Below are positions 1 through 64,000 of a stretch of DNA of 64,000 nt, one piece after another. The DNA lies in the NCBI GenBank assembly GCA_022826705.1, contig JAJDUJ010000018.1:1-64000 (forward strand). Direction: 5' to 3'. This DNA is from Acidimicrobiia bacterium. GTDB taxonomy: Bacteria > Actinomycetota > Acidimicrobiia > Acidimicrobiales > Bin134. The first letter of the stretch is position 1. Each line of letters starts with the position of its first letter. The position numbers were made by a program, and so were the translations under genes. The notes beneath the pieces were generated by a model, which was given only the letters and a program-made list of their open reading frames with translations, had not been told where the DNA came from and made no database searches.

Positions 1-36
1 CACAGCATCTACCACCTCCGGTTCCAGCGCGCGCAT
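1..36 (-). CDS. Possible 5' end of a gene running off the left edge
   Basis: On the minus strand an ATG at 36 opens a frame (MRALEPEVVDAV) that continues past the window edge. A GGAGG lies at 48-52, 11 nt from the ATG, a little far for a ribosome site. Only 12 codons are visible, so no family can be assigned. A competing 33-codon plus-strand frame starts at 38 and could be the real feature instead. Confidence 0.3.
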   Translation of the reverse strand, partial: MRALEPEVVDAV

Positions 37-166
37 AATGACAGATACCTCCACCGAGTCGTTGGGTTGGTGCTACCCGACATCAAAGCCGGGACAACAC
101 AACGACCGGTGGATGGTCACCTATCCGCGCGGCCCCTAAGCCTCGAAATTCACCAGGAGGAGAGCA

Positions 167-1555
167 ATGACCGAACAGATCGACACCCTCATCAAGGGCT
201 GGTACGTCGTCACCATGAACCCGACCCGCGACATCATTCACCAAGGCGCAGTCGCCATCAGAGGCAACCAGATCGTCGACGTGGGCAAAGCGTCCGACCT
301 TGAAGCCCGCTATCAGGCAGCCGAAACAGTGGGCGGCGATCGTTTCGTGGTTACCCCAGGCCTGGTCAACACTCACATTCACATCACGGGCGAGCCTCTC
401 ACTCGGGGCTATGTGCCCGACGACACCCCGTTCGAGGAGAACGTGTTCCAATGGCTGTGCCCGCTTTATTCGGTCTACACCGCCGAGGAGGAGCGCCTGT
501 CGGGGCAGTTGGCCGCGGTGGAGATGCTGAAGTCGGGCACTACCTGTTTCTTGGAGGCGGGCACTATTCGGTTCGTCGACGAAGTGATGGACGGCTTGGT
601 CGAGTCCGGCATCCGGGGCCGGATCGGCAAGTGGGTGTGGGATCTGCCGCCTGAACCCAGCGTGTATCGCCAAGACACTGATGAGGCCATCGCCAACCTG
701 CGCGACACCGTCGAGCGGTTCCAGGGCACCGCCGGCGGGCGGTTGGGGGCGTGGTCGATGGTGGTGGGCCACACCACCTGCTCCGACCCCTTGTGGCAGG
801 CCGCTCGGGCCACTGCCGACGAGTACGGCGTGGGGCTCAGCTTCCACATGTCCCCGGCCGCATTGGATCCCGACACCTTCATTGCGGCATTCGGTCAGCG
901 CCCGATGGTGCACCTGGGAGAACTGGGCGTGCTGGGCGACGACACCGCCATCACCCACTGCGTCCACGTCGACGACCAGGAGATCGCGCTGCTGGCCGAG
1001 GCCGGAACGTCGGTGGTCCACTGTCCCACCACCGCGCTGAAGGTGAGCTACGGCGTGACCCAGATCGGCAAGATGCCCGAGATGGTCACCGCCGGGGCGA
1101 ACGTGAGCCTGGGTACCGACGGCAACAACGCCTCCAACTACTCCGACCTGATGCGGGCCACCTACCTGGTGGCCGGGCTGTTCAAAGACGCCCGCATGGA
1201 TCCTCAGATGTTCCCAGCCGAGAAGGCCTACGAGATGGCGACGTTGGACGGGGCTCGCACCATTCTGATGCAAGACGAGATCGGCTCGTTGGAGCCGGGC
1301 AAGCTGGCCGATGTGGTCCTGCACGACACGGACCGTCCCGAATGGCGACCGCTGTTGAACGTGATGAACCAGCTGGTGTGGTCGGCCGACGGCCGAGGCG
1401 TTCACACCGTGTTCGTGGACGGGCAGAAAGTGGTGGAGGGTGGCCGCATGACCACCATCGACGAGGAATCCTTCTACAACCGCTGCCAGCAAGCCGGAGA
1501 AGCCGTCGTGGCGCGCTCGGGCCTTCCCGACAAGGCCAAGTTTCCCATTTGGTAG
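167..1555 (+). CDS. Amidohydrolase, TRZ/ATZ (SsnA / S-adenosylhomocysteine deaminase-like) family
   Basis: 462 aa, cytosolic metal-dependent hydrolase of the cyclic-imidohydrolase superfamily, expected to deaminate or dechlorinate a nitrogen heterocycle or nucleoside-like compound. The metal ligands are visible: H70 and H72 in NTHIH, H227 in SFHMS, H264/H267 in THCVH, and D318 in GTDG; VHCPTTALK (H285) is also typical. Length and the N-terminal beta-sandwich segment fit the family. The start is secured by an AGGAGGAGA ribosome site just before ATG 167. It stands alone, convergent with the acyl-CoA synthetase downstream. The substrate cannot be chosen from the sequence. Confidence 0.85.
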   Translation: MTEQIDTLIKGWYVVTMNPTRDIIHQGAVAIRGNQIVDVGKASDLEARYQAAETVGGDRFVVTPGLVNTHIHITGEPLTRGYVPDDTPFEENVFQWLCPLYSVYTAEEERLSGQLAAVEMLKSGTTCFLEAGTIRFVDEVMDGLVESGIRGRIGKWVWDLPPEPSVYRQDTDEAIANLRDTVERFQGTAGGRLGAWSMVVGHTTCSDPLWQAARATADEYGVGLSFHMSPAALDPDTFIAAFGQRPMVHLGELGVLGDDTAITHCVHVDDQEIALLAEAGTSVVHCPTTALKVSYGVTQIGKMPEMVTAGANVSLGTDGNNASNYSDLMRATYLVAGLFKDARMDPQMFPAEKAYEMATLDGARTILMQDEIGSLEPGKLADVVLHDTDRPEWRPLLNVMNQLVWSADGRGVHTVFVDGQKVVEGGRMTTIDEESFYNRCQQAGEAVVARSGLPDKAKFPIW

Positions 1556-1567
1556 GAGGGGTTGCGC

Positions 1568-3235
1568 CTAGGCGTACAACTCCCGCTTTAACACCTTGCC
1601 GGCGGCGTTCCGGGGGAGAGGGTCGGGACGGATCTCCCAAAGGGTGGGGATCTTGTAGGGGGCCAGTACTTCTTCGCACCATTGGGCGAGGTCTTCAGGG
1701 TTCACCGCAGCCCCGTGGGTGGGAACCACTACGGCTTTCACCTCTTGGCCCATCTCGGGATGCTCAACGCCGTACACCGCTGACTCCGAGACCGACGGGT
1801 GGGCGTCGAGGCGGTACTCGATCTCGATGGGGTAGATGTTCTCGGCGTTGCGCAGGATCATGTCCCGGGCTCGGGAGTTGATGTAGAGGTAGCCGTCGTC
1901 GTCGAAGCATCCGATGTCGCCGGTGTTGAGCCATCGGTCCTCATCGATGGTCGCCGCAGTGGCCTCGGGGTCGTTCCAGTACTCGAGCATGGTGTAGGCG
2001 CTGCGGCACCAGATGTCGCCCTCTTGCCCGGTGGGCAGCGCCTGGCCGTCGGGGCCGCGGACCTCGGCTTCGAACCCGATTGCCACCTGGCCGCACGACG
2101 TGGGCCGCTCCCGATACTCGGCACCGCCGATGCCGGCGATGACCGCCACCGACTCCGACGAGCCGTAGCCCATGCCCACCGAGTGCGCGGCGTTGGGGAA
2201 GGCCTGGCGCAGCAGGTCTTGCACCGCGGGGCTGGCTGGGGCCCCGCCGAAGCCCACGTTGATCACGCTGGAGGTATCGAACTCTTCGAACCGAGGGTGG
2301 TTCACAATTCGGGGGCCGATGCTGCCCAGCGCGGCGAAGGTGGTGACCCCCTCGTCTTGGATGAGTTGGAGCACCGCCTCGGGGTCGAAGCGGCCTCGGC
2401 GGTACACGATCTTGCCCCCGGTGACCATGCTGATGAGCGCGGTGCCGTAGAGCCCCGAAACGTGGAACAGCGGCGATGTGCCCAAGGTCACCGACTGGGT
2501 TGGCGGGCTGGGCGCGGTACTCTCGTCGGCCGGTGGGTTGGTTCGCTTCTCGGTGAATACCCGCACCGCACCGTTCATCATCGTGGACTGCACAAACCCG
2601 ATCAGCCCTCGATGCGACGCCACCGCCCCCTTCGGGCGACCGGTGGTGCCGCTGGTGAACAGGATCACCGCCGGATCGTCCTCGGCTAGTGGGACATCGA
2701 TGTCGTCAAGAGCTGCTCCGGCACCAGCATCCATAAATTCGACCCAATCGTCTTCGACCACTAGGCACGGGGTATCGGTGCCCCCCTTGCCGGAGCGCTT
2801 GAGGCGGGGGCGGTCGGCGATGATCAGGGCGGGATCGCTGAGCGAGGTGGCGTAGTCCACCTCGTCGGCGGTCCACCAGCCGTTGTAGGCCGACACGACG
2901 GCGCCGATGCTGGTCGCCGCGAAGAACGAGACCACCCACTCCGGGCAGTTGGCCGCGAAGATAGCCACCCGGTCGCCGTGGCTGATGCCCCGTTGCTGAA
3001 GCGCTGTGGCTGCGGCGGCCACCTGGGCGATGAAGTCTTCGAATGTGTGCCGCTGATCTTCCAGCACCAAGAACTCCCGGTCGCCGAAGTTGGCGGTGTT
3101 AGCCACCATCTCCCGCAGCGAGCGCATCCGGCTGGCGAAAACCGCCGCCGGCTGTCCCAGGACCTCCTCGGTGGTCAGCTCGAACAACCCCTCCGGTCCA
3201 GTCAGCTCTTGAATCACGTCGTCTCGAACACCCAC
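1568..3235 (-). CDS. AMP-forming acyl-CoA synthetase (FadD-like)
   Basis: 555 aa ANL-superfamily enzyme that activates a carboxylic acid to its CoA thioester through an acyl-adenylate. The P-loop ILFTSGTTGRPKG lies near residue 200, followed by YGSSES, the TGD motif (LNTGDIGCFDDDGY), the hinge (SRARDMI), and the catalytic lysine motif PRNAAGKVLKREL at the C terminus. The GTG start at 3235 has TAGGGT 8 nt upstream, so it is probably leaderless. It is divergent from the thiolase gene, and the shared region would let CoA activation and beta-oxidation genes respond together. Fatty, aromatic and steroid acids are all possible substrates. Confidence 0.9.
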   Translation of the reverse strand: MGVRDDVIQELTGPEGLFELTTEEVLGQPAAVFASRMRSLREMVANTANFGDREFLVLEDQRHTFEDFIAQVAAAATALQQRGISHGDRVAIFAANCPEWVVSFFAATSIGAVVSAYNGWWTADEVDYATSLSDPALIIADRPRLKRSGKGGTDTPCLVVEDDWVEFMDAGAGAALDDIDVPLAEDDPAVILFTSGTTGRPKGAVASHRGLIGFVQSTMMNGAVRVFTEKRTNPPADESTAPSPPTQSVTLGTSPLFHVSGLYGTALISMVTGGKIVYRRGRFDPEAVLQLIQDEGVTTFAALGSIGPRIVNHPRFEEFDTSSVINVGFGGAPASPAVQDLLRQAFPNAAHSVGMGYGSSESVAVIAGIGGAEYRERPTSCGQVAIGFEAEVRGPDGQALPTGQEGDIWCRSAYTMLEYWNDPEATAATIDEDRWLNTGDIGCFDDDGYLYINSRARDMILRNAENIYPIEIEYRLDAHPSVSESAVYGVEHPEMGQEVKAVVVPTHGAAVNPEDLAQWCEEVLAPYKIPTLWEIRPDPLPRNAAGKVLKRELYA

Positions 3236-3243
3236 GGCCCAAG

Positions 3244-3249
3244 ACCCTA
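3244..3249 (-). promoter_or_regulatory. Candidate -10 box for leaderless acyl-CoA synthetase mRNA
   Basis: TAGGGT on the minus strand, 8 nt before the GTG at 3235. No Shine-Dalgarno sequence is visible between them. Confidence 0.45.
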
Positions 3250-3303
3250 ACCACTTGCTGGTGTTCGACCGACTTCGACGGGTTGAATAAGGGCCTGAGG
3301 CTC

Positions 3304-3309
3304 TATCGT
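3304..3309 (+). promoter_or_regulatory. Candidate -10 box for leaderless thiolase mRNA
   Basis: TATCGT, 6 nt before ATG 3316, with no ribosome site in between. It supports 3316 over the upstream ATG at 3283. Confidence 0.45.
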
Positions 3310-3315
3310 GGGTCC

Positions 3316-4491
3316 ATGACCGAAGTCGTGATTGTTGAGGCCGTTCGCTCCCCGGTGGGCAAGCGAAACGGCGGTTTGTCTTCCGTCCATCCCACTTCTT
3401 TGCTCAGCCAGGTGCAGTCGGCCGCGGTTGAGCGATCGGGCATAGACCCCACCGCCATTGGCCAGGTGGTGGGTGGCTGCGTGGACCAGATCGGGGCCCA
3501 AGCCATGAATGTGACCCGCACCGCGTGGCTCACCGCCGGGTTGCCCGAGGAAACGGCGTGCAGCACGGTGGACTCCCAGTGTGGCTCCTCGCAGCATGCG
3601 GTGAACTTGGCTTACAGCCTGGTGAAGTCGGGCGTGGAAGACGCAGTGCTGGCCTGCGGCGTAGAGAGCATGAGCATTGTGCCCATCGGGTCGAACGCGT
3701 CGGCCGACGGGGTGGGCCGACCGGTGACCCGCGACTACTTTGCCCACTACGAGTTCACCTCCCAGTTCGAGGGGGCCGAGCGGATGGCCGACAAGTGGGG
3801 CGTTACCCGAGAGGACTGCGATCGCTTCGGGCTGTCCTCCCAGCAGCGGGCCGCCCGGGCCTGGGACGAGGGCCGATTTGAGACCCAGATCGTGCCCATT
3901 GAGGCCCCGGTGCTGGATGAGGACGGCAAGAAGACCGATGAAACAGCCACTGTGAGCGTGGACGAGGGCCTGCGGGAGACCACCCTGGAAGGTCTGGCCG
4001 GCCTCAAGCCAGTAGCCCGACCCGAAGGCGTCCACACCGCGGGGTCGTCGTCGCAGATTTCCGACGGAGCTGGCGCAGTGCTCATGATGACCGCAGATCG
4101 GGCCGAGCAGCTCGGGCTTACCCCCAGGGCCCGGGTGGCCGAGACTTGCTTGGTGGGGTGTGATCCGGTGTTGATGCTGGAAGGGCCGATCCCGGCCACC
4201 CACCGACTGCTTGAGCGAAGCGGGCTTGCCATGGACGACATCGACGTGGTGGAGATCAACGAGGCATTCGCCTCGGTGGTGCTGTGCTGGGCTGCCGAGC
4301 ACGAGCCCGATATGGAGAGGGTGAACCCCAACGGCGGGGCCATCGCTTTGGGCCACCCGCTGGGCGGAACCGGTTCCATCCTGGTGACCAAGGCGCTGCA
4401 CGAGCTGGAGCGCACCGACGGCCAGTGGGGGCTCATCACCATGTGCTGCGGAGGCGGCCTGGGCACCGGAACTCTCATCGAAAGGCTCTGA
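3316..4491 (+). CDS. Thiolase (acetyl-CoA C-acyltransferase, FadA-like)
   Basis: 391 aa degradative thiolase that cleaves a 3-ketoacyl-CoA to acetyl-CoA and a shortened acyl-CoA. The nucleophile C89 lies in STVDSQCGSS, the general base histidine in GHPLGGTGS, and the second active cysteine in CCGGGLGTGT. The start at 3316 gives the canonical N terminus MTEVVIVEAVRSP and follows a TATCGT box by 6 nt. The stop overlaps the next ATG by one base (TGATG). It heads a run of thiolase, two acyl-CoA dehydrogenases, an isomerase-like protein and a protease. Steroid-type thiolases such as FadA5 are in the same family, but the substrate is not proven. Confidence 0.9.
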   Translation: MTEVVIVEAVRSPVGKRNGGLSSVHPTSLLSQVQSAAVERSGIDPTAIGQVVGGCVDQIGAQAMNVTRTAWLTAGLPEETACSTVDSQCGSSQHAVNLAYSLVKSGVEDAVLACGVESMSIVPIGSNASADGVGRPVTRDYFAHYEFTSQFEGAERMADKWGVTREDCDRFGLSSQQRAARAWDEGRFETQIVPIEAPVLDEDGKKTDETATVSVDEGLRETTLEGLAGLKPVARPEGVHTAGSSSQISDGAGAVLMMTADRAEQLGLTPRARVAETCLVGCDPVLMLEGPIPATHRLLERSGLAMDDIDVVEINEAFASVVLCWAAEHEPDMERVNPNGGAIALGHPLGGTGSILVTKALHELERTDGQWGLITMCCGGGLGTGTLIERL

Positions 4492-5642
4492 TGCCCACCG
4501 ACCCCGGCTTGGCCGACGAGTTGGTCGGCGCGATCCGAACCTGGGTGGATCGGGAGGTCATCCCCAACGCTTCTGATCTCGAGCACGCCGACGAGTTTCC
4601 CGAGGCGATGTTCGCCCAGATGTGCGAGTTCGGCCTGTTCGGGGCCACCATCGATGAGTCCTACGGCGGCTTGGGACTGGACGCCACCACCTATGCCCGG
4701 ATCATCGAGGAGCTCTCCCGGGGATGGATGTCGCTGGCCGGCATCCTCAATACCCACAAGATCGCGGCCACCATGATCGGGCGCTACGGCACCGACGAGC
4801 AGCGGGATCGCTTCTTGCCCCGCATGTGCGATGGATCGGTGCGATCGGCCTTCTCGCTGTCAGAGCCCGACGCGGGCAGCGACACCCGCAACATCCGCTG
4901 CCGGGCGGTGCCCGACGGCGAAGAGTGGATCATCAACGGCACCAAAATGTGGGTGACCAACGGCATGCGAGCCCAGATGGTGATGCTTTTGGCCCGAACC
5001 CCCGACGAGCGCATCACCTGCTTCATCGTGGAGAAAGAGCCGGGACCGAGTGCCGACGGCCTCACCGTGTCGCGCACCATCCCCAAGCTGGGATACAAGG
5101 GTGTAGAGACCGTGGAGATGGCCTACTCCGACTTCCGGGTTCCCGACGCCAACGTACTCGGCGGCCCCGACGGCGTGGGCCACGGGCTGGGCTATGCCTT
5201 GTCGGCCTTGGAGCTGGGACGGATCAACATCGCTGCTCGGGCGGTTGGGGTGGCGCAAGCCGCCCTGGAAGCGGCCATGAAGTACGCCCAGGAGCGGGAG
5301 ACGTTCGGGCGACCCATCTACGACCACCAGGCCATCGGATTCAAGTTGGCCGAGATGGCCACCAAGCTCCACGCGGCCCGACTCATGACCTACGACGCCG
5401 CCCGCCGCTATGACTCTGGAGAGCGCATCGACTTGGAAGCGGGAATGGCCAAGCTGTTCGCTTCTGAGGCTGCTTTTGAGATCGCCTCCGACGCGCTGCG
5501 CATCCACGGGGGAAACGGCTACACCGAGGAGTATCCGGTGGAGCGCTACTTCCGGGACACCCCCCTCATGATCATCGGAGAGGGAACCAGCGAAATCCAA
5601 AAGATGGTGATCGCCCGCCAGTTGCGCGATCGGTATTCCTGA
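4491..5642 (+). CDS. Acyl-CoA dehydrogenase
   Basis: 383 aa FAD enzyme introducing a double bond into an acyl-CoA. FAD and substrate signatures are clear: FSLSEPDAGSDT, WIINGTKMWVTNG, RETFGRPIYDHQ, RIHGGNGYTEEYPVERYFRD, and the C-terminal GEGTSEIQKMVIAR, whose glutamate region carries FAD and base contacts. The ATG shares its A with the thiolase stop, so translation is coupled. Together with the next gene it makes a dehydrogenase pair. In actinobacterial steroid degradation such pairs can form heterotetramers; whether that holds here is inference. Confidence 0.92.
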   Translation: MPTDPGLADELVGAIRTWVDREVIPNASDLEHADEFPEAMFAQMCEFGLFGATIDESYGGLGLDATTYARIIEELSRGWMSLAGILNTHKIAATMIGRYGTDEQRDRFLPRMCDGSVRSAFSLSEPDAGSDTRNIRCRAVPDGEEWIINGTKMWVTNGMRAQMVMLLARTPDERITCFIVEKEPGPSADGLTVSRTIPKLGYKGVETVEMAYSDFRVPDANVLGGPDGVGHGLGYALSALELGRINIAARAVGVAQAALEAAMKYAQERETFGRPIYDHQAIGFKLAEMATKLHAARLMTYDAARRYDSGERIDLEAGMAKLFASEAAFEIASDALRIHGGNGYTEEYPVERYFRDTPLMIIGEGTSEIQKMVIARQLRDRYS

Positions 5643-5653
5643 GAGGACAAGCG

Positions 5654-6877
5654 GTGGCCGAGATATCTGAGGATCAGCTTCGCCAGAAGGTGCGAGACCT
5701 CCTAGCCGACGTCGACCCCGCGGCGGCCACGCAATACGAGTTTCGGGGTGCTCAATTCGACCGGGGCCTCTCCCGGGTTGACTTTCCTGAAGGCAAAGGC
5801 GGGCTCGGCCTGTCGCCCAAGGCCCAGACCGTGGTGGACGAGGAGCTGCGCAAGGGCAGCCGGTATTGGCACGATCTGAACGTCAACCCCATCGGCATTG
5901 GCATGGGTGCTCCCACCGTGTTGGCCCACGGCACCGAGGAGATGCACCACCGCCTGCTGCGGCCGCTCTACACCGGTGAGGAGATCTGGTGCCAGATGTT
6001 CAGCGAGCCGGGCGCGGGCTCCGATGTGGCTGGTTTGGCCTCCCGGGCCGAGCTCGACGGAGATGAATGGGTGGTGAATGGCCAAAAGGTGTGGACCTCG
6101 CTGGCCCATCGTTCCCGATGGGGGATGCTGGTGGCTCGCACCGACCCCGACGCTCCCAAACACCGGGGCCTCACTTATTTCGTGCTCGACATGACGCTAC
6201 CGGGAGTGGAGGTTCGTCCTCTTTACCAGATCACCGGCGAGGCCGAATTCAACGAGATTTTCCTGAACGAGGTTCGCATTCCCGACTCCATGCGGCTGGG
6301 AGAGCGGGGCCAGGGGTGGAATGTGGCCATTACCACCCTTATGAACGAGAGAGTGGCGCTCGGCGGCGGGGTTCCCGAGCGGGGTAGCGGGCTCATCGGC
6401 ATCTTGGTGTCGGCTTGGGAGCGCCTGAGGGACGAAGCCGATGGCCGGGATCCTGCCAGTCGCCAGGTGCTGCGGGATCGAGTGGTGCGATTGTGGACCG
6501 AGGCCGAGGTCTTGCGGTTGACCAACTGGCGTGCTCGCACCTTGTCGTCGGCGGGCACGCCCGGTCCGGAGGGATCGGTGGGCAAGGCAGTGTCGGCCGA
6601 GTTGAATCAGCGGATCTATGAGTGCCTGATCGACGTGATGGGGTCGGAAGCCATGCTGTTCCCGCAGGGCTATCCGATGTCAAGACCCGATCAGTCAGGT
6701 AGCGCTTTCTATCGCGATCCATCGCCAGTCAAGGGCTTCCTGCGATCGCGGGCCAACACCATCGAGGGGGGCACGTCGGAGGTGATGCGCAACATCCTGG
6801 GCGAGCGGGTGCTGGGCTTGCCCAAGGAACCCGGAGTGGACAAGAACACCCCGTGGAGCGAGATTCCCCGCAACTGA
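5654..6877 (+). CDS. Acyl-CoA dehydrogenase, second of pair
   Basis: 407 aa. FAD-site motifs MFSEPGAGSDVAGL and WVVNGQKVWTSLAHRS are intact, and the C-terminal EGGTSEVMRNILGERVLGLP is typical of FadE17-like proteins that keep the catalytic glutamate. The starting codon is GTG 5654, preceded by GAGAGGA. The N-terminal helical domain looks shorter than usual, so this protein may depend on a partner, most likely the gene just upstream. Its stop codon lies inside the first unit of a degenerate 14-bp repeat. Confidence 0.9.
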   Translation: MAEISEDQLRQKVRDLLADVDPAAATQYEFRGAQFDRGLSRVDFPEGKGGLGLSPKAQTVVDEELRKGSRYWHDLNVNPIGIGMGAPTVLAHGTEEMHHRLLRPLYTGEEIWCQMFSEPGAGSDVAGLASRAELDGDEWVVNGQKVWTSLAHRSRWGMLVARTDPDAPKHRGLTYFVLDMTLPGVEVRPLYQITGEAEFNEIFLNEVRIPDSMRLGERGQGWNVAITTLMNERVALGGGVPERGSGLIGILVSAWERLRDEADGRDPASRQVLRDRVVRLWTEAEVLRLTNWRARTLSSAGTPGPEGSVGKAVSAELNQRIYECLIDVMGSEAMLFPQGYPMSRPDQSGSAFYRDPSPVKGFLRSRANTIEGGTSEVMRNILGERVLGLPKEPGVDKNTPWSEIPRN

Positions 6878-6943
6878 AAGCCGGTAGCTGAAAGCCAGCA
6901 AAAGAATGCCAGCAAAGGAATGCCATTTAAAGAATGAGAGTGC
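6874..6943 (+). repeat. Degenerate 14-bp tandem repeat, five units
   Basis: Units start at 6874, 6888, 6902, 6916 and 6930: CTGAAAGCCGGTAG, CTGAAAGCCAGCAA, AAGAATGCCAGCAA, AGGAATGCCATTTA, AAGAATGAGAGTGC. Adjacent units share 6 to 10 or more positions and similarity fades toward the last unit, which supplies the GAGAG ribosome site of the next gene. Confidence 0.6.
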
Positions 6944-6946
6944 CCG

Positions 6947-7318
6947 ATGGTTGAAGCCCAGCACATGCGCCAAGTGATGGAGCGGTACGCCGCCGCCGTG
7001 AGTGCCGGTGACAAGGAGGCCATTGTGTCGTTCTATGCCCCCGACGGCTCGTGCCAAGTGCCGGTGGGCGGGCCGGTACACCAGGGCATCGACGCCGTAC
7101 GGGCCTTCTATGAGGGTAACGAGCTGGCCGAGACCCTGGTGTTGACCGGGCCGGTTCGGGTGGCGGGCAATGAGGCAGCGGTACCGATGGTGGCCCAGGT
7201 CTGCTTCGATGGGGTGGACTACGAACTCGATGTGGTGGATGTGGCCGTGTTCAACGACGACGGCCTGCTGGCCTCGCTGCGGGCGTACTACTCGCTCGAC
7301 GATCTGCGTGCTGTTTGA
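6947..7318 (+). CDS. Ketosteroid-isomerase-like NTF2-fold protein lacking the catalytic Asp
   Basis: 123 aa, the right length for delta-5-3-ketosteroid isomerase (KSI) and aligning along its whole length: Y14 is in RYAAAV, and D98 in VVDVAVF matches the second acid (Asp99 in Comamonas numbering). The catalytic base Asp38, normally in EDPVG, is V38 in SCQVPVG. It is therefore a KSI-fold protein that probably does not isomerise by the textbook mechanism; binding, dehydration or another role is possible. It follows two acyl-CoA dehydrogenases, a steroid-like context. GAGAG precedes the ATG. Confidence 0.75.
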   Translation: MVEAQHMRQVMERYAAAVSAGDKEAIVSFYAPDGSCQVPVGGPVHQGIDAVRAFYEGNELAETLVLTGPVRVAGNEAAVPMVAQVCFDGVDYELDVVDVAVFNDDGLLASLRAYYSLDDLRAV

Positions 7319-8030
7319 CCAGTTGAAGAAATGGCGGCGGTGGCTGCTGTGGCTGGCTGCGCTCGGGCTGCTGCTGGGTTGGAGTCTCACATGGGCGCTG
7401 GATGCACCGCAGCGGCCGGTGCTGGCTGAGCGCGAGCAGATCCGATCCGCCGCGGTTCACATCAAAGGCACGGCCTGCGGCCAGTTCAGTGAAGGAAGCG
7501 GGTTTGTCGCCGAAACCGGCTTGGTGCTCACCAACGCCCATGTGGTTGCCGGGGTTGAGGAGATCACTGTGACCGGGTCTGACGGCGAGGCAGTAGTCGG
7601 AGAGCTGGTGGGATTCGACGCTGGCCGGGACATTGCCGCGATCTCCGTGGCGGGTCTGGATGTCTCACCGATTGTGCTGGCGCCGATGGTTGCCGCTGAG
7701 GCCGATGTGGGTGATGCCGCCACCGTTGATCGCGACGATGGCTTGGAGTTCGTTCCCTTCACGGTAAAACGCAGGATCTGGGCCAAGGGACGCGACTTCT
7801 ACGGGCAAGAAGCAGAGAACCGCCGAGTACTCGAAGTTCGCTCTCTGTTGGCTGCGGGAGATTCGGGGGCCGCGCTGGTGAACGTGGACGGCCAGGTGTG
7901 GGGAATGGTGTTCGCCGTCGCCCGGGGAGAGCGCGACCAGGGCTACGCCCTCGATGTGGTTGAGATCGCCGAGTTCCTAGCCCAGATCAACCGAGAGCCA
8001 CTCCCGACCCCGCCCTGTCGGACTCTCTAG
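7308..8030 (+). CDS. Membrane-anchored trypsin-like serine protease
   Basis: About 240 aa. A basic N terminus (LKKWRRW) and one hydrophobic segment (LLWLAALGLLLGWSLTWAL) give a signal anchor, so the protease domain should lie outside the membrane. Catalytic residues are visible: His in LTNAHVV, Asp in DAGRDIAAI, Ser in AAGDSGAAL. It resembles the protease half of MarP-like proteins without the CvpA-type membrane domain. The start is uncertain: GTG 7308 overlaps the preceding stop, and TTG 7323 would also keep the anchor. No ribosome site is obvious, so coupling to the upstream gene is likely. Confidence 0.75.
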   Translation: MLFDQLKKWRRWLLWLAALGLLLGWSLTWALDAPQRPVLAEREQIRSAAVHIKGTACGQFSEGSGFVAETGLVLTNAHVVAGVEEITVTGSDGEAVVGELVGFDAGRDIAAISVAGLDVSPIVLAPMVAAEADVGDAATVDRDDGLEFVPFTVKRRIWAKGRDFYGQEAENRRVLEVRSLLAAGDSGAALVNVDGQVWGMVFAVARGERDQGYALDVVEIAEFLAQINREPLPTPPCRTL

Positions 8031-8046
8031 GGACGACCCCAGGGGC

Positions 8047-8052
8047 TAGTCT
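8047..8052 (+). promoter_or_regulatory. Candidate -10 box for leaderless isochorismatase-fold gene
   Basis: TAGTCT, 6 nt before ATG 8059, with no Shine-Dalgarno sequence. It marks the head of the 8059-9973 run. Confidence 0.45.
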
Positions 8053-8058
8053 CATTCG

Positions 8059-8688
8059 ATGCCTGTGGACTTGGACGAGCTTCTGTCACCAATGCACACC
8101 GCAGTGGTCACTATGGAATGCCAGCGGGGAGTGATCGGCGATATGGCCTCCATGGGGGGCTTGCGGGATGTGATGCTCGACCGGGGCGCCATCGACGCCG
8201 GGGCCCGATTGTGCGCCGGTGCCCGAGCCGCCGAGGTGCCGGTGGTGCACTGCCTGGCCCATTTCCGGGAAGATCGAGCGGGGAGCGTGGCCAACTGCCG
8301 GATGCTGGCCGCTTCGGCCAAGATGAGCGAGCAGACCGGCGGACTTTTGATCGGGTCGGAGTCGGCCCAAGTCATCCAGGAGTTCGACCCGCAACCATCC
8401 GACATCGAGATCGCCCGCTGGCACGGGATGTCGCCGTTCATGGGGACCTCGCTCGACCAAACCCTGCGCAATCTCGGGGTCACCACGGTGGTGGCCGCCG
8501 GGGTGTCACTCAACGTAGGGGTGATGGGCCTCGTGATCAACGCCGTTGACCTTGGCTATCAGGTGGTGCTGGCCGGCGATGCAGTAGCCGGCATCCCAGC
8601 CGACTACGGCGACGCGGTGATGGACAACACCATGGCCTTTCTCACCACCATGGTCACCGTGGACGACATTGTGGCCCGATGGGCATGA
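8059..8688 (+). CDS. Isochorismatase-fold protein with substituted catalytic triad
   Basis: 209 aa cysteine-hydrolase superfamily protein (Rossmann-like). The family normally carries an Asp-Lys-Cys triad. Here the first position is Glu (TMECQRG), the Lys position appears to be Arg (IARWHG before MSPF) and the Cys position is Gly (GVSLNVGVMG). True isochorismatases also work without the cysteine, on a vinyl ether, so an alternative hydrolysis is possible, but nothing in the context suggests siderophore synthesis. First gene of a three-gene run with a SnoaL protein and an SDR; its 3' end overlaps the next start. Confidence 0.8.
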   Translation: MPVDLDELLSPMHTAVVTMECQRGVIGDMASMGGLRDVMLDRGAIDAGARLCAGARAAEVPVVHCLAHFREDRAGSVANCRMLAASAKMSEQTGGLLIGSESAQVIQEFDPQPSDIEIARWHGMSPFMGTSLDQTLRNLGVTTVVAAGVSLNVGVMGLVINAVDLGYQVVLAGDAVAGIPADYGDAVMDNTMAFLTTMVTVDDIVARWA

Positions 8689-9182
8689 CCGAAATCTCAA
8701 CCACAGCGACAAGAGCTGATGACGCTGGGGCCGCCGATAATCCGGCGGCCAATAAAGCCGTGGTGGAGCGGTTGGTGCGCGACATCGTGAACGGCGGGCA
8801 AGTGGACCTGCTCGACGAAGTGCTGGCCGCTGACTTCGTAGCCCACGGAGTGGGACCGGGGCCTGCGGGCCCTGATGGGATGCGCCGTCTGATTGCTACA
8901 TGGCGCACGGCATTTCCCGATTGGCAAGACCACATTGACGAGATCGTGGCTGAAGGCGACTTGGTGGTGCTCAAGATCACAGCCCAAGGCACCCACAACG
9001 GTCCTCTGCTGGGAATCGAACCCACTGGCGAAGCAGTCCAGTGGGGCATGATCGAAATGGTGCGCCTGGCCGATGGCAAGATCACCGAGCAATGGGGCTA
9101 TTCCGACTTTGCCGATGTGGTTCGACATCTCCGTAAAGTGGCGGCGTCGCAGTCCGAACAGCAATCTGAACTGGAGGCTTGA
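8685..9182 (+). CDS. SnoaL-like ester cyclase / polyketide-cyclase-fold protein
   Basis: 165 aa NTF2-fold protein (SnoaL / ester cyclase group). Characteristic stretches are DFVAHGVGPGPAGPDGMRRL, FPDWQDHIDEIVAEGDLVV, and QGTHNGPLLGIEPTGEAVQW. Members catalyse aldol-type cyclisation or hydrolysis or act as binding proteins; this one cannot be assigned a reaction. ATG 8685 is used here, with ATG 8679 as an equally in-frame option; both overlap the upstream gene. An Ala/Asp-rich N-terminal tail of about 20 residues precedes the domain. Confidence 0.75.
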   Translation: MTEISTTATRADDAGAADNPAANKAVVERLVRDIVNGGQVDLLDEVLAADFVAHGVGPGPAGPDGMRRLIATWRTAFPDWQDHIDEIVAEGDLVVLKITAQGTHNGPLLGIEPTGEAVQWGMIEMVRLADGKITEQWGYSDFADVVRHLRKVAASQSEQQSELEA

Positions 9183-9184
9183 CA

Positions 9185-9973
9185 ATGTCCGATACCTCAC
9201 CCGTCCCCGACTACGCCCAGCTCATGAGGCTCGACGGCAAAGGCTTCATTGTGCTCGGTGCCGGGCAGGGAATGGGTCGCCAGTCATCCCATGCGCTGGC
9301 CCAGATGGGGGCGAAGGTGTTCTGCGTAGACCTTGAGCAGGATCGGGCTGAGCAGGTGGCCAACGAGGTGGACGGAATTGCCAGGGTGGCCGACATCACC
9401 AAGCGCGACGACGTACAGGGCTTGGTGGACGAAGCCGGTCAGGCCATGGGATCGATCGACGGAATCGTGGACATCGTGGGCGTTTCCGGATGGTCCGGGG
9501 TGCTGGACATCGATGATGCCGAATGGGACTGGCAATTCGACATGGTGCTGCGCCATGCCTATCTCATCTCTCAGATCGCCGGTCGGGCCATGAAGGAGAC
9601 CGGCGGTGGCACGATGGTGTTCATCGCCTCGGTGAGCGGGCTGACTGCGGCCCCCAACCATGCCCACTACGGGGCGGCCAAGGCCGGGCTGATGGCGTGG
9701 ATGCAGTCGGTGGCCATCGAGTTGGCCCCCCATGGGATCCGGGCCAACTGCGTGGCCCCCGGAACGATCCTGACCCCCCGCATGGAGGCGTTATTCGACG
9801 AGGAGCGAAAGGCGATCAATAACGCCGCAGTGCCGTTGGGGCACATGGGAGTGCCGTCGGACATCGCGGGGGCAGTGCTCTTCCTCTCGGCGCCCATCTC
9901 GGGTTTCATTTCCGGTCGCACCTTGGTGGTCGACGGGGGCGTAGATGCCGACTTCCCTTACGACCCCATGTAG
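9185..9973 (+). CDS. Short-chain dehydrogenase/reductase (SDR)
   Basis: 262 aa classical SDR oxidising or reducing an alcohol/ketone with NAD(P). It has the nucleotide motif GAGQGMGR, a catalytic Ser in VFIASVSGL and YGAAK (Tyr/Lys), followed by the usual PGTILTPRME and DGG C-terminal motifs. ATG 9185 is favoured over the in-frame TTG 9179 because GGAGG lies 7 nt before it. Last gene of the isochorismatase-fold / SnoaL / SDR run. Confidence 0.88.
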   Translation: MSDTSPVPDYAQLMRLDGKGFIVLGAGQGMGRQSSHALAQMGAKVFCVDLEQDRAEQVANEVDGIARVADITKRDDVQGLVDEAGQAMGSIDGIVDIVGVSGWSGVLDIDDAEWDWQFDMVLRHAYLISQIAGRAMKETGGGTMVFIASVSGLTAAPNHAHYGAAKAGLMAWMQSVAIELAPHGIRANCVAPGTILTPRMEALFDEERKAINNAAVPLGHMGVPSDIAGAVLFLSAPISGFISGRTLVVDGGVDADFPYDPM

Positions 9974-9985
9974 ATACGGGATAGA

Positions 9986-9991
9986 TACACT
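9986..9991 (+). promoter_or_regulatory. Candidate -10 box for leaderless universal stress protein
   Basis: TACACT, 6 nt before ATG 9998. It lies inside a near-palindrome (9981-9999) and excludes the upstream GTG 9992 as a leaderless start. Confidence 0.45.
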
Positions 9992-9997
9992 GTGTCT

Positions 9998-10465
9998 ATG
10001 GCGGATGACGTGAGCGAGCCCGAGAATCGGATCGTTGTCGGAGTGGAGGGTTCGGGCGGGGCCCGGGCCGCCCTCCGTTGGGCCATCAAGGAGGCTCGTC
10101 ACCGCAACGCCTTCGTTGATGTGGTGACGGCCTATTCCACTACCTACGTGCCTGCTTCGCCCGACTTCAACTACGTACCGCTGGACCCCATCGACTTGGA
10201 GGTTGAGGTCAAGCGGATGCAGGACAGCATCATCGACGAGGTATTGGCTGAGGTGGACGCCCAAGGGGTGGAGATCAGGCGCCGCATGCTTCGGGGTCGG
10301 GCGGCCGACACGCTGATCGCTGAATCGGTCAATGCGGCCATGCTCGTTGTGGGCTCACGGGGCCGGGGTGGTTTCCGGGGCCTGCTGCTGGGTTCGGTCA
10401 GCCAGCAGATCGCCCAGCACGGCAGCTGCCCCGTGGTGATCGTCCGCCCCGACCTGCCGACGTAG
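9998..10465 (+). CDS. Universal stress protein (UspA family)
   Basis: 155 aa single-domain USP. The N-terminal strand IVVGVEGSGGARAALRWA and the C-terminal ATP-binding signature GSRGRGGFRGLLLGS with following VSQQIAQHGSCPVVIVRP are complete, so ATP binding is expected. It stands alone and is convergent with the quinone oxidoreductase. Such proteins in actinobacteria respond to hypoxia or starvation, but no regulator site was identified apart from the near-palindrome over the start. Confidence 0.88.
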   Translation: MADDVSEPENRIVVGVEGSGGARAALRWAIKEARHRNAFVDVVTAYSTTYVPASPDFNYVPLDPIDLEVEVKRMQDSIIDEVLAEVDAQGVEIRRRMLRGRAADTLIAESVNAAMLVVGSRGRGGFRGLLLGSVSQQIAQHGSCPVVIVRPDLPT

Positions 10466-10499
10466 ACCGTACTCAGCCACCGCTTCTTTCAGAGTCCGC

Positions 10500-11477
10500 C
10501 TACAGCTCCACGATGGCCTTGCCCCAAGTGCGGCGCTGGTAGATGGCGTCGAGGGCGGTGGGGACATCCTCAAAGCCATAGGGGGGAAATACCGGGGGAT
10601 CGAGACTCCCTTCTTCGAGGAGGGCGAATATCTCCTGTCGGGCTCGTTCTGACGGCTCGGGATTGCGACCCACCGAAGCACCCCAATGGACGCCGACCAC
10701 GGAGTAGTTCTTCAACAAGATGTGATTGGTGGGGGCATCGGCGATTCGCCCGCTGGTGAAGCCAATCACCAGTAGCCGGCCGTTCCAGGCCATGCACCGG
10801 CGGGACCGGTCGAACACGTCGCCCCCCACCGGGTCGAAGCACACGTCCACTCCTCGGCCATCGGTGTGAGCCCGCACCAAGTCGACGAAATCGGGGGTTT
10901 CCCGGTAGTCGATGGCCAGTTCCACTCCCATCTCTTTGAGCAGGGCGGTTTTCTCGGCCCCACCAGCGGTGGCGATGATCCTGGCGCCCGCAATCTGGCC
11001 AAGCTGCACGGCAGCCGAGCCCACACCACCCATTCCGGCATGAACCAACAGCGTCTCGCCTTCGGCCAGGCGTCCCCGGTCGTGGAGGGCGAACCACGAG
11101 GTGCCGTAGTTCACTAGCGCCGCGGCGGCTGCTCCGGCCGTTATCCCTTCGGCCAGCTTGTGAACGCCGCTGGCCCGCAGCGCAGTCTGCTCGGCGAGTG
11201 ACCCACCGCCGATACCCACCACTCGGTCACCGACGGCCAAGTGGTCAACCCCGTCGCCGAGTTCCCGTATCCGGCCCACCACCTCGGTACACGGCGACCA
11301 CGGCAGCTTGGTCTCCATTTGGTAGAGGCCCCGAGCCATGAGACAGTCCACAAACGTCAGCCCCACGGCTTCAACATCCACCACGACTTGGCCGGGGGCT
11401 GACTCCGGGGGGTCGACTTGCTCTAGCTGGAGAAACTCGACCGGGTCGCCCAGCTCATGTTGTCGCCAAATCCGCAT
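10500..11477 (-). CDS. Zinc-less NADPH:quinone oxidoreductase-type MDR protein
   Basis: 325 aa medium-chain reductase of the quinone-oxidoreductase group. The NADPH-binding loop is HAGMGGVGSAAVQLG and the family region DPVGGDVFDRSRR follows; the zinc cysteines of alcohol dehydrogenases are absent. It probably reduces an enoyl or quinone carbonyl system. The ATG at 11477 shares one base with the stop of the enoyl-CoA hydratase upstream (TGATG), so the two are translationally coupled and may act on the same enoyl-CoA or its product. Confidence 0.85.
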   Translation of the reverse strand: MRIWRQHELGDPVEFLQLEQVDPPESAPGQVVVDVEAVGLTFVDCLMARGLYQMETKLPWSPCTEVVGRIRELGDGVDHLAVGDRVVGIGGGSLAEQTALRASGVHKLAEGITAGAAAAALVNYGTSWFALHDRGRLAEGETLLVHAGMGGVGSAAVQLGQIAGARIIATAGGAEKTALLKEMGVELAIDYRETPDFVDLVRAHTDGRGVDVCFDPVGGDVFDRSRRCMAWNGRLLVIGFTSGRIADAPTNHILLKNYSVVGVHWGASVGRNPEPSERARQEIFALLEEGSLDPPVFPPYGFEDVPTALDAIYQRRTWGKAIVEL

Positions 11478-12304
11478 CAGCTTCCCTTGGTGTCGGCACT
11501 TGAACCGGCCGCGGCGGGGCGGTCCACCACCGACTTGATGCTCTCCAAGGCCCGCTGTTTGAAATCTTGCACCGACGGCACATTGCCGGCCAGGGCCTGG
11601 TACTCCGACATGGTGCGGATGGCGTTGCGAGTGCCCATCGCCTCCATGCCCCGATGCACACTGCGCTTGTTGATCTGTTGAAGATCGGACGGGACCCGGG
11701 CCACCCGCTGGGCCATCTCCAGCACCTGCTCTTCCAGTTCGGCCTCGGGATAGGACCGGTTGGCGAATCCCATGGCCGCCGCCTCGGTACCGGAGTAGGA
11801 GTCGCCGGTGAGCATCATCTCCATGGCGTTGCGGAACCCCACCAGCCAGGGGTGGTAGTTGAAGTCGGGCGGACTCAGCACCCGCACTACCGGGTGGCCT
11901 ATGTCGGCGTTGTCGGCCACATAGACCAAGTCGCAGGCGGCGGCCAGCTCCGATGCTCCGGCCAAGGCGTAGCCATGGATTTGGGCGATGACTGGCTTGG
12001 CCAACTCCCAGATGGCCAGCCAGCTGTCGGTTACATGGCGAGACCACTGCCCATCGCCGCCCGCCGTGTAGTGGGGCGGATCATCCATGAGCGAGTCGGA
12101 CAGGTCGTAACCAGACGAGAAACACGGACCTGCTCCCCGGATGATCGACACCCGCACGCTGTCGTCGACATCGGCGTCTTGCAGTGCAGCCAACAGCTCT
12201 TTCCGCATGGGGGTGCTGATGGCGTTTCGCTTCTCCGGCCGGTTCAGCGTGATGCGCCGGACATGCGGCGCAGGATCATCGATCAGGATCAGCTCGTAGG
12301 ACAT
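11477..12304 (-). CDS. Enoyl-CoA hydratase/isomerase family protein
   Basis: 275 aa crotonase-fold protein. Oxyanion-hole segments CFSSGYDL and GYALAGASELAAACD are present, and the Glu of the second segment is kept, but the partner Glu of hydratases is not seen (GHPVVRVLSPPD). A non-hydratase crotonase chemistry (isomerase, decarboxylase or hydrolase) is therefore possible. TAGGGT lies 6 nt before ATG 12304, so this is a leaderless operon head followed by the quinone-oxidoreductase gene. Confidence 0.82.
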   Translation of the reverse strand: MSYELILIDDPAPHVRRITLNRPEKRNAISTPMRKELLAALQDADVDDSVRVSIIRGAGPCFSSGYDLSDSLMDDPPHYTAGGDGQWSRHVTDSWLAIWELAKPVIAQIHGYALAGASELAAACDLVYVADNADIGHPVVRVLSPPDFNYHPWLVGFRNAMEMMLTGDSYSGTEAAAMGFANRSYPEAELEEQVLEMAQRVARVPSDLQQINKRSVHRGMEAMGTRNAIRTMSEYQALAGNVPSVQDFKQRALESIKSVVDRPAAAGSSADTKGS

Positions 12305-12310
12305 GACCTG

Positions 12311-12316
12311 ACCCTA
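12311..12316 (-). promoter_or_regulatory. Candidate -10 box for leaderless enoyl-CoA hydratase
   Basis: TAGGGT on the minus strand, 6 nt before ATG 12304. Confidence 0.45.
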
Positions 12317-12317
12317 T

Positions 12318-12370
12318 AACGACCGGTGCCCCGGACCCGAAGGCCCGGGGCACCGAGTGTTCAGTTCAGG
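12318..12370. repeat. 53-bp direct repeat, copy 1
   Basis: Identical over 53 bp to 13113-13165. The copies lie just downstream of the two paralogous surface-protein genes and bracket the first one. Confidence 0.85.
12324..12355 (-). terminator. Hairpin with UUCG loop after LAxTG gene 1
   Basis: On the minus strand CGGTGCCCCGGGCC - TTCG - GGTCCGGGGCACCG: a 14-bp stem with one G-U pair and a stable UUCG tetraloop. It starts 24 nt after the stop codon. Only a short T-rich stretch follows, so termination may be hairpin-dominated. Confidence 0.75.
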
Positions 12371-12378
12371 GGGTAGGG

Positions 12379-12990
12379 CTACTGGGTGCGTAGCCGGCGG
12401 CTAAGGCCGAGCACCATCGCACCGGCGAGCACCACTGCAAGAGCAACGATGGCTAACAGCGGGGTGTTCGAGCCGGTATCAGCCAGCATGTCGTCGTCCA
12501 TGTCATCAGCCATGTCGTCGTCCATGTCATCAGCCATGTCGTCGTCCATGGGCTCCTCGTCGTCCATGGGCTCTTCCTCGGCGGGCTCCTCCATTTCACC
12601 GACGGCCACGGCAACTGTGACTACGTCGCGCTGAATTGGGTTGCCCATCCAGAAGACGATTCCGTCTTCGCCGATTTCTACGTCCTCCATAGTGATGCTG
12701 AAGGTGCCATCTCCATTGTCGGTAGCCGGATCACCGGAAAGGGGGCACAGGCTGACGAAGGTAGTCGCGGTGATTGCTTCAGGATCGCCAGTACTGCAGG
12801 CCGCCGCACTCACAGTCGTCGACTCCATGAAGCCGGAACCGGTCAGCGTAATTGAGTAAGTTCCGGCCGCCTCAACGGATGCCGGATCGGCAGTCGCGGT
12901 AGGCCCATCCTGTGCTGAGGCGGCGCTTGCGCCTATCCAGGCAACAAGCGCCAATGCCATCCCGATGAATACCAACTTGGTCTTAGTCAT
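12379..12990 (-). CDS. Secreted LAxTG cell-wall-anchored protein with Asp-rich stalk (paralog 1)
   Basis: 203 aa. A signal peptide (MTKTKLVFIG..., cleavage near ASA-Q28) is followed by a small beta-rich domain with two cysteines (AACSTGD, SLCPLSGD), an acidic Asp/Met/Glu stalk, then LADTG at residue 169, a hydrophobic segment and the basic tail SRRLRTQ. LAxTG with this tail is the signal recognised by class E sortases of actinobacteria. AAGGAG lies 7 nt before ATG 12990. The paralog at 13174-13686 lacks most of the stalk. Function unknown; a surface-exposed, probably Ca-binding or adhesive role is only a guess. Confidence 0.8.
   Translation of the reverse strand: MTKTKLVFIGMALALVAWIGASAASAQDGPTATADPASVEAAGTYSITLTGSGFMESTTVSAAACSTGDPEAITATTFVSLCPLSGDPATDNGDGTFSITMEDVEIGEDGIVFWMGNPIQRDVVTVAVAVGEMEEPAEEEPMDDEEPMDDDMADDMDDDMADDMDDDMLADTGSNTPLLAIVALAVVLAGAMVLGLSRRLRTQ
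12487..12550. repeat. 24-bp tandem repeats encoding the acidic stalk
   Basis: Two perfect 24-bp units (12487-12510 and 12511-12534) plus 16 bp of a third. On the minus strand they encode MADDMDDD-type repeats of the surface protein. Confidence 0.85.
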
Positions 12991-13027
12991 GACATAGCTC
13001 CTTGGGCCGAGCCGACACCAGTCCGGA

Positions 13028-13079
13028 CCCCTACTCCGATAAGTTACGAAACCCTAGCGCGACATCTCGATTGTGTCAT
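13028..13079 (-). promoter_or_regulatory. Promoter region of LAxTG gene 1, shared with gene 2
   Basis: On the minus strand ATGACAC begins at 13079 and GAGTAGGGG begins at 13036, 43 nt apart. The same two blocks occur before gene 2 with the same spacing, and both are the same distance from their ATG. Confidence 0.6.
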
Positions 13080-13112
13080 CTATCTGACAGTTGCACTTCA
13101 ATTGCGGTCAGA

Positions 13113-13165
13113 AACGACCGGTGCCCCGGACCCGAAGGCCCGGGGCACCGAGTGTTCAGTTCAGG
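13113..13165. repeat. 53-bp direct repeat, copy 2
   Basis: Identical to 12318-12370; contains the terminator of LAxTG gene 2 and sits upstream of gene 1's promoter. Confidence 0.85.
13119..13150 (-). terminator. Hairpin with UUCG loop after LAxTG gene 2
   Basis: Same 32-nt stem-loop as at 12324-12355, starting 24 nt after the stop of the paralog at 13174. Confidence 0.75.
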
Positions 13166-13173
13166 AGGTGGTG

Positions 13174-13686
13174 TTACAGGGTGCGCAGCCGGCGGCTGAG
13201 ACCGAACACCATCACACCGGCGAGGGCGATGCCCGCACCGATGATCACCAACAGCGACGTTTCCACGCCAGTGTCAGCCAGCATGTCGTCATCCATCGCT
13301 TCGCCGATGTTTACTTGAACGAGAGCGGACTGACCGTCTGGGACCAACTCAAAGATGATGAAGGTGACACCAGCATCGGTGATCTCGACACCCTCTACTG
13401 TGAAGGCGCCACTGGTAGCGTCTTGCGAGCTACCGAAACCGCCACAGTGCTGCATCAATGTTGCCTGTCCCCACTCAACATCGGGATCGCCCGTGCCGCA
13501 GACGGCGAGGTTTGTGCCCGCCGCGGTGAATCCATCAGGCGTCAACGTGATGTCGTAGGTGCCAGCCTCAGGTACGGAAGCTGGATCAGCGGTCAGCGTC
13601 TGGTCCTGAGCCGAGGCGGACCCGGCGAACAAGAAACCGACCAGCGCCACTGCCAGCCCAACGAAAATCAACTTGGTCTTGGTCAT
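13174..13686 (-). CDS. Secreted LAxTG cell-wall-anchored protein (paralog 2)
   Basis: 170 aa. Same plan as the 12379-12990 gene: signal peptide (MTKTKLIFVG..., cleavage near ASA-Q), TADPASVPEAGTYDITLTP start of the mature domain, two cysteines, LADTG at residue 136, hydrophobic segment, SRRLRTL tail. The acidic stalk is cut to one DDDM unit. ATG 13686 is chosen over the longer frame from 13707 because AAGGAGA lies 7 nt before it and the paralog starts identically. Both genes read in the same direction, each with its own promoter and terminator. Confidence 0.8.
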   Translation of the reverse strand: MTKTKLIFVGLAVALVGFLFAGSASAQDQTLTADPASVPEAGTYDITLTPDGFTAAGTNLAVCGTGDPDVEWGQATLMQHCGGFGSSQDATSGAFTVEGVEITDAGVTFIIFELVPDGQSALVQVNIGEAMDDDMLADTGVETSLLVIIGAGIALAGVMVFGLSRRLRTL

Positions 13687-13723
13687 AGTTGTGTCTCCTT
13701 GGACCAAGCCAATGGTCGGCCGG

Positions 13724-13775
13724 CCCCTACTCGGATATTGAGCGAGACTTTAGCCTCTTGCTTCGTTCGTGTCAT
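13724..13775 (-). promoter_or_regulatory. Promoter region of LAxTG gene 2
   Basis: ATGACAC begins at 13775 and GAGTAGGGG at 13732 (43 nt apart, as before gene 1); the second block ends 37 nt before the ATG in both genes. Confidence 0.6.
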
Positions 13776-13822
13776 TTATTCCAACTCTTGTCTCCGGTGC
13801 AGGGGATTTGAGGGGCTGCCGA

Positions 13823-13828
13823 TAGGGT
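13823..13828 (+). promoter_or_regulatory. Candidate -10 box for leaderless tyrosine phosphatase
   Basis: TAGGGT, 7 nt before GTG 13836. The earlier in-frame GTG 13827 overlaps this box and is therefore less likely. Confidence 0.45.
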
Positions 13829-13835
13829 GCGCGAT

Positions 13836-14567
13836 GTGCAGTCGATCCGTAATTTCCGCTCATTAGGAGGCCAGACCACCGCTGAGGGAGGACGGGTTCG
13901 GTCGGGCCTGGTCTACCGATCGGGCCACCTGGCCGAAGCCTCGGACTCAGACGTAGAGGCATTGGTGGAGCTGGGTATTCGCACGGTCTTTGATTTCCGA
14001 AACCAGGGCGACCTTGCCGTGGAGGGTCCCAACCGACTGCCCGATGGGGTGGCGCAGATCTCGCTGCCGATGGTCGACCCGGCGAACCAGTCAGGGCTTC
14101 GGACCGACTATTCCAAGCTGAGCGCCGAGGAGCTAGAAGAGCGTTTCGGCAATGGAAAGGCCTTCCAGTGGATGAAGGAGGCGTCGGGTAGGTCGGTGAG
14201 CGACCCAGTGCGGACAGGCCAATTCGGCGAGTTCGTACGAGGTCTGCTGGCGCCGGGAGCGGTTCCTGTGCTGTTCAATTGCAGCGCTGGCAAGGACCGC
14301 ACCGGCTGGGCGGCCAGCCTGCTGCTATTGGCCGTGGGGGTTCCTGAGCAGCAAGTGGTGGACCACTACATGGAGACCAACCAGCACGTGGTTCCCGGCC
14401 GATATGGTGACTTGATGATGCCACTTATGTCCGTACACGAGGACTATTTCGCCGATCAGATGCAAGTGCTGGCGGACTCGTGGGGCGGCTTCGACCAGTA
14501 CTGGTCCGACGGCCTAGGCCTTGACAACGGCCATCGGCAGGCCTTGCGAGAGCTGCTGCTGGATTAG
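13836..14567 (+). CDS. Tyrosine-protein phosphatase (Y_phosphatase3 / PtpB-like)
   Basis: 243 aa. N-terminal family signature NFRSLGGQTT and RSGHLAEAS, then the phosphatase P-loop CSAGKDRTG with the cysteine nucleophile and arginine. Proteins of this type dephosphorylate phosphotyrosine, phosphoserine or phosphoinositides; secreted M. tuberculosis PtpB is the known relative, but no signal peptide is seen here. The stop (TAG, 14565-14567) overlaps the opposing stop of the oxidoreductase beta subunit by three bases. Confidence 0.88.
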   Translation: MQSIRNFRSLGGQTTAEGGRVRSGLVYRSGHLAEASDSDVEALVELGIRTVFDFRNQGDLAVEGPNRLPDGVAQISLPMVDPANQSGLRTDYSKLSAEELEERFGNGKAFQWMKEASGRSVSDPVRTGQFGEFVRGLLAPGAVPVLFNCSAGKDRTGWAASLLLLAVGVPEQQVVDHYMETNQHVVPGRYGDLMMPLMSVHEDYFADQMQVLADSWGGFDQYWSDGLGLDNGHRQALRELLLD

Positions 14568-15352
14568 GGAGTTCTCAGTTCGCCGATGTTGTGGACGGGG
14601 GCGAGAGTGTCTTGGAGGTAGTCGGGGCCCTCCAGGGTGTCGACGAACCAGCCGGTGGGGCACATGGTGAGGATCTCCACCAGGCTGAATCCGGCCCCGG
14701 CCATCTGGGACTCGTAGGCCCGGGTTATGTAGCGCTTGGTGCGGGCCACGTTGCCGGCGTTGTTCACGGCGCACCGGGCGACATAGGCCGCGCCGTCCAT
14801 GGTGGCGGCGAGATCGGAGAGCAGGATGGGGTGGCCGTGCTGGTGGGGGTCGCGCCCTTCAATCGAGGTCTTGGTGCGCTGGCCGAGGGTGGTGGTTGTC
14901 GTCATCTGACCGCCGGTCTCGCCGAACACCCCGTTGTTCAGCAGCAGACAGGTGATGTTCTCGCCTCGGGCGGCGGCGTGCAGCACTTCTTGGAGGCCTT
15001 CGTTCACCATGTCGCCGTCGCCTTGGATGGTCATGACGAACCCTTCGGGCAGCATCCGCTTTACCCCGGTGGCCACCGACGGGGCCCGGCCGTGCAGGGC
15101 CTGCACCACCTCCACATCGAGGTTGTGGGCAAAGGCGGTGTAGCACCCGATGCCGAACACCGCGATGGTGCGTTCAGCCAACTCCAGCTCTTCAATCGCC
15201 TCCACCGCAGCCCGAATGGCGATGGGCTCCCCGCAACCCGGGCAGAGGTGGTGATTGGCCTGGGTGATGAGCGAGGGGGTGAAGTCGTCCACCAGCGCGG
15301 CGGACTCGGCGGGCGGCTCGTCGGTGGAGATGAAGATCCGATCGTCGCTCAT
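14564..15352 (-). CDS. 2-oxoacid:ferredoxin oxidoreductase, beta (TPP) subunit
   Basis: 262 aa thiamine diphosphate subunit that decarboxylates a 2-oxoacid before transfer to CoA. CPGCGEP near residue 36 and the TPP motif GDGDMVNEG...NNGVFG are visible. ATG 15352 follows the alpha-subunit stop by 13 nt. It is the last gene of the operon running from 19042. The set has alpha, beta, gamma and ferredoxin as separate polypeptides, like Vor/Kor-type enzymes; pyruvate, 2-oxoglutarate, branched-chain or aryl-pyruvate substrates cannot be told apart here. Confidence 0.88.
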   Translation of the reverse strand: MSDDRIFISTDEPPAESAALVDDFTPSLITQANHHLCPGCGEPIAIRAAVEAIEELELAERTIAVFGIGCYTAFAHNLDVEVVQALHGRAPSVATGVKRMLPEGFVMTIQGDGDMVNEGLQEVLHAAARGENITCLLLNNGVFGETGGQMTTTTTLGQRTKTSIEGRDPHQHGHPILLSDLAATMDGAAYVARCAVNNAGNVARTKRYITRAYESQMAGAGFSLVEILTMCPTGWFVDTLEGPDYLQDTLAPVHNIGELRTP

Positions 15353-15365
15353 GGCCCGTTTTCCC

Positions 15366-16436
15366 TCATGGCATGGCCTCCAGGATGCGCTCGGAGATGT
15401 CGGGGACGTTGATGTCGGGTCCAATACCGAAACCGGAGTGATCCCAACTCGGGCCTCCGATGAACTCCACCGGCACCGCCCCCAGTGTAGCAAGCCGTAC
15501 ATCGTCGATCATCTGGCCCATGTTCTGCTCGTACACCGCCACCTTGGCCGAACCGGCGGCCGCATCTTGCACTGCCTGCGACGGGAACGGCCACAGCGTG
15601 ATGGGCCGGATGTAGCCCACCCGGTGCCCTGAGTCGCGCAATTGCAGACAGGCGTAGCGCACGAACTTGCCCACCGAGCCGTAGGCGGCCACCACCAACT
15701 CGGCGTCGTCGCAGAACCCGACGTCGACCAGCGGTTCCACGCCAGCCTCCAGTGCCTGAATGTGGGCGGCGCAGTCGGCAAAGTGGGCCCCTAGGTCAAA
15801 CCCCTCCTCCCCCTCGGTGCCGCTGCCCAGCGGCGAGATGATTTTGGCTGCGCCCGAGCCTCCGGTGGACCCGTTCAGGGCCCAGTCGGGAACCTTGGGA
15901 GCGGCTCCGTCGATGGAGGGCACCGACACCGCTTGGTAGGTGTGGGCCAGGAAGTAGTCGCCCAACACCATGACCGGAGTGCGCCACTGCCCAGCCAGAT
16001 CGAACGCTAGCCGGGTCAGCTCCACCGCCTCGGGCACGTCCATGGGGGCCAGCACGATGTGGCGATAGTCGCCGTGGCCGCCGCCGCGGGTGGCTTGGAA
16101 GTAATCGCCCTGGCCCCGGGCCATGTTGAACACCACCAGCGGCAGTCGGGCGTTGGTGATCTCCGACAGCGACTCCTGCATCAGCGACAGGCCTTGACCG
16201 GTGGATCCAGTGGCGGCCAGGTGACCGGTGGTGGCTGCCCCCCAGGCCATGCCCACCGCCTCCAGCTCGCTTTCAGCGTTCATGCACACGCCGTCCACCT
16301 GGGGCAGCAGCGCGGCCATGTGCTCAAGCAACTCGGTGAATGGGGTCATCGGGTATCCCGTGAAGAACCGACAGCCGGCAGCCACCGCGGCCCGGGCCAT
16401 GGCCTCCGATCCCTCTAGCAGCGCCCGGTCGCTCAT
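15366..16436 (-). CDS. 2-oxoacid:ferredoxin oxidoreductase, alpha subunit
   Basis: 356 aa pyrimidine-binding and transketolase-C domain subunit (Kor/VorA-like). Opening region LLEGSEAMARAAVAAGCRFFTGYPMTP binds the cofactor interface; MNAESELEAVGMAWGAA and ATGSTGQGLSLMQESL are conserved family regions, and the C-terminal part is the domain II repeat. It overlaps the ferredoxin subunit by 4 bp (ATGA-type), showing coupled translation. Confidence 0.88.
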   Translation of the reverse strand: MSDRALLEGSEAMARAAVAAGCRFFTGYPMTPFTELLEHMAALLPQVDGVCMNAESELEAVGMAWGAATTGHLAATGSTGQGLSLMQESLSEITNARLPLVVFNMARGQGDYFQATRGGGHGDYRHIVLAPMDVPEAVELTRLAFDLAGQWRTPVMVLGDYFLAHTYQAVSVPSIDGAAPKVPDWALNGSTGGSGAAKIISPLGSGTEGEEGFDLGAHFADCAAHIQALEAGVEPLVDVGFCDDAELVVAAYGSVGKFVRYACLQLRDSGHRVGYIRPITLWPFPSQAVQDAAAGSAKVAVYEQNMGQMIDDVRLATLGAVPVEFIGGPSWDHSGFGIGPDINVPDISERILEAMP

Positions 16437-16714
16437 TGCCCGCCCTCATCGTCGAGAGGCAGCTCCAGGGGAGTGTCGTACTTGTACACCTGGAACACGA
16501 AGTCGGGGCAGATCTGGGCGCAGGCCTGGCAGCCAGTGCAGCCGGCCAGCAGTCGGGGGTACCGGTATCCCTTGGCGTTGGCCTCGCGGGTGGTCATTTC
16601 CAGCACCCGGGGCGGGCAGGCGTCGATGCAGAGGTCGCAGCCCTTGCAGGCCTCGACGTCGATAACCACCGTGCCCCGGACGGTGACGGTATTTCTCGGA
16701 GTGCTTGGGCTCAT
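16433..16714 (-). CDS. 2-oxoacid:ferredoxin oxidoreductase, 2x[4Fe-4S] delta subunit
   Basis: 93 aa ferredoxin-like subunit with two complete cluster motifs: CKGCDLCIDACP (residues about 23-34) and CTGCQACAQICP (about 58-69). It passes electrons from the TPP subunit to an external ferredoxin. Start and stop both overlap the neighbouring gamma and alpha genes by 4 bp. Confidence 0.9.
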   Translation of the reverse strand: MSPSTPRNTVTVRGTVVIDVEACKGCDLCIDACPPRVLEMTTREANAKGYRYPRLLAGCTGCQACAQICPDFVFQVYKYDTPLELPLDDEGGQ

Positions 16715-17268
16715 GCCGCCAACTCCCAGCCGGCGGCCAGCGCCCCCTCGTTGGCCTCGATGAGCTGGCTGCGATAGGGCGGCACCGAGCGGCGCATGCC
16801 TTCCACCAGGCCGTCCAAGCTCACCAGCCCGGACCTCCGCCCGTACACCCCGGCCATGACCATGGCAGCCAGCAGCGGATTGCCCAGATCGGTGGCCACA
16901 TCGGTGGCGGCAACCTCGACCACTTGGTAGCGGTCCCGATCCAACTCATCCTCGAACACTGACGTGTTTACCAGCACCAAGCCTCCGTCGCGGATGCGCT
17001 CCCGCAGCGGGGCCCAGAACTGGTGGTGCATCAAGATGGCCGACCAGGTGGTCGAAAGCACCGGCGGCGCCTCGATCGGCCGGTCGCTGATCACCACCGT
17101 GCTGTCGGTGTGGCCGCCTCGCATCATGCCGCCGTAGCTGCCGAACACCAGCACCTCCTTGCCGTCAGCAGTCGCCCCCTGGGCGATTACCTGGGCGGCC
17201 AACTGCACACCCTGGCCGCCGACCCCAGTGAGCATCAGCTCCCTCTCTCCGGTGGTTGAAGGACTCAT
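16711..17268 (-). CDS. 2-oxoacid:ferredoxin oxidoreductase, gamma subunit
   Basis: 185 aa. N-terminal LTGVGGQGVQLAAQVIAQGA is the signature of the CoA-binding gamma domain, followed by FGSYGGMMRGG. ATG 17268 overlaps the stop of the enoyl-CoA hydratase by 4 bp. This order (gamma, ferredoxin, alpha, beta) completes a four-subunit enzyme. The presence of an upstream hydratase and MDR reductase in the same operon suggests that the 2-oxoacid or its acyl-CoA product is shared with them. Confidence 0.88.
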   Translation of the reverse strand: MSPSTTGERELMLTGVGGQGVQLAAQVIAQGATADGKEVLVFGSYGGMMRGGHTDSTVVISDRPIEAPPVLSTTWSAILMHHQFWAPLRERIRDGGLVLVNTSVFEDELDRDRYQVVEVAATDVATDLGNPLLAAMVMAGVYGRRSGLVSLDGLVEGMRRSVPPYRSQLIEANEGALAAGWELAA

Positions 17269-18032
17269 CTTCCCTTCCAGTTTGGAGGCCGTTTTTCTAC
17301 GAAGGCCAGAGGACCCTCTTTGAAATCCTCGGTCCCGAACAGCGCTTGGCCGGCTCGGGTGGCGATCTTGAGTGCCTCGGCTTCTGTGGTTTCCAGTCCG
17401 TCGAGAAGGGCCTGGCGAGCACCCCTGACCGCCAATGGCGGGTTGGCGATGATGCGCTCGGCCAGCGTCCGGGCTTCGGCCAGTGCTTGGCCGGGTTCGC
17501 ACACCACGTTCACCAGGCCCAGGGAATGGGCCCGGTGGACGTCGATGGTGTCACCGATCAGCGCCATTTCCATGGCGATGTTCACGGGGATTCGGCGCGG
17601 GAGCCGGCTGACGCCCCCCTCGGAGGCAATCAGCGATCGCTTGACCTCGGGAATGCCGAAGACGGCTTCGGTGGACGCCACCACCAGGTCGCAGGCCAGT
17701 ACCATCTCAAAGCCCCCGGCCACCGCAGGACGATCCACCGCGGCAATGACCGGCTTGGCGCGCTGTCGGCGAGAGAAGTGGCCGAAGCCGTGCTCCGGGT
17801 GCATGATTCCCGCGGTTCGCCCCTCGGAAATCGCCTTCAGATCGGCACCGGCGCAGAACACCCGGCCGTTGCCGGCCAAGATGGCCACCCACACCTCATC
17901 ATCGGCGTCGAATTGGTCGAATGCCTCGCCCAGGGCCGCGGACAGCTCCGGGCTCATGGCATTGCGAGACTCGGGCCGGTTCATCGTGATGACCGCAACT
18001 CGGCCCTCAGCTTCGTAAATCGCCAGGCTCAT
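17265..18032 (-). CDS. Enoyl-CoA hydratase
   Basis: 255 aa crotonase, standard length. Oxyanion-hole segments VFCAGADL and AVAGGFEMVLACD are intact, and glutamates are present in GGFEM and GIPEVK, the positions used for hydration. The C-terminal KEGPLAFVEKRPPNWKGR is the usual end of EchA-type proteins. It overlaps the oxidoreductase gamma gene by 4 bp, so hydration is part of the same pathway as the 2-oxoacid step. Confidence 0.9.
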   Translation of the reverse strand: MSLAIYEAEGRVAVITMNRPESRNAMSPELSAALGEAFDQFDADDEVWVAILAGNGRVFCAGADLKAISEGRTAGIMHPEHGFGHFSRRQRAKPVIAAVDRPAVAGGFEMVLACDLVVASTEAVFGIPEVKRSLIASEGGVSRLPRRIPVNIAMEMALIGDTIDVHRAHSLGLVNVVCEPGQALAEARTLAERIIANPPLAVRGARQALLDGLETTEAEALKIATRAGQALFGTEDFKEGPLAFVEKRPPNWKGR

Positions 18033-18043
18033 CGCACCGCTTC

Positions 18044-19042
18044 CTATTCGGGTTCTCTGACCTTGAGCAGCTGTTTTCCTTGGTTGGCTCCGGAAAACAA
18101 CCGCAGGAACGTGGTGGGGATGTTCTCGAACCCCTCCTGGATGTCGGTTTGGAAGGCAATCTCCCCTTCAGCCACCCATCGACCGAGATCCTCGATGGCT
18201 GCGGGCACCCGGTCCATGTGGTCGAACATGACAAAGCCTTGGATGGTAAGCCGCTTCTCAATGATCTGGAACATGTTGGAGGGTCCCGACCGGCGCATGC
18301 CCTGGTTATAGGTGGAGATGGCACCGCAGCTGGCTATGCGTCCCCCTTGGCCCATGTGGTTCATGACCGTCTCCAGCATGTCGCCGCCCACGTTGTCGAA
18401 GTACACGTCCACGCCATCGGGGCAGAGCTCGGCCAGGCGGGCGCCCACATCCTCGTTCTTGTAGTCGATGGCCGCGTCCAGCCGGGCCTCCTCTAGGAGC
18501 CACCGGCACTTGTCGGCTCCGCCGGCGATGCCCACCGACCGACAGCCCTTGATGCGGGCGATTTGGGCGGCCACCGACCCGGTGGCCCCGGCCGCCCCCG
18601 ATGTCAACACGGTCTCGCCCGATTGGGTGCGGCCGATGTCGAGCAGGCCGATATAGGCGGTCAGCCCGGTTCCCCCCAGCGGACCCAGCATCACCGGGAT
18701 GGGCGTGCCGGGAGGCACCACTCTGGTCTGCTCACCCACCACCTCGTAGTCCTGCCAGCTCATCATGCCGCTGACCAGGTCGCCCTCATTCAGTGCTGGG
18801 GTGTTGGAGGCAACCACCTGGGAAACGCCGGGCGCCAGCATGGGTGTGCCCAAAGGCACAGGTGGCATGTAGGTGATGAAGTCCTCCAACCACGTGCGCA
18901 TAGCCGGCTCGAAGCTGAGATAGCACAGACGGGCCAGTGCCTGACCGTTGCCGGGCTCGGGGATATCGGTTTCCCGATATTCGAAGTTGTCCACGCCTAC
19001 CGGTCCGTCAGGCCTGGTGGCGTAGATCCACTGGCGGTTCAT
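18044..19042 (-). CDS. NADP-dependent MDR oxidoreductase (CurA / prostaglandin reductase-like)
   Basis: 332 aa zinc-free reductase of the leukotriene B4 dehydrogenase/CurA group. The nucleotide loop TSGAAGATGSVAAQIA and the family motif YFDNVGGDMLETV are present. These enzymes reduce alpha,beta-unsaturated ketones or acyl compounds. TAGGTT lies 6 nt before ATG 19042, so it is the leaderless head of the operon that continues with enoyl-CoA hydratase and the four oxidoreductase subunits. Confidence 0.87.
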   Translation of the reverse strand: MNRQWIYATRPDGPVGVDNFEYRETDIPEPGNGQALARLCYLSFEPAMRTWLEDFITYMPPVPLGTPMLAPGVSQVVASNTPALNEGDLVSGMMSWQDYEVVGEQTRVVPPGTPIPVMLGPLGGTGLTAYIGLLDIGRTQSGETVLTSGAAGATGSVAAQIARIKGCRSVGIAGGADKCRWLLEEARLDAAIDYKNEDVGARLAELCPDGVDVYFDNVGGDMLETVMNHMGQGGRIASCGAISTYNQGMRRSGPSNMFQIIEKRLTIQGFVMFDHMDRVPAAIEDLGRWVAEGEIAFQTDIQEGFENIPTTFLRLFSGANQGKQLLKVREPE

Positions 19043-19048
19043 TCCGCC

Positions 19049-19054
19049 AACCTA
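19049..19054 (-). promoter_or_regulatory. Candidate -10 box heading the 2-oxoacid oxidoreductase operon
   Basis: TAGGTT on the minus strand, 6 nt before ATG 19042. Confidence 0.45.
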
Positions 19055-19077
19055 CTCCGGCAGATGGACGCAGCCCC

Positions 19078-19887
19078 TCAGCGAGCCGGGCGGACTCGCA
19101 TCATCATCGTGGCCATCAAGCGGTCGCCTTTGCCCAGATCCCTGATATCGGCCACAACCCAGCCTGACGAAGGGTCACCCATCCAGCGGCATGTGCTGTA
19201 CACCGGGCCGATCTTTCCCCCGAGCAGATAGCGGATGTCCATGTCGGCCACCGCGTGGGGAAAGCCGAATTCATGCTCGGCAAAGGTCTCGGCTCCCACC
19301 TCGCCGACCAGGGTGACCATTGCGCCTTGCATGATGCCCGCGGGGTTGAGCAGCTGGGGGGTGAGCTCCACCTCCACATGGCCGACGGAGGCGTCCACCA
19401 CCTCGATGCCGGCCACTTCGGCCAGGGGCCGGTCGATGTCGGGAAGCCCCATGAGATCGGGCCGAGGAGGGTCGTGGATGGGCTTGGCCGGATCGCCGGG
19501 ACGTTGGTGGTGGCGTCCGAAGCCGATCTGGGCGTAGCCCACCTCGGTGCCGTCGGGGGTGCTGAAGCGGCACTCGCAGGTCAGGGTGCTGGCCCCGGCC
19601 CTCAGCACCTCGGCGTAAACGTCGATCTGGTCAGGCAGGGGGAAGTCTGCGGTGCGGAGCTGAAAATCAGTGGTGAAGTGCCAGCACTCAGGATCTTCCT
19701 TCTCGCCGATCATGCCGCCGGTGATGTCGGCGATCAGCATCAGCACTGAGGCCCGTACCTGGCCGCCGTGGCACTGTTCGTCGAACACCCGGAGCTTCCC
19801 GTAGCCGGGCTGGGCGATGGGGTCGCAGTAGATCCCGAGCTGGGCCAGAAGGGTGAACTTAGGAGGTGCTTGGGCGGGGACGGTCAT
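19078..19887 (-). CDS. Double-hotdog acyl-CoA thioesterase family protein
   Basis: 269 aa, two hotdog-like halves. The first contains VRASVLMLIADITGGMIGE and the second NPAGIMQGAMVTLVGEVGAE, both resembling the helix of PaaI-type thioesterases. It probably hydrolyses an acyl-CoA, releasing a free acid, or binds one. It lies 12 nt downstream of the amidohydrolase stop in the same direction, likely co-transcribed; AAGGGG precedes the ATG. Confidence 0.72.
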   Translation of the reverse strand: MTVPAQAPPKFTLLAQLGIYCDPIAQPGYGKLRVFDEQCHGGQVRASVLMLIADITGGMIGEKEDPECWHFTTDFQLRTADFPLPDQIDVYAEVLRAGASTLTCECRFSTPDGTEVGYAQIGFGRHHQRPGDPAKPIHDPPRPDLMGLPDIDRPLAEVAGIEVVDASVGHVEVELTPQLLNPAGIMQGAMVTLVGEVGAETFAEHEFGFPHAVADMDIRYLLGGKIGPVYSTCRWMGDPSSGWVVADIRDLGKGDRLMATMMMRVRPAR

Positions 19888-19899
19888 GGCCCCTTAGTT

Positions 19900-21294
19900 C
19901 TAGACGGTGGCACTCTCCAAAACCGTGTTCTTGAAGAAGTCGGGGCGGGCTTCGGAAAAGAAGCGGTGGGCGTTGTCGAAGGTGAAGGCCCGGAACTGGT
20001 CTTCGTTGAGCCAGCCGTGCTCCACCTGCTCCCACACCTCGGGGAGCACCTCGGACATGTCGGGCACGTCCCAGTGGCCCACGTCGGAGGAGAAGATGGC
20101 GTTGAGGGTGGCCCCTTCGGGCAGGGCGCCGTCGAAGGCCAGTCGCACCAGCGGGTCGTCGGCTTCGCAGCCGAACCAGTAGGAGCGGTCGATCTGCTCG
20201 AGGATGTCTTCGGGGCAGGTGATGCCCGCGGCCTCAAAGTCGTGAACGACCTGATCAGAGCTGATGCCCTTCTGCATCACTTTGCCGAAGCCGGAGGGCA
20301 GATCGATGGGGTCGTTGGCCTCGGCCAGCAACGATTCGAAGTAATCGGGCTCGAAGAGGGCCGGGTCGTAGGCCTTGAGTCCCTCGGGGCCGCGCTTTTC
20401 CCAGTGGCTGAGGAGGTCGCACACCATCTGGGCGCCCCAGGTGACCCCGCCTTCCAGGAAGCCGAGGCGCAGGTCGGGGAAGCGATGGGTGACCCCGCCG
20501 AAGAAGATCGACTTGGCGGCGGTCTCGCTGGCGGTGCCGAAGTTACCCATGTGGTTGTAGGTGAAGTTGCTGATTGAGCGCCGCCCGTCCCAGCCCATCG
20601 ATCCGGAGTGGAGGCTGGCCGGGGTTTGCAGCTCGACCAGCCGCTGCCACAGCGGGTCGTAGTCGTAGGCGGAGTCGAGGCCCAGAGAGTCGATCCACGT
20701 GGCCATCTCGCCGCCGGCCGGCACCTGGCGGAGAGCGAATCCGCCGATCATCACTGCCTTGAAGCCCAGCTCGGTAACGGCGAAGTCGAGCTGCTCGACG
20801 GCCTCATCGGGGGTTTGGGTGGGAATGGCCGCCACCGGTGTGAGGCGGTCTTGCAGGCCCTGGTAGCTGTCAGCCAGGTAGCGGTTGAGCGCCCGGCAGA
20901 GCTTGTTGCGGATTTCGTCGTCGCGGTAGGCCGGGAAGTTGAGGCCGATGCTGGGGTAGCACACCGCGAAATCCATGCCCAGCTCCTCGATGCGGTCGTG
21001 GAACATCGCCGGAGACACCGCGGTAGCGAAGTCCCGGGTGTTGCCCAGCGGCAGCGCCCACCACGGCCCCCGGAAGGATCGCCGGGCCAGGCGCTCATCA
21101 GGGGAGAGACCCGACCAGTTGGGCTCTCCGTTGAACGAGCAGTTGGCCATCTGGGGGTACAGCCCGCCCTCAAGCCCCTCGTCGAGGCAGTACTGGTGGA
21201 GGGCCGGGTAGTGCTCGAACACGTGCCCGTCGGCGTCGATGATGGGATGGCCGAGATCGGCTCGGATGTCGGCGGCGGATCGCTGGCTGCTCAT
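19900..21294 (-). CDS. Amidohydrolase-2 family protein (long form, paralog A)
   Basis: 464 aa PF04909-type TIM-barrel metal hydrolase. Metal-site signatures: HPIIDADGHVFEHYP at the N terminus, ASLHSGSMGWDG near the middle, and SSDVGHWDVPD late in the protein. This group includes decarboxylases and ring-opening or amide hydrolases of aromatic and lipid catabolism; the substrate is not known. The C-terminal tail FRAFTFDN...FFKNTVLE is shared with the paralog at 24729-26144. ATG 21294 is favoured over the longer frame because TAGCGT lies 7 nt upstream. Confidence 0.82.
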   Translation of the reverse strand: MSSQRSAADIRADLGHPIIDADGHVFEHYPALHQYCLDEGLEGGLYPQMANCSFNGEPNWSGLSPDERLARRSFRGPWWALPLGNTRDFATAVSPAMFHDRIEELGMDFAVCYPSIGLNFPAYRDDEIRNKLCRALNRYLADSYQGLQDRLTPVAAIPTQTPDEAVEQLDFAVTELGFKAVMIGGFALRQVPAGGEMATWIDSLGLDSAYDYDPLWQRLVELQTPASLHSGSMGWDGRRSISNFTYNHMGNFGTASETAAKSIFFGGVTHRFPDLRLGFLEGGVTWGAQMVCDLLSHWEKRGPEGLKAYDPALFEPDYFESLLAEANDPIDLPSGFGKVMQKGISSDQVVHDFEAAGITCPEDILEQIDRSYWFGCEADDPLVRLAFDGALPEGATLNAIFSSDVGHWDVPDMSEVLPEVWEQVEHGWLNEDQFRAFTFDNAHRFFSEARPDFFKNTVLESATV

Positions 21295-21301
21295 GGCGGT
21301 A

Positions 21302-21307
21302 ACGCTA
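21302..21307 (-). promoter_or_regulatory. Candidate -10 box for leaderless amidohydrolase
   Basis: TAGCGT on the minus strand, 7 nt before ATG 21294. Confidence 0.45.
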
Positions 21308-21360
21308 GCTACTACCGTAAGTGCTTGTCTCAGTGACACCCGATTGAGAAGGTTCAAATC

Positions 21361-22488
21361 ATGAGCACCGTCGCACCCGTACGTCCTTGCATCTCGGCTG
21401 ACTCGCACGTCACCGAACCCGACAACACCTACATCGACTACATCGATCCCAAGTTCCGGGATCGGGCCCCCCGAGTGGATTGGGACGACAGCATGGGGGC
21501 GTTCATGTCCATCGACAACGGCCGCAATCGGATGCCCTATGGAATGATCGCCGCCGCGGGCAAGAGCTGGCACGAGATCAGCCTCTCTAGCGGCACCCGT
21601 TGGGAGGATCTGCACCCCGGCGGGTACGACCCGGTGGCCCGCCTCGACGAGCAGGACCGCGATGGGGTGGTGGCCGAGGTGATCTACCCCTCAGTGGGCA
21701 TGACCATCTGCAACCACCCCGACGCCGACTACAAGAAGGCGTGCTTCGACGCCTACAACCGGTGGATTGCCGAGTTCAATTCCCATGCTCCGGAGCGGTT
21801 GATCGGCTTGGGCCAGACCGCGGTTCGTTCGGTGGATGAGGCCATCGCCGACTTGGAGGCCATGAAGGCCCTCGGGCTCAAAGGGGTCATGCTCCCTGGC
21901 TATCCGTCTTCGGGGATCGACTACGACGCTCCCGAGTTCGACGCCTTCTGGGAGGCGTCGGTGTCGATGGGCATGCCACTGTCGTTCCACATCCTCACCT
22001 CGGGCAACGACCATCCCATGGCCGCCCAGTTCCGGGGGCCGAAGATCAACTCATTCCTGGGGATAATCCGGGGGAATCAGGACATCATCGGCACGCTTAT
22101 CTTCGGCGGCGTGTTCGAGCGCCATCCCGACCTTCAGGTGGTGTGCGTGGAGGCCGACGCTGGCTGGGCGCCCCACTGGATGTACCGGGCCGACCACGCC
22201 TACAACCGGCACCGCAATTGGCTGGAGAGCGCCGAGTTGTCCAAGAAGCCCAGCGACTACTTCCGGGAGAACGTGTACCTCACGTTCCAAGACGACTGGG
22301 TGGCGTTCAAGCTGCTCGACCTGATGAACGTGAACCGGGTGATGTGGGCCAACGACCACCCCCACTCCGACGCCACCTGGCCCTGGTCACAGGAGATGCT
22401 CACCGAGCAGACCACCCACATGACCGACCACCAAATCGACCGCGTCCTCCGCGACAACTGCGCCGAGCTTTACGGGCTGACCGTTTAG
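21361..22488 (+). CDS. Amidohydrolase-2 family protein (short form)
   Basis: 375 aa metal-dependent hydrolase, divergent from the long paralog with 66 bp between the starts. Signatures: ISADSHVTEP (metal His and Asp), PLSFHILTSG, and WANDHPHSDATWP with the late catalytic Asp/His. It resembles the 58599-59882 protein (DYPHSDGTWP) more than its neighbour. GAGAAGG lies about 9 nt before the ATG; unlike its neighbours it seems to use a leader. It ends 6 nt before the opposing stop of the molybdenum hydroxylase gene. Confidence 0.82.
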   Translation: MSTVAPVRPCISADSHVTEPDNTYIDYIDPKFRDRAPRVDWDDSMGAFMSIDNGRNRMPYGMIAAAGKSWHEISLSSGTRWEDLHPGGYDPVARLDEQDRDGVVAEVIYPSVGMTICNHPDADYKKACFDAYNRWIAEFNSHAPERLIGLGQTAVRSVDEAIADLEAMKALGLKGVMLPGYPSSGIDYDAPEFDAFWEASVSMGMPLSFHILTSGNDHPMAAQFRGPKINSFLGIIRGNQDIIGTLIFGGVFERHPDLQVVCVEADAGWAPHWMYRADHAYNRHRNWLESAELSKKPSDYFRENVYLTFQDDWVAFKLLDLMNVNRVMWANDHPHSDATWPWSQEMLTEQTTHMTDHQIDRVLRDNCAELYGLTV

Positions 22489-22494
22489 AGCCGC

Positions 22495-24729
22495 CTACTC
22501 GCCGTTCTTGATGGCCTGCCACACCCTTTCTGGGGTGCAGGGCATGTCGATGTGGGTGACTCCTAGGGGGGCGAGGGCGTCGATGATGGCGTTTTGCACG
22601 GCAGCGGGGGCGGCGACGGTGCCGCTTTCGCCAACTCCTTTGGCACCGACGGGGTTGCGGTCGGTGGGGGTCTCGATGAAGTGGGTCTCTACCTCTGGCA
22701 CATCGCTGGCCGCGGGTACGAGGTAATCGGCCAGGCTGGTGGTGAGCGGGTTGGCGTCGGCGTCGTAGCGCATCTCTTCGAATAAGGCGACGCCGACTCC
22801 CTGTACGGCTCCGCCCTGCACTTGGCCTGAGGCCTGGACCTCGTTGAGCAACCGGCCGCAGTCGGTGACAGCAACGTGGCGAAGCAGGTTGACCTGGCCA
22901 GTTTCGGTGTCGACCTCGACGACGGCAATATGGGTGCCGCCGGGAAAGGTTGGTTGGCCTTGGTCAAAGGCGGCGGCCGCCTCGGTTCCGGCCAGGTCGG
23001 CCAGCGGTATAGCGGCCGAAGGGGTGCCGCGCACGCCCAGGGTGGCGTCGGGGCGGAGTTCGATGTCGTCTAACGCGGCCTCTAACAAGTCCGCGGCTCG
23101 TTCCTTGAGCTCTTCTAGAAGGCGTTCCGATACTTGGACAGCAGAACTGCTGGTCAGTGACGCCGATCGGGAGCCAAAGCTCCCCAGTGCGGACCGGAAG
23201 CGGCCGGTATCAGGGGTAACTGCGCTGACGTGGGCCGGGTCGAGGCCGAGCGCTTCAGCCGCCAGGTGTGTGACGACGGTCTGCATGCCCTGCCCAATTG
23301 GGGCAATGCCGGCGTCGATCTCGATTCGGCCGTCGTCGGTAACTCGGGCCGCGGCCGGTTGGCAGGGCTCATGGCGGCCGGTGAAGTCGGCCCAGCAACT
23401 CAAGCCGATGCCGAGCAGCCTTTGATCCCCGGCAGCACGGCGGTCGGCTTGTTCTTCTCGCAGTTGCCGGTAACCGATCTCCGACAGGGCTTGTTCCAGA
23501 GCGCCCAAATGGTCAGCCTCGTCCATGACTAGTCCACCAGGCATCTGCCGAGGAAAATCCGCGGGCCGCAGCAGGTTGCGGCGGCGGATCTCAGCGGGGT
23601 CCAGATCCAGTGCGCGGGCCAGGGTATCCATGGCCCGTTCTACTAGGCCAATGGCTTCGGCCCGACCTGGTCCCCTATAAGGGCCGGTGGGGACGGTGTT
23701 GGTCATCACCGCGGAGGCGGTGACCGCTACTTGGTCGATCCGGTAGGGGCCGGGGATGAGCCGCTGGGTTTGGAGGGGCTCGAAAGCCCCCATCCCGGCG
23801 TAGCCGCCCACATCCGCGCTCACCACGGCCTCGAGGGCGGTGACGTTACCGTCTCGATCAGCGGCCAACGTGATGCGCTGGTCTTGGTCGCGGGCTTGCA
23901 TCGACAGCAGATTCTCGGGGCGAGACTGGGCCAGACGAAGGGGGCGGTTCAAGCGCAGGGCCAGGCGGGCGGCTACTGCAAACAAGCCATTCTCACCGTC
24001 GCATTTGCCCCCGAAGCCGCCGCCGATGGGGGGAACCACCAGGCTGATCCGGTCATCGTCTGTGGCCAGGGTGCCAGCCAGTTCGTCGTGGGTCAGCGAG
24101 GGCATTTGGGCATTGATGTGAATGGTCACCCGGCCGCCGTCGGGAACAACCAAACCAGCGACCCCCTCGATGGGAGAGCAGGCCACTCGGGGATAGTGCT
24201 GGGAGAGGGCGACGGTCACATCAGCGCGCCCAAGTGCCTCCGCAGCAGCGCTCGCATCACCCGATGGGACGGTGAGTACGGTGTTCGAGCCATGCGCCGG
24301 GTGGAGGAGTGGGGCGTCTTCGGCGATGGCGCTGGCTTGGTCGGGAACCGGGGGCAGAGCCTGATAGTCCACGGCCACCAATTCGCAGGCATCGACAACC
24401 ACTGGCTCACTGACTGCGACCACCGCAGCAACTGTTTCGCCGACGTAAGCCACCGATCCTTCGGCCAGCGGTGGGCGGCTGATGTTGGCGGGAGAGACCC
24501 CCTCCAAGCCTGCCTGGGTGATCAAGTCAAGGTCGCCGGCAGTGAACACCCCGACAACTCCGTCGAGGGCCTCGGCCTCGGATGTGTCGATACTGGCAAT
24601 GGTCGCTCGGGCTATCGGGGATCGAACGAACCCCAACCAGAGAACGCCCTCAACATTGAGATCGCCGCCAAAGCGAGCTTGACCGGTTAGCAGGTCGAAA
24701 TCCTCGATTCGACCTTCCCAGGTGCTCAC
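22495..24729 (-). CDS. Xanthine dehydrogenase-family molybdopterin-binding subunit (orphan, 1)
   Basis: 744 aa large subunit of a molybdenum hydroxylase, which hydroxylates a carbon centre with water. Molybdopterin-site motifs include PPIGGGFGGKCDGEN, and the catalytic glutamate is in GAKGVGESGT near the C terminus. The usual FAD-binding and [2Fe-2S] partner subunits are not in the window, so they must lie elsewhere or this protein is non-canonical. The GTG start (24729) shares one base with the amidohydrolase stop (TAGTG), so both are made from one mRNA. Confidence 0.88.
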   Translation of the reverse strand: MSTWEGRIEDFDLLTGQARFGGDLNVEGVLWLGFVRSPIARATIASIDTSEAEALDGVVGVFTAGDLDLITQAGLEGVSPANISRPPLAEGSVAYVGETVAAVVAVSEPVVVDACELVAVDYQALPPVPDQASAIAEDAPLLHPAHGSNTVLTVPSGDASAAAEALGRADVTVALSQHYPRVACSPIEGVAGLVVPDGGRVTIHINAQMPSLTHDELAGTLATDDDRISLVVPPIGGGFGGKCDGENGLFAVAARLALRLNRPLRLAQSRPENLLSMQARDQDQRITLAADRDGNVTALEAVVSADVGGYAGMGAFEPLQTQRLIPGPYRIDQVAVTASAVMTNTVPTGPYRGPGRAEAIGLVERAMDTLARALDLDPAEIRRRNLLRPADFPRQMPGGLVMDEADHLGALEQALSEIGYRQLREEQADRRAAGDQRLLGIGLSCWADFTGRHEPCQPAAARVTDDGRIEIDAGIAPIGQGMQTVVTHLAAEALGLDPAHVSAVTPDTGRFRSALGSFGSRSASLTSSSAVQVSERLLEELKERAADLLEAALDDIELRPDATLGVRGTPSAAIPLADLAGTEAAAAFDQGQPTFPGGTHIAVVEVDTETGQVNLLRHVAVTDCGRLLNEVQASGQVQGGAVQGVGVALFEEMRYDADANPLTTSLADYLVPAASDVPEVETHFIETPTDRNPVGAKGVGESGTVAAPAAVQNAIIDALAPLGVTHIDMPCTPERVWQAIKNGE

Positions 24730-26144
24730 TACAGGGCTTCTTCGATCACAGTTCCCTTGAAGAAGTCAGTGTTGGTGCCGGCCCACAGCGACATCGGATG
24801 CTCGAAGGTGAAGGCCCGGAAGTCAGCCTCGTCGAGGATGCCGTCGTCCACCAGCTCGTAGGCCTCGGGCAGTACCTCGCGCACGTCGGGGACGTCCCAG
24901 TGGCCCACGTCGGAGGCGAAGATGCCCTTCACCACCTGGCCCTTCGGGGTCACCGACCGGTTGAACCCGATGGCGGTCATGGGGTCGTCGGCCTCGCAGC
25001 CGAAGTGGAAGCGGTCCCAGATGGCCAGGATGTCGTCCACGGTGTCCACCCCGCTGAGGGCGAACTCGTCGATGGTGGCCGGGTCTTCATCGGGTTCGCT
25101 CAACATGTGCAGCGCCTCTTGGAGGCGGTCCCGATGGCTGTTGGCCACCGGCGTGCCGTAGGCCTCGAACAGCCGGCCCAGCTCGTCCATGTCCACCGCG
25201 GCGGGGTCGTAGTGGCCGATGGCGTCGCGGTTGCGCTTCTCCCAGTGGCCGATCACATCCGAAAGCAGGTTCACACCCCAGGCCACGCCCCCCTCCAGGA
25301 AGGCCCAGCGCAGCTCGGGGAAGCGGTGAGCCACCCCGCCCATGAACACCGCCCGGCACAGGGCCTCGCCCGCGGCGGCGAAGTTGCCCAGATGGTTGTA
25401 CACGTAGTTGGTCTCCGAGGTGCGGCTGCCCCAGCCCATGCCCGCGGAGTGGAAGGTGGGCGACACGCCCAGCTCGGTGCAGCGCCGCCACACCGGGTCG
25501 TAGTCATGGGGGGAGTCCATGCCCAGGGTGTCCATGCGGCGGGCATGGCGGTGGCTGGTGTTCTCCGGGTCCACCGGCCGAGGCACCAGCCCGGTCATCA
25601 TCACCGGGCGCATACCCAGCTCACCCACCGCGAAGTCCAGCTCGGCAATGGCCTCATCGGGGGTGAACATCGGGATGATGGCCACCGGCATGAGGCGGTC
25701 GGAGTAGGGCTCGTAGGCCTGGTGGAAGTAGAGGTTGAACGCCCTGGCTGCGCCGAGGCGCAGATCCTCGTCTTCGAGGCCCATGCAGGTGAGCCCGTAG
25801 GTGGGGTAGAGCACGGCCAGGTCGATTCCGATCTCGTCCAGGCGCTCGTACAGCAGCTTGGGCAGCAGGGCGGTGGCCCGGTCGAGGGTGTTGCGGGCCG
25901 GGAGCCCCCACCACGCCGAGCGCATCATCCCGGCGGCCCGGCGCTGCTCCAGCGACAGGTCGATGGACTTCCGGGCCCCGTATTCGACAACCTTGAACTT
26001 GTCCACCAGTTCCGGCCCGCCGACGGTGGCCATGATGTCGTGAACCTCAGGCAGGAACTCGATGATGTGGCCGTCGGAGTCGATGATGGGGTGGTCGATG
26101 GCGTCTCGGATGCGCCGCACCTCGGCGCTGGGCTCAAAGCTCAT
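24729..26144 (-). CDS. Amidohydrolase-2 family protein (long form, paralog B)
   Basis: 471 aa paralog of 19900-21294. It has HPIIDSDGHIIEFLPE, FHSAGMGWG and ASDVGHWDVPD, plus the same tail (FRAFTFEH...FFKGTVIE). An acidic stretch with NSHRDRLQEA in the middle is longer than in paralog A. Translation is coupled to the molybdenum hydroxylase subunit, so the hydrolase and hydroxylase probably act on one substrate series. ATG 26144 is chosen over the longer frame because TAGTGT lies 7 nt upstream. Confidence 0.82.
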   Translation of the reverse strand: MSFEPSAEVRRIRDAIDHPIIDSDGHIIEFLPEVHDIMATVGGPELVDKFKVVEYGARKSIDLSLEQRRAAGMMRSAWWGLPARNTLDRATALLPKLLYERLDEIGIDLAVLYPTYGLTCMGLEDEDLRLGAARAFNLYFHQAYEPYSDRLMPVAIIPMFTPDEAIAELDFAVGELGMRPVMMTGLVPRPVDPENTSHRHARRMDTLGMDSPHDYDPVWRRCTELGVSPTFHSAGMGWGSRTSETNYVYNHLGNFAAAGEALCRAVFMGGVAHRFPELRWAFLEGGVAWGVNLLSDVIGHWEKRNRDAIGHYDPAAVDMDELGRLFEAYGTPVANSHRDRLQEALHMLSEPDEDPATIDEFALSGVDTVDDILAIWDRFHFGCEADDPMTAIGFNRSVTPKGQVVKGIFASDVGHWDVPDVREVLPEAYELVDDGILDEADFRAFTFEHPMSLWAGTNTDFFKGTVIEEAL

Positions 26145-26151
26145 GGGGGAC

Positions 26152-26157
26152 ACACTA
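26152..26157 (-). promoter_or_regulatory. Candidate -10 box for leaderless amidohydrolase B
   Basis: TAGTGT on the minus strand, 7 nt before ATG 26144. Confidence 0.45.
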
Positions 26158-26185
26158 CGACCCCAGTGAATTGCGGTGTCAGGCG

Positions 26186-26191
26186 TACACT
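26186..26191 (+). promoter_or_regulatory. Candidate -10 box for leaderless HMG-CoA-synthase-like/DUF35 gene
   Basis: TACACT, 8 nt before ATG 26200. The pair 26144/26200 is divergent, each with its own box. Confidence 0.4.
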
Positions 26192-26199
26192 TCGGAATC

Positions 26200-27606
26200 A
26201 TGCGAGGCATCATCAGCTTCGGGGGCTATGTGCCGTACCGGCGCCTGGACCGCTCGGCCATTGCGGCGGTGATGGGCAAAGGCGGCGGCCGGGGTACCCG
26301 ATCGGTGGCTTCCTACGACGAGGACACCACCACGATGGGGGTGGAAGCGGCCCGGTTGGCCCTGCGCCCGGTTGATGCTGAGCCCCGGGCGCTGTGGTTC
26401 GCCACTGCCGACCCTGCCTATCTGGAGAAGACCAACGCCACCGCCATTCATGCTGCTCTGCGGCTGGATACCTCGGTGGGCGCGCTGGACTTTGGGGGAG
26501 CGGTGCGCTCGGGTATCGGGGCGCTGCGAACTGCCCTGGATGCGAAAGGGCCCACAATGGTGGTGACCGCCGACATCAGGGGCGGTCTGCCCACCGGCGC
26601 TGACGAAGCCGCGGGTGGTGACGGTGCTGCCGCATTCTTGATCGGCACAGAGGACGACGGGCCGGTGGTGGCCGAGTTGCTGGGGTCGGCGTCGGCCACT
26701 GAGGAATTCGTGGATCGCTGGCGCCAGCCGGGGTCGCCCAGCACCGGCCAATGGGAGGAGCGGTTCGGCGAGACCCGCTACGGCCCGCTGACGACCCAGG
26801 CTTGGAAAGAGGCGCTGGGCACGGCCGGGGTCGAAGCGGCCGATGTGGATGTGGCGGTGGTCACCGGGACTCATGGTCGAGCAGTCAAGCGGGTGGCGGG
26901 CCAACTCGGGGTGGCTCGAGTGGCCGACGACTTGGCTGCAGAAGTGGGTAACACGGGCACCGCTCACCCCGGTTTGGTGCTGGCCAACGAGCTGGAGCAG
27001 GCCGAGCCCGGTCAGACCATCGGGGTGGTGATGCTGGCTGATGGGGTGGAAGTGCTGATCCTGCGGACCACCGAGGCGCTGGCCGAATTTACACCGGGAT
27101 CGCCGGTGGCCGATCAGATTGCCGATGGCGCTGAGGTGAGCTACGCCACGTTCTTGCAGTGGCGGGAGATGATTCAAGTCCAGCCCCCCAATCGGCCCGA
27201 ACCAACCCGCCCGTCCTCGTCGGCCGCGGCCCGAGCCCAAGACTGGAAGTACGGCTTCGTGGGCAGCCGGGGCACCGAGAGCGGGACGCTCCACTTGCCG
27301 CCGGCCCGGGTGTCCATCCGCCCCGAGGACGAGCTCGATGCCATGGACCCCGCGCCTATGGCCGACATCGGGGCCACGGTGGTGACCTTCACCATCGACC
27401 GGTTGGTGTACTCGGTGAGCCCACCGGTGGTGTTCGCAGTGGTGGATTTCGACGGAGGCGGCCGGCTCCCGGTGGAGCTGACCGACGTAGAACCCGACGC
27501 GGTCCGCATTGGCCAACGGGTGGAGATGACCTTCCGGCGGCTGTACGAGGCCGAGGGCATCAACAACTATTTCTGGAAGGCCCGCCCGGCGCGGTCGGGG
27601 CAATAG
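26200..27606 (+). CDS. HMG-CoA-synthase-like domain fused to a DUF35 OB-fold domain
   Basis: 468 aa fusion. Residues 1 to about 330 follow archaeal-type HMG-CoA synthase (ISFGGYVPYRRLD; EVGNTGTAHPG), and about 350-468 is a DUF35 OB-fold. The synthase cysteine (ACKAG in the family) aligns with Val in GAVRSG, and the His of FHQPNG is not conserved (TGTHG). The DUF35 zinc-ribbon cysteines are also missing (GSRGTESGTLHLPP). It is thus unlikely to be a standard HMG-CoA synthase and may be a structural or aldolase-type partner of the thiolase 10 nt downstream. DUF35 is known to bridge thiolase and HMG-CoA synthase in archaea. Confidence 0.75.
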   Translation: MRGIISFGGYVPYRRLDRSAIAAVMGKGGGRGTRSVASYDEDTTTMGVEAARLALRPVDAEPRALWFATADPAYLEKTNATAIHAALRLDTSVGALDFGGAVRSGIGALRTALDAKGPTMVVTADIRGGLPTGADEAAGGDGAAAFLIGTEDDGPVVAELLGSASATEEFVDRWRQPGSPSTGQWEERFGETRYGPLTTQAWKEALGTAGVEAADVDVAVVTGTHGRAVKRVAGQLGVARVADDLAAEVGNTGTAHPGLVLANELEQAEPGQTIGVVMLADGVEVLILRTTEALAEFTPGSPVADQIADGAEVSYATFLQWREMIQVQPPNRPEPTRPSSSAAARAQDWKYGFVGSRGTESGTLHLPPARVSIRPEDELDAMDPAPMADIGATVVTFTIDRLVYSVSPPVVFAVVDFDGGGRLPVELTDVEPDAVRIGQRVEMTFRRLYEAEGINNYFWKARPARSGQ

Positions 27607-27616
27607 GAGGCGACCG

Positions 27617-28810
27617 ATGGCCAGTCATGGCATCAAAGACCAGGTAGCGATCATCGGAATGGGGTGTACCCAGTTCCGGGAGCACTGGGACAAGGGAGTC
27701 GACGACCTGCTGATCGACTCGGCCACTGCCGCGTTCGACTCCGCGGGAGTGAGCAAAGACGACGTTGACGCCTTCTGGCTGGGCACGGCGTCTAGCGGGA
27801 TGAGCGGTTTGACGCTGAGCCAGCCGCTGAAGCTGGAGGGCAAGCCGGTCACCCGGGTGGAGAACTTCTGCGCCACCGGCTCCGAGGCGCTTCGCCAAGC
27901 CTCTTACGCGGTGGCCAGCGGTGCCTACGACATGGCCATGGCCATCGGGGTGGAAAAGATCAAGGACTCCGGTTACCAAGGGCTGAACGCCGCGCCCGCC
28001 CCCCATGACGGCACCAAGCGGAACCTGACCGCCGCGGCCATGTACAGCCTGGTCCTGCCTGCATACTCCGCTCGATACGGGGTGGACGAGGACGAGCTGC
28101 GCATGGTGGTGGCCAAGGTCGCCGAGAAGAACCACCGCAACGGGGTGCTCAACCCCCTGGCCCAGTTCCGCCGGGAGATGCCGGCCGAGAAGATCTGCGA
28201 GATGGCCTCGGTGGCCGGGCGGCTGTCGGTGTTCGACTGCTCGGGCGTGGCCGACGGCTCAGCGGCGGCCATCGTGGTGCGGGCTGAAGACGCCCACAAG
28301 TACTGCGACGACCCGCTGTACATAAAGGCGCTGTCGTTCGTGTCGGGCACCGGCGGCGGACTCATCGATCCCGACTACGACTACACCACGTTCCCGGAGT
28401 GCGAAATGGCCGGAGCCGACGCCTACCGCCAAGCCGGGATCGACGATCCCCGCTCCGCGCTGGCCATGGCCGAGGTCCACGACTGCTTCACCCCCACCGA
28501 GATGGTCCTCATGGAAGACCTCGGTTTCTGCGAGCGGGGCACGGCGTGGAAAGAGGTGCTGGCCGGAACCTTCGAGCGCACCGGCGACATGCCCATCAAC
28601 ACCGACGGCGGCCTCAAAGCATTCGGCCACCCCGTGGGGGCCTCCGGCCTTCGCATGCACTACGAGTGCTGGCTCCAACTCCGAAACAAAGCCGGCGAAG
28701 ATCGCCAGATCGACCTGTCCACCCGCAACCTCGGCCTCGTCCACAACCTCGGCGGCTACCCCGGCGAAATGGTCTCCTTCGTCTCCATCCTCGGCCCCGA
28801 GTTGGGCTAG
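27617..28810 (+). CDS. Thiolase / lipid-transfer-type acetyl-CoA acetyltransferase
   Basis: 397 aa thiolase of the SCP-x/Ltp class. The nucleophile appears kept in VENFCATGSEAL, with HDCFTPTEM and GHPVGASG also present, so it looks catalytically competent, unlike the Ltp-like gene at 49364. AGGAGG precedes ATG 27617. With the DUF35 fusion just upstream it should form a complex. Ends on CTAG, overlapping the opposing stop. Confidence 0.87.
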   Translation: MASHGIKDQVAIIGMGCTQFREHWDKGVDDLLIDSATAAFDSAGVSKDDVDAFWLGTASSGMSGLTLSQPLKLEGKPVTRVENFCATGSEALRQASYAVASGAYDMAMAIGVEKIKDSGYQGLNAAPAPHDGTKRNLTAAAMYSLVLPAYSARYGVDEDELRMVVAKVAEKNHRNGVLNPLAQFRREMPAEKICEMASVAGRLSVFDCSGVADGSAAAIVVRAEDAHKYCDDPLYIKALSFVSGTGGGLIDPDYDYTTFPECEMAGADAYRQAGIDDPRSALAMAEVHDCFTPTEMVLMEDLGFCERGTAWKEVLAGTFERTGDMPINTDGGLKAFGHPVGASGLRMHYECWLQLRNKAGEDRQIDLSTRNLGLVHNLGGYPGEMVSFVSILGPELG

Positions 28811-29661
28811 CGGGGCCAGACTTGGGGGCAGCGGGGGTGATTTACGGGGTCGCCTTCGGCGACTTCGGCGTGGTGGGGCTTTAGGGGAGTGCCCCGCTTG
28901 AAGCGGTAGACGGTGCCGTCGCCGCAGTAGCGCACCGAGATGGCCCGGCGCCATTGATCGGTCACGTTGGCGTGGGCGCCGTGGAGGGTCATGGCGTGGT
29001 GGACGGCAACGTCCCCGGGTGCCATGTCGAAGCAGAGCAGGTGCTCGGAATCGTCCCGGTCGTAGTGGGGGACCTCCTCACCGTCGGTATCAGGCATCGA
29101 GAGCTGGCTCACGAACCAGTTGGGCCGGAAGTTCCGCTCCCAGCGGTGCGAGCCCTTCACGTAGACAGTGGCCCCGGTGGCCTTGGAGATGGGATCGAGC
29201 GGGCACCAGGTGGTACACACCTTGTCGCCCTCGAGTTGGAAATAGGCCATGTCTTGGTGGATGGAGGTGGGCTCCTCGGTGTGCGGCTCCTTCACCAGCA
29301 CGCTGTCTTCGTAGAACCACAGCTCTTGGCTTTGCATTAGCTCAGCGGCCACCTGCGGCAGGGGCGACTGGGTGGCGAAGTGCTCGAAGTCGGGGTCGGT
29401 CCACCAGTGGTCGGTGCCGCCATGGAACTGGCCGCGGGGGGCGCCTGTCTTAGCCGCTGCGGGGTCGTTGAGCACGGTGCCGCCGCTGGGCGGTACCACC
29501 ATGGTGCCCATCTCGGTCATGTTGTTCATTTCCTCCGACCCCAGAGCCCGGTCTACCGGCTTGGCCATGGAGGCCAGGGTTTCGTCGGAGAGCACTCCCC
29601 GGATCACCACCACCCCGTCGCGCCAGAAAGCTTCAATCTCTTTGTCGCTCACCAGTCCCAT
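28807..29661 (-). CDS. Phytanoyl-CoA dioxygenase (PhyH) family protein
   Basis: 284 aa Fe(II)/2-oxoglutarate oxygenase. The iron triad is visible: His and Asp of IHQDMAY, His of LHGAHAN; the 2-oxoglutarate Arg is in RRAISVRY. It likely hydroxylates the alpha carbon of a branched acyl-CoA or an unrelated small molecule. AAGGA lies 8 nt before the ATG. It is the third gene in a run after a luciferase-like oxidoreductase and an SDR. Confidence 0.85.
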   Translation of the reverse strand: MGLVSDKEIEAFWRDGVVVIRGVLSDETLASMAKPVDRALGSEEMNNMTEMGTMVVPPSGGTVLNDPAAAKTGAPRGQFHGGTDHWWTDPDFEHFATQSPLPQVAAELMQSQELWFYEDSVLVKEPHTEEPTSIHQDMAYFQLEGDKVCTTWCPLDPISKATGATVYVKGSHRWERNFRPNWFVSQLSMPDTDGEEVPHYDRDDSEHLLCFDMAPGDVAVHHAMTLHGAHANVTDQWRRAISVRYCGDGTVYRFKRGTPLKPHHAEVAEGDPVNHPRCPQVWPR

Positions 29662-29672
29662 AGCGACAATCC

Positions 29673-30596
29673 TTACATTTGTTCCAGGTCAGGGGGCATG
29701 CCGAGGTGGACCATGCTTTCGGCGGTGGAGCCCTGGGGGGTCCAGTCGGAAGTGTCCATGACGTGGGCCATGCCCGAGGCTACTGACTCCATGGTCAGGT
29801 CGACCTCCTGGGCCGGGGAGGCGGCGTAGACGATGCGGGCAAACTTGCCGCCGCCGGCGGTGAAGGCCTCGCCGGTCACCGTGCATTGGTCGCTCACCAG
29901 ATGGGCCACCACCGGGGCCACCTTCTCGGCGCCGAAGTGATCCCGCAGGTGCGATTTGAAGGGCGACTCGGGCAGACCCTCGGTCAGGCGGGAGATGGCC
30001 GCGGGCAGCAGCAGGTTGGCGGTGATGTTGTGGGCCTGGCCGAACATGGCCTCGGTGCGGGTGAAGCCGAACAGCCCCGACTTGGTGGACGCATAGGAGG
30101 CGATGGGGTTGCCGAAGCAGGCCGGGGAGCCGGTGTTGATGATTCGTCCGTAGCCTCGCTCCACCATGTGGGGCCACGCCGCCTTGGCGGTGTTGAGGCA
30201 TCCCAGCAGGGTCACCCCCACGTGGCGGTGCATCTCGTCGGCGTCGATGTCGGGGAAAAACGCCGAACTGGCGACCCCGGCGTTGTTGATGAGGATGTCC
30301 ACCCGGCCCCACGCATCCATTGCGCTGGCCACCATCGCTTGAGCGGTGGCCTCCTCGGCCACGTCGCCGTTGTTGGCGATGGCCTCGCCACCGGCGTCGC
30401 GGATGCGTTGCGCGGCCTCCTCTGCTATGTCGGGATTGAAGCCCTGTTCGACCAGGCCCAGGGTGCCGCTGCCGAGGTCGTTGAGCACGATCTTGGCGCC
30501 GCGCTCGGCCAGGTAGCTGGCGTGGGCGAATCCCAGGCCGATTCTGTCTGCGGCGCCGGTGACCAGGGCGACTCGGTCTTGGAATTCACTGGGCAT
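29673..30596 (-). CDS. SDR, multifunctional-enzyme type (17beta-HSD4-like)
   Basis: 307 aa. NAD(P) motif TGAADRIGLGFA, conserved NNAGV, and YASTK as the catalytic Tyr/Lys. The overall layout resembles the (3R)-hydroxyacyl-CoA dehydrogenase part of peroxisomal MFE-2. It ends 11 nt before the PhyH gene and 6 nt after the luciferase-like gene, so it is co-transcribed. Confidence 0.85.
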   Translation of the reverse strand: MPSEFQDRVALVTGAADRIGLGFAHASYLAERGAKIVLNDLGSGTLGLVEQGFNPDIAEEAAQRIRDAGGEAIANNGDVAEEATAQAMVASAMDAWGRVDILINNAGVASSAFFPDIDADEMHRHVGVTLLGCLNTAKAAWPHMVERGYGRIINTGSPACFGNPIASYASTKSGLFGFTRTEAMFGQAHNITANLLLPAAISRLTEGLPESPFKSHLRDHFGAEKVAPVVAHLVSDQCTVTGEAFTAGGGKFARIVYAASPAQEVDLTMESVASGMAHVMDTSDWTPQGSTAESMVHLGMPPDLEQM

Positions 30597-30602
30597 GGCA
30601 GG

Positions 30603-31493
30603 TCACGCTCCGTTCAGAAGGGGGGCGAGAGTCTCGAGGGTTTCGAGGCTGGGGCGGGTCTTGTCCACCGGGTCGAGCGGTTGGATGCACACATGGGTGG
30701 CGCCGGCTTCGTGATGCTGGCGCACCCGTTCGGCCAGGGCGTTCTCATCGCCCCAGGCCACCACCGCGTCCACCACCTCGTCGCTGCCGCCGTCGTCGAG
30801 GGCGCTCTCCTCGAAGCCGCAGCGCATGAGGTTGTTCCGGTAGTTGGGCATGGTTATCGGCCCGGCCATGGATGCTCGGGCCCGCTCCCTGGCCCGCACT
30901 GAATCGGTTTCCAGCATCACCTTCTGCTCCGGGCAGATCCACGCGTCGGGACCCATGATCTCCCGGGACCGCCGAGAGTTCTCCGGCGGCGCGAAGTAGG
31001 GGTGGGCCCCCATGGTGCGCTCGGCGGCCAGCTTCAACATGAGCGGGCCGAGGGCGGCCAGCACCATGGGCGGCTCGCCGTCGAGTTGCGGTCCCCACCA
31101 CATGGCGCTTTCCATCTTGTCGAGGTACTCCCGCATCGACGGGATCGGCTTGGGATAGGGCTTGCCCTGCAACCGCTCAACTGGAGCTTGGTGGGACACC
31201 CCGAGTCCGAGCAGAAAACGGCCGCCCGACTGGTCGTGTAATTCCTTCTGGGCGCAGGAGGTGGCCTGGGCCTCCCGCAGGTGGATGTTCACCACGCCGG
31301 TGGCCAGCACCAACGTGGAGGTGTGGTTGAGCAGCAGGGAGGCGTGGGCGAACGGGTCGCGCCCGAAAGCATCGGGGATCCACAGGGCGCCGTAGCCCAA
31401 CTCCTCGACCCGCTGGGCGAATTCGATGGCCTCGGTGGTTGAGAAGCTGTCGGTGCGGGTCCAGACGCCGACGCGGCCTATGTCCATGCTCAT
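30603..31493 (-). CDS. LLM-class F420-dependent oxidoreductase (1)
   Basis: 296 aa luciferase-like monooxygenase-fold protein. Typical features are FAQRVEELGYGALWIPDAFGRDP, LATGVVNIHLRE, and GRFLLGLGVSHQ. Members use F420 or FMN to oxidise or reduce alcohols and acyl-CoAs. ATG 31493 gives MSMDIG; TACTTT lies 7 nt before, so this starts the 31493-28807 operon (LLM, SDR, PhyH). Confidence 0.83.
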   Translation of the reverse strand: MSMDIGRVGVWTRTDSFSTTEAIEFAQRVEELGYGALWIPDAFGRDPFAHASLLLNHTSTLVLATGVVNIHLREAQATSCAQKELHDQSGGRFLLGLGVSHQAPVERLQGKPYPKPIPSMREYLDKMESAMWWGPQLDGEPPMVLAALGPLMLKLAAERTMGAHPYFAPPENSRRSREIMGPDAWICPEQKVMLETDSVRARERARASMAGPITMPNYRNNLMRCGFEESALDDGGSDEVVDAVVAWGDENALAERVRQHHEAGATHVCIQPLDPVDKTRPSLETLETLAPLLNGA

Positions 31494-31500
31494 GGGAAGC

Positions 31501-31506
31501 AAAGTA
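31501..31506 (-). promoter_or_regulatory. Candidate -10 box for the LLM / SDR / PhyH operon
   Basis: TACTTT on the minus strand, 7 nt before ATG 31493. Confidence 0.4.
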
Positions 31507-31532
31507 GCTTCCGCCGCCAGCCTTTGAGATGG

Positions 31533-32735
31533 TCAGGCGACGATCTGGCTGTCGTGGAGCCGGGCGATCTCGCTGCCCGACAAGCCGAGCACGTCGGCCA
31601 GCACCTCGTCGGTGTGCTGGCCCAGCCGGGGGGCGGGTCCGGGATCCACCAGATGCTCCTCTGAGAACCGGAGCGGTGGGCCGGAGGTGAGATATTGCCC
31701 AGTCTCGGGGTGGTCCACCTCGGCGAACAGCGGGTTCTTGGTGGAGCAGCGGGGGTCGTCGGCTACCAGCTCCAGCATGGACTGGTAACGGCCCCAGCAC
31801 ACCCCTTGGGCGTCGAGGGCGGCCGACGCCTCAGCCAGGGTGTGGCTTGCGCACCACTGGGCCACCAGTGGATTGAGGCGATCCTGGGCCAAATAACGGT
31901 CTCCGTCCACCCGGGTGAAGTCCAGGCCGGTTTCCGACTCCAGCGCAGCCACCTCATCGGCGATGCCGCAGGCGGCCACCACGCCCTGCCACTCTCGGCC
32001 GCTCACCCCCGCGATATAGATGCGCTCGCCGTCGGCCAACTCGAAATCCCGGCCGAAGGCACCGTAGACGTTGTTGCCGATCCGGGGTCGCTGGGTGCCC
32101 AGGAGCTGGGCCTGGGCCACATGGCCCAGCATCGACACCGAGGCCAGCGCCACATCGGACAGGGCCAAGTTCACCAGGCTGCCCTCACCGGTGCGGGAAC
32201 GCTGCCGCTCGGCGGCCAGCACTCCCACGGCGGCGGTTTGGCCGCAGATGATGTCCCAGGCGGGCAGCACGTGGTTGATGGTGCCGTCATCGCCGGTGAC
32301 CCAGGGGTAGCCCATGGCGCAGTTCACGGTGTAGTCCACCGCGGTGGAGCCATCGTGGTTGCCGGTGATGGCCACCATGATGAGATCGTCGCGGTGTTGG
32401 CGGAGGCTGTCGTACGACAGCCAGCCGACGGCGGGAAAGTTGGTGGTGAAAATGCCGGCATCAGGGCCGGGCGCGGTGGCCAGGGCGGTGATCAGCTCTT
32501 GGCCTTCGGGGGAGCGGAGGTCGACCTGGATCGACCGCTTCCCCTTGTTGAGGCCCTGCCAATACAGCGACTGACCATCCGGGGTGAGCGGCCACCTCTG
32601 GTAGTCGATGCCGCCGCCGATGGCGTCGAAGCGGATCACGTCGGCCCCGTGCTGCGCCAGCGTCATCCCCCCTGAAGGGCAGGCCACAAACGCCGACCCC
32701 TCCACCACCCGCATTCCCGCCAGCACGCCACCCAT
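31533..32735 (-). CDS. Class III CoA transferase (CaiB/BaiF family)
   Basis: 400 aa. The fold is interlocked-dimer CoA transferase moving CoA between acids. N terminus LAGMRVVEGSAFVACPSGGMTLAQHGADVIRFD and NKGKRSIQVDLRS are signatures; the catalytic Asp is probably that of PAWDIICG. The ATG lies 2 nt after the upstream LLM stop, so the two genes are coupled. The acyl partner is unknown. Confidence 0.88.
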   Translation of the reverse strand: MGGVLAGMRVVEGSAFVACPSGGMTLAQHGADVIRFDAIGGGIDYQRWPLTPDGQSLYWQGLNKGKRSIQVDLRSPEGQELITALATAPGPDAGIFTTNFPAVGWLSYDSLRQHRDDLIMVAITGNHDGSTAVDYTVNCAMGYPWVTGDDGTINHVLPAWDIICGQTAAVGVLAAERQRSRTGEGSLVNLALSDVALASVSMLGHVAQAQLLGTQRPRIGNNVYGAFGRDFELADGERIYIAGVSGREWQGVVAACGIADEVAALESETGLDFTRVDGDRYLAQDRLNPLVAQWCASHTLAEASAALDAQGVCWGRYQSMLELVADDPRCSTKNPLFAEVDHPETGQYLTSGPPLRFSEEHLVDPGPAPRLGQHTDEVLADVLGLSGSEIARLHDSQIVA

Positions 32736-32737
32736 GA

Positions 32738-33703
32738 TCAGGAGTCCAGCAGGGGCAGGACATCGGTGCCGAAGCGAGCGACTTGGTCGACGTATTCGGC
32801 TGCGTCGCGGGACCGGAAAAAGAGAAACACCACCGAGGTCCCCAACTCGTGGGCGTAACGGAGCGACTCGGCAACCTGGTCGGGAGAGCCGCCGATATAC
32901 GGCCATCCCGGCGGGAAGAGCCCCTCCGGCGGGTCGCCGATGTAGATGGTCCCGGCCAACCAGCCGAGGTCCACTTCATCGAGGTCGCGGCCCACCACGT
33001 CGGCATGGGCCCGCATGAAGTCGATCTGCTCGGCCATGGCCTCTCGGGGCGTGCCCTGGGGGATCCAGCCGTCCCCCCGCTCCACCACCCGGCGCAGGGC
33101 CGGGCGGGTGCTGCCCCCGATCCAGACAGGAATGGTGTCCTGCGCGGCGGCGGGGCCCACTCCCACGTCTTTGAAGTCGTAGAACTCTCCGCTGAACTCG
33201 CAGAACCCACCTTTGGCCTCCACCGCCACCCGAACGGCGTCGATGGCCTCGTCGGTCATGCGGCCCCGGTCGGAGAAGTTCAATCCCAGGGCTTCGAATT
33301 CGGCTTCCACGTGGCCGGCACCCACCCCCATCAATGCCCGTCCGCCGGTGAGATGGTCGAGGGTGCAGAACGAGTTCGCAGTGGTCAGCGGATGGCGATA
33401 GGGAAGGACGTACACCTCCGACAGCAGCCGGATGGTGCTGGTGGCCGCTCCCAGGAAGCTGAGCGTGGCGATCGGGTCGTACCACGTGGTGGACATGTGG
33501 GCGGCGTATTCGTTGTTGGGGATGGCGATGTGGTCGCACACTCCCACGAACCCGAGTCCGGCGGCCTCGGCGGCTTGGGTGATGGCCAACAGATCGCCCA
33601 CGGTGGCGCCGGGCTCCCACGGCTGGCAGATCCGCTCGTTGAGGGTCTGGATCGGCAACTGGATCCCGAAGAGGATCTCGCCGTCGGCAGTTATGCGCGC
33701 CAT
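32738..33703 (-). CDS. LLM-class F420-dependent oxidoreductase (2)
   Basis: 321 aa from ATG 33703 (MARITADGE); a GTG at 33739 in the same frame is an alternative start. Features: DHIAIPNNEY, LPYRHPLTTANSFCTLD, GRALMGVGAGHVEAEFEALG, PVWIGGSTRPALRRVVE. These match the TIGR03619-type F420 family. It precedes the class III CoA transferase directly and follows the S9 peptidase. Confidence 0.84.
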   Translation of the reverse strand: MARITADGEILFGIQLPIQTLNERICQPWEPGATVGDLLAITQAAEAAGLGFVGVCDHIAIPNNEYAAHMSTTWYDPIATLSFLGAATSTIRLLSEVYVLPYRHPLTTANSFCTLDHLTGGRALMGVGAGHVEAEFEALGLNFSDRGRMTDEAIDAVRVAVEAKGGFCEFSGEFYDFKDVGVGPAAAQDTIPVWIGGSTRPALRRVVERGDGWIPQGTPREAMAEQIDFMRAHADVVGRDLDEVDLGWLAGTIYIGDPPEGLFPPGWPYIGGSPDQVAESLRYAHELGTSVVFLFFRSRDAAEYVDQVARFGTDVLPLLDS

Positions 33704-33748
33704 GGGGTCATTGTGGTTGGTTTGAGGTGGATTTCTCACACTCAGACA

Positions 33749-35869
33749 TCAATCAGCACTCCGATGCTTGGGATTGCCTGGTGGGTGAAGGCCGAGGCTG
33801 TCGAAGAGGAAGGCTCGTTGGAGCAGCAGGAGGTTCTCGGCCACCTGTTCTTGAGGGGTCATGTGGGTGACACCGGGCAACGGCAGCACCTGGTGGGGGC
33901 GGCCGGCCTCGAACAGGGTCTGGGAGAGTTGGAGGGTGTGGGCCGCGAACACGTTGTCGTCGGCCAAACCGCAGATCAACAGCAGCGGGCGGGTGAGGTC
34001 GCCGGCCAATTCCAGCAGGCTGGTGCGGGTGTAGGCCTCGGGGCTGTGGTCGGGGTGGCCCAGGTAGCGCTCGGTGTAGTGGGTGTCGTAGAGCCGCCAG
34101 TCGGTCACCGGTGCTCCGGCGATGGCGGCGTGGAACCGGTCGGGCCGGGCCAATACGGCCAAAGCGGCCAGGTAGCCGCCGAACGACCAGCCCCGAACGG
34201 CCACCCGGCTCAAGTCGAGGCGGGGGTGGCTCTGGGCCAAGGCGTCGAGGGCGTCGATCTGGTCTTCGAGCACCGGATGGGCCAGGTCGCCGGCCACCGC
34301 CCGCTCCCAAGCCGGGCCGCGGGCGGGGGTGCCCCGGCCATCGGTGATGACCACCGCGAACCCCTGGTTAGCGAACCACTGCGACACGTGGAACGGTGAG
34401 CGGGCTTTGAGCACGCGCTGGGCGTGGGGGCCGCCGTAGGGGTCGAGGAGCACCGGCAGCGGATGGCCCTCGGTTCTGCTGTCGTCCGACGGATACAGCA
34501 CCGCGGCGCGCAATTCTCGACTGCCGACGACAGAGAACCGGGGTGCCGTAGTCAACGACGGCGTGACAGCACTAGAGGTGATGGGGATGCGCTCAGTGGG
34601 GGTGATCACTTCTACCGCCGCCTCCCGGTCGGTCCCCGCGGCCCGTGCCATCACGACGGTCTCGCCTCCAGTGGCTGCGCTGTACACGCCCAGCTGGTCG
34701 CTGAGCTGTTTGAGTTCGCCTTCACCGTTGAGCTGCCAAACATGGACTTCGGTGGGGTCGTCCGACGCGGTGAACACCACCCAGTGTTCATCGGCGGCCA
34801 CCACGCTGCGGACTTGCAGGTTGTCGGGTGTGGCCTCGACGCCGTCGATCACCAGGCGCCGGGCCGAGCCCCGGTCCTCAACGGTCACCAGCCGCTCACC
34901 CATCCACTCGGGGGTACCGGGCACCAGCTCCACCCAATGCTCGTCTCTCAGGTGGGCAAATTCGGTGGTGGCACCAGTGTCAGGGTCGACCTCCAAGATC
35001 ACCACCGTGCGCTGGTCGCGGCTCTGCACGGTGATGACCGGGTTCGACCGGGGTGCCCACGCGGCCCGAGCCAGGTATTCATAGCCATCCCGATCCCAGG
35101 TCACGTCGACCCGGCTGCCGTCGAGCCCGATGACGGCCAAGGAGACGTCGGCGTTGACTGTGCCCGCGGCGGGATAGGCCATGGGCACCGGAGTCGCCGC
35201 CGGATCAGCGGGGGAGGGGATGTACCAGATAGGAACTTCGGCGGTGTCCACTCGGGCCACCAGCAAGCGCTGGCTGTCGGGAGACCACCAGAATCCCCGG
35301 CTCCGGCCCATCTCCTCGGCGGCGATGAACTCGGCCGACCCCCAGCTCACGGTGTCGCCCGGCTCGTCGATGACCTCCCGGTCGAGCCCGTCGGCCGCGG
35401 CATCCACCACTCGCAAGCCTGAGCCGGACACATAGGCCACCCGCTGCCCATCAGGTGAGGGGCGGGGATCGAATGCACCAGGCTCGACAGGGAGCGAATC
35501 GACGGTCCCTTCGGCTGCATCGGCTAGGAACACCCGGCCGTCCAAGGTGAAGGCGATCTTGGTCAGGCTTGGATCGCCGGCGTAGGCCACGATCCCCCCG
35601 CCGCTCTCCCGGGCTCGCTCTCGGCGGGCCCGCTCCGCTGGCGGCAGGTTCTCCTCGCCGGGGTCGGCCAAGAGTTCGACCGGATCGGCCGCCACACGTT
35701 CCTCGCCGGTAGCGGTGTCCAGCAGCCAGAGCCGGTTCACTGGATCGTCACCTGACTCACTGCGTAGAAAGGCCACCCGGCCTCCATTGTCAGAGACGGT
35801 GAAGCTGCGGGGTGCCCCCAGGGTGAATCCCCGGGTGCGGGCGTGCTGGCGGGGGAACGACTCGGTCAT
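33749..35869 (-). CDS. S9-family prolyl oligopeptidase / dipeptidyl peptidase IV-like protein
   Basis: 706 aa. N-terminal beta-propeller (DPP IV type), then an alpha/beta-hydrolase domain with S562 in GWSFGGY, Asp 637 or 638 in GLADDN and H669 in THMTPQE. No signal peptide is visible, so it is probably cytosolic and cuts Pro- or Ala-containing oligopeptides. The ATG overlaps the kinase stop by 4 bp (ATGA), indicating co-translation with the kinase. Confidence 0.9.
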   Translation of the reverse strand: MTESFPRQHARTRGFTLGAPRSFTVSDNGGRVAFLRSESGDDPVNRLWLLDTATGEERVAADPVELLADPGEENLPPAERARRERARESGGGIVAYAGDPSLTKIAFTLDGRVFLADAAEGTVDSLPVEPGAFDPRPSPDGQRVAYVSGSGLRVVDAAADGLDREVIDEPGDTVSWGSAEFIAAEEMGRSRGFWWSPDSQRLLVARVDTAEVPIWYIPSPADPAATPVPMAYPAAGTVNADVSLAVIGLDGSRVDVTWDRDGYEYLARAAWAPRSNPVITVQSRDQRTVVILEVDPDTGATTEFAHLRDEHWVELVPGTPEWMGERLVTVEDRGSARRLVIDGVEATPDNLQVRSVVAADEHWVVFTASDDPTEVHVWQLNGEGELKQLSDQLGVYSAATGGETVVMARAAGTDREAAVEVITPTERIPITSSAVTPSLTTAPRFSVVGSRELRAAVLYPSDDSRTEGHPLPVLLDPYGGPHAQRVLKARSPFHVSQWFANQGFAVVITDGRGTPARGPAWERAVAGDLAHPVLEDQIDALDALAQSHPRLDLSRVAVRGWSFGGYLAALAVLARPDRFHAAIAGAPVTDWRLYDTHYTERYLGHPDHSPEAYTRTSLLELAGDLTRPLLLICGLADDNVFAAHTLQLSQTLFEAGRPHQVLPLPGVTHMTPQEQVAENLLLLQRAFLFDSLGLHPPGNPKHRSAD

Positions 35870-36849
35870 AGCGCGCCGAATGAATCTAGGTCGGCCGCAG
35901 CCGTCGCGGTGCGGTTGACCAGGACCAGTGAGGTGGATTTGGGCATCATCACGCCCACTGCGGCGGTCACCAGCATGGCCTCAACCGCGTAGACCACATT
36001 GCGGCGATAGGCCAGCCAGGCACTGTCGAAGTCCGGAGCGACCGAGCCGAGTTGGCGCAGATAGCCGGCTAGCAGATCCCTCTCGACGGTCCGACGAGTG
36101 TCGGGGTCGAGCGAAGTGGCCAGCAGATAGGCCACGTCTCGGGCCCAAGGCCCCGCCCGGCACAGCTGCCAATCGACAAGTCCGGGGCGGCCGTCGGTGG
36201 TGACAAATTGGTTCCCCGGGTGGCAGTCGTTATGGATCAGGGTGGTCGGTCCGGCCGACATTGCCTCCTGAGCCGCCCGCCGGTCGCGGGCATAGCGGGC
36301 GATGGACTGGTGCAGCGTCTCCGGTACCGCCGAGGCAACTCGCCAGAGCCCAATGCGGCAGAGCGAGGGGCTGAGCAACGCCCCCAGCAACAATTCTCGT
36401 CGAGGATTGCGAGCCAGCCACGGATGCGACTCAGTGCGCCCCCACCATTCTCGGTGCATGTCGGCCAAAGACTCCAGTAGCGACGCGGCCTCATCGGCGC
36501 CGAGGGTGTCGGCGGAATTCCGCAGGGTCGCGCCGGCGTCAACCAAATCCTCCAGGATCACGATGAAGCCACTCCGGAAGTGGTCGGCGCCGTAGCAGCG
36601 GGGAGTGGCGATGGGAACCTGGTCGCGTAATTCGGTGTAGAACCTGACTTCGGCCCGACTCAGCCGAGGTATGGCGACAAAAGCCCGAGCGACCAGCGAG
36701 CGGGATGGTTGCTTGACGAACACAGCCAACTCTTTGCCACCGGCCAAGTACACCCAAGCCCGGGTTCTTCGCGTGGTGCCCGACTGGGAGTTGAGGATCT
36801 CGATCCCCTCTACCGGTCGACCGAGCAGCTGGCTCTTGAGTTTCCTCAG
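35866..36849 (-). CDS. APH-type small-molecule kinase, probable CTG start
   Basis: 327 aa from CTG 36849. The Brenner motif is LIHNDCHPGNQF and the metal Asp region is GLVDWQLCRAGPW; AVFVKQPS looks like the N-lobe lysine. The first in-frame ATG/GTG/TTG (GTG 36753) would delete the N-lobe strands before that lysine. Translation of the sequence before it (LKSQLLGRPVEGIEI, SGTTRRTRAWVYL) looks like real N-lobe. CTG 36849 overlaps the CysS stop (CTGA) and has GGAG 6 nt upstream. Substrate unknown; this family phosphorylates aminoglycosides, choline or ecdysteroid-like alcohols. Confidence 0.75.
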   Translation of the reverse strand: MRKLKSQLLGRPVEGIEILNSQSGTTRRTRAWVYLAGGKELAVFVKQPSRSLVARAFVAIPRLSRAEVRFYTELRDQVPIATPRCYGADHFRSGFIVILEDLVDAGATLRNSADTLGADEAASLLESLADMHREWWGRTESHPWLARNPRRELLLGALLSPSLCRIGLWRVASAVPETLHQSIARYARDRRAAQEAMSAGPTTLIHNDCHPGNQFVTTDGRPGLVDWQLCRAGPWARDVAYLLATSLDPDTRRTVERDLLAGYLRQLGSVAPDFDSAWLAYRRNVVYAVEAMLVTAAVGVMMPKSTSLVLVNRTATAAADLDSFGAL

Positions 36850-38228
36850 GACTTTCTCCAGATCGTGCCGCCGGGGGTGTCCTCCAACACGATTCCCCGG
36901 GCGGTGAGCTCGTCGCGGATGCGGTCGGCAGTGGCGAAATCCTTGGCACTGCGGGCCTCGTCCCGTTCGGCCAGCAGCTTCTCCACCTCTGCGGCCAAAG
37001 CGTCGTCGCCCGCTTGGTTGTTGCTCGCCAAGGTGAGGCCCAAGGCACCAGTCAGGTCGACCACCGTTGCGTGGTCCGCAGCCGCCCGGTCGGTGTCTCC
37101 GGCATCCAGCGCGGCGTTCGCCTCCCGGACCAAGTCGAACACCACCGCCAGACCGGCGGGAGTGCCAAAGTCGTCGTCCATTGCCGCGGTGAACCGGGCA
37201 ACCGCATCGGGATCAGGCGTTGCCCCTTGATCCAGGCCTGCGGCGGTGGCCCGGCGGTGCCAGGCTCGGAGCCGGTCGAGCGCCCCTGAAGCGCCGGCCA
37301 GGGCATCGTCGCTCAGTTCCATGACCGTGCGGTAATGGGTTTGCAGCATCAACAGCCGCAGCACCTGGGGCTCATAGGCATCGAGCAGGTCGGACATGGT
37401 GGTGAAGTTGCCCAGCGACTTGGCCATCTTCTCGCCGTTCACGTTGAGCATGGCTCCATGGATCCAATGGCGGGCGAAGTCCAGCTCTGCCCCTTCGGCC
37501 TCGGCCACCTCGTTCTGATGATGGGGGAAAGCCAGATCGTCGCCCCCGCCATGGATGTCGAACGTCTCGCCCAGAAGGTCAGTGGCCATGGCCACGCATT
37601 CAATGTGCCAGCCGGGTCGGCCCGGTCCCCATGGGGAGTCCCACACTGGCTCGCCCGGCTTGGCCGCCTTCCAGAGGGCGAAGTCCAAGGGATCGGCCTT
37701 TTCGACGTCCACCTCCACCCGGGCGCCGGCACCCTCCCGCAGCTCCTCGGGGGTGCGCGCGATCAGATCGCCGTAGCGGTCGTGGGCGGCCACCGAGAAG
37801 TACACGCCCTTGCCCTCGATGGCGTAGGCCGCGCCCCGATCCACCAGATCGCTGATGAACTCGAGCATCTCGGTTACATATTGGGTGGCGTGGGGCTGGT
37901 GGTCGGGCCGAGCGATGCCAAACCGGTCCATCTGCTCGGTATAGACCTGCTCGTACCGGGTCGCCAGCTCGGTTTCGGTGGTCCCGGTCTCAGCGGCGCG
38001 GGCGATGATCTTGTCGTCGATGTCGGTGATATTCGACACGAACACAACCTCGAAACCCCGCCACTGGAGGTAGCGGCGGATCATGTCGAATGTGAACGCG
38101 GTGCGGGCGTGGCCCACGTGGGGGTCGTCGTACACCGTAGGCCCGCACACATACATCGACACCCGACCATCAACCAGCGGCTCGAACGGCACGATCTCCC
38201 GAAGCCGAGTGTCATAGAACGAGACCAC
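36846..38228 (-). CDS. cysS: Cysteinyl-tRNA synthetase
   Basis: 460 aa class I synthetase charging tRNA-Cys. HIGH-type motif HVGHAR, zinc-site CGPTVYD and ECVAMA, and KMSKS-type KMAKSLGNF are intact. Sequence CGPTVYD rather than CGITPYD argues for CysS over the mycothiol enzyme MshC. The GTG start has TAGCCT 6 nt upstream. It heads an overlapping run with the kinase and S9 peptidase. It is the best housekeeping anchor in this window. Confidence 0.95.
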   Translation of the reverse strand: MVSFYDTRLREIVPFEPLVDGRVSMYVCGPTVYDDPHVGHARTAFTFDMIRRYLQWRGFEVVFVSNITDIDDKIIARAAETGTTETELATRYEQVYTEQMDRFGIARPDHQPHATQYVTEMLEFISDLVDRGAAYAIEGKGVYFSVAAHDRYGDLIARTPEELREGAGARVEVDVEKADPLDFALWKAAKPGEPVWDSPWGPGRPGWHIECVAMATDLLGETFDIHGGGDDLAFPHHQNEVAEAEGAELDFARHWIHGAMLNVNGEKMAKSLGNFTTMSDLLDAYEPQVLRLLMLQTHYRTVMELSDDALAGASGALDRLRAWHRRATAAGLDQGATPDPDAVARFTAAMDDDFGTPAGLAVVFDLVREANAALDAGDTDRAAADHATVVDLTGALGLTLASNNQAGDDALAAEVEKLLAERDEARSAKDFATADRIRDELTARGIVLEDTPGGTIWRKS

Positions 38229-38234
38229 GCCAGA

Positions 38235-38240
38235 AGGCTA
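38235..38240 (-). promoter_or_regulatory. Candidate -10 box for cysS
   Basis: TAGCCT on the minus strand, 6 nt before GTG 38228. Confidence 0.45.
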
Positions 38241-38290
38241 GCTATCGCCTCCGCCCATGCTGCCATCCGTTTGACGGGATGCCAGAGGGT

Positions 38291-38296
38291 TACAGT
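38291..38296 (+). promoter_or_regulatory. Candidate -10 box for the MFS transporter
   Basis: TACAGT, 6 nt before GTG 38303. Confidence 0.45.
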
Positions 38297-38302
38297 CGTT
38301 CG

Positions 38303-39712
38303 GTGATGCAGCAAGCAGCCGTGGACCCGGCGGTGATGCGCCGGGCCTGGCTGGTGCTGGTGGTGGTGAGCTTGGCCAGCTTCCAGACGGCCATGGCGCT
38401 GTCGATCATCTTCGTGGTCTATGCCGACCTGAAGGAGTCCTTTCCCCACGCCAGCGAGGCCGAGCTGTCTTGGGTTATCAACTCCTTCACCATCGTCGGA
38501 GCGGCCACTCTGGTTATCTGCGGGGTCCTGGGCGAGCGGTGGGGACGGCGAAGAACTTTGATGGCCGGCATCGCCGTGTTCACCCTGGCATCGGCGGGGG
38601 CTGCACTGGCGCCCAGCACCGGCGTGCTCATCGTGGCCCGGGCTCTCCAGGGGTTCGGAACGTCGCTGAGCCTGCCCATGGGGGCGGCCATCGTGATCGA
38701 GGCATTCCCGGTAGCCCGCCGGGGAACCGGCGTGGGCGCGTGGTCGGCCAACGGCGCGGTGGCCGCGGCCATGGGACCATCGGTGGGCGCCTTGCTGGTG
38801 CATGTGGGCGACTGGCGGTGGGCATTCTGGCTCAACGTGCCCTTCGGGGTGATCGCGCTGGCCTTTATCGGGAAGGTCATCCAAGAGCACCGCAATCCGC
38901 AGACCCCAGAGCTGCCCGATCGCCTGGGAGCGCTCATGGTGTTGGCCGGCGTCGGCGGGGTGGTGTTCGCCCTGGTGCAGAGCCGGGAGTGGTCATGGGC
39001 CGATCCGGTGGTGCTGGCGGCCTTGATCGGAGGGCCTCTGGTGCTTGTGCTGCTGGCCTGGAGATCGATGCGTCACCGATTGCCCGTTATCGACCCCAGC
39101 CTGTTCGCATTCAAGAGCTTTCGGCTGGGGAACTACGGGATGCTGGTGTTCTCCATCGCATTCTTCGGGCACCAGTTTGTGGGGGTGAACTACCTCACCA
39201 TCGTCTGGGAGCTGACCATATTCGAGGCCGGAATGCTGCTGACCCCGGTGTTCGTGTTCACCGGCCTGCTATCGGCCCTGTCGGGCCGGTGGGCCGACCG
39301 GTGGGGACCGGCCAGATTCGTTGTCGCTGGGAGCCTCATGTGGACGGGGGGAATGGTGTGGCAGTGGGTCACGCTGGGGGGCGAGGAGGATCTTGTGGCC
39401 TGGGTGCTCAGCGTGACGCTGGCGGGAATCGGACCGGGCTTGGTGTGGGGATCGCTGTTCGCGGTGATGGTGGCTGATCTGCCCAGCGATTTCCTGGCAT
39501 CAGGATCCAGCGTGTCTCAGACCATGATGCGGGTGGGAAACGCCTTCGGCGTTGCCATCGCGGTGACCGTCATCGGCGCCACGCTGGCGGATGGCCAGAT
39601 CGGCAACCTCGGCACCAGCTATATCATGCTGGCTGCCGGGGGCGCGGTGACTGCGGTGCTGGGAGTGCGTTGCACCCAGCCCAGGGGCATGCCGGCCCTC
39701 GTGTTGAAATAA
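38303..39712 (+). CDS. MFS transporter, DHA2 (EmrB/QacA-like) type
   Basis: About 470 aa with 14 predicted membrane spans, drug/proton antiporter type. After the first span comes the motif A-like region LGERWGRRRTLMAGI; later regions such as RALQGFGTSLSLPMGAAIV and GAWSANGAVAAAMGPSVG match the DHA2 group. It may export hydrophobic compounds or products. GTG 38303 is chosen because TACAGT lies 6 nt before; ATG 38306 or 38279 are alternatives. Confidence 0.87.
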   Translation: MMQQAAVDPAVMRRAWLVLVVVSLASFQTAMALSIIFVVYADLKESFPHASEAELSWVINSFTIVGAATLVICGVLGERWGRRRTLMAGIAVFTLASAGAALAPSTGVLIVARALQGFGTSLSLPMGAAIVIEAFPVARRGTGVGAWSANGAVAAAMGPSVGALLVHVGDWRWAFWLNVPFGVIALAFIGKVIQEHRNPQTPELPDRLGALMVLAGVGGVVFALVQSREWSWADPVVLAALIGGPLVLVLLAWRSMRHRLPVIDPSLFAFKSFRLGNYGMLVFSIAFFGHQFVGVNYLTIVWELTIFEAGMLLTPVFVFTGLLSALSGRWADRWGPARFVVAGSLMWTGGMVWQWVTLGGEEDLVAWVLSVTLAGIGPGLVWGSLFAVMVADLPSDFLASGSSVSQTMMRVGNAFGVAIAVTVIGATLADGQIGNLGTSYIMLAAGGAVTAVLGVRCTQPRGMPALVLK

Positions 39713-39715
39713 AGT
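39710..39715 (+). promoter_or_regulatory. Candidate -10 box for the VOC / molybdenum hydroxylase run
   Basis: TAAAGT, 7 nt before ATG 39723; its first three bases are the MFS stop codon TAA, so it may be coincidence. Confidence 0.3.
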
Positions 39716-39722
39716 CAAGGGG

Positions 39723-40127
39723 ATGAGCACTGCTGTCAAGGGTCTGGTTGCCTACGCCCACGTGAATATCCCGGTGACCGATGTGGAAGCCGCCGATGCC
39801 TTCTACATCGAGAAGCTGGGGCTGGAGAAGCTCCCCCGGCCCGACTTCGGAGGGTTCGATGGGTCGTGGCTGCGGTTGGGTCCCTCCCAGCTACACCTGA
39901 GCAAGGTGGACGAAATGCCTGACAGCGCCGGGGTCATGTCCCACTTCGCTCTCTTCATTCCTGCCGACGAATTCGACGCCACCATGGCCGAGTTGGCCGA
40001 GCGGGGTGTGGAGTTCTTCATCGAGCCAAACGAGCGGGATGACTTCGGCGTGGCAGTGCGATCGGCCTTCGCCCGTGATCCCGATGGGAACCTCATCGAG
40101 TTCACCGACGTCGCCTTATTCGAGTGA
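39723..40127 (+). CDS. VOC-superfamily (glyoxalase/dioxygenase-like) protein
   Basis: 134 aa. Two beta-alpha-beta-beta-beta modules; metal-binding candidates are His in YAHVNIPV, His in MSHFALF and Glu in LIEFTDV. Family members include glyoxalase I, extradiol dioxygenases and epimerases; the reaction is not decidable. Located 31 nt before the molybdenum hydroxylase subunit. Confidence 0.78.
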   Translation: MSTAVKGLVAYAHVNIPVTDVEAADAFYIEKLGLEKLPRPDFGGFDGSWLRLGPSQLHLSKVDEMPDSAGVMSHFALFIPADEFDATMAELAERGVEFFIEPNERDDFGVAVRSAFARDPDGNLIEFTDVALFE

Positions 40128-40158
40128 TGGAGGTCCTCACTCGGACCAATTGAGACTC

Positions 40159-42414
40159 ATGCCCTCGATTCTCGGTCACCCGGTTCTGCGAAGGGAAGAT
40201 CCCCGCTTCCTCACCGGCCAGGGCGCGTTCGTGGCCAATCTGGTGCCACCCGAAGCCGCCCATGTCGTGTATGTGACATCGACAGAGCCCCATGCCCGGC
40301 TGCGGTCGGTGGATGTAGAGGCCGCCGTAGCCGCTCCTGGAGTGCTCGGGGTGTTCACTGCTGCTGACATCGACCCCGACGTGGTGGTGTACCCCCCGCC
40401 GTTTCCCGGCATGAACGATCAGATGGCCCGGACCATGCTGGCTGGCGAGGTGGTCCGCTACGTGGGTGAGCCGGTGGCTGCGGTGGTGGCCGATGAGCCG
40501 GAGCTTGCCGCCGACGCGGCTGACATGGTGACGGTGGACTACGAGCCGCGGCCCCCGCTGGTCGATCTAGAGGCCTCGCTGCGGGGCGATGTGGTGCTGT
40601 TCGAGGGCATTGATGATCAGACGGTGTATCGGTGTGGGGCGGGCCAGGCGCCCGACTTTGAAGCGTGCGAGGTGGTGGTGCGGGCCCGGTTCCTCAACCA
40701 GCGAGTGTCGGCGGCGCCCATTGAGGCCCGAACGGGCTTCTCCTACTGGGAGGGCGACCAGCTGATCCACCACACCGCCACCCAGGGCAGCCACAACGTG
40801 AAGACGGCGTTGATGGGCATCTACCGCTTGGATCCCGACCAGGTGCTGGTGATTACCCCCGATGTGGGTGGCAGCTTCGGCGCCAAGTTCCGCTGCTACC
40901 CCGAGGAGGCCCTTCTCGGCTGGCTGGCCCGTCGCTTGAGCCGCCCGTGTGCTTGGGCGGAGACCCGCACTCAGTCGATGACCGGGCTGGGCAGTGGCCG
41001 GGGCCAGATCCAGGATGTGGTGGTGGGCGGTAGCCGGTACGGGCGGATTACCGCCTTGCAGATCGAGGTGATCCAAGACAGCGGGGCTTATCCGCTCATT
41101 GCCGGGTTCTTGCCCCGTATGACCATGGCCATGTTCACCGGGGTCTACGACATCGCCAGTGCCGGATACCAAGCGGTTTCAGTGCCCACCTCCACCACAC
41201 CCAATGGAGCCTTCCGAGGGGCCGGTCGGCCTGAAGCGACCTCGGCTATCGAACGGGCGGTGGACCTGTTCGCCGCGGAGGTCGAGATGGACCCCGCCGA
41301 GGTGCGCCGCCGCAACTTCATCGACCCGGAGGCGTTTCCCCACACCACTGTGTCGGGTATGAGCCACGACTCTGGCGACTACGGCCGGGCCTTGGATCTT
41401 GCGCTTGAGACGGCTGGCTACGACGATCTGCGGGCTGAGCAGGCTGCTCGTCGGGTCAACGGCTCGGGAACGCTCATGGGAATCGGCTTGTCCACATATG
41501 TGGAGGTCACCGCCACAACTGGGGCGGGGGATTTCGCCTCGGTGGAACTGGATACCGATGGCACGGTGAAGGCGGTGACCAGTTCCACGCCCCACGGCCA
41601 AGGCCACGAGACGGTGTGGCCGATGATCGTGGCCGATGTGCTGGGCCTCGAATTGGATCGAGTGATGGCGGTGGGCGGCAATACCGACTGCACTCCCCGG
41701 GGACAGGTCACCGGCGGGTCGCGCTCGGCCCAGATCGTGGGGTCGATGCTGGCTGACGCCTCCCAGAAGCTGGTGGAGCAGGTACTGCCGACGGCTGCCG
41801 ATCTGTTGGAGGCCGCGGTTAGCGATGTGGTTCACGATCGCGATGGCGGGTGTTTTCATGTGGCCGGAACCCCGGTGGTTTCAGTGGGATGGGGGGCGGT
41901 GGCCGCCGCACTGGACGCCCCTCTGACCGTGGAGTCGGATTTCGAGTCCGGGGGCCAGACCTTCCCGTTCGGCGCCCATGTGGCTGTGGTGGAAGTCGAC
42001 GCTGAGACCGGCCGGACAGAGTTGGTGCGGCTGGTGGCCGTGGACGACGCCGGCACTGTGTTGAACCCGCTCATCTTTGAGGGTCAGATTCACGGGGGAA
42101 TCGCCGGGGGTGTTGCCCAGGCCCTCATGGAGGAGGTGGCCTACGACGCTGATGCCAACCCGCTCACCACCAATTTTGCCGATTACCCGGTGATCTCGGC
42201 GGCCGAGCTCCCTAGTTTCGAGCTGATCAGTTCCGAAACTCCCACCGATCGGAACCTGCTGGGGGCCAAGGGCATCGGCGAAGCGGGCACCGTCGGGGCG
42301 ACCGCCGCAGTGCAGAATGCGGTGATCGATGCCCTCGCTCCCTATGGCGTCCGTCATCTGGACATGCCGTTGTCACCTCAACGAGTGTGGAAGGCCATGC
42401 AGGACCATGTCTGA
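40159..42414 (+). CDS. Xanthine dehydrogenase-family molybdopterin-binding subunit (orphan, 2)
   Basis: 751 aa, homolog of 22495-24729. It starts at ATG 40159, giving the family N terminus ILGHPVLRREDPRFLTGQGAF; molybdopterin motifs GGSFGAKFRCYPEE and the catalytic Glu in GAKGIGEAGT are visible. No FAD or iron-sulfur subunit accompanies it. The last 8 bp overlap the PlsC start, so the two are coupled. Confidence 0.88.
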   Translation: MPSILGHPVLRREDPRFLTGQGAFVANLVPPEAAHVVYVTSTEPHARLRSVDVEAAVAAPGVLGVFTAADIDPDVVVYPPPFPGMNDQMARTMLAGEVVRYVGEPVAAVVADEPELAADAADMVTVDYEPRPPLVDLEASLRGDVVLFEGIDDQTVYRCGAGQAPDFEACEVVVRARFLNQRVSAAPIEARTGFSYWEGDQLIHHTATQGSHNVKTALMGIYRLDPDQVLVITPDVGGSFGAKFRCYPEEALLGWLARRLSRPCAWAETRTQSMTGLGSGRGQIQDVVVGGSRYGRITALQIEVIQDSGAYPLIAGFLPRMTMAMFTGVYDIASAGYQAVSVPTSTTPNGAFRGAGRPEATSAIERAVDLFAAEVEMDPAEVRRRNFIDPEAFPHTTVSGMSHDSGDYGRALDLALETAGYDDLRAEQAARRVNGSGTLMGIGLSTYVEVTATTGAGDFASVELDTDGTVKAVTSSTPHGQGHETVWPMIVADVLGLELDRVMAVGGNTDCTPRGQVTGGSRSAQIVGSMLADASQKLVEQVLPTAADLLEAAVSDVVHDRDGGCFHVAGTPVVSVGWGAVAAALDAPLTVESDFESGGQTFPFGAHVAVVEVDAETGRTELVRLVAVDDAGTVLNPLIFEGQIHGGIAGGVAQALMEEVAYDADANPLTTNFADYPVISAAELPSFELISSETPTDRNLLGAKGIGEAGTVGATAAVQNAVIDALAPYGVRHLDMPLSPQRVWKAMQDHV

Positions 42415-43144
42415 ACAGCATTTGGAAGAGCGGGTGCTGGCCATCTGGCAGACCCGTCGGGCCCAGGCTCTCTACTGGTTGTTGCGGGCGATTATCCGGT
42501 TAGTGGGGCGCTTCTATCTGCGGACCAGAATGGTCGGCGCCGAGCGGCTGAGAATCGAAGGGGCGTTTATCATCGCCCCAGTACACCGGTCGAATCTTGA
42601 CGGTCCATTGGTGAACTCCCGATGCCCCCGAAAGGTGCGATCGCTGGCCAAGATCGAGATGTTCAAAGGGAAGGTAGGCACCTGGATCAGTGCCATGATC
42701 GGATCATTCCCCGTGCACCGGGGGGCGGGAGACCGCCGGTCGCTGCAAGCGGCCGTGGGACTGCTGCGACGGGGCGAGCCGTTGCTGGTGTTCCCTGAGG
42801 GCACTCGCCATTCGGGTCGGCAGGTGGGGGAGATTTTCGGGGGCGCTGCCTTTTTGGCTGCTCGAACCGGAGTGCCGATCCTCCCGGTGGGCATTGCTGG
42901 CACGGAGGAGGCCATGCCGCCCAAGGCCAAGTTCCTACGGAGGGTGCCGGTGTCCATCGTGATCGGTGAACCACTCCTGCCTCCCGACACCGAGAACGGT
43001 CGGTTGTCGTCCCACCAGCGCAGCGAATTCACCGTCCGCCTGCGAGAAGCCATGCAAACGGCTATGGACGAGGCCGTGGAGTTGGCGTCAACCCGCCGCA
43101 CCCGTCGCCGCCGACGTTCCAAGCGCGATGATGAGGTGCAGTGA
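42407..43144 (+). CDS. 1-acyl-glycerol-3-phosphate acyltransferase (PlsC)-family protein
   Basis: 245 aa membrane-associated acyltransferase. HX4D motif HRSNLD and FPEGTR motif are intact; the C terminus is strongly basic (RRTRRRRRSKR). It should acylate lysophosphatidate or another alcohol using acyl-CoA or acyl-ACP. ATG 42407 overlaps the upstream gene by 8 bp; the final GTGA overlaps the cupin start. Confidence 0.87.
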   Translation: MSEQHLEERVLAIWQTRRAQALYWLLRAIIRLVGRFYLRTRMVGAERLRIEGAFIIAPVHRSNLDGPLVNSRCPRKVRSLAKIEMFKGKVGTWISAMIGSFPVHRGAGDRRSLQAAVGLLRRGEPLLVFPEGTRHSGRQVGEIFGGAAFLAARTGVPILPVGIAGTEEAMPPKAKFLRRVPVSIVIGEPLLPPDTENGRLSSHQRSEFTVRLREAMQTAMDEAVELASTRRTRRRRRSKRDDEVQ

Positions 43145-43917
43145 GCGCAGTTGAAGTTACTCACGCGGCCAAGGCTGAGGCAGCGGCCGGTTATCCCGGG
43201 CCCACGGTCGCGCTTACCGGCGGCTGTTCGGCTCAGCTCGTGAGCCCCGACGGGGCGACGCTGTGGCTTGTGGCCGCGGAACTGGCCGCGGGCACCGAAA
43301 TGCGGTGGGGAACCGAGCACGGTGACGAGGCGGTGTATGTGCGCTCCGGCAGCCTGGTTATTGACGGGCGGGCCTGTTCCGCCGATGGGGCGATGGTGGT
43401 GGAAGCAGGGGTGGCTGCCACCGCGGTTGCGGAGTCTGATACCACCATCGTCCACGTGGGACCGACCGACCCCGCTCCACCGACGAAAGGGCTGAGGGGT
43501 CCGGCCGACACTGAGGGCCGAAGTGTGCGGATAGTCGGCCCCGATGGGATATGGGCCACGGTGGATGAAACCCAGCGCACCCGGTTCTTTTCTGACGCCT
43601 CAGCACCCACCAATCGGCTGTGGCTGTTGGCCACCGACCGCCCTCAGTACTTCGAGTCGTCAGCTCACAGCCACTCCCAAGACGAGCTGATCCATGTGCT
43701 GCGAGGCGAGATCCGAGTGGGGCGTCGAGTCGTCAGCGAGGGCGACACCCTTTGGGTGGCCGCCGACCGCCGCTACAAGCTCTACAGCGGCGACGACGGC
43801 GTCCATTTCATCAACTACCGCCGCGACGCCTCGGTCATGACCTCCCCCAACTATGACGGCCCCCTGCTCGAAGCCGGCGAGAGCACCAACATGACCTGGG
43901 TGGGCGATTATCGCTGA
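43141..43917 (+). CDS. Bicupin-domain protein
   Basis: 258 aa with two cupin halves. First half: WGTEHGDEAVYVRSGSLVIDG; second: SSAHSHSQDELIHVLRGEIRVGRRVVSEGD, where the His and Glu residues could ligate a metal. The first half has only part of the metal set. It could be a dioxygenase, isomerase or binding protein. The GTG start overlaps the PlsC stop by 4 bp. Last in the VOC / hydroxylase / PlsC / cupin run. Confidence 0.76.
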   Translation: MSAVEVTHAAKAEAAAGYPGPTVALTGGCSAQLVSPDGATLWLVAAELAAGTEMRWGTEHGDEAVYVRSGSLVIDGRACSADGAMVVEAGVAATAVAESDTTIVHVGPTDPAPPTKGLRGPADTEGRSVRIVGPDGIWATVDETQRTRFFSDASAPTNRLWLLATDRPQYFESSAHSHSQDELIHVLRGEIRVGRRVVSEGDTLWVAADRRYKLYSGDDGVHFINYRRDASVMTSPNYDGPLLEAGESTNMTWVGDYR

Positions 43918-43956
43918 GCGAGCCAGGGGTGCCCACGGATTCTGTGCCAAAGCGGT

Positions 43957-43962
43957 TAGTTT
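43957..43962 (+). promoter_or_regulatory. Candidate -10 box for leaderless lipoprotein hydrolase
   Basis: TAGTTT, 5 nt before GTG 43968, which would be the start giving the shortest lipoprotein signal. Confidence 0.35.
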
Positions 43963-43967
43963 GCAGT

Positions 43968-45536
43968 GTGCTTCATCGCGTGGCGACGCTGCTGTTGGCT
44001 GCGGCTCTGATCGCAGCAGGCTGCTCAGACGGCACCGATGCGCCTTCGGTATCGAATGCCGAGCCCACGGAGATCTCCACATCTGCAACAGAGAAGGTGC
44101 CGGAGGCTACGGTGCCTGCGCCTACCCAAGAGGCAACCCCCGCTGCGGTCGTGCCCGAGACGCCCACCGAAGAGCCTGCGCCCACTGCCATTCGACTGGC
44201 ACCTGAGGCCTTTGCCTTTCAGGACTGCGGGCAGGTCTATCTCTGCGCTGAGCTGGAAGTTCCTGCCGATCACAACGATCCGGGCGCAGGAACGATCACG
44301 CTTGAACTCGGGATGCTGCCGGCAACCGACCCGGATAACCGCATCGGTGCACTGCTGGTGAATCCCGGCGGTCCCGGTGGGGGTTTCGAGGGATTCTTGT
44401 CCGGCGGTGCCGGGCTTTCCGGTCGACTACTGGCCCGTTTCGATGTGGTGGGGTGGAACCCTCGAGGAGTATCGGCCAGCTTGTACCCCGACTGTGATGA
44501 CGAGGCCGCGGACCTCCAGGTGATCGGCGCGCTATCAGACACCCCCGAGAACGAGGCAGTGATCTCGGAGGTGGCTCGGCAAACCGCCGAAGCCTGTTTG
44601 GCTGGCTTGAACGGTCGAGCCGATCTCATCAGCACGGTGCAGACGGTGCACGACATGGATTTGATCCGCCAGGCCTTGGGCGAGGAGCAGATCAGCTTCC
44701 TCGGTTACAGCTATGGAACGGTGCTGGGTCAGTTTTACGCCGATCGGTACGGAACCAATGCCCGGGCAGTGGTGATCGACGGGGTGCTGGACGCGTCGTT
44801 GACCCACGAGGACGTTCTGGTGGAGCAGATCAGGGGCTTCGCCCGAGTTATCGACGAGGTGTTCGACAGTTGCCTACAAGATGCGGCGTGCCCGATTGTC
44901 GGCAATCCCAGGTCGGCCTACCTCCAGTTGTTGGCCAGTGTCGAGGCCGACCCACTGCTCGACGCCCAGGGCAATGTGTTGGTGGGACCGGGGGAGGTCC
45001 AGCTTGCTCTGGTGATCGTCACCTATCTACCTGCTGAGCGTTGGTGGTTGTTCCATGAGGCTTTCGCCCGGGCTTGGGAAGGCGACGGCCAGCAGATGCA
45101 CGACCTGGCCCAAAGCTACTTGGGGGCCACAGATCTCGGCTCGTTTTTCAGCATCAGCTGCACCGACGGAGGTCGGATGAGCGAGGACGACCTAGATCGG
45201 CTTATCGAGCGAATGGTCGAGGAGGCTGGCGAATTTGGCCGAGCTGCGGCGGCCGAGGCCCGTATGTGTGCGTACTGGCCTGACACCGAGACGCGCCCAA
45301 ATGAGCCGATCCGGGCCCCGGATGCGGCATCAGTGCTGGTCATCGGCAACCGGGGCGACAACGCCACTCCCTATGAATGGGCGGTATCGGTAGCCGAGTC
45401 GCTGGAGACCGGGGTGCTACTGACCTACAACGGCACGGGCCACACTAGCTATGGCCTTCACCAATGTGTGGATGATGTAGTGGATGCCTACCTCATCGAC
45501 CTGTCTGTGCCTTCTGGAGACATCGAGTGCGGCTGA
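43968..45536 (+). CDS. Secreted lipoprotein alpha/beta-hydrolase (TAP-like, SlpD type)
   Basis: 522 aa from GTG 43968. The lipobox IAAGC follows a short signal (LHRVATLLLAAA). A Pro/Thr/Ala-rich linker of about 60 residues leads to the hydrolase, with nucleophile Ser in GYSYGTV, Asp in GNRGDNATP and His in NGTGHTSYG. SlpD/SlpE-type proteases are exported tripeptidyl aminopeptidases, so an envelope role is likely. Upstream GTGs at 43929 or 43944 are alternative starts. Confidence 0.82.
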   Translation: MLHRVATLLLAAALIAAGCSDGTDAPSVSNAEPTEISTSATEKVPEATVPAPTQEATPAAVVPETPTEEPAPTAIRLAPEAFAFQDCGQVYLCAELEVPADHNDPGAGTITLELGMLPATDPDNRIGALLVNPGGPGGGFEGFLSGGAGLSGRLLARFDVVGWNPRGVSASLYPDCDDEAADLQVIGALSDTPENEAVISEVARQTAEACLAGLNGRADLISTVQTVHDMDLIRQALGEEQISFLGYSYGTVLGQFYADRYGTNARAVVIDGVLDASLTHEDVLVEQIRGFARVIDEVFDSCLQDAACPIVGNPRSAYLQLLASVEADPLLDAQGNVLVGPGEVQLALVIVTYLPAERWWLFHEAFARAWEGDGQQMHDLAQSYLGATDLGSFFSISCTDGGRMSEDDLDRLIERMVEEAGEFGRAAAAEARMCAYWPDTETRPNEPIRAPDAASVLVIGNRGDNATPYEWAVSVAESLETGVLLTYNGTGHTSYGLHQCVDDVVDAYLIDLSVPSGDIECG

Positions 45537-46714
45537 AGGCGCCTGAGCCAGTGATGCGGTTGGCCGCTGCTTTGTTGTTTTTCGGGCTGCTTTCCGGGGC
45601 TGCGGGCTGTGGTGGCGGCGTAGAAACGGCGCTGGAAGTGAGCTCGGTAGAGCTCGAATCCACGCCTACCGCGGCACCGACCCAGGTGCCCACCGCCGTG
45701 CCCGCGCAGCCATCTCATACGCCGTCCCCAACTCCGAGTCCGACTATCGGTGTGCCAGCGACAGGAGCGCCCCAAGCGACACCTGAGCCGACTCCTACTC
45801 CTGATCGCTCTGCTGAGGAGTTTTTGGCTTCCCTGGCCGACGAGTTCCACTTCGTGCTGGCCGAGGAGTTCGAGTTCTTGGCCGAGATCTCCGAAGAATG
45901 GAACCCGGACGCGCAGATCTCGATAGCGGTGGTGCTTCCCGATGAGACAGTTCACGGGTACGAAGATCTGGAGTCTCGGATCTCGGCCAGCGCGGTCAAG
46001 CCGCTGTGGGCGGCAGCCGCCCTCGAAGCGGCCGGAGTGGAGGCAGTGAGGCCCTTTGCCTATTCGGCCTTGATCCTGTCCGACAACCTTGCTGGCGGAA
46101 GATTGATAGATCTGGCCGGGGGAGTAGACGCGGTGAACGCCTGGACCTGGAATGTGGCCAGGCTTGACGACACCCGGCTGGAGGCGTGGCGTTTCCAAGA
46201 TCCCAATCGGGTAGCTGAGAATTTCCGGCCTGAAAACCCCTTGGGCAACCGCACCACAATGGCCGACCTGGCCCTCTTCTTCGCCCGCCTCTACAAAGGC
46301 GAGCTTCTAGGTCCCGATGAGAATGCCGCCCTTCAGCAGTGGCTGCTGGATACTTCGCATTCGCTGAATTCCCCGAGGGACATTGATGGGGTCTTGCTGG
46401 ATCGGCTGCCTCTGGAAGTGGCGGAAGCATCGCTTCACAAGGCGGGTTGGCTTCGACCGAACTGCTGTCCGGCGGAATATCGGCAGATGATCGATGCCGG
46501 AGTCATCGTGCTTCCTGACGACAGCTGGTTTGCAATGGCAATCATGAGCGCTCGGGGGGAGTTCTTTGACCTGACGAATCAATGGGTGTCGCTGGCCGCC
46601 TGCCGGATCTATGCCTTTGTGGCCGACGATCGTGATCACTTCTGCGGGCGGGAAGGCGACGGTGTTCACGACCCCGAGATCTGGCCTGAAGCAGGAACCA
46701 GCGCTCAGTCTTAG
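45527..46714 (+). CDS. Lipoprotein with class A beta-lactamase / PBP-like serine hydrolase domain
   Basis: 395 aa. Signal with lipobox GAAGC, Pro/Thr-rich linker, then a penicillin-recognising fold: SAVK (SxxK) before PLWAAAAL, SDN in ILSDNLAGG, and a KTG-like KAG in LHKAGW. The omega-loop Glu166 that makes class A beta-lactamases hydrolyse drug is not visible (WRFQDPN region). It is therefore better read as a peptidoglycan-related serine hydrolase than as a resistance gene. The GTG start has GGAG 7 nt before and overlaps the previous stop. Confidence 0.7.
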   Translation: MRLKAPEPVMRLAAALLFFGLLSGAAGCGGGVETALEVSSVELESTPTAAPTQVPTAVPAQPSHTPSPTPSPTIGVPATGAPQATPEPTPTPDRSAEEFLASLADEFHFVLAEEFEFLAEISEEWNPDAQISIAVVLPDETVHGYEDLESRISASAVKPLWAAAALEAAGVEAVRPFAYSALILSDNLAGGRLIDLAGGVDAVNAWTWNVARLDDTRLEAWRFQDPNRVAENFRPENPLGNRTTMADLALFFARLYKGELLGPDENAALQQWLLDTSHSLNSPRDIDGVLLDRLPLEVAEASLHKAGWLRPNCCPAEYRQMIDAGVIVLPDDSWFAMAIMSARGEFFDLTNQWVSLAACRIYAFVADDRDHFCGREGDGVHDPEIWPEAGTSAQS

Positions 46715-46761
46715 GCATCTCCGCTCCGACATCTGCGGCTGAGCCGTGCCAGCATGGGAGT

Positions 46762-47589
46762 ATGCAGGACTTTGACAGCAAAGTGGCGGTGATAACCGGG
46801 GCGGCCAGCGGGATCGGAGCGGCGTTGGCGGCTGGCTTCAGCGCCGAGGGTGCAAAGGTAGTAGCCGCAGACATCGATCTCGCGGGTGCCACTGCCACCG
46901 CCGACGCCATCGGAGACAATGCGATGGCAGTCGAAGTAGATGTTGCTGACCGGTCATCGGTCGAAGCTCTGGCTGATGCAGCCTGGGACGCCTTCGGACA
47001 GGTAGACCTGCTTTTCAACAATGCCGGCGTGTTCCAGGCCGGGCTCATGTGGGAACGCACTCAGGCCGACTGGGACTGGGTATTCGGGGTCAACGTGTAC
47101 GGCATCATCAACGGGGTTGCTGCCTTCGTGCCTCGGATGATCGCCCAGGACACCGAGGGCCACATCGTCAACACCGCGTCGGTGGCCGCGTTCGTGGCCG
47201 GCGGATTCTCCAGCCCTTACGTGGTATCCAAGTGCGCTGCCTTCTCGCTCACCGAGTGCCTCGCTCTGGACCTGGCCGCAGTGGGGTCCAAGGTCAAGGC
47301 CTCGGTGCTCACCCCCAGCGCCATCGATACTGCAATTGCCCACACCGCCCGGGTGCGAAGCGACCGCTACGGCACCGACGACACAGAGGACAACGCCTTC
47401 GTGGTGGAATCGCTGTCGAAGATGACCGCGTCCGGCATCTCTCCGACCGACGTGGTCGGGCCGGTTATGGCCGGGATCCGGGCCGGCGATTTCCTCATCC
47501 CCACCAAGCCCAGCTACACCAACCAACTCCAAGTCCGCTACGACGCCTTGCTGGAGCGCCAGATCCCCCCTACTGCTGAGGTTGACTGA
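46762..47589 (+). CDS. Short-chain dehydrogenase/reductase
   Basis: 275 aa. NAD(P) motif TGAASGIGAAL, FNNAGVF, and YVVSK as Tyr/Lys catalytic pair, with Ser in NTASVAA. The start ATG 46762 has no TANNNT box; GGAG lies only 2 nt upstream, so its start signal is unclear. Sits between two envelope lipoproteins; no clear link to them. Confidence 0.85.
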   Translation: MQDFDSKVAVITGAASGIGAALAAGFSAEGAKVVAADIDLAGATATADAIGDNAMAVEVDVADRSSVEALADAAWDAFGQVDLLFNNAGVFQAGLMWERTQADWDWVFGVNVYGIINGVAAFVPRMIAQDTEGHIVNTASVAAFVAGGFSSPYVVSKCAAFSLTECLALDLAAVGSKVKASVLTPSAIDTAIAHTARVRSDRYGTDDTEDNAFVVESLSKMTASGISPTDVVGPVMAGIRAGDFLIPTKPSYTNQLQVRYDALLERQIPPTAEVD

Positions 47590-47613
47590 CCAATAATTCG
47601 GCAAGAGCAGCCG

Positions 47614-47619
47614 TAGCAT
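47614..47619 (+). promoter_or_regulatory. Candidate -10 box for leaderless polysaccharide deacetylase
   Basis: TAGCAT, 6 nt before ATG 47626. Confidence 0.45.
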
Positions 47620-47625
47620 TGGTGA

Positions 47626-49311
47626 ATGGCTGACGCTTGTGCCGCTTGCCCGCGCCGGTTTTGGTTCTGGGCATCAGCACTTGTCTTGGCACTAATTCTC
47701 GCCGGATGCAGCCAAGACAGCGGCACGCCGCCAGCCACAGATGGCCCGACCGCTGCTCCCACCCCCACTCCGACTGACTCCCCATCACCCTCAGCTCCGC
47801 CGCCCCCAACACCGGCGCTCGCCATGCCCGAAGCATCGCCGACCGCGACGATTCCCGTACCTGAGTCCACTCCAGAGGTCGTAGAGCGGAGGGGCGTGGA
47901 ATGGGAAGACCTCGAGAATCTCATGTTCGAGTTCGACGGGGAGATCATCCAACTCGAGGACGGGCAAGCGGTCGTTTCCTATGGAGGGGCGTCAGAAGAC
48001 CGCTACACCCTTCAAAACCGGGTGGGCCAGGGAGATCTGAACGGAGACGGCTACGACGACGTGGTTGCACACATCGCCATGGTCACCGCGGGATCGGGCA
48101 CCTTCCATCTAGTGGTGCCGGTGATCGACAACGGACTGGGTGGGGAAGCTCAACGGCCAGCCTTTGTGGGTGATCGCATCGTGATGGAGAGCATTGAAGT
48201 CCTAGATGGATTGGTGGAGGTGACGCTCTACGATCGGGAGCTCGATGAGCCCTTCACGGTGATCTCCCGGCGCCAGAAGTTGGAGATCGATCATTCCGGG
48301 CCAGAACCCGTTGTGTCGGTGATCGACTCGCAGCCCCTAGAGGCCCTTCCGGTTCCTAGCCCCGACCTGCCGGAAGTCACCATTCGCTTCGATCCCGGTG
48401 CGATAGGTGCCATCGTGGCCGGATCAATCGACTTCCGTCAGCGCCAGACATACTCCGCCCACATCTCTGCTGGACAGTGGTTTCAGGCAAACCTCGACGC
48501 TCCTCTAGGGATGTGGCTGGATGTGCGGCTGGGAGACCATGTCGTGGCCTCGGCTACCGAGCGGTCCCAATTTGTGCAAGCTCTGCTGCCGGCCACCGGC
48601 CCATGGCAGATAACAGTGGTCTCTGCTCATGCCGGCGTCGCCGATTACAAGCTGGGTATCGAGGCCCTGCCGGTGGGGTCGGAAAATTACCCAGACGTGT
48701 ACCCGACGATTTCACCTCCAGAGAGTGAATCGCCCGATCTCATCCTGCCACCCAGCACTGCCCCGGTTGTGTACTTCACATTCGACGACGGTCCCCATCC
48801 CGTCTACACCCCCCAGGTCCTTGACGTGCTTGCCAAGTACAACGCCCGCGCCACATTTTTCGTAGTCGGCTCGCTGGTTGAGACCCTTCCGCGCACGACT
48901 CAACGCATTGTCGAAGAGGGACACACTCTCGCCAATCACACATGGAACCACGAGAATTTGGCTGGCCTCCCCCGTGCGGAGTTCGACGACACGGTGGGTA
49001 GGACTCAAGCCGTCCTCGGTTCCCGGGCCACAAACTGTTTGAGGCCTCCTTATGGATCGCTGGATGCCTTCACCCGGGAATGGGCCGCAGAACACGGATT
49101 GGTAGTCCAGACTTGGGACTACAGCCCCGAAGACTGGCTCCAACCCCCGGCCGCGGAAATAGCCCAAGGCCTCTTGGATCACGCCCGAAATGGGGCGATT
49201 CTTCTGCTTCACGATGGCGGCGGCACCCGCACCCAAACCGTTCTCGCCCTGGATATGGCTCTCCAAGAACTGACCAGCCGCGGATTCCGTTTCGAGCCCT
49301 TGTGTAACTGA
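47626..49311 (+). CDS. Lipoprotein polysaccharide deacetylase (NodB domain)
   Basis: 561 aa. Lipobox LILAGC, a long Pro/Thr/Ser linker, a middle region with one EF-hand-like loop (GDLNGDGYDD) and a C-terminal NodB domain. NodB motifs: TFDDGP (1), NHTWNHE (2), LRPPYGS (3), DYSPEDW (4), LLLHDGG (5). It should deacetylate peptidoglycan or another N-acetyl polysaccharide outside the cell. Third lipoprotein in this region with the same P/T linker style. Confidence 0.9.
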   Translation: MADACAACPRRFWFWASALVLALILAGCSQDSGTPPATDGPTAAPTPTPTDSPSPSAPPPPTPALAMPEASPTATIPVPESTPEVVERRGVEWEDLENLMFEFDGEIIQLEDGQAVVSYGGASEDRYTLQNRVGQGDLNGDGYDDVVAHIAMVTAGSGTFHLVVPVIDNGLGGEAQRPAFVGDRIVMESIEVLDGLVEVTLYDRELDEPFTVISRRQKLEIDHSGPEPVVSVIDSQPLEALPVPSPDLPEVTIRFDPGAIGAIVAGSIDFRQRQTYSAHISAGQWFQANLDAPLGMWLDVRLGDHVVASATERSQFVQALLPATGPWQITVVSAHAGVADYKLGIEALPVGSENYPDVYPTISPPESESPDLILPPSTAPVVYFTFDDGPHPVYTPQVLDVLAKYNARATFFVVGSLVETLPRTTQRIVEEGHTLANHTWNHENLAGLPRAEFDDTVGRTQAVLGSRATNCLRPPYGSLDAFTREWAAEHGLVVQTWDYSPEDWLQPPAAEIAQGLLDHARNGAILLLHDGGGTRTQTVLALDMALQELTSRGFRFEPLCN

Positions 49312-49350
49312 CCAGGCAGTGCCAACGGTGATGCCCGCCGCCCACCCGCC

Positions 49351-49356
49351 TAGTGT
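49351..49356 (+). promoter_or_regulatory. Candidate -10 box for the Ltp-like/DUF35 pair
   Basis: TAGTGT, 7 nt before ATG 49364; it overrides the in-frame upstream start at 49319. Confidence 0.45.
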
Positions 49357-49363
49357 GAGCCGA

Positions 49364-50563
49364 ATGGGAAAGCGAGCGGCGGCGATTGTGGGGCTCACGG
49401 AGTGGGCGCCGAAACGGGTGTGGGACGAGCCCATGTTCACCATGGAGGCGTGTGCCCGGCTAGCAGCTGAGGTGCTGGCCGATGCCGAAGTGGACAAAGG
49501 CGAAGTGGACGGGCTGGTAATCAACGGCCTGCGGGAATCGCCGTTGTTCGCGCCGTCGGCGCTGGCCGAGTTCCTGGGCGTCCGCAGCAACTTCAACGAA
49601 GTGGTCGACCTCGGCGGAGCCACTCCGGCGGGCATGGTGTGGCGGGCCGCAGCCGCCATTGAAGTGGGGATTTGCGAGACGGTGCTGGTGTTCACCCCAT
49701 CGGTGCCCGCCCCGCCCCAGCCGGGAGCCAACGGTGGCCCGATGAAGATGAAGATGGGTGCGTACATGGGCGGCGAGGTCTGGGGCTCCCCCCAGGGGCA
49801 GTTCGAGATTCCCGCCGGTTTGGTGGCAGCCACCCCCAGCTTCGCCATGGCCGCCAGCCGGTACATGGCCGCCTACGGAGTGAGCGAGGAGACGCTGGCC
49901 AAGGTGGCGGTGGACTCCCGCTACAACGCTCAGGCAAATCCCATGGCCGTGTTCTACGGCAAGCCCATCACCGTCGACGACGTGATGAGCTCCCGCTACG
50001 TGGCCGATCCCCTGAAGCTGCTGGAAATAGTCATGCCGTGCTACGGCGGCTCCGCAGTGCTGGTGACCACCGCCGAGCGGGCTGCCCGGGGCCCTCACCG
50101 GCCGGTGTATGTGAGCGGCTATGGCGAGCACCTCACCCACAAGAGCATTACCTACGCCCCCGACATCGTCGACACCCCCATCCGGCTGGCCGCTGACCGG
50201 GCGTTCGAGATGGCTGGGGTGTCGCGCGACGCCGTGGACATGGCCTCCATGTACGACTGCTACACCATCACCGTGCTGTTGACCATCGAAGACGCCGGGT
50301 TCTGCGCCAAGGGCCAGGGCGGTCGGTTCATTGACGAGCACAGCCTGCGCTACGACGGCGACTGGCCGCTCAACACCCACGGCGGCCAGCTGGGCATGGG
50401 TCAGGCTGGCTTGGGCGGCGGCATGAGCCACATCACCGAGGCCGTGCGCCAGGTGCAGGGCCGGGCCGGCGAGCGCCAAGTGCCCGACTGCAACATCGCC
50501 TATGCCAATGGCACCGGGGGAATGTTGGCCGAGCAGGTGGCCCTCATCTTGGAGGGGGCCTAA
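49364..50563 (+). CDS. Ltp-like thiolase-fold protein lacking thiolase catalytic residues
   Basis: 399 aa. Fold and overall sequence follow SCP-x/Ltp thiolases. The nucleophile position is Ala (DLGGATPAG), and the GHP histidine position is Gln (HGGQLGMGQAG), while YDCYTITVL is kept. In steroid catabolism Ltp2 also lacks the thiolase cysteine and, with a DUF35 partner, performs retro-aldol cleavage; the immediately following DUF35 gene suggests the same here. That functional link is inference. Translation is coupled to DUF35 (TAATG). Confidence 0.78.
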   Translation: MGKRAAAIVGLTEWAPKRVWDEPMFTMEACARLAAEVLADAEVDKGEVDGLVINGLRESPLFAPSALAEFLGVRSNFNEVVDLGGATPAGMVWRAAAAIEVGICETVLVFTPSVPAPPQPGANGGPMKMKMGAYMGGEVWGSPQGQFEIPAGLVAATPSFAMAASRYMAAYGVSEETLAKVAVDSRYNAQANPMAVFYGKPITVDDVMSSRYVADPLKLLEIVMPCYGGSAVLVTTAERAARGPHRPVYVSGYGEHLTHKSITYAPDIVDTPIRLAADRAFEMAGVSRDAVDMASMYDCYTITVLLTIEDAGFCAKGQGGRFIDEHSLRYDGDWPLNTHGGQLGMGQAGLGGGMSHITEAVRQVQGRAGERQVPDCNIAYANGTGGMLAEQVALILEGA

Positions 50564-50976
50564 TGGTTCACTTCTCCTCCGACGGCCGCCCCCTGCCCAC
50601 CCCCACCCCTATCACCGCTCCGTTTTTCGACGGCCTGCGGGAGCGGCGGCTAGTGCTCCAGCGCTGTCCCCGCCACGGATACTTCTTCTACCCCCGCGGC
50701 CGGTGCCCAGTTTGCCTGGGAGACGACTGGGAGTGGGGAGAGTTGAGCGGCCAGGGCACGGTGTACTCCTTCACCGTTGACCGAGCCGGCCACGATCCTG
50801 CCCTGGCCAGCCGCATCCCCTTCGCCATCGCTCTGGTGGATCTCGACGAAGGGCCCCGCCTAGTGGGCAACATGGTGGACTGCGACGTCGGAGACATCAC
50901 CGTCGGCATGGCCGTAGAGGCTGCCTACGAAGATGTGGACGACACCACGCTGCTGGGATTCCGCCCCGCGGGCTAG
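50563..50976 (+). CDS. DUF35 OB-fold protein with intact zinc ribbon
   Basis: 137 aa. The rubredoxin-like zinc ribbon is complete (Cys in QRCPRHG and CPVC near residues 36-52) followed by an OB-fold (GTVYSFTVDRAGHDP; GPRLVGNMV). DUF35 proteins bind thiolase-fold partners and CoA. It follows the Ltp-like gene with one base of overlap, so the two form an obligate pair. Confidence 0.85.
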   Translation: MVHFSSDGRPLPTPTPITAPFFDGLRERRLVLQRCPRHGYFFYPRGRCPVCLGDDWEWGELSGQGTVYSFTVDRAGHDPALASRIPFAIALVDLDEGPRLVGNMVDCDVGDITVGMAVEAAYEDVDDTTLLGFRPAG

Positions 50977-51476
50977 CCGTCGTTGAAGGCCTGCCAGGTG
51001 GGCTCTTCGTAGGGGAGGGTGCCGAGGCCGTCGGGGTTCTCGGGCCAGTTGGCCGGCGGAAGGTCCAGCGGGTTTACTCCCACCTCGGCGCCGTAGAACA
51101 GCTTGTGGAGGCGGCGCACGAAGTACCAGCGGCCGTCGCGGCGCTCGTAAGTGTCGTCGTAGCGGATGGCCTGATGGATCCACCGGTCGCCGTCGGCAAT
51201 CTCGCCTTTGCAGTACACATGGCCAGTGGCGTGGTGCTCGTCGATCAAGTCGATCTGATGGGTGCCGATGTTCAGGATCGACGGGCCGATGGCCCCGAGC
51301 GACTCCTCGAAGTTGGCCCGTAAAGCGTCCCGGCCATAGCTGTCTCGTCCCACTCGTACGTCGTCGATGAACAGCGATACCAAGGTGTCCACGTCTCGAC
51401 GGTCGATTGCCACCGCGTAGCGGGCGGCCAGCTGCCGGATCTCTTCGTAGGCCAACAGGCGGGTTACGTCATCCAT
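50973..51476 (-). CDS. SnoaL-like NTF2-fold protein (1)
   Basis: 167 aa. YAVAIDRRDVDTLVSLF and the region GTHQIDLIDEHHATGHVYC match the SnoaL_4/scytalone dehydratase-like group; His and Asp positions look compatible with a dehydratase or dehydrochlorinase. It follows the second SnoaL gene by 6 nt. Ends on CTAG shared with DUF35. Confidence 0.72.
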   Translation of the reverse strand: MDDVTRLLAYEEIRQLAARYAVAIDRRDVDTLVSLFIDDVRVGRDSYGRDALRANFEESLGAIGPSILNIGTHQIDLIDEHHATGHVYCKGEIADGDRWIHQAIRYDDTYERRDGRWYFVRRLHKLFYGAEVGVNPLDLPPANWPENPDGLGTLPYEEPTWQAFNDG

Positions 51477-51482
51477 CGCCCG

Positions 51483-51920
51483 CTAGACGCCTTCGGCCAG
51501 GCGGTTCTCGGTCCAGTCGATGTGCAGCTCCCGAGCGGCGAAGCGCCAGCCCTCGTCGAGGCGGACAAACTGGTCCTGGTAGCGGATGAACATGATGAAG
51601 TCAGTGGCCGGGCTGCCGTCGTCGGGCACCGTCAGGTGGTGGGCCAGGCAGTAGGTCTCCCCAGTGGCGGTGTCGCCGTCGACCTCGGCCTGCTGCTGGC
51701 CCACAAAGTGAAAGGTGGCGTTGTAGGTCATCCGGGAGATGGCCTTGGCGATCTCCTCACGGCCCGTGCGCTCGCTGAGCAGCTTTCCCCCGGCGGCCAA
51801 GTCCACTCGGCGCAGCACCCCGTCGGGGGCGAAACAGGCCGCCACCCCAGCGGGATCGCCTCGGTCCACACAGCGGGCGTAGTCGGCGGCGAGGTCGGCC
51901 AGGGCATCTCGATCAGACAT
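51483..51920 (-). CDS. SnoaL-like NTF2-fold protein (2)
   Basis: 145 aa. DYARCVDRGDPAGVAACFAPDG and TFHFVGQQQAEVDG place it in the same group as its neighbour; it may form a heterodimer. ATG 51920 is favoured over the longer frame because TACTCT lies 6 nt before it. Divergent, through a symmetric promoter element, from the TauD gene. Confidence 0.74.
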   Translation of the reverse strand: MSDRDALADLAADYARCVDRGDPAGVAACFAPDGVLRRVDLAAGGKLLSERTGREEIAKAISRMTYNATFHFVGQQQAEVDGDTATGETYCLAHHLTVPDDGSPATDFIMFIRYQDQFVRLDEGWRFAARELHIDWTENRLAEGV

Positions 51921-51926
51921 TTCTCT

Positions 51927-51936
51927 AGAGTAGGCT
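51927..51936. promoter_or_regulatory. Bidirectional -10 element (ANNNTANNNT) between SnoaL and TauD genes
   Basis: AGAGTAGGCT. Plus strand: TAGGCT, 6 nt before ATG 51943. Minus strand: TACTCT, 6 nt before ATG 51920. The two hexamers share the central TA. Confidence 0.55.
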
Positions 51937-51942
51937 GCGGCC

Positions 51943-52806
51943 ATGGCTGTCATCGATGCTGTTGATCTGGACGTGCGCCGGGTAGCGGGCGCGCTGGGTG
52001 CCGAGGTGCGGGGGCTATCGCTGGCCTCGGTATCCGATGCCGAGTTTGCCCTCATCCAAGAGTTGCTGGACGAGCACTTGGTGCTGTTCTTCCCCGACCA
52101 GCACCTCAGCCCCGACGAGCACCGGGCGTTCGCCATCCGATTCGGCGAGCCGGAGATCCACCCCTACATCCCCAAGCTGGATGAAGATCACCCGGAGATC
52201 GTGGTGCTCAAGGGCGAGTCGGGCTATGTGGCCGACGTGTGGCACACCGACTGCACGTTCGAGGACTCTCCGCCCATCTGCTCGGTGCTCAACGCCATGG
52301 TCATGCCCCCCGCGGGCGGCGACACCATGTGGTCGAACATGTACAAGGCCTATGAGACCCTGGCCGAGCCCATGAAGCAGATGATCAACGGGCTCACCGC
52401 CATCCACACCGCGGCCAACTACGGCCAGCCCGACCACAAGGCCGAACACCCGGTGGTGCGCCGCCACCCCCGCACCGGCCGCCCGTCGCTATACGTGAAC
52501 AAGCAGTTCACCCGGCGCATCCCGCAACTCAGCCGGGACGAGTCGGAGTCGCTGCTTGACCTGCTCACCGCTCACGCCTGCAAGACCGACTTCACCTGTC
52601 GCTACAGCTGGAGCGAGGGCACCATCGGCATCTGGGACAACCGGGCCACCCAGCACTTCGCAGTGAACGACTTCGACGGCAACCGGGCCATCAGCCGAGT
52701 CACCATCCTGGGCGACAACCCCGAGCCTGCGTTCGACACCACCCAGTGGGGCCCGTACCAGTACGAGCGGGTCTCCGCCGCCGCCTACGGCCTCGACCGC
52801 GACTAG
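51943..52806 (+). CDS. TauD/TfdA-family Fe(II)/2-oxoglutarate dioxygenase
   Basis: 287 aa. HxD motif in WHTDCTF, the distal His in TQHFAVND and the 2-oxoglutarate-binding Arg in NRAISRVTILGD are all visible. It likely oxidises sulfonate, aryloxyalkanoate or an unrelated C-H bond; the exact substrate is not clear. Convergent with the P450, sharing CTAG as stop overlap. Confidence 0.88.
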   Translation: MAVIDAVDLDVRRVAGALGAEVRGLSLASVSDAEFALIQELLDEHLVLFFPDQHLSPDEHRAFAIRFGEPEIHPYIPKLDEDHPEIVVLKGESGYVADVWHTDCTFEDSPPICSVLNAMVMPPAGGDTMWSNMYKAYETLAEPMKQMINGLTAIHTAANYGQPDHKAEHPVVRRHPRTGRPSLYVNKQFTRRIPQLSRDESESLLDLLTAHACKTDFTCRYSWSEGTIGIWDNRATQHFAVNDFDGNRAISRVTILGDNPEPAFDTTQWGPYQYERVSAAAYGLDRD

Positions 52807-54029
52807 CGGGTCTCCTCCGCCTGGTCGAAGACGACGTCCATGCGGGTGGGTCCCCGCATCATGAAGAACAGGACACGCTGATAGCCGGCTCCTGGGGCTA
52901 GTTCCATGTGGGCGATCCGGTCGAGCACGGCGTTGAGCCCGGCGGTTGCCTCCAGGCGGGCCAGAGGTGCGCCCACGCACAGGTGGATGCCCCAGCCGAA
53001 ACCGAGATGGCGGCGGGGGTCGGGGCGGTTGAGCCGGAACGATTCCGGATCGTCGAAAGCCCGGGGGTCGCGGTTGGCAGCCGAGTAGCCCAGGCACACC
53101 ACCTCTCCCGCCGATACCGGAGTACCGAACAAGTCGACGTCGACACGGGCCCGGCGGAAAAGCACCTGAACCGGGTTGTGGTGGCGCAGCGTCTCCTCAA
53201 CCGCCGTCGGGACCAGGCTGCGGTCAGCCCGCACTCGCTCATACAGGCCGGATTCGGACAGCAGCAGGTAGAACAGGTTGCCGATCATGTGAGTGGTGGT
53301 CTCGATGCCGCCCACGATCACGTCCTTGGACAGCGTGGTCAGGATCTTCTCGTCGTGCAGCGATTGGCCGTCTTCGTCCCGGTACTCGATCAACTGGGTC
53401 ATCAGATCGTCGGGGCGATGGCTTGACTGCTGGCGGTCGGCGATCACCGTCCGCAGTTCCTCGTCAAAGGCGTTCACCCGCTGTTGACAGCGGCGGGCCT
53501 CATCGGGGTCGGGTTGCGCCCGAGCACCGATCAAATCGTCGGAATAGGGCCGCAGTCGATGCCGCATCTCGGCAGGGATCCCAGCCAGGCGGCCGATGAC
53601 CTGGGCGGGCAGCGGTGCCCCCAAGTCCTCGATCAAGTCGGCCTGGCCCCGGCCCGCGAATCGATCCACGATTTCGGCGCAGATCTCGTGGACGATCGGC
53701 TCGTAGGCCCGCATCCGGGGCGGTGACAGCGCGGCGGCGAGGATGCGGCGCACTTTGGTGTGCTCAGGCGGGTCGGATTCGCCCAACTGGATCAGCTCGG
53801 GCGGGCGGGAGTCGGCTTCCAACGGCTCGAATCCCCCCTGGCCGAACTCCTCTGGGCGGCGGCACACCTCCACGATGTCGTCATACCGAGGCACGTAGTA
53901 AACGCCGGGCATCGGCTGGTGGACTCGCACCGACTCCCGCAGGGCAGCCAACGTGGCGAAATGGTCATCGACATGGGCAGGGTCGAACGGGTTGTACTCC
54001 TCCGGGCGGGGCGCTTCGGCAGCCGACAT
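52803..54029 (-). CDS. Cytochrome P450 (1)
   Basis: 408 aa soluble bacterial P450. I-helix VGGIETTTH, ExxR in EETLRHH, and the heme motif FGWGIHLCVGAPLARLE with Cys ligand near residue 351. It needs ferredoxin/reductase partners that are not adjacent. TAGGCT lies 6 nt before ATG 54029, part of the shared promoter with the VOC operon. Confidence 0.93.
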   Translation of the reverse strand: MSAAEAPRPEEYNPFDPAHVDDHFATLAALRESVRVHQPMPGVYYVPRYDDIVEVCRRPEEFGQGGFEPLEADSRPPELIQLGESDPPEHTKVRRILAAALSPPRMRAYEPIVHEICAEIVDRFAGRGQADLIEDLGAPLPAQVIGRLAGIPAEMRHRLRPYSDDLIGARAQPDPDEARRCQQRVNAFDEELRTVIADRQQSSHRPDDLMTQLIEYRDEDGQSLHDEKILTTLSKDVIVGGIETTTHMIGNLFYLLLSESGLYERVRADRSLVPTAVEETLRHHNPVQVLFRRARVDVDLFGTPVSAGEVVCLGYSAANRDPRAFDDPESFRLNRPDPRRHLGFGWGIHLCVGAPLARLEATAGLNAVLDRIAHMELAPGAGYQRVLFFMMRGPTRMDVVFDQAEETR

Positions 54030-54035
54030 GGCGGC

Positions 54036-54045
54036 AGCCTACGCT
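54036..54045. promoter_or_regulatory. Bidirectional -10 element between P450 and VOC/ligase/sulfatase operon
   Basis: AGCCTACGCT. Minus strand: TAGGCT, 6 nt before ATG 54029. Plus strand: TACGCT, 26 nt before ATG 54072, leaving a short leader. A 14-bp inverted repeat (GCAGC N4 GCTGC, 54034-54047) is centred on the element. Confidence 0.45.
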
Positions 54046-54071
54046 GCATGGCCGATGGGGGGTGAGCCTCG

Positions 54072-54515
54072 ATGAGCGAGAAGGTCAACCACGTGGGGTT
54101 GGCAGTGGCCGACTTGGAAGCCGAAGTTGACTTCTGGACTGGGGCGCTGGACTTTGAGCGAGTAGGGGCTCTGGATGCCGACGATGCGTCGACCGGACAG
54201 CTCTTGCGGATGGAGAGACCAGGGTTGCGGGCGGTGTATCTGCGCAAGGGCGAATTCGTGCTCGAACTTCTGAATTTTCGCGGGGCCGGGTTGGTGGATC
54301 GACCGGACCGGGTGGTGAACGAGCCAGGTCTCACCCACCTCTCACTGAACGTTTCCAGCATGGATGCTGCCCTCGAGCGAGTGAAGGCCCACGGCGGAGA
54401 GGTGCTGGAAGACACCCGCCTATGGGACGTAGCGGTGATGATTCGCACCCCCGCCGGACAGCTGGTGGAACTGCTGGTGGGCTTCGAGACCCCGACCACC
54501 GACCTGGGAGAATGA
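54072..54515 (+). CDS. VOC-superfamily (glyoxalase/methylmalonyl-CoA epimerase-like) protein
   Basis: 147 aa. NHVGLAVADLE with a metal-binding His, THLSLNVSSMD, and QLVELLVGF with Glu at the usual metal positions. Similar to methylmalonyl-CoA epimerase and extradiol families. First gene of a 3-gene operon with a CoA ligase and a sulfatase. Confidence 0.82.
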   Translation: MSEKVNHVGLAVADLEAEVDFWTGALDFERVGALDADDASTGQLLRMERPGLRAVYLRKGEFVLELLNFRGAGLVDRPDRVVNEPGLTHLSLNVSSMDAALERVKAHGGEVLEDTRLWDVAVMIRTPAGQLVELLVGFETPTTDLGE

Positions 54516-54519
54516 CCCG

Positions 54520-56028
54520 GTGATAGGAAACCCCAGAACCTATTGGGAGGCGATCGAGGCCCGGGCCGCCGCCACCCCCGACTCCCCGCTCACCATCGAG
54601 CACGACGGCACGGTGATGACATTCGCCGGGTTCCGGGATTCCGCAGAAAGGGCCGCCGCCGGGCTAGCTGCCCTGGGCATTACCACCGACACCAGAGTGT
54701 CGTGGCAGCTTCCCAACGGGCGGGCGTCGCTCATCTTGTCGGCCGCGTTGGCCCGGTTGGGGGCTGTCCAGAACCCGATCATCCCGATCTACCGGGAGCG
54801 GGAGGTGGGCTTTGTGGTCCGCCAAACCGGGGCCCGGCTCCTGGTGGTGCCGTCGGTGTGGCGGGGCTTCGACTACCAGGCCATGGCCAACACCGTGGTG
54901 GCCACCACCGAGGACTGCGACGTGCTGGTGTGCGACGGCGACCTCCCCGAAGGTGACCCCGCCACGCTGGCCCCGTTCGAGGCGCCTTTGGACGACGAGG
55001 GACGGCTCCCGGTGCGGTGGATCTACTACACCTCGGGCACCACCGCCGACCCCAAAGGGGCCAAGCACGGCGACGACTCGGTGATCGCCGCCGCCCGACA
55101 CGTGTGGGAAAATCTGGAGCTGCGGGCCGACGACGTGTGGCCTTTGGCCTTTCCCTATACCCACATAGGCGGGATCAGCCTGCTCATCGCCACCCTGGTG
55201 TGCGGCACTCCCATGTTGATGGTGGAGAGCTTCAACCCCGAAGCCGACACCCGCTTCTTCCGGGAGCACGGGCTGACCCTGGCCGGATCGGGCACGCCGT
55301 TCTTCATCGCCTTTCTGGCCGAGCAGCGCAAGACCCCCGACCAGCCCATATTCCCCAAGATGCGGGCGGCCATCGGCGGGGGCGCCCCCAAACCGGCCGG
55401 GCTCCACATGGAGGTCAAGAACGAGATGGGCGGTGTGGGGATCATCTCCAGCTACGGCCTCACCGAGTGCCCCATCGTCACCTACTGCTTCCTCGATGAT
55501 CCCGACGACAAGCTGGCCAGCACCGAGGGTCGGATCCTGGACGACACCGACTGGAAGCTGATCGACGGGGAGCTTCTATTGAAGGGCCCGACGCTGTGCC
55601 GGGGCTATCTGGACGAGGCGCTGAACGAGACCGCCTTCGACGACGACGGGTTCTTCTTTACCGGCGACCTGGCCGAGGTGGACGACGAGGGATTCGTGAC
55701 CATCGTCGGGCGCAAGAAGGATGTGATCATCCGCAAAGGGGAGAACATCTCGGCCAAAGAGGTGGAGGACGTGCTGTTCTCCCATCCCAGTGTGGCCGAT
55801 GTGGCCGTCATCGGCCTGCCCGACGCGGTGTCGGGGGAGCGGTGCTGCGCGGTGGTGGCGCCCATGGCCGGTCAGTCATTCGGCTTCGGCGAAATGGTCG
55901 AGCACTGTAAAGACGTTGGGCTGATGAACCAGAAGATCCCCGAGCAACTCGAGATCGTCGACGAACTGCCCCGCAATCCGGTGGGCAAGGTGCTCAAGAA
56001 GGAGCTCCGGGAAACCTACGGAGGGTGA
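54520..56028 (+). CDS. AMP-forming acyl-CoA ligase
   Basis: 502 aa ANL ligase. P-loop YYTSGTTADPKGAKHG, then SSYGLTECP, GDLAEVDDEGF and C-terminal RNPVGKVLKKELRET with the catalytic lysine. GTG 54520 has GGGAG upstream. Together with the sulfatase after it, a desulfate-then-activate order is plausible. Substrate range unknown. Confidence 0.9.
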   Translation: MIGNPRTYWEAIEARAAATPDSPLTIEHDGTVMTFAGFRDSAERAAAGLAALGITTDTRVSWQLPNGRASLILSAALARLGAVQNPIIPIYREREVGFVVRQTGARLLVVPSVWRGFDYQAMANTVVATTEDCDVLVCDGDLPEGDPATLAPFEAPLDDEGRLPVRWIYYTSGTTADPKGAKHGDDSVIAAARHVWENLELRADDVWPLAFPYTHIGGISLLIATLVCGTPMLMVESFNPEADTRFFREHGLTLAGSGTPFFIAFLAEQRKTPDQPIFPKMRAAIGGGAPKPAGLHMEVKNEMGGVGIISSYGLTECPIVTYCFLDDPDDKLASTEGRILDDTDWKLIDGELLLKGPTLCRGYLDEALNETAFDDDGFFFTGDLAEVDDEGFVTIVGRKKDVIIRKGENISAKEVEDVLFSHPSVADVAVIGLPDAVSGERCCAVVAPMAGQSFGFGEMVEHCKDVGLMNQKIPEQLEIVDELPRNPVGKVLKKELRETYGG

Positions 56029-56033
56029 CTGAC

Positions 56034-57527
56034 ATGTCAACTACGCAGCCCAACATCTTGTTGATCGTGTCCGACGAGGAGCGCCGCAACCCGTGGCTGG
56101 ACGGGGTGGTCGACATGCCCGCCCACGACCGGCTGCGCCGCGACGGCCTGGACTTCAACCGCTACTACACCCACTCGTCGCCGTGCTCGCCGTCGAGGGC
56201 CAGCCTGTATACCGGCAGCTACCTGGCCGAGCACGGCGTGGTGGACAACGTGAGCTTCCCGGCCCACACGGCGCTCGACCCCGCCATTCCCACCGTGGGA
56301 CGGCTGATGCGAGAGGTGGGCTACGAATCGGCCTACCTGGGCAAATACCACCTCACCCATGAGCCGATGCCCGACATGGAAGCCTTCGGCTACAGCGGCT
56401 GGCAGGGCGACGACCGCCACTACATCGGCGGGCCGTGGACCGGCCGGCATTTCGACCCGGTGATCGCCGATCAGGCGGTGGACTGGCTGCGAACCCACGG
56501 CACCGACCCTTCTGTCGGCCCGTGGTTCCTCACCGTGGCGCTGGTGAACCCCCACGACGTGATGTGGTACCCCCTCGATCATCCGTCCTTCCAGGAGGAA
56601 AACCCCGATCTGATGGGCGTGTTCAACTTCCTCCACGAACACATGCTGGGCGGCAAGGTGGACCTTGAGCCGTTGGAGGAGATCTACCCCCGCTACTTCA
56701 CCCAACTGCCCGACAACTTCGACGACGACCTCCATACCAAGCCCGAGGTCCAGCGGGCCTGGCGCCATGTCCGCAACCGCGAGCACATGGTGGGCCACAT
56801 GGCCCTCGACGATGTCGACTCCTGGCTTCGCCAGTTGGACTACTACGCCTGGCTTCACGAACTGCTCGACCACAGCATCACCTCGATTCTGGGGGCCCTC
56901 GACGACATCGGGGCTTACGACGACACCGTGGTCATCTACACCTCCGACCACGGCGATGCCTGCGGCTCGCACGGGCTGCGGGCCAAGCTGCCCTGTGTGT
57001 ACGAGGAGGTCATGGGGGTGCCGCTCATCGTGAAGGCCCCCGGACTCACCCCGCAGGGCGCGTCCACCGATGCGCTGGCCACCCACGTGGATCTGGCCGC
57101 CACCATTGCCGCGCTCGGCGGCGTGGACGTCGACAGCTCGCCCACCCTGTCGGGCAAGGATCTCACCCCGTCGCTGGCCGACCCGTCGACATCGGTGCGC
57201 GACTACGTGCTGTTCAGCCAGGACAGCGCCCAGTCGGAGCTGCTGCGCCACAGCCGCTATGCGGTGCGGGGCTTCTTCGACGGCGAGACCAAGTACGCCC
57301 GGTACTACGGCGTGGGCGGGGGGATCGATCGCACCGGCAACCCCGCCCCCGAGCCAAAGCTGTTCGACACTGATGCCGACTTCGACGATCACGACCACGA
57401 GTGGTACTCCCTGGCCGACGACCCCCATGAGCTGGTCAACCTGGCCAACGACCGCTCTCGGCGCTCGGAGTTGCGTGACCTGTTCGGCCGTCTCCTGGAG
57501 TACGAAGCGGCTGAACTAGGCGGTTAG
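56034..57527 (+). CDS. Sulfatase (arylsulfatase/choline-sulfatase-like)
   Basis: 497 aa type I sulfatase. The formylglycine signature CSPSRASLYTG (Cys 51) and metal-site SDHGDACG are present; the first metal motif is SDEERRNP. It hydrolyses a sulfate ester after conversion of the cysteine by a formylglycine-generating enzyme, which is not in the window. ATG 56034 is chosen because GGAGGG lies 8 nt before; the in-frame GTG 56025 is inside that site. No signal peptide. Confidence 0.92.
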   Translation: MSTTQPNILLIVSDEERRNPWLDGVVDMPAHDRLRRDGLDFNRYYTHSSPCSPSRASLYTGSYLAEHGVVDNVSFPAHTALDPAIPTVGRLMREVGYESAYLGKYHLTHEPMPDMEAFGYSGWQGDDRHYIGGPWTGRHFDPVIADQAVDWLRTHGTDPSVGPWFLTVALVNPHDVMWYPLDHPSFQEENPDLMGVFNFLHEHMLGGKVDLEPLEEIYPRYFTQLPDNFDDDLHTKPEVQRAWRHVRNREHMVGHMALDDVDSWLRQLDYYAWLHELLDHSITSILGALDDIGAYDDTVVIYTSDHGDACGSHGLRAKLPCVYEEVMGVPLIVKAPGLTPQGASTDALATHVDLAATIAALGGVDVDSSPTLSGKDLTPSLADPSTSVRDYVLFSQDSAQSELLRHSRYAVRGFFDGETKYARYYGVGGGIDRTGNPAPEPKLFDTDADFDDHDHEWYSLADDPHELVNLANDRSRRSELRDLFGRLLEYEAAELGG

Positions 57528-57548
57528 GTCCCCCTCGCGATCTTCTCC

Positions 57549-57567
57549 ACCACCCGTGTAGGGTGGT
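57549..57567. promoter_or_regulatory. 7-bp stem-loop after sulfatase, over the next gene's start region
   Basis: ACCACCC - GTGTA - GGGTGGT, 21 nt after the sulfatase stop. It could end the sulfatase transcript or act as an operator; it contains the TAGGGT box and the GTG 57563. Confidence 0.45.
57559..57564 (+). promoter_or_regulatory. Candidate -10 box for PAQR-type gene
   Basis: TAGGGT, 7 nt before CTG 57572 in the reading frame. It overlaps GTG 57563, the usual start, so one of the two readings is wrong. Confidence 0.35.
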
Positions 57568-58231
57568 CTGCCTGACGGTCGCTGGCCCCTTAATTCTTCC
57601 CACGCCGGTACTCCGGGGCTGGTCCCACGCAGTGGCCGCGCTTGCCGCCACGGTCCTCGCGCCCATCGTCATTGCCTTGGGGCCGGGCGGGGCTGATCGG
57701 GCGGTTGTGGCGGTCTACGCCATCGCGGTGGTGGGCGTGTTCGGAGTGAGCGCGGCCTACCACCGGTTCGACTGGACGCCTCGAATCAAGGCGATGATCC
57801 GCCGCCTCGACCACTCGATGATCTTCGTGTTCATTGCCGCCACCTACACCCCGGTGGGCTTCTTCGCGCTGGAACCCGGTGCCGCCAAGCTGGTTCTGAG
57901 TGTGGTGTGGTCTGGCGCATTGCTGGGGGCAATCGGGAGGATCATGTGGCTCAACGCACCCCGGTGGGTGCTCATCGCCCCCTACCCGATTGTCGGCTGG
58001 GCCGCTCTTTTGGTCATCGGAGATGTCTGGCGCGGCATGGGAATCGCCGGTAGCACCTTGCTGTTCGTGGGTGGCGGCCTGTACACGCTGGGTGCGCTCA
58101 TCTATGCCACCCACCGTCCCGACCCGTGGCCCCGTTGGTTCGGCTACCACGAGGTCTTCCATCTGCTAGTGGTGGCCGCGGTGGCCGTCCACTACGTGGC
58201 CATCGCCTTCTTCGCCCTTCCGCTGGCCTGA
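57563..58231 (+). CDS. PAQR / hemolysin III-type membrane protein
   Basis: 222 aa with seven predicted membrane spans. The PAQR metal residues are recognisable: SAAYHRF, RRLDHSMIF and the HEVFH pair in span seven. Bacterial members are of unknown function (YqfA/Hly-III group), possibly metal-dependent lipid hydrolases. The start could be GTG 57563 or, if TAGGGT acts as -10, CTG 57572. Confidence 0.88.
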   Translation: MVCLTVAGPLILPTPVLRGWSHAVAALAATVLAPIVIALGPGGADRAVVAVYAIAVVGVFGVSAAYHRFDWTPRIKAMIRRLDHSMIFVFIAATYTPVGFFALEPGAAKLVLSVVWSGALLGAIGRIMWLNAPRWVLIAPYPIVGWAALLVIGDVWRGMGIAGSTLLFVGGGLYTLGALIYATHRPDPWPRWFGYHEVFHLLVVAAVAVHYVAIAFFALPLA

Positions 58232-58590
58232 GCACGCCAAGGCAGGAGTTCGACCTGCAAGCCTTTCCCCCGAACCTGGGTCCCGAAGAACTCGACGACA
58301 TCGCCAACACCTACCGAGGATTGTGGGAAGCCATACAGGCAGCTCACAGCACAGGCACTTGCACCAGGAAATTCATCCGCACCCAAGCTGATCGCTTGCG
58401 GAGCCTCGCCGACCGGGTTGGCACCCCTCCTACCGACGAGGCCATCCGCACCGAGGCCGACGTGTTCGATCAAATGGCCCGCCGGGCGGCCCGTTCACCG
58501 AATTCTGCTGCAGCCCGCTACATCCAGACGCAGTGCCATCGGCGCTTTGCCGCCGCGGTGATCATCGCCAATTACCGCCGCGGCGGTTAG
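58228..58590 (+). CDS. Hypothetical protein, possible CTG start
   Basis: 120 aa. No family recognised. The sequence is rich in Arg and Ala (LRSLADRVGTPP, MARRAARSPNSAAARYIQ) and looks helical; third codon positions are mainly G/C throughout, so it looks coding. There is no ATG, GTG or TTG start in a sensible place: GTG 58126 overlaps the PAQR gene by 106 bp, TTG 58321 would drop a third of it. CTG 58228 overlaps the preceding stop (CTGA), like the kinase gene. Confidence 0.5.
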   Translation: MSTPRQEFDLQAFPPNLGPEELDDIANTYRGLWEAIQAAHSTGTCTRKFIRTQADRLRSLADRVGTPPTDEAIRTEADVFDQMARRAARSPNSAAARYIQTQCHRRFAAAVIIANYRRGG

Positions 58591-58598
58591 CGGTTCGA

Positions 58599-59882
58599 CT
58601 ACTCGCGTTTCCAGCCGCCGGTTTGAATCTGGTTCCAGAATGCGGCGTCGCGCTCATCGGCCGGGCGGCCCACATGGGTTACCACGTCCACATCAGGGGA
58701 CTCGGCCCGCAGCGCGGCGGCGGTGCACTTCTCTGGCGGCCGGTGGGCGAAGGGGTCGAACCGGTAGTGGCGCATGGCGTTTTGGTGGGTGATCTTGGCC
58801 ACCACGTCTTGGGGCAGTTCGCCCATCAGCTTGGCCACGTATTCAGGAGCCTGGGGCCAGGTGCCATCAGAGTGGGGGTAGTCCGACTCCCAGCACAGGT
58901 TGTCCACGTTGAACTCGTCCAGCAGCTTCACGCCGATGCGGTCGTTGATGAAGCAGCACAGGATGTGGTTGCGGAACACGCCGGTGGGGCTGCCGTCGAT
59001 GCCGAACTCGTGCTTGGTCCAGCCCGAGTGGCGGTCTTGCACATGCTCGGCCCGCCACAGGAAGTAGGGGATCCAGCCGATGTCGCCCTCGGTGAGCGAG
59101 AACTTTAGGTCGGGGAAGCGGTCCCAGAACTCAGCCCACACCAGCTCCACCAGCGTGGAGATGGTGAGCGCCGACGAAAGGGTCATGGGCACGCTGGGAG
59201 GAGCGTCAGCCGAGGCGCCCACCGAGCGAGACGACGAACCCAGGTGGCAGCACAGCACGGTGCCGAGGTCGCTGCACGCCGCGAACAGCGGGTCCCATTC
59301 CCCGGAGTGGATCGAAGGCATGCCCAGCATCGCCGGGTTTTCCGAGAAGGTCACCGCGTGGCAGCCCTTGCTGGCCAGGCGCTTCACCTCGGCCACCGCC
59401 CGGTCGACGTCGAACAGGGGCAGGATGCCGCAGGGGATGAACCGGTCCGGGTAGGCACCCACCCACTCGTCGACGTGCCAGTCGTTGTAGGCCTTGATCA
59501 TGATCTCGTTGAGGTCGGGATCGGGCCCCTCGTTGAGCACTTGACCGGAGAACCCGGTCCAGTTGGGGAAGTTCAGCCCGGCCAACTGACCGCCGGCGTT
59601 CATGTCCCGCACCCGCTCGTGTACGTCGTAGCAGCCGGGTCGCATCTCGTCGTAGCGGCTGGCGTCGATGTTGTAGTGCTCCCGGGGCTTGCCCGCTACC
59701 GCGTTCAACCCGAGGTTCCGGCCGGGCAGCTTGCCGTAGTACCACTGCTCCCGCCCGTTCTCATCGGTGACCACCTTGGGGGCGTGCTCCTTGTACTTCT
59801 CGGGCACATGGGCCTCGAACATGTCCGCCGGCTCGGCGATGTGGTCGTCAACGCTGATCAGAATGAGGTCGTCGGGGTTCAC
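58599..59882 (-). CDS. Amidohydrolase-2 family protein
   Basis: 427 aa metal hydrolase. ISVDDHIAEP at the N terminus, LCCHLGSSSR and WESDYPHSDGTWP for the late metal Asp and His. The last motif is shared with the 21361-22488 gene. GAGG lies 8 nt before GTG 59882. It is downstream of the alcohol dehydrogenase in the same direction (30 nt gap), so the two are likely one operon. Confidence 0.84.
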   Translation of the reverse strand: MNPDDLILISVDDHIAEPADMFEAHVPEKYKEHAPKVVTDENGREQWYYGKLPGRNLGLNAVAGKPREHYNIDASRYDEMRPGCYDVHERVRDMNAGGQLAGLNFPNWTGFSGQVLNEGPDPDLNEIMIKAYNDWHVDEWVGAYPDRFIPCGILPLFDVDRAVAEVKRLASKGCHAVTFSENPAMLGMPSIHSGEWDPLFAACSDLGTVLCCHLGSSSRSVGASADAPPSVPMTLSSALTISTLVELVWAEFWDRFPDLKFSLTEGDIGWIPYFLWRAEHVQDRHSGWTKHEFGIDGSPTGVFRNHILCCFINDRIGVKLLDEFNVDNLCWESDYPHSDGTWPQAPEYVAKLMGELPQDVVAKITHQNAMRHYRFDPFAHRPPEKCTAAALRAESPDVDVVTHVGRPADERDAAFWNQIQTGGWKRE

Positions 59883-59912
59883 GGTGTTCCTCTGTGGTGA
59901 TTCGGGGGGTGT

Positions 59913-60992
59913 CTAGGGCTCAACGGTAATGGAGACGGCTTTGGCCATGCCTGCTTGGACGAGGGTCTGCACAGCATCCGCGGCCTGCTCCAGCGGGAAA
60001 TGGTGGGTGTGAAGGCGCTCCACCGGCAGCGTCCCCGACTCGATGAGCCGCACTGCCTGCCGGTAGCTGTGGAAATCAACCGTGCGCACCCCGATCACGG
60101 TCTGGTAGCGCATGGCCACATCGTCGGAGGGGAAGCCGTCCACCCCGTGGCCCTTGAGGCCGGCCAAGACGATGGTGCCGCCGAGGCGGGCCATGGATAC
60201 CGCATCGACCACCGGTTGGGTGGCGTGCGGGGTGGTGTCCACCACGATGTCGGTGCCCCGCCCGTTGGTTTCGGCCAGCACTCGCTCCACTGCATCCTCC
60301 GACTCCACGTCGATGGTCACGTCGGCGCCGAATTCCGCGGCCAGGGCCAGCTTGTGGACGTCTTGTGATCCCAAACCGGTGACGAAGATGGCCGACGCCC
60401 CCGCGGCCGCCGCCGCAATCACGCAGGCCAACCCCCGCTGGCCGGGGCCGAGCACGGTCACGGTGTCGCCGTAGCGCAGGTTGGGGGCCGACACCGCCCA
60501 AGCGAAGCCCGCCCCCAGCGGGTTGTACAGCGCCGCGATGCGAGGGGGTATCGAATTGTCGATCTTGTGGGGGACCGATCCCGGGGCCAGGTACATCATC
60601 TCGGCGTACCCGCCCCACAGCGCTGGCGCTCGACCAGTGGGGGTGAAGCCGTGGTTGCCCGGCGCCACTCGGCACATCTGCTGGTCGAGGCAGGCCAGAC
60701 AGCGCCCGCACCCGTAGGCAGCTTCGGCCACCACCCGGTCACCGGGCTTCAAGCCCCAGCGAGCCGCGTACCGCTCGCCCACCTCCTCGATCACCCCGAC
60801 CGGCTCATGCCCCGGAATCACCGGATAGGCCAGCGGCGAGTTCCCCGAGTAGGTCTCCACATCGGTCCCGCAAATCCCACAAGCCTCAATCCTCAACAAA
60901 GCATCATCATCACCCACCCGTGGCCGCTCAAACTCCCGCATCTCCAACCGCTCCGCCCCCACCTGCACCATTGCCCGCACCGCATCGCTCAT
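59913..60992 (-). CDS. Zinc-dependent alcohol dehydrogenase (MDR)
   Basis: 359 aa. Catalytic zinc ligands C38-type in CGICGTD, GHEPVG and later residues; structural zinc set CGRCLACLDQQMC, with slightly closer spacing (2-2-5) than usual (2-2-7). NAD-binding loop is GPGQRGLA. It oxidises an alcohol, probably the product of the oxygenases nearby. ATG 60992 is 7 nt from a TACGAT box on the minus strand. Confidence 0.92.
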   Translation of the reverse strand: MSDAVRAMVQVGAERLEMREFERPRVGDDDALLRIEACGICGTDVETYSGNSPLAYPVIPGHEPVGVIEEVGERYAARWGLKPGDRVVAEAAYGCGRCLACLDQQMCRVAPGNHGFTPTGRAPALWGGYAEMMYLAPGSVPHKIDNSIPPRIAALYNPLGAGFAWAVSAPNLRYGDTVTVLGPGQRGLACVIAAAAAGASAIFVTGLGSQDVHKLALAAEFGADVTIDVESEDAVERVLAETNGRGTDIVVDTTPHATQPVVDAVSMARLGGTIVLAGLKGHGVDGFPSDDVAMRYQTVIGVRTVDFHSYRQAVRLIESGTLPVERLHTHHFPLEQAADAVQTLVQAGMAKAVSITVEP

Positions 60993-60999
60993 GGCGATG

Positions 61000-61009
61000 A
61001 TCGTACGAT
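61000..61009. promoter_or_regulatory. Bidirectional palindromic -10 element between alcohol dehydrogenase and nitroreductase
   Basis: ATCGTACGAT, a perfect 10-bp palindrome. Plus TACGAT (61004-61009) is 6 nt before ATG 61016; minus TACGAT (61005-61000) is 7 nt before ATG 60992. The two hexamers share the central TA, and the intergenic space is only 23 bp. Confidence 0.6.
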
Positions 61010-61015
61010 GCCCCC

Positions 61016-61681
61016 ATGACGCTGACCATTGATGAAGTGCTGACCACGACTCGGGCCGTGCGGAAGCGGCTCGATCTGAATCGGCCCGTCGAGCGGGCCG
61101 TGATTGAAGAGTGCCTGGATCTGGCGTTGCAGGCCCCGACGGGATCGAACCAGCAGCAGTGGCACTGGATCGTGCTCGACGACCCCGAGGTGATCGGCCA
61201 AGCGGCAGACATCTACCGGGCGGCCATGGCTCAGTACTCAGCCGACATAGCCGCGGGTCGAGAGCACTACGAGCGCCAGACCGTGCGAGCCGAGCAGATG
61301 TCAGAGTCGGTGGCCTACCTGCGCGACAACATGCACCGGGTGCCAGCGCTTCTCATTCCGGTGCTGGCCGACCGGTTCGGAGTTCTGCGCGGCGAGCAGG
61401 CCCAGACATTCCACCACGCCAGCCAGTGGGGGTCGATCATCCCCTCGGTGTGGAGCTTCATGCTGGCCCTCCGCAGCCGAGGCATGGGCAGCGCCTGGAC
61501 CACCATTCACCTTCACCGCGAACAAGAGATGGCCGACCTTCTAGGCATCCCCTACGACACCCACATCCAAGCCGGCCTCTTCCCCGTCGCCTACACCATC
61601 GGCACCGACTTCCGCCCCGCCCTCCGCCACCCCGCAGCCGAAGTAACCGCCTACAACCACTGGAACCCCGACTGGGAGTAG
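61016..61681 (+). CDS. Nitroreductase-family FMN flavoprotein
   Basis: 221 aa. N terminus TTTRAVRKRLDLNRPV and LQAPTGSNQQQWHWIV are the FMN-binding signature; GMGSAWTT lies near the C-terminal half. It reduces nitro or quinone compounds or oxidises dihydroaromatic substrates using NAD(P)H. It is divergent from the alcohol dehydrogenase and shares its 10-bp promoter element. Confidence 0.88.
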   Translation: MTLTIDEVLTTTRAVRKRLDLNRPVERAVIEECLDLALQAPTGSNQQQWHWIVLDDPEVIGQAADIYRAAMAQYSADIAAGREHYERQTVRAEQMSESVAYLRDNMHRVPALLIPVLADRFGVLRGEQAQTFHHASQWGSIIPSVWSFMLALRSRGMGSAWTTIHLHREQEMADLLGIPYDTHIQAGLFPVAYTIGTDFRPALRHPAAEVTAYNHWNPDWE

Positions 61682-61683
61682 TA

Positions 61684-61699
61684 CCTGGGCATGCCCAGG
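61684..61699. terminator. 16-bp perfect palindrome between convergent genes
   Basis: CCTGGGCATGCCCAGG, 2 nt after the nitroreductase stop. It could form a 6- or 7-bp hairpin in either direction and act as a bidirectional terminator, though no T-run follows. Confidence 0.4.
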
Positions 61700-61720
61700 C
61701 GATGCAGCCACAACGTGGGT

Positions 61721-62044
61721 TCAGGCTTCGATTGGGGTGAGTGCGAAGTCGAGTCTGTATCCGAGTCCGGCAAAGTACCGGGCGAGAGTGCTGAGTTTGG
61801 CATCGGCTAGGCCGCGGGCTTCAAGTTGGGCGACCGAAGACTTGGTCACTCCCATGGCCTGCGCCACGTCCTTTTGCCTGATGCCAGCGGCGACTCGGAG
61901 TTCCTTGAGGCAGGCATCCAGGGAAAGCAGTTCAGAGGTCTTGGCCTCGATTCGAGTTCGTTCGGTGAGAGTGAGATCGAACCCGTCGAGTACGTCTTCG
62001 ACTGTCTCGAAATCAGCAGAACGCTTCGAGTCGGCAATCGTCAT
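61721..62044 (-). CDS. XRE-type helix-turn-helix regulator (HigA-like)
   Basis: 107 aa. HTH region LRVAAGIRQKDVAQAMGVTKSSVAQLEARG; before it a flexible segment and after it LARYFAGLGYRLDF, typical of antitoxin-like HTH proteins. No toxin-like partner gene is adjacent. GGAGG lies 6 nt before ATG 62044. An 18-bp inverted repeat 22 nt upstream may be its own operator. Confidence 0.82.
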   Translation of the reverse strand: MTIADSKRSADFETVEDVLDGFDLTLTERTRIEAKTSELLSLDACLKELRVAAGIRQKDVAQAMGVTKSSVAQLEARGLADAKLSTLARYFAGLGYRLDFALTPIEA

Positions 62045-62066
62045 TGGACACCTCCAGCAACTTTTA

Positions 62067-62084
62067 GTTTATCTAGAAATAAAC
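62067..62084. promoter_or_regulatory. 18-bp inverted repeat upstream of the HTH gene
   Basis: GTTTAT N6 ATAAAC, perfect 6-bp arms, in an unusually AT-rich stretch for this genome. It is a good candidate autoregulatory operator or promoter. Confidence 0.55.
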
Positions 62085-62142
62085 CAGAGGCAAGTGGTTA
62101 TGCAACAGCAGTAGGTGTCCCACTTGAGGCGGATGGCCGGGA

Positions 62143-63333
62143 CTAGCGCCAGGTGATGTGGGCGGGGAGGTCGCTGTAGGCGAGGTTGGCGGGGAGGGGT
62201 GGGTATTCGAAGCCCGCCACCGGGGTGAGGGCGGCGACTCGGTCGAGAAGGGTCTCGATGGCGGTGACTCCTTCGAGGCGGGCCAGGCTGGCGCCGGGGC
62301 AGACGTGGGCGCCGGCGCCGAAGGCAACGTGGTTCAAGGGCTCGGGGCGGTCGAGGCGGAAGTCCTCGGGCTCTTCGTACTGGGCTTCGTCACGGTTGGC
62401 TGAGGCCAGGCCCACCTCCACCCAGTCGCCTTGTTGCATATCCACCCCGCCCAAGTGGGTGTCCTTCAGGCATCGCCGGGCCACTCGGGGGGCGGGGGAG
62501 TCGTGGCGCAGCGACTCCTCCACGAACACCGGGATCAGCTCCCGGTCGGCTTCCAGAGCGGCCCAGGTGTCGGGCTCCACTATGAGCCTGTGCATGGAGT
62601 GGGCCAACAAGCCCCGGGTGGTGTGCACCCCGCCCAGCACCATTGTCTGAAGCTGGTGGGCGATCACGGTGTCGCTGAGGGATTCGCCCTCGATCTCCGC
62701 ATCCAGAAACACCTTGTAGGTGTGCGAGCTGGGCTCGTCAGCTTGTCGCTCTTGGGCCACCAAGTCTTTCAAGTAGCCGGTGATGGGCGGGCCATCGGGG
62801 GCGTACTGCGGGCATACCGCCCGGAACATGACCGAGCCGTCCGATGACCACACCTTCAGCTTGTCGGCGCCGCCCTCGGGCAGGCCGATGATGTGGGCGA
62901 TCACCTCGCAGGGGATGGGCACGGCGTAGTCGGCGTGCAGGTCCGAGACTTCTTCATCCACAAGCGCGTCCAGCAGGTTCTCGCAGGTCTCGCGCACGAA
63001 CGGCTGGATCCTCATGGTGCGGTGGGGTCCTAGCGCAGAGTTATAAAGCCGGCGGATCTGCCCGTGTACCGGCTCGTCGATCTCGGGGAGGAACAACTGC
63101 TCCTCGGGCACTTCCTCCACGCCGGTGAGCCCGGTGCCCGGCGTCATGTCTGAGCCGTAAGTGTCCACCGCGTACAGAAGTTCGTCGGCCTCTTGGCGGC
63201 GGGTCAGGTAGTAGCCAAGCGGGGTCTTGGCCACCGGTCCTTGCTGGCGGAGCTCGGCCAGCAGGTCGAAGGGCAGGCCAGTTACGAAATAGTCGGGGTT
63301 GTGGGGGTCAAAAGCGGGCAGGGTGTCGGTCAT
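62143..63333 (-). CDS. Cytochrome P450 (2)
   Basis: 396 aa. I-helix LGGVHTTRG, ExxR in EESLRHD, heme motif FGAGAHVCPGASLARLE. It differs from P450 (1) in the I-helix (VHTT instead of IETTT). The start at ATG 63333 has GAAGG upstream, and it follows the SDR by 14 nt, so the SDR and P450 probably work in one pathway. Confidence 0.92.
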   Translation of the reverse strand: MTDTLPAFDPHNPDYFVTGLPFDLLAELRQQGPVAKTPLGYYLTRRQEADELLYAVDTYGSDMTPGTGLTGVEEVPEEQLFLPEIDEPVHGQIRRLYNSALGPHRTMRIQPFVRETCENLLDALVDEEVSDLHADYAVPIPCEVIAHIIGLPEGGADKLKVWSSDGSVMFRAVCPQYAPDGPPITGYLKDLVAQERQADEPSSHTYKVFLDAEIEGESLSDTVIAHQLQTMVLGGVHTTRGLLAHSMHRLIVEPDTWAALEADRELIPVFVEESLRHDSPAPRVARRCLKDTHLGGVDMQQGDWVEVGLASANRDEAQYEEPEDFRLDRPEPLNHVAFGAGAHVCPGASLARLEGVTAIETLLDRVAALTPVAGFEYPPLPANLAYSDLPAHITWR

Positions 63334-63347
63334 GGCTTCGCCTTCCC

Positions 63348-64000
63348 CTACTCCTCGAACGATTCCCGCCATGGCCCGGCCAGGTGCCCGCCGTCGATCA
63401 CGAACTGGGCACCAGTGATGTAGCTGGCCTCGTCGCTGGCCAGGAACAGGGCCAGCGAGGCGATCTCGTCGGGCTCGCCCATGCGCTTGATGGGCTGCAT
63501 GTCCATGAGCCGGTTGAGCCGGGCCAGGGTCTCGGGCGGGGCCTCCTGCACCATGGGGCTGTTGATCACCCCGGGGTGGATGGAGTTGACCCGCACTCCG
63601 AGCGGCCCGAGCTCGATGGCGGCTGAGCGGGTCATGCCGGTGACCGCGAACTTGGTGCCGGAGTAGCTGGTCATGCCCAATACGCCCACGATGCCGTCGA
63701 TGGAGGAGATGTTCACGATGGCCCCGTTGCCGGTGGCCACCAGGGCAGCCTTGGCCGCCCGCATCCCCAGGTACACGCCGTGGAGGTTGATGTCGGTCAT
63801 CTCGTGATGGGTCTTGAGGTCGAGCCCTTCCAGCGTGCCGAACGCCCCGATGCCGGCGTTGTTCACCAAAATGTCGAGCTTGCCGAACCGCTCCACGGTG
63901 GCGGCCACCGCGGCGTCCCAGTCGTCCTCCCGCGTGACGTCGAGCTGCTGGTAGAAGGTGTCGGGCCCCAGCTCGGCGGCCAGTTGCTCGCCCAGAACGT
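63348..64000 (-). CDS. SDR, N terminus cut by the window edge
   Basis: At least 217 residues. LDILVNNAGIG, catalytic Ser in NISSIDG, and YSGTK are visible; the nucleotide-binding N terminus lies outside the window. The C terminus has ITGAQFVIDGG. Reading continues open from 63908 to the edge (LDVTREDDWDAAVAA), so the GTG at 63908 is internal. Followed 14 nt later by P450 (2). Confidence 0.88.
   Translation of the reverse strand, partial: VLGEQLAAELGPDTFYQQLDVTREDDWDAAVAATVERFGKLDILVNNAGIGAFGTLEGLDLKTHHEMTDINLHGVYLGMRAAKAALVATGNGAIVNISSIDGIVGVLGMTSYSGTKFAVTGMTRSAAIELGPLGVRVNSIHPGVINSPMVQEAPPETLARLNRLMDMQPIKRMGEPDEIASLALFLASDEASYITGAQFVIDGGHLAGPWRESFEE

Follow-up and report, generated by a model that had tools for sequence, protein, structure and literature searches.

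A probable Sal-type retro-aldolase with a stand-alone DUF35 partner in an Acidimicrobiia bacterium

Introduction

In 2025, CtSal of Comamonas testosteroni and its DUF35 partner (PDB 9MYR) were described as a proteobacterial bile-acid aldolase (PMC12329534). In that account, the base is proposed to be Tyr302 and the acid Cys304; Gln347 and Gln352 lie close by, and activity was lost in the Y302F and C304A/S/H variants. Gln352 replaces the second Tyr of Ltp2, and a Gly stands at the place of the thiolase Cys. The authors gave a role to the oxyanion Gln161 and to a Cys3His zinc site shaping the steroid pocket, and they had already noted YDCY homologues in cholesterol-degrading Actinobacteria (PMC12329534).

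The combination of a thiolase fold with a DUF35 protein is also found in TcLtp2 and the ChsH2 DUF35 of Thermomonospora curvata (6OK1), where the thiolase Cys is missing, and in benzoylsuccinyl-CoA thiolase BbsAB (7PXP) and the archaeal thiolase/HMG-CoA synthase complex (6ESQ), both of which are named thiolases (PDB; PMC12329534).

In this study, I analysed a stretch of 64,000 nucleotides (the window) from an Acidimicrobiia assembly of 3.45 Mb in 31 contigs, which is 95.4% complete. A sequence-only reading had placed a candidate Ltp2/DUF35-type retro-aldolase in it. As explained below, the gene pair probably encodes a CoA-dependent retro-aldolase of the Sal type together with its DUF35 protein.

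Results and Discussion

The gene pair

The features of the locus are as follows.

49364..50563, plus strand: Sal-type thiolase-fold aldolase ORF of 399 aa, assigned by phmmer to 9MYR_A (402.6 bits, E 1.8e-119), tree and alignment
50252..50263, plus strand: YDCY motif, residues 297-300, with the proposed catalytic Tyr base and Cys acid, from alignment to CtSal Tyr302/Cys304
50563..50976, plus strand: DUF35 partner of 137 aa with zinc ribbon and OB fold (Pfam zf-ChsH2 33.3 bits, OB_ChsH2_C 71.2 bits)
50665..50715, plus strand: DUF35 zinc ribbon with candidate ligands Cys35, His38, Cys48 and Cys51 (C-x2-H-x9-C-x2-C), from the DUF35 alignment, the ligand role being deduced from 9MYR
50973..51476, minus strand: SnoaL_4-type protein adjoining the pair (Pfam PF13577; best PDB match LinA, 31.4 bits)

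The thiolase-like ORF is intact, and the order read earlier from the letters, a thiolase-like ORF followed by DUF35, was borne out; the aldolase stop and the DUF35 start overlap in TAATG. The best PDB match of the partner is 9MYR_B, the DUF35 of CtShy (92.8 bits). The window DUF35 stands alone, with no MaoC domain found by Pfam in its 137 residues, whereas that of CtSal is fused to a MaoC hydratase. Gene calls came from my own script and are uncurated, and the DUF35 of one Myxococcota relative (L029) was read from a translation.

The 15 closest loci (L011-L025) come from metagenome-assembled genomes, 11 of which are titled Acidimicrobiia or Acidimicrobiales, and their aldolases are 96-99% identical to that of the window. 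Many of them are, judging from isolate names, presumably sponge symbionts. Mean dN/dS between the window and nine of these loci (fewer for some genes; the values are not independent, the window being one side of every comparison) was 0.039 for the aldolase and 0.050 for DUF35. Both genes are under strong purifying selection. Among 16 other measured genes, 14 lay at 0.063-0.183, while TauD (0.038) and an amidohydrolase (0.037) were as low as the aldolase.

Active-site residues

Is the pair of the Ltp2 type, or nearer to some other thiolase-like family with an established function? With the aldolase as query against the PDB, CtSal scored far ahead of 4U4E (216.2 bits) and TcLtp2 (155.9 bits). 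Of 380 columns aligned with CtSal, 49.2% are identical, against 31.2% of 352 for TcLtp2. The closer family is thus CtSal, itself a steroid aldolase; of the earlier reading, the retro-aldolase and its DUF35 partner are well supported and the Ltp2 model gives way to Sal.

Residues were compared by aligning the sequence with those of 9MYR and 6OK1. In Tyr297-Asp-Cys299-Tyr300, Tyr297 and Cys299 align with CtSal Tyr302 and Cys304, and Gln342 and Gln347 correspond to its two supporting residues, Gln347 and Gln352. Arg211 corresponds to Arg216. The thiolase motifs (nucleophilic Cys, HDCF-type and GHP) are absent, and Gly85, YDCY and GQA stand there instead; a thiolase identity was rejected on the missing Cys. 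Gln347 occupies the column of the GHP His, as the sequence-only reading had it. That reading was right about the loss of the Cys and one residue off about its substitute: with three Cys-keeping rows aligned, the nucleophile column holds Gly85, as in CtSal, and Ala86 is next to it.

TcLtp2 shares with the window protein the Cys-less thiolase fold and the first Tyr of the YD motif. The Ltp2 features proper are absent from the window pair: YDCY stands for YDHF, the place of the second Tyr (Tyr344) is taken by Gln347, and the C4 zinc ribbon is missing as well. Loss of the Ltp2 tyrosines had been named earlier as evidence against an aldolase. Since the second one is Gln exactly as in CtSal, with the acid/base pair of CtSal kept, this condition does not apply. 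An Ltp2-type identity was rejected on these columns, and the pair is, as far as its sequence tells, of the Sal type.

The window aldolase differs from CtSal in Ala156 for Gln161, Thr157 for Asn162 and Phe160 for Tyr165. The missing counterpart of Gln161, a residue of the proposed oxyanion hole, was counted against the Sal-type reading, as was a structure prediction from a 12-row alignment, which reached a mean pLDDT of 36.8 and was left unused. Another solved relative, 4U4E, has the thiolase fold and 38% identity; its motif reads YDSF, and Gly and His take the positions of the two Gln. It is presumably a Sphaerobacter protein.

Phylogeny of the aldolase

I collected 46 thiolase-like proteins (at least 330 aa, E below 1e-8; the L040 relative is absent from them), omitted 13 from close-kin or duplicate loci, and built an IQ-TREE tree of 36 rows including three references. 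The window aldolase falls inside a Sal-type clade of 23 rows (support 100/99), and YDC[YF] and both Gln recur in every one of them; 4U4E lies outside. Within it, the window group comprises nine rows (100/98): four Acidimicrobiia close kin including the window, three Myxococcota (L026, L027, L029), one Chloroflexota (L028) and a class-mate, G215. The CtSal group comprises ten (97/96): CtSal itself, rows from Vibrio and Rhodococcus, and further members of the window's class. These neighbouring groups are joined at 99/98, and L038, L039, L044 and L045 are earlier branches. The Gln161 column holds Gln in all ten CtSal-group rows; in the window group, four of whose nine rows are near-identical, it holds Ala in eight and Pro in one. 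The L031 row aligns oddly around the Cys column, and its Gly was left uncounted.

Variation in the DUF35 zinc ribbon

The C4 ribbon (C-x2-C-x10-C-x2-C) is not kept in the window DUF35, where His38 replaces the second Cys and the loop is one residue shorter. Among 15 close-kin rows, the second Cys is His in 13, the window's own included, and Asp in two; Asp was also found in L026, L027, L031 and L029. Across the window group, every row but the Chloroflexota one has His or Asp at this position. In CtShy the pattern is C-x3-H-x8-C-x2-C. The His of 9MYR_B is residue 35 and lies one place further along than that of the window; it is called His36 in the text of PMC12329534. Cys ligands are lacking altogether in the DUF35 of the Chloroflexota member of the window group (L028:11182-11595) and in the partners on Rhodococcus plasmids in the CtSal group (L041:13185-13607 and L043:13202-13630), while the Vibrio protein (L042), a near relative of CtSal, keeps all four Cys. 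Zinc-free DUF35 partners were not stated in the titles and abstract openings covered by a literature search, subscription papers being mostly outside it.

Gene neighbourhood

The earlier reading had drawn support for side-chain degradation from two P450s, SDRs and acyl-CoA dehydrogenases. In a scan of about 40 of the 62 called genes of the window, such genes are indeed present: an SDR at 46762-47589 (1.8 kb upstream of the pair), a P450 beside the pair at 52803-54029, a second P450 at 62143-63372 (11 kb away) and two acyl-CoA dehydrogenases at 4491-6877. As support, the P450s and acyl-CoA dehydrogenases are weak. The dehydrogenases are about 42 kb off, and the adjacent P450 is at the same place in 4 of 11 close-kin loci (those with TauD whole and the stretch after it). 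A pathway tied to this P450 was rejected on that count.

The SnoaL_4-type gene adjoins DUF35 in convergent orientation in all 14 close-kin loci that reach it. In G215, whose aldolase is 64.5% identical to that of the window and which has a CaiB-type CoA transferase upstream of the pair, a SnoaL_4 gene follows directly on the same strand (L046); its product shares 34% and 28% identity with the two SnoaL proteins of the window. The SnoaL_4-type protein is possibly a dehydratase or hydratase of the same pathway. As for MaoC, PF01575 gave nine matches in the genome and none on the window's contig, which was counted against the Sal-type reading.

TauD aside, the flanks of the pair are not kept beyond close kin. 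In the window, about 1 kb separates TauD from the pair; the distance is 5.6 kb in L026 and 7.2 kb in L027 (45 and 46% identity). In the Myxococcota locus L029 (aldolase 74% identical), a P450 30% identical to that of the window lies upstream, and a flavoprotein downstream has as best PDB match a 3-ketosteroid delta4-(5alpha)-dehydrogenase (429.5 bits); its NCBIfam match, PRK07121, has a generic name only. No steroid gene was found among the two upstream neighbours scanned in the Chloroflexota relative. More distant relatives on plasmids are accompanied by MaoC hydratases together with either a CoA ligase or CoA transferases. In Vibrio, the neighbours are a long-chain acyl-CoA synthetase and a protein in which DUF35 is fused to MaoC, as in Shy.

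Among the deeper branches, L044:6058-17149 and L045:6049-17119 carry a Sal-type/DUF35/MaoC module with a gene annotated as acetoacetate-CoA ligase; the surrounding cluster also encodes a sugar ABC transporter and a class II aldolase. These loci suggest retro-aldol modules for non-steroid substrates.

Elsewhere in the window (26200-28810, plus strand), a Cys-bearing thiolase comes after a 468-aa protein that matches ACP_syn_III_C weakly (20.8 bits, below cutoff) and ends in a DUF35 OB domain. The layout is reminiscent of the archaeal thiolase/HMG-CoA synthase/DUF35 complex, two of whose parts would here be joined in one chain.

A separate Ltp2 in the genome

A true Ltp2 is encoded on contig 10 of the source genome (PRK07855 626.9 bits, cutoff 469; 66% identical to TcLtp2), with YDHF and the second Tyr present. 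It adjoins a single-chain protein of 467 aa with MaoC, zinc-ribbon, OB and second MaoC domains (L076:6501-9092, G000 contig 10), which looks like ChsH2 and ChsH1 fused. In the source genome as a whole, there are 17 thiolase-like and 11 zf-ChsH2 matches, and for ten of the 11 ribbons a thiolase-like match is found no more than 2 kb away.

Ltp2 occurs in each of the 15 genomes that contain L011-L025, in one of them as a fragment. In Myxococcota, a match of 65% identity was found in G312 and matches of about 50% in G311 and G314, which may be paralogues. At E<=1e-100, no Ltp2 match was found in the Chloroflexota genome G313 or the class-mate G215, despite their close aldolase relatives; this was counted against the Sal-type reading. 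In 296 genomes of the class, with at most six candidates scored per genome, a Sal-type match (E<=1e-100) was found in 10, Ltp2 (E<=1e-150) in 32 and both in 6. The co-occurrence (6/10 vs 32/296) gives a Fisher p of 1.6e-4, kinship not being corrected for. G252 of this search is apparently the genome of L013, the place of its match being the same as in G298.

Steroid-ring genes

The sequence-only reading had noted the lack of ring genes in the window and suggested a search of the genome, which turned up a KstD-like protein and two distant KshA-like proteins and no HsaC-type match. The best PDB match of the KstD-like protein is a 3-oxosteroid 1-dehydrogenase (261.5 bits). In NCBIfam, it scores 397 bits with 4-oxocyclohexanecarboxylate dehydrogenase and 376 with 3-oxosteroid 1-dehydrogenase, and both scores fall far short of the cutoff; that the top match is an enzyme of a cyclohexanecarboxylate pathway and not KstD was counted against the Sal-type reading. 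Two Rieske proteins exceed the Pfam KshA_C cutoff of 23.3 (80.5 and 72.4 bits), and a weaker match lies on contig 31. The best PDB matches of the two are KshA (86 and 116 bits) over the N-terminal half only, which was likewise set against this reading and led to the rejection of true KshA; by these matches they are distant KshA-like proteins.

BphC_D1 (HsaC-type) had no match in the source genome, nor in the related G304, whose L019 lies on a 3.59-Mb chromosome record, and both absences count against the Sal-type reading. It was found in two of six close-kin genomes tested: the G252 protein is HsaC-like (250 bits of a 450 cutoff), and the G307 dioxygenase (L114:784-2555) has an adjoining HsaD-like gene (259.8 bits against a cutoff of 400). 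Six of 22 genomes have a KshA_C match at E<=1e-30, G300 being the sole close kin among them. Classical ring cleavage is thus patchy in these genomes, and its scores stay under the curated NCBIfam cut-offs. Holert et al. 2018 (PMC5790920) reported sponge MAGs with KshA and HsaC homologues of divergent sequence, and therefore such models may miss them.

Proposed reaction and alternatives

I infer the activity, product and substrate as follows. A beta-hydroxyacyl-CoA would be bound in a pocket whose wall is formed in part by DUF35, and Tyr297 would remove the proton of the beta-hydroxyl. Cleavage of the Calpha-Cbeta bond would give an aldehyde and an acyl-CoA enolate, which Cys299, aided by Gln342 and Gln347, would protonate to acetyl-CoA; an alpha-methylated substrate would yield propionyl-CoA instead. 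The likely substrate would be a steroid-like side chain, one round ahead of the genome's separate Ltp2. By analogy with CtSal, the retro-aldolase chemistry is very likely. A steroid-like side chain as substrate has a somewhat better than even chance.

The Sal-type reading is preferred because CtSal is 49.2% identical, the residues proven there by mutation (PMC12329534) are kept with both Gln throughout the clade, the partner best matches the partner of CtSal itself, and dN/dS is low in both genes. The Ltp2 elsewhere in the genome, its co-occurrence and the steroid-dehydrogenase-like flavoprotein in L029 further support it. An Ltp2-type aldolase for a three-carbon side chain would account for the DUF35 partner and the Cys-less fold, and the residue columns, the 31% identity to TcLtp2 and the separate true Ltp2 in the same genome make it the most improbable of the alternatives. 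Nearly as improbable is a thiolase-like enzyme of biosynthesis or condensation (Claisen, acyl transfer or HMG-type). In its favour, benzoylsuccinyl-CoA thiolase, PhlABC and the archaeal thiolase complex likewise combine a thiolase fold with a DUF35 protein; against it, the nucleophilic Cys is missing and the scores are 134 (7YVY), 102 (6ESQ), 97 (7PXP) and 80 bits (PhlC) against 403 to CtSal. Database names such as lipid-transfer protein and the lost Gln161 might point to a catalytically inert lipid-transfer or scaffold protein, which is very unlikely with both residues essential in CtSal kept under strong constraint.

Substrate is the point on which an alternative has real weight. The same retro-aldolase chemistry might act on a non-steroid compound (a terpenoid, an aromatic or a branched acid) whose CoA ester comes from a ligase or CaiB-type transferase, and I regard this as quite possible, short of an even chance. 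Sal-type members that share the motif occur in clusters of the sugar-ABC/class II aldolase kind or have a coniferyl aldehyde dehydrogenase nearby; those in sugar-transporter clusters mean that the YDCY motif alone does not indicate steroid, which was counted against the preferred reading. The source genome lacks an HsaC-type match, and the Chloroflexota relative has neither a steroid gene in the upstream neighbours scanned nor Ltp2 at the threshold used. Against a non-steroid substrate stand the co-occurring true Ltp2, a tested steroid aldolase as closest solved relative, the steroid-dehydrogenase-like neighbour in L029 and the KstD-like and KshA-like proteins of the genome.

Implications

A literature search of titles and abstract openings, with subscription papers mostly outside, returned nothing on Sal in this group, which is no proof of absence. 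Together, the Acidimicrobiia, Myxococcota and Chloroflexota proteins might form a sister lineage of Sal that performs the retro-aldol step without Gln161 and with a mostly Cys3His or Cys3Asp DUF35, perhaps on steroid or terpenoid side chains that have not been assayed, with an unlinked or SnoaL-type hydratase in place of Shy; this broader picture is speculative and rather doubtful. The window lineage offers natural variants at the oxyanion Gln161 and at the Cys3His zinc site, and thus a direct test of which of these features matter. The results suggest that uncultured Acidimicrobiia encode two successive cuts, the first of the Sal type and the second by Ltp2.
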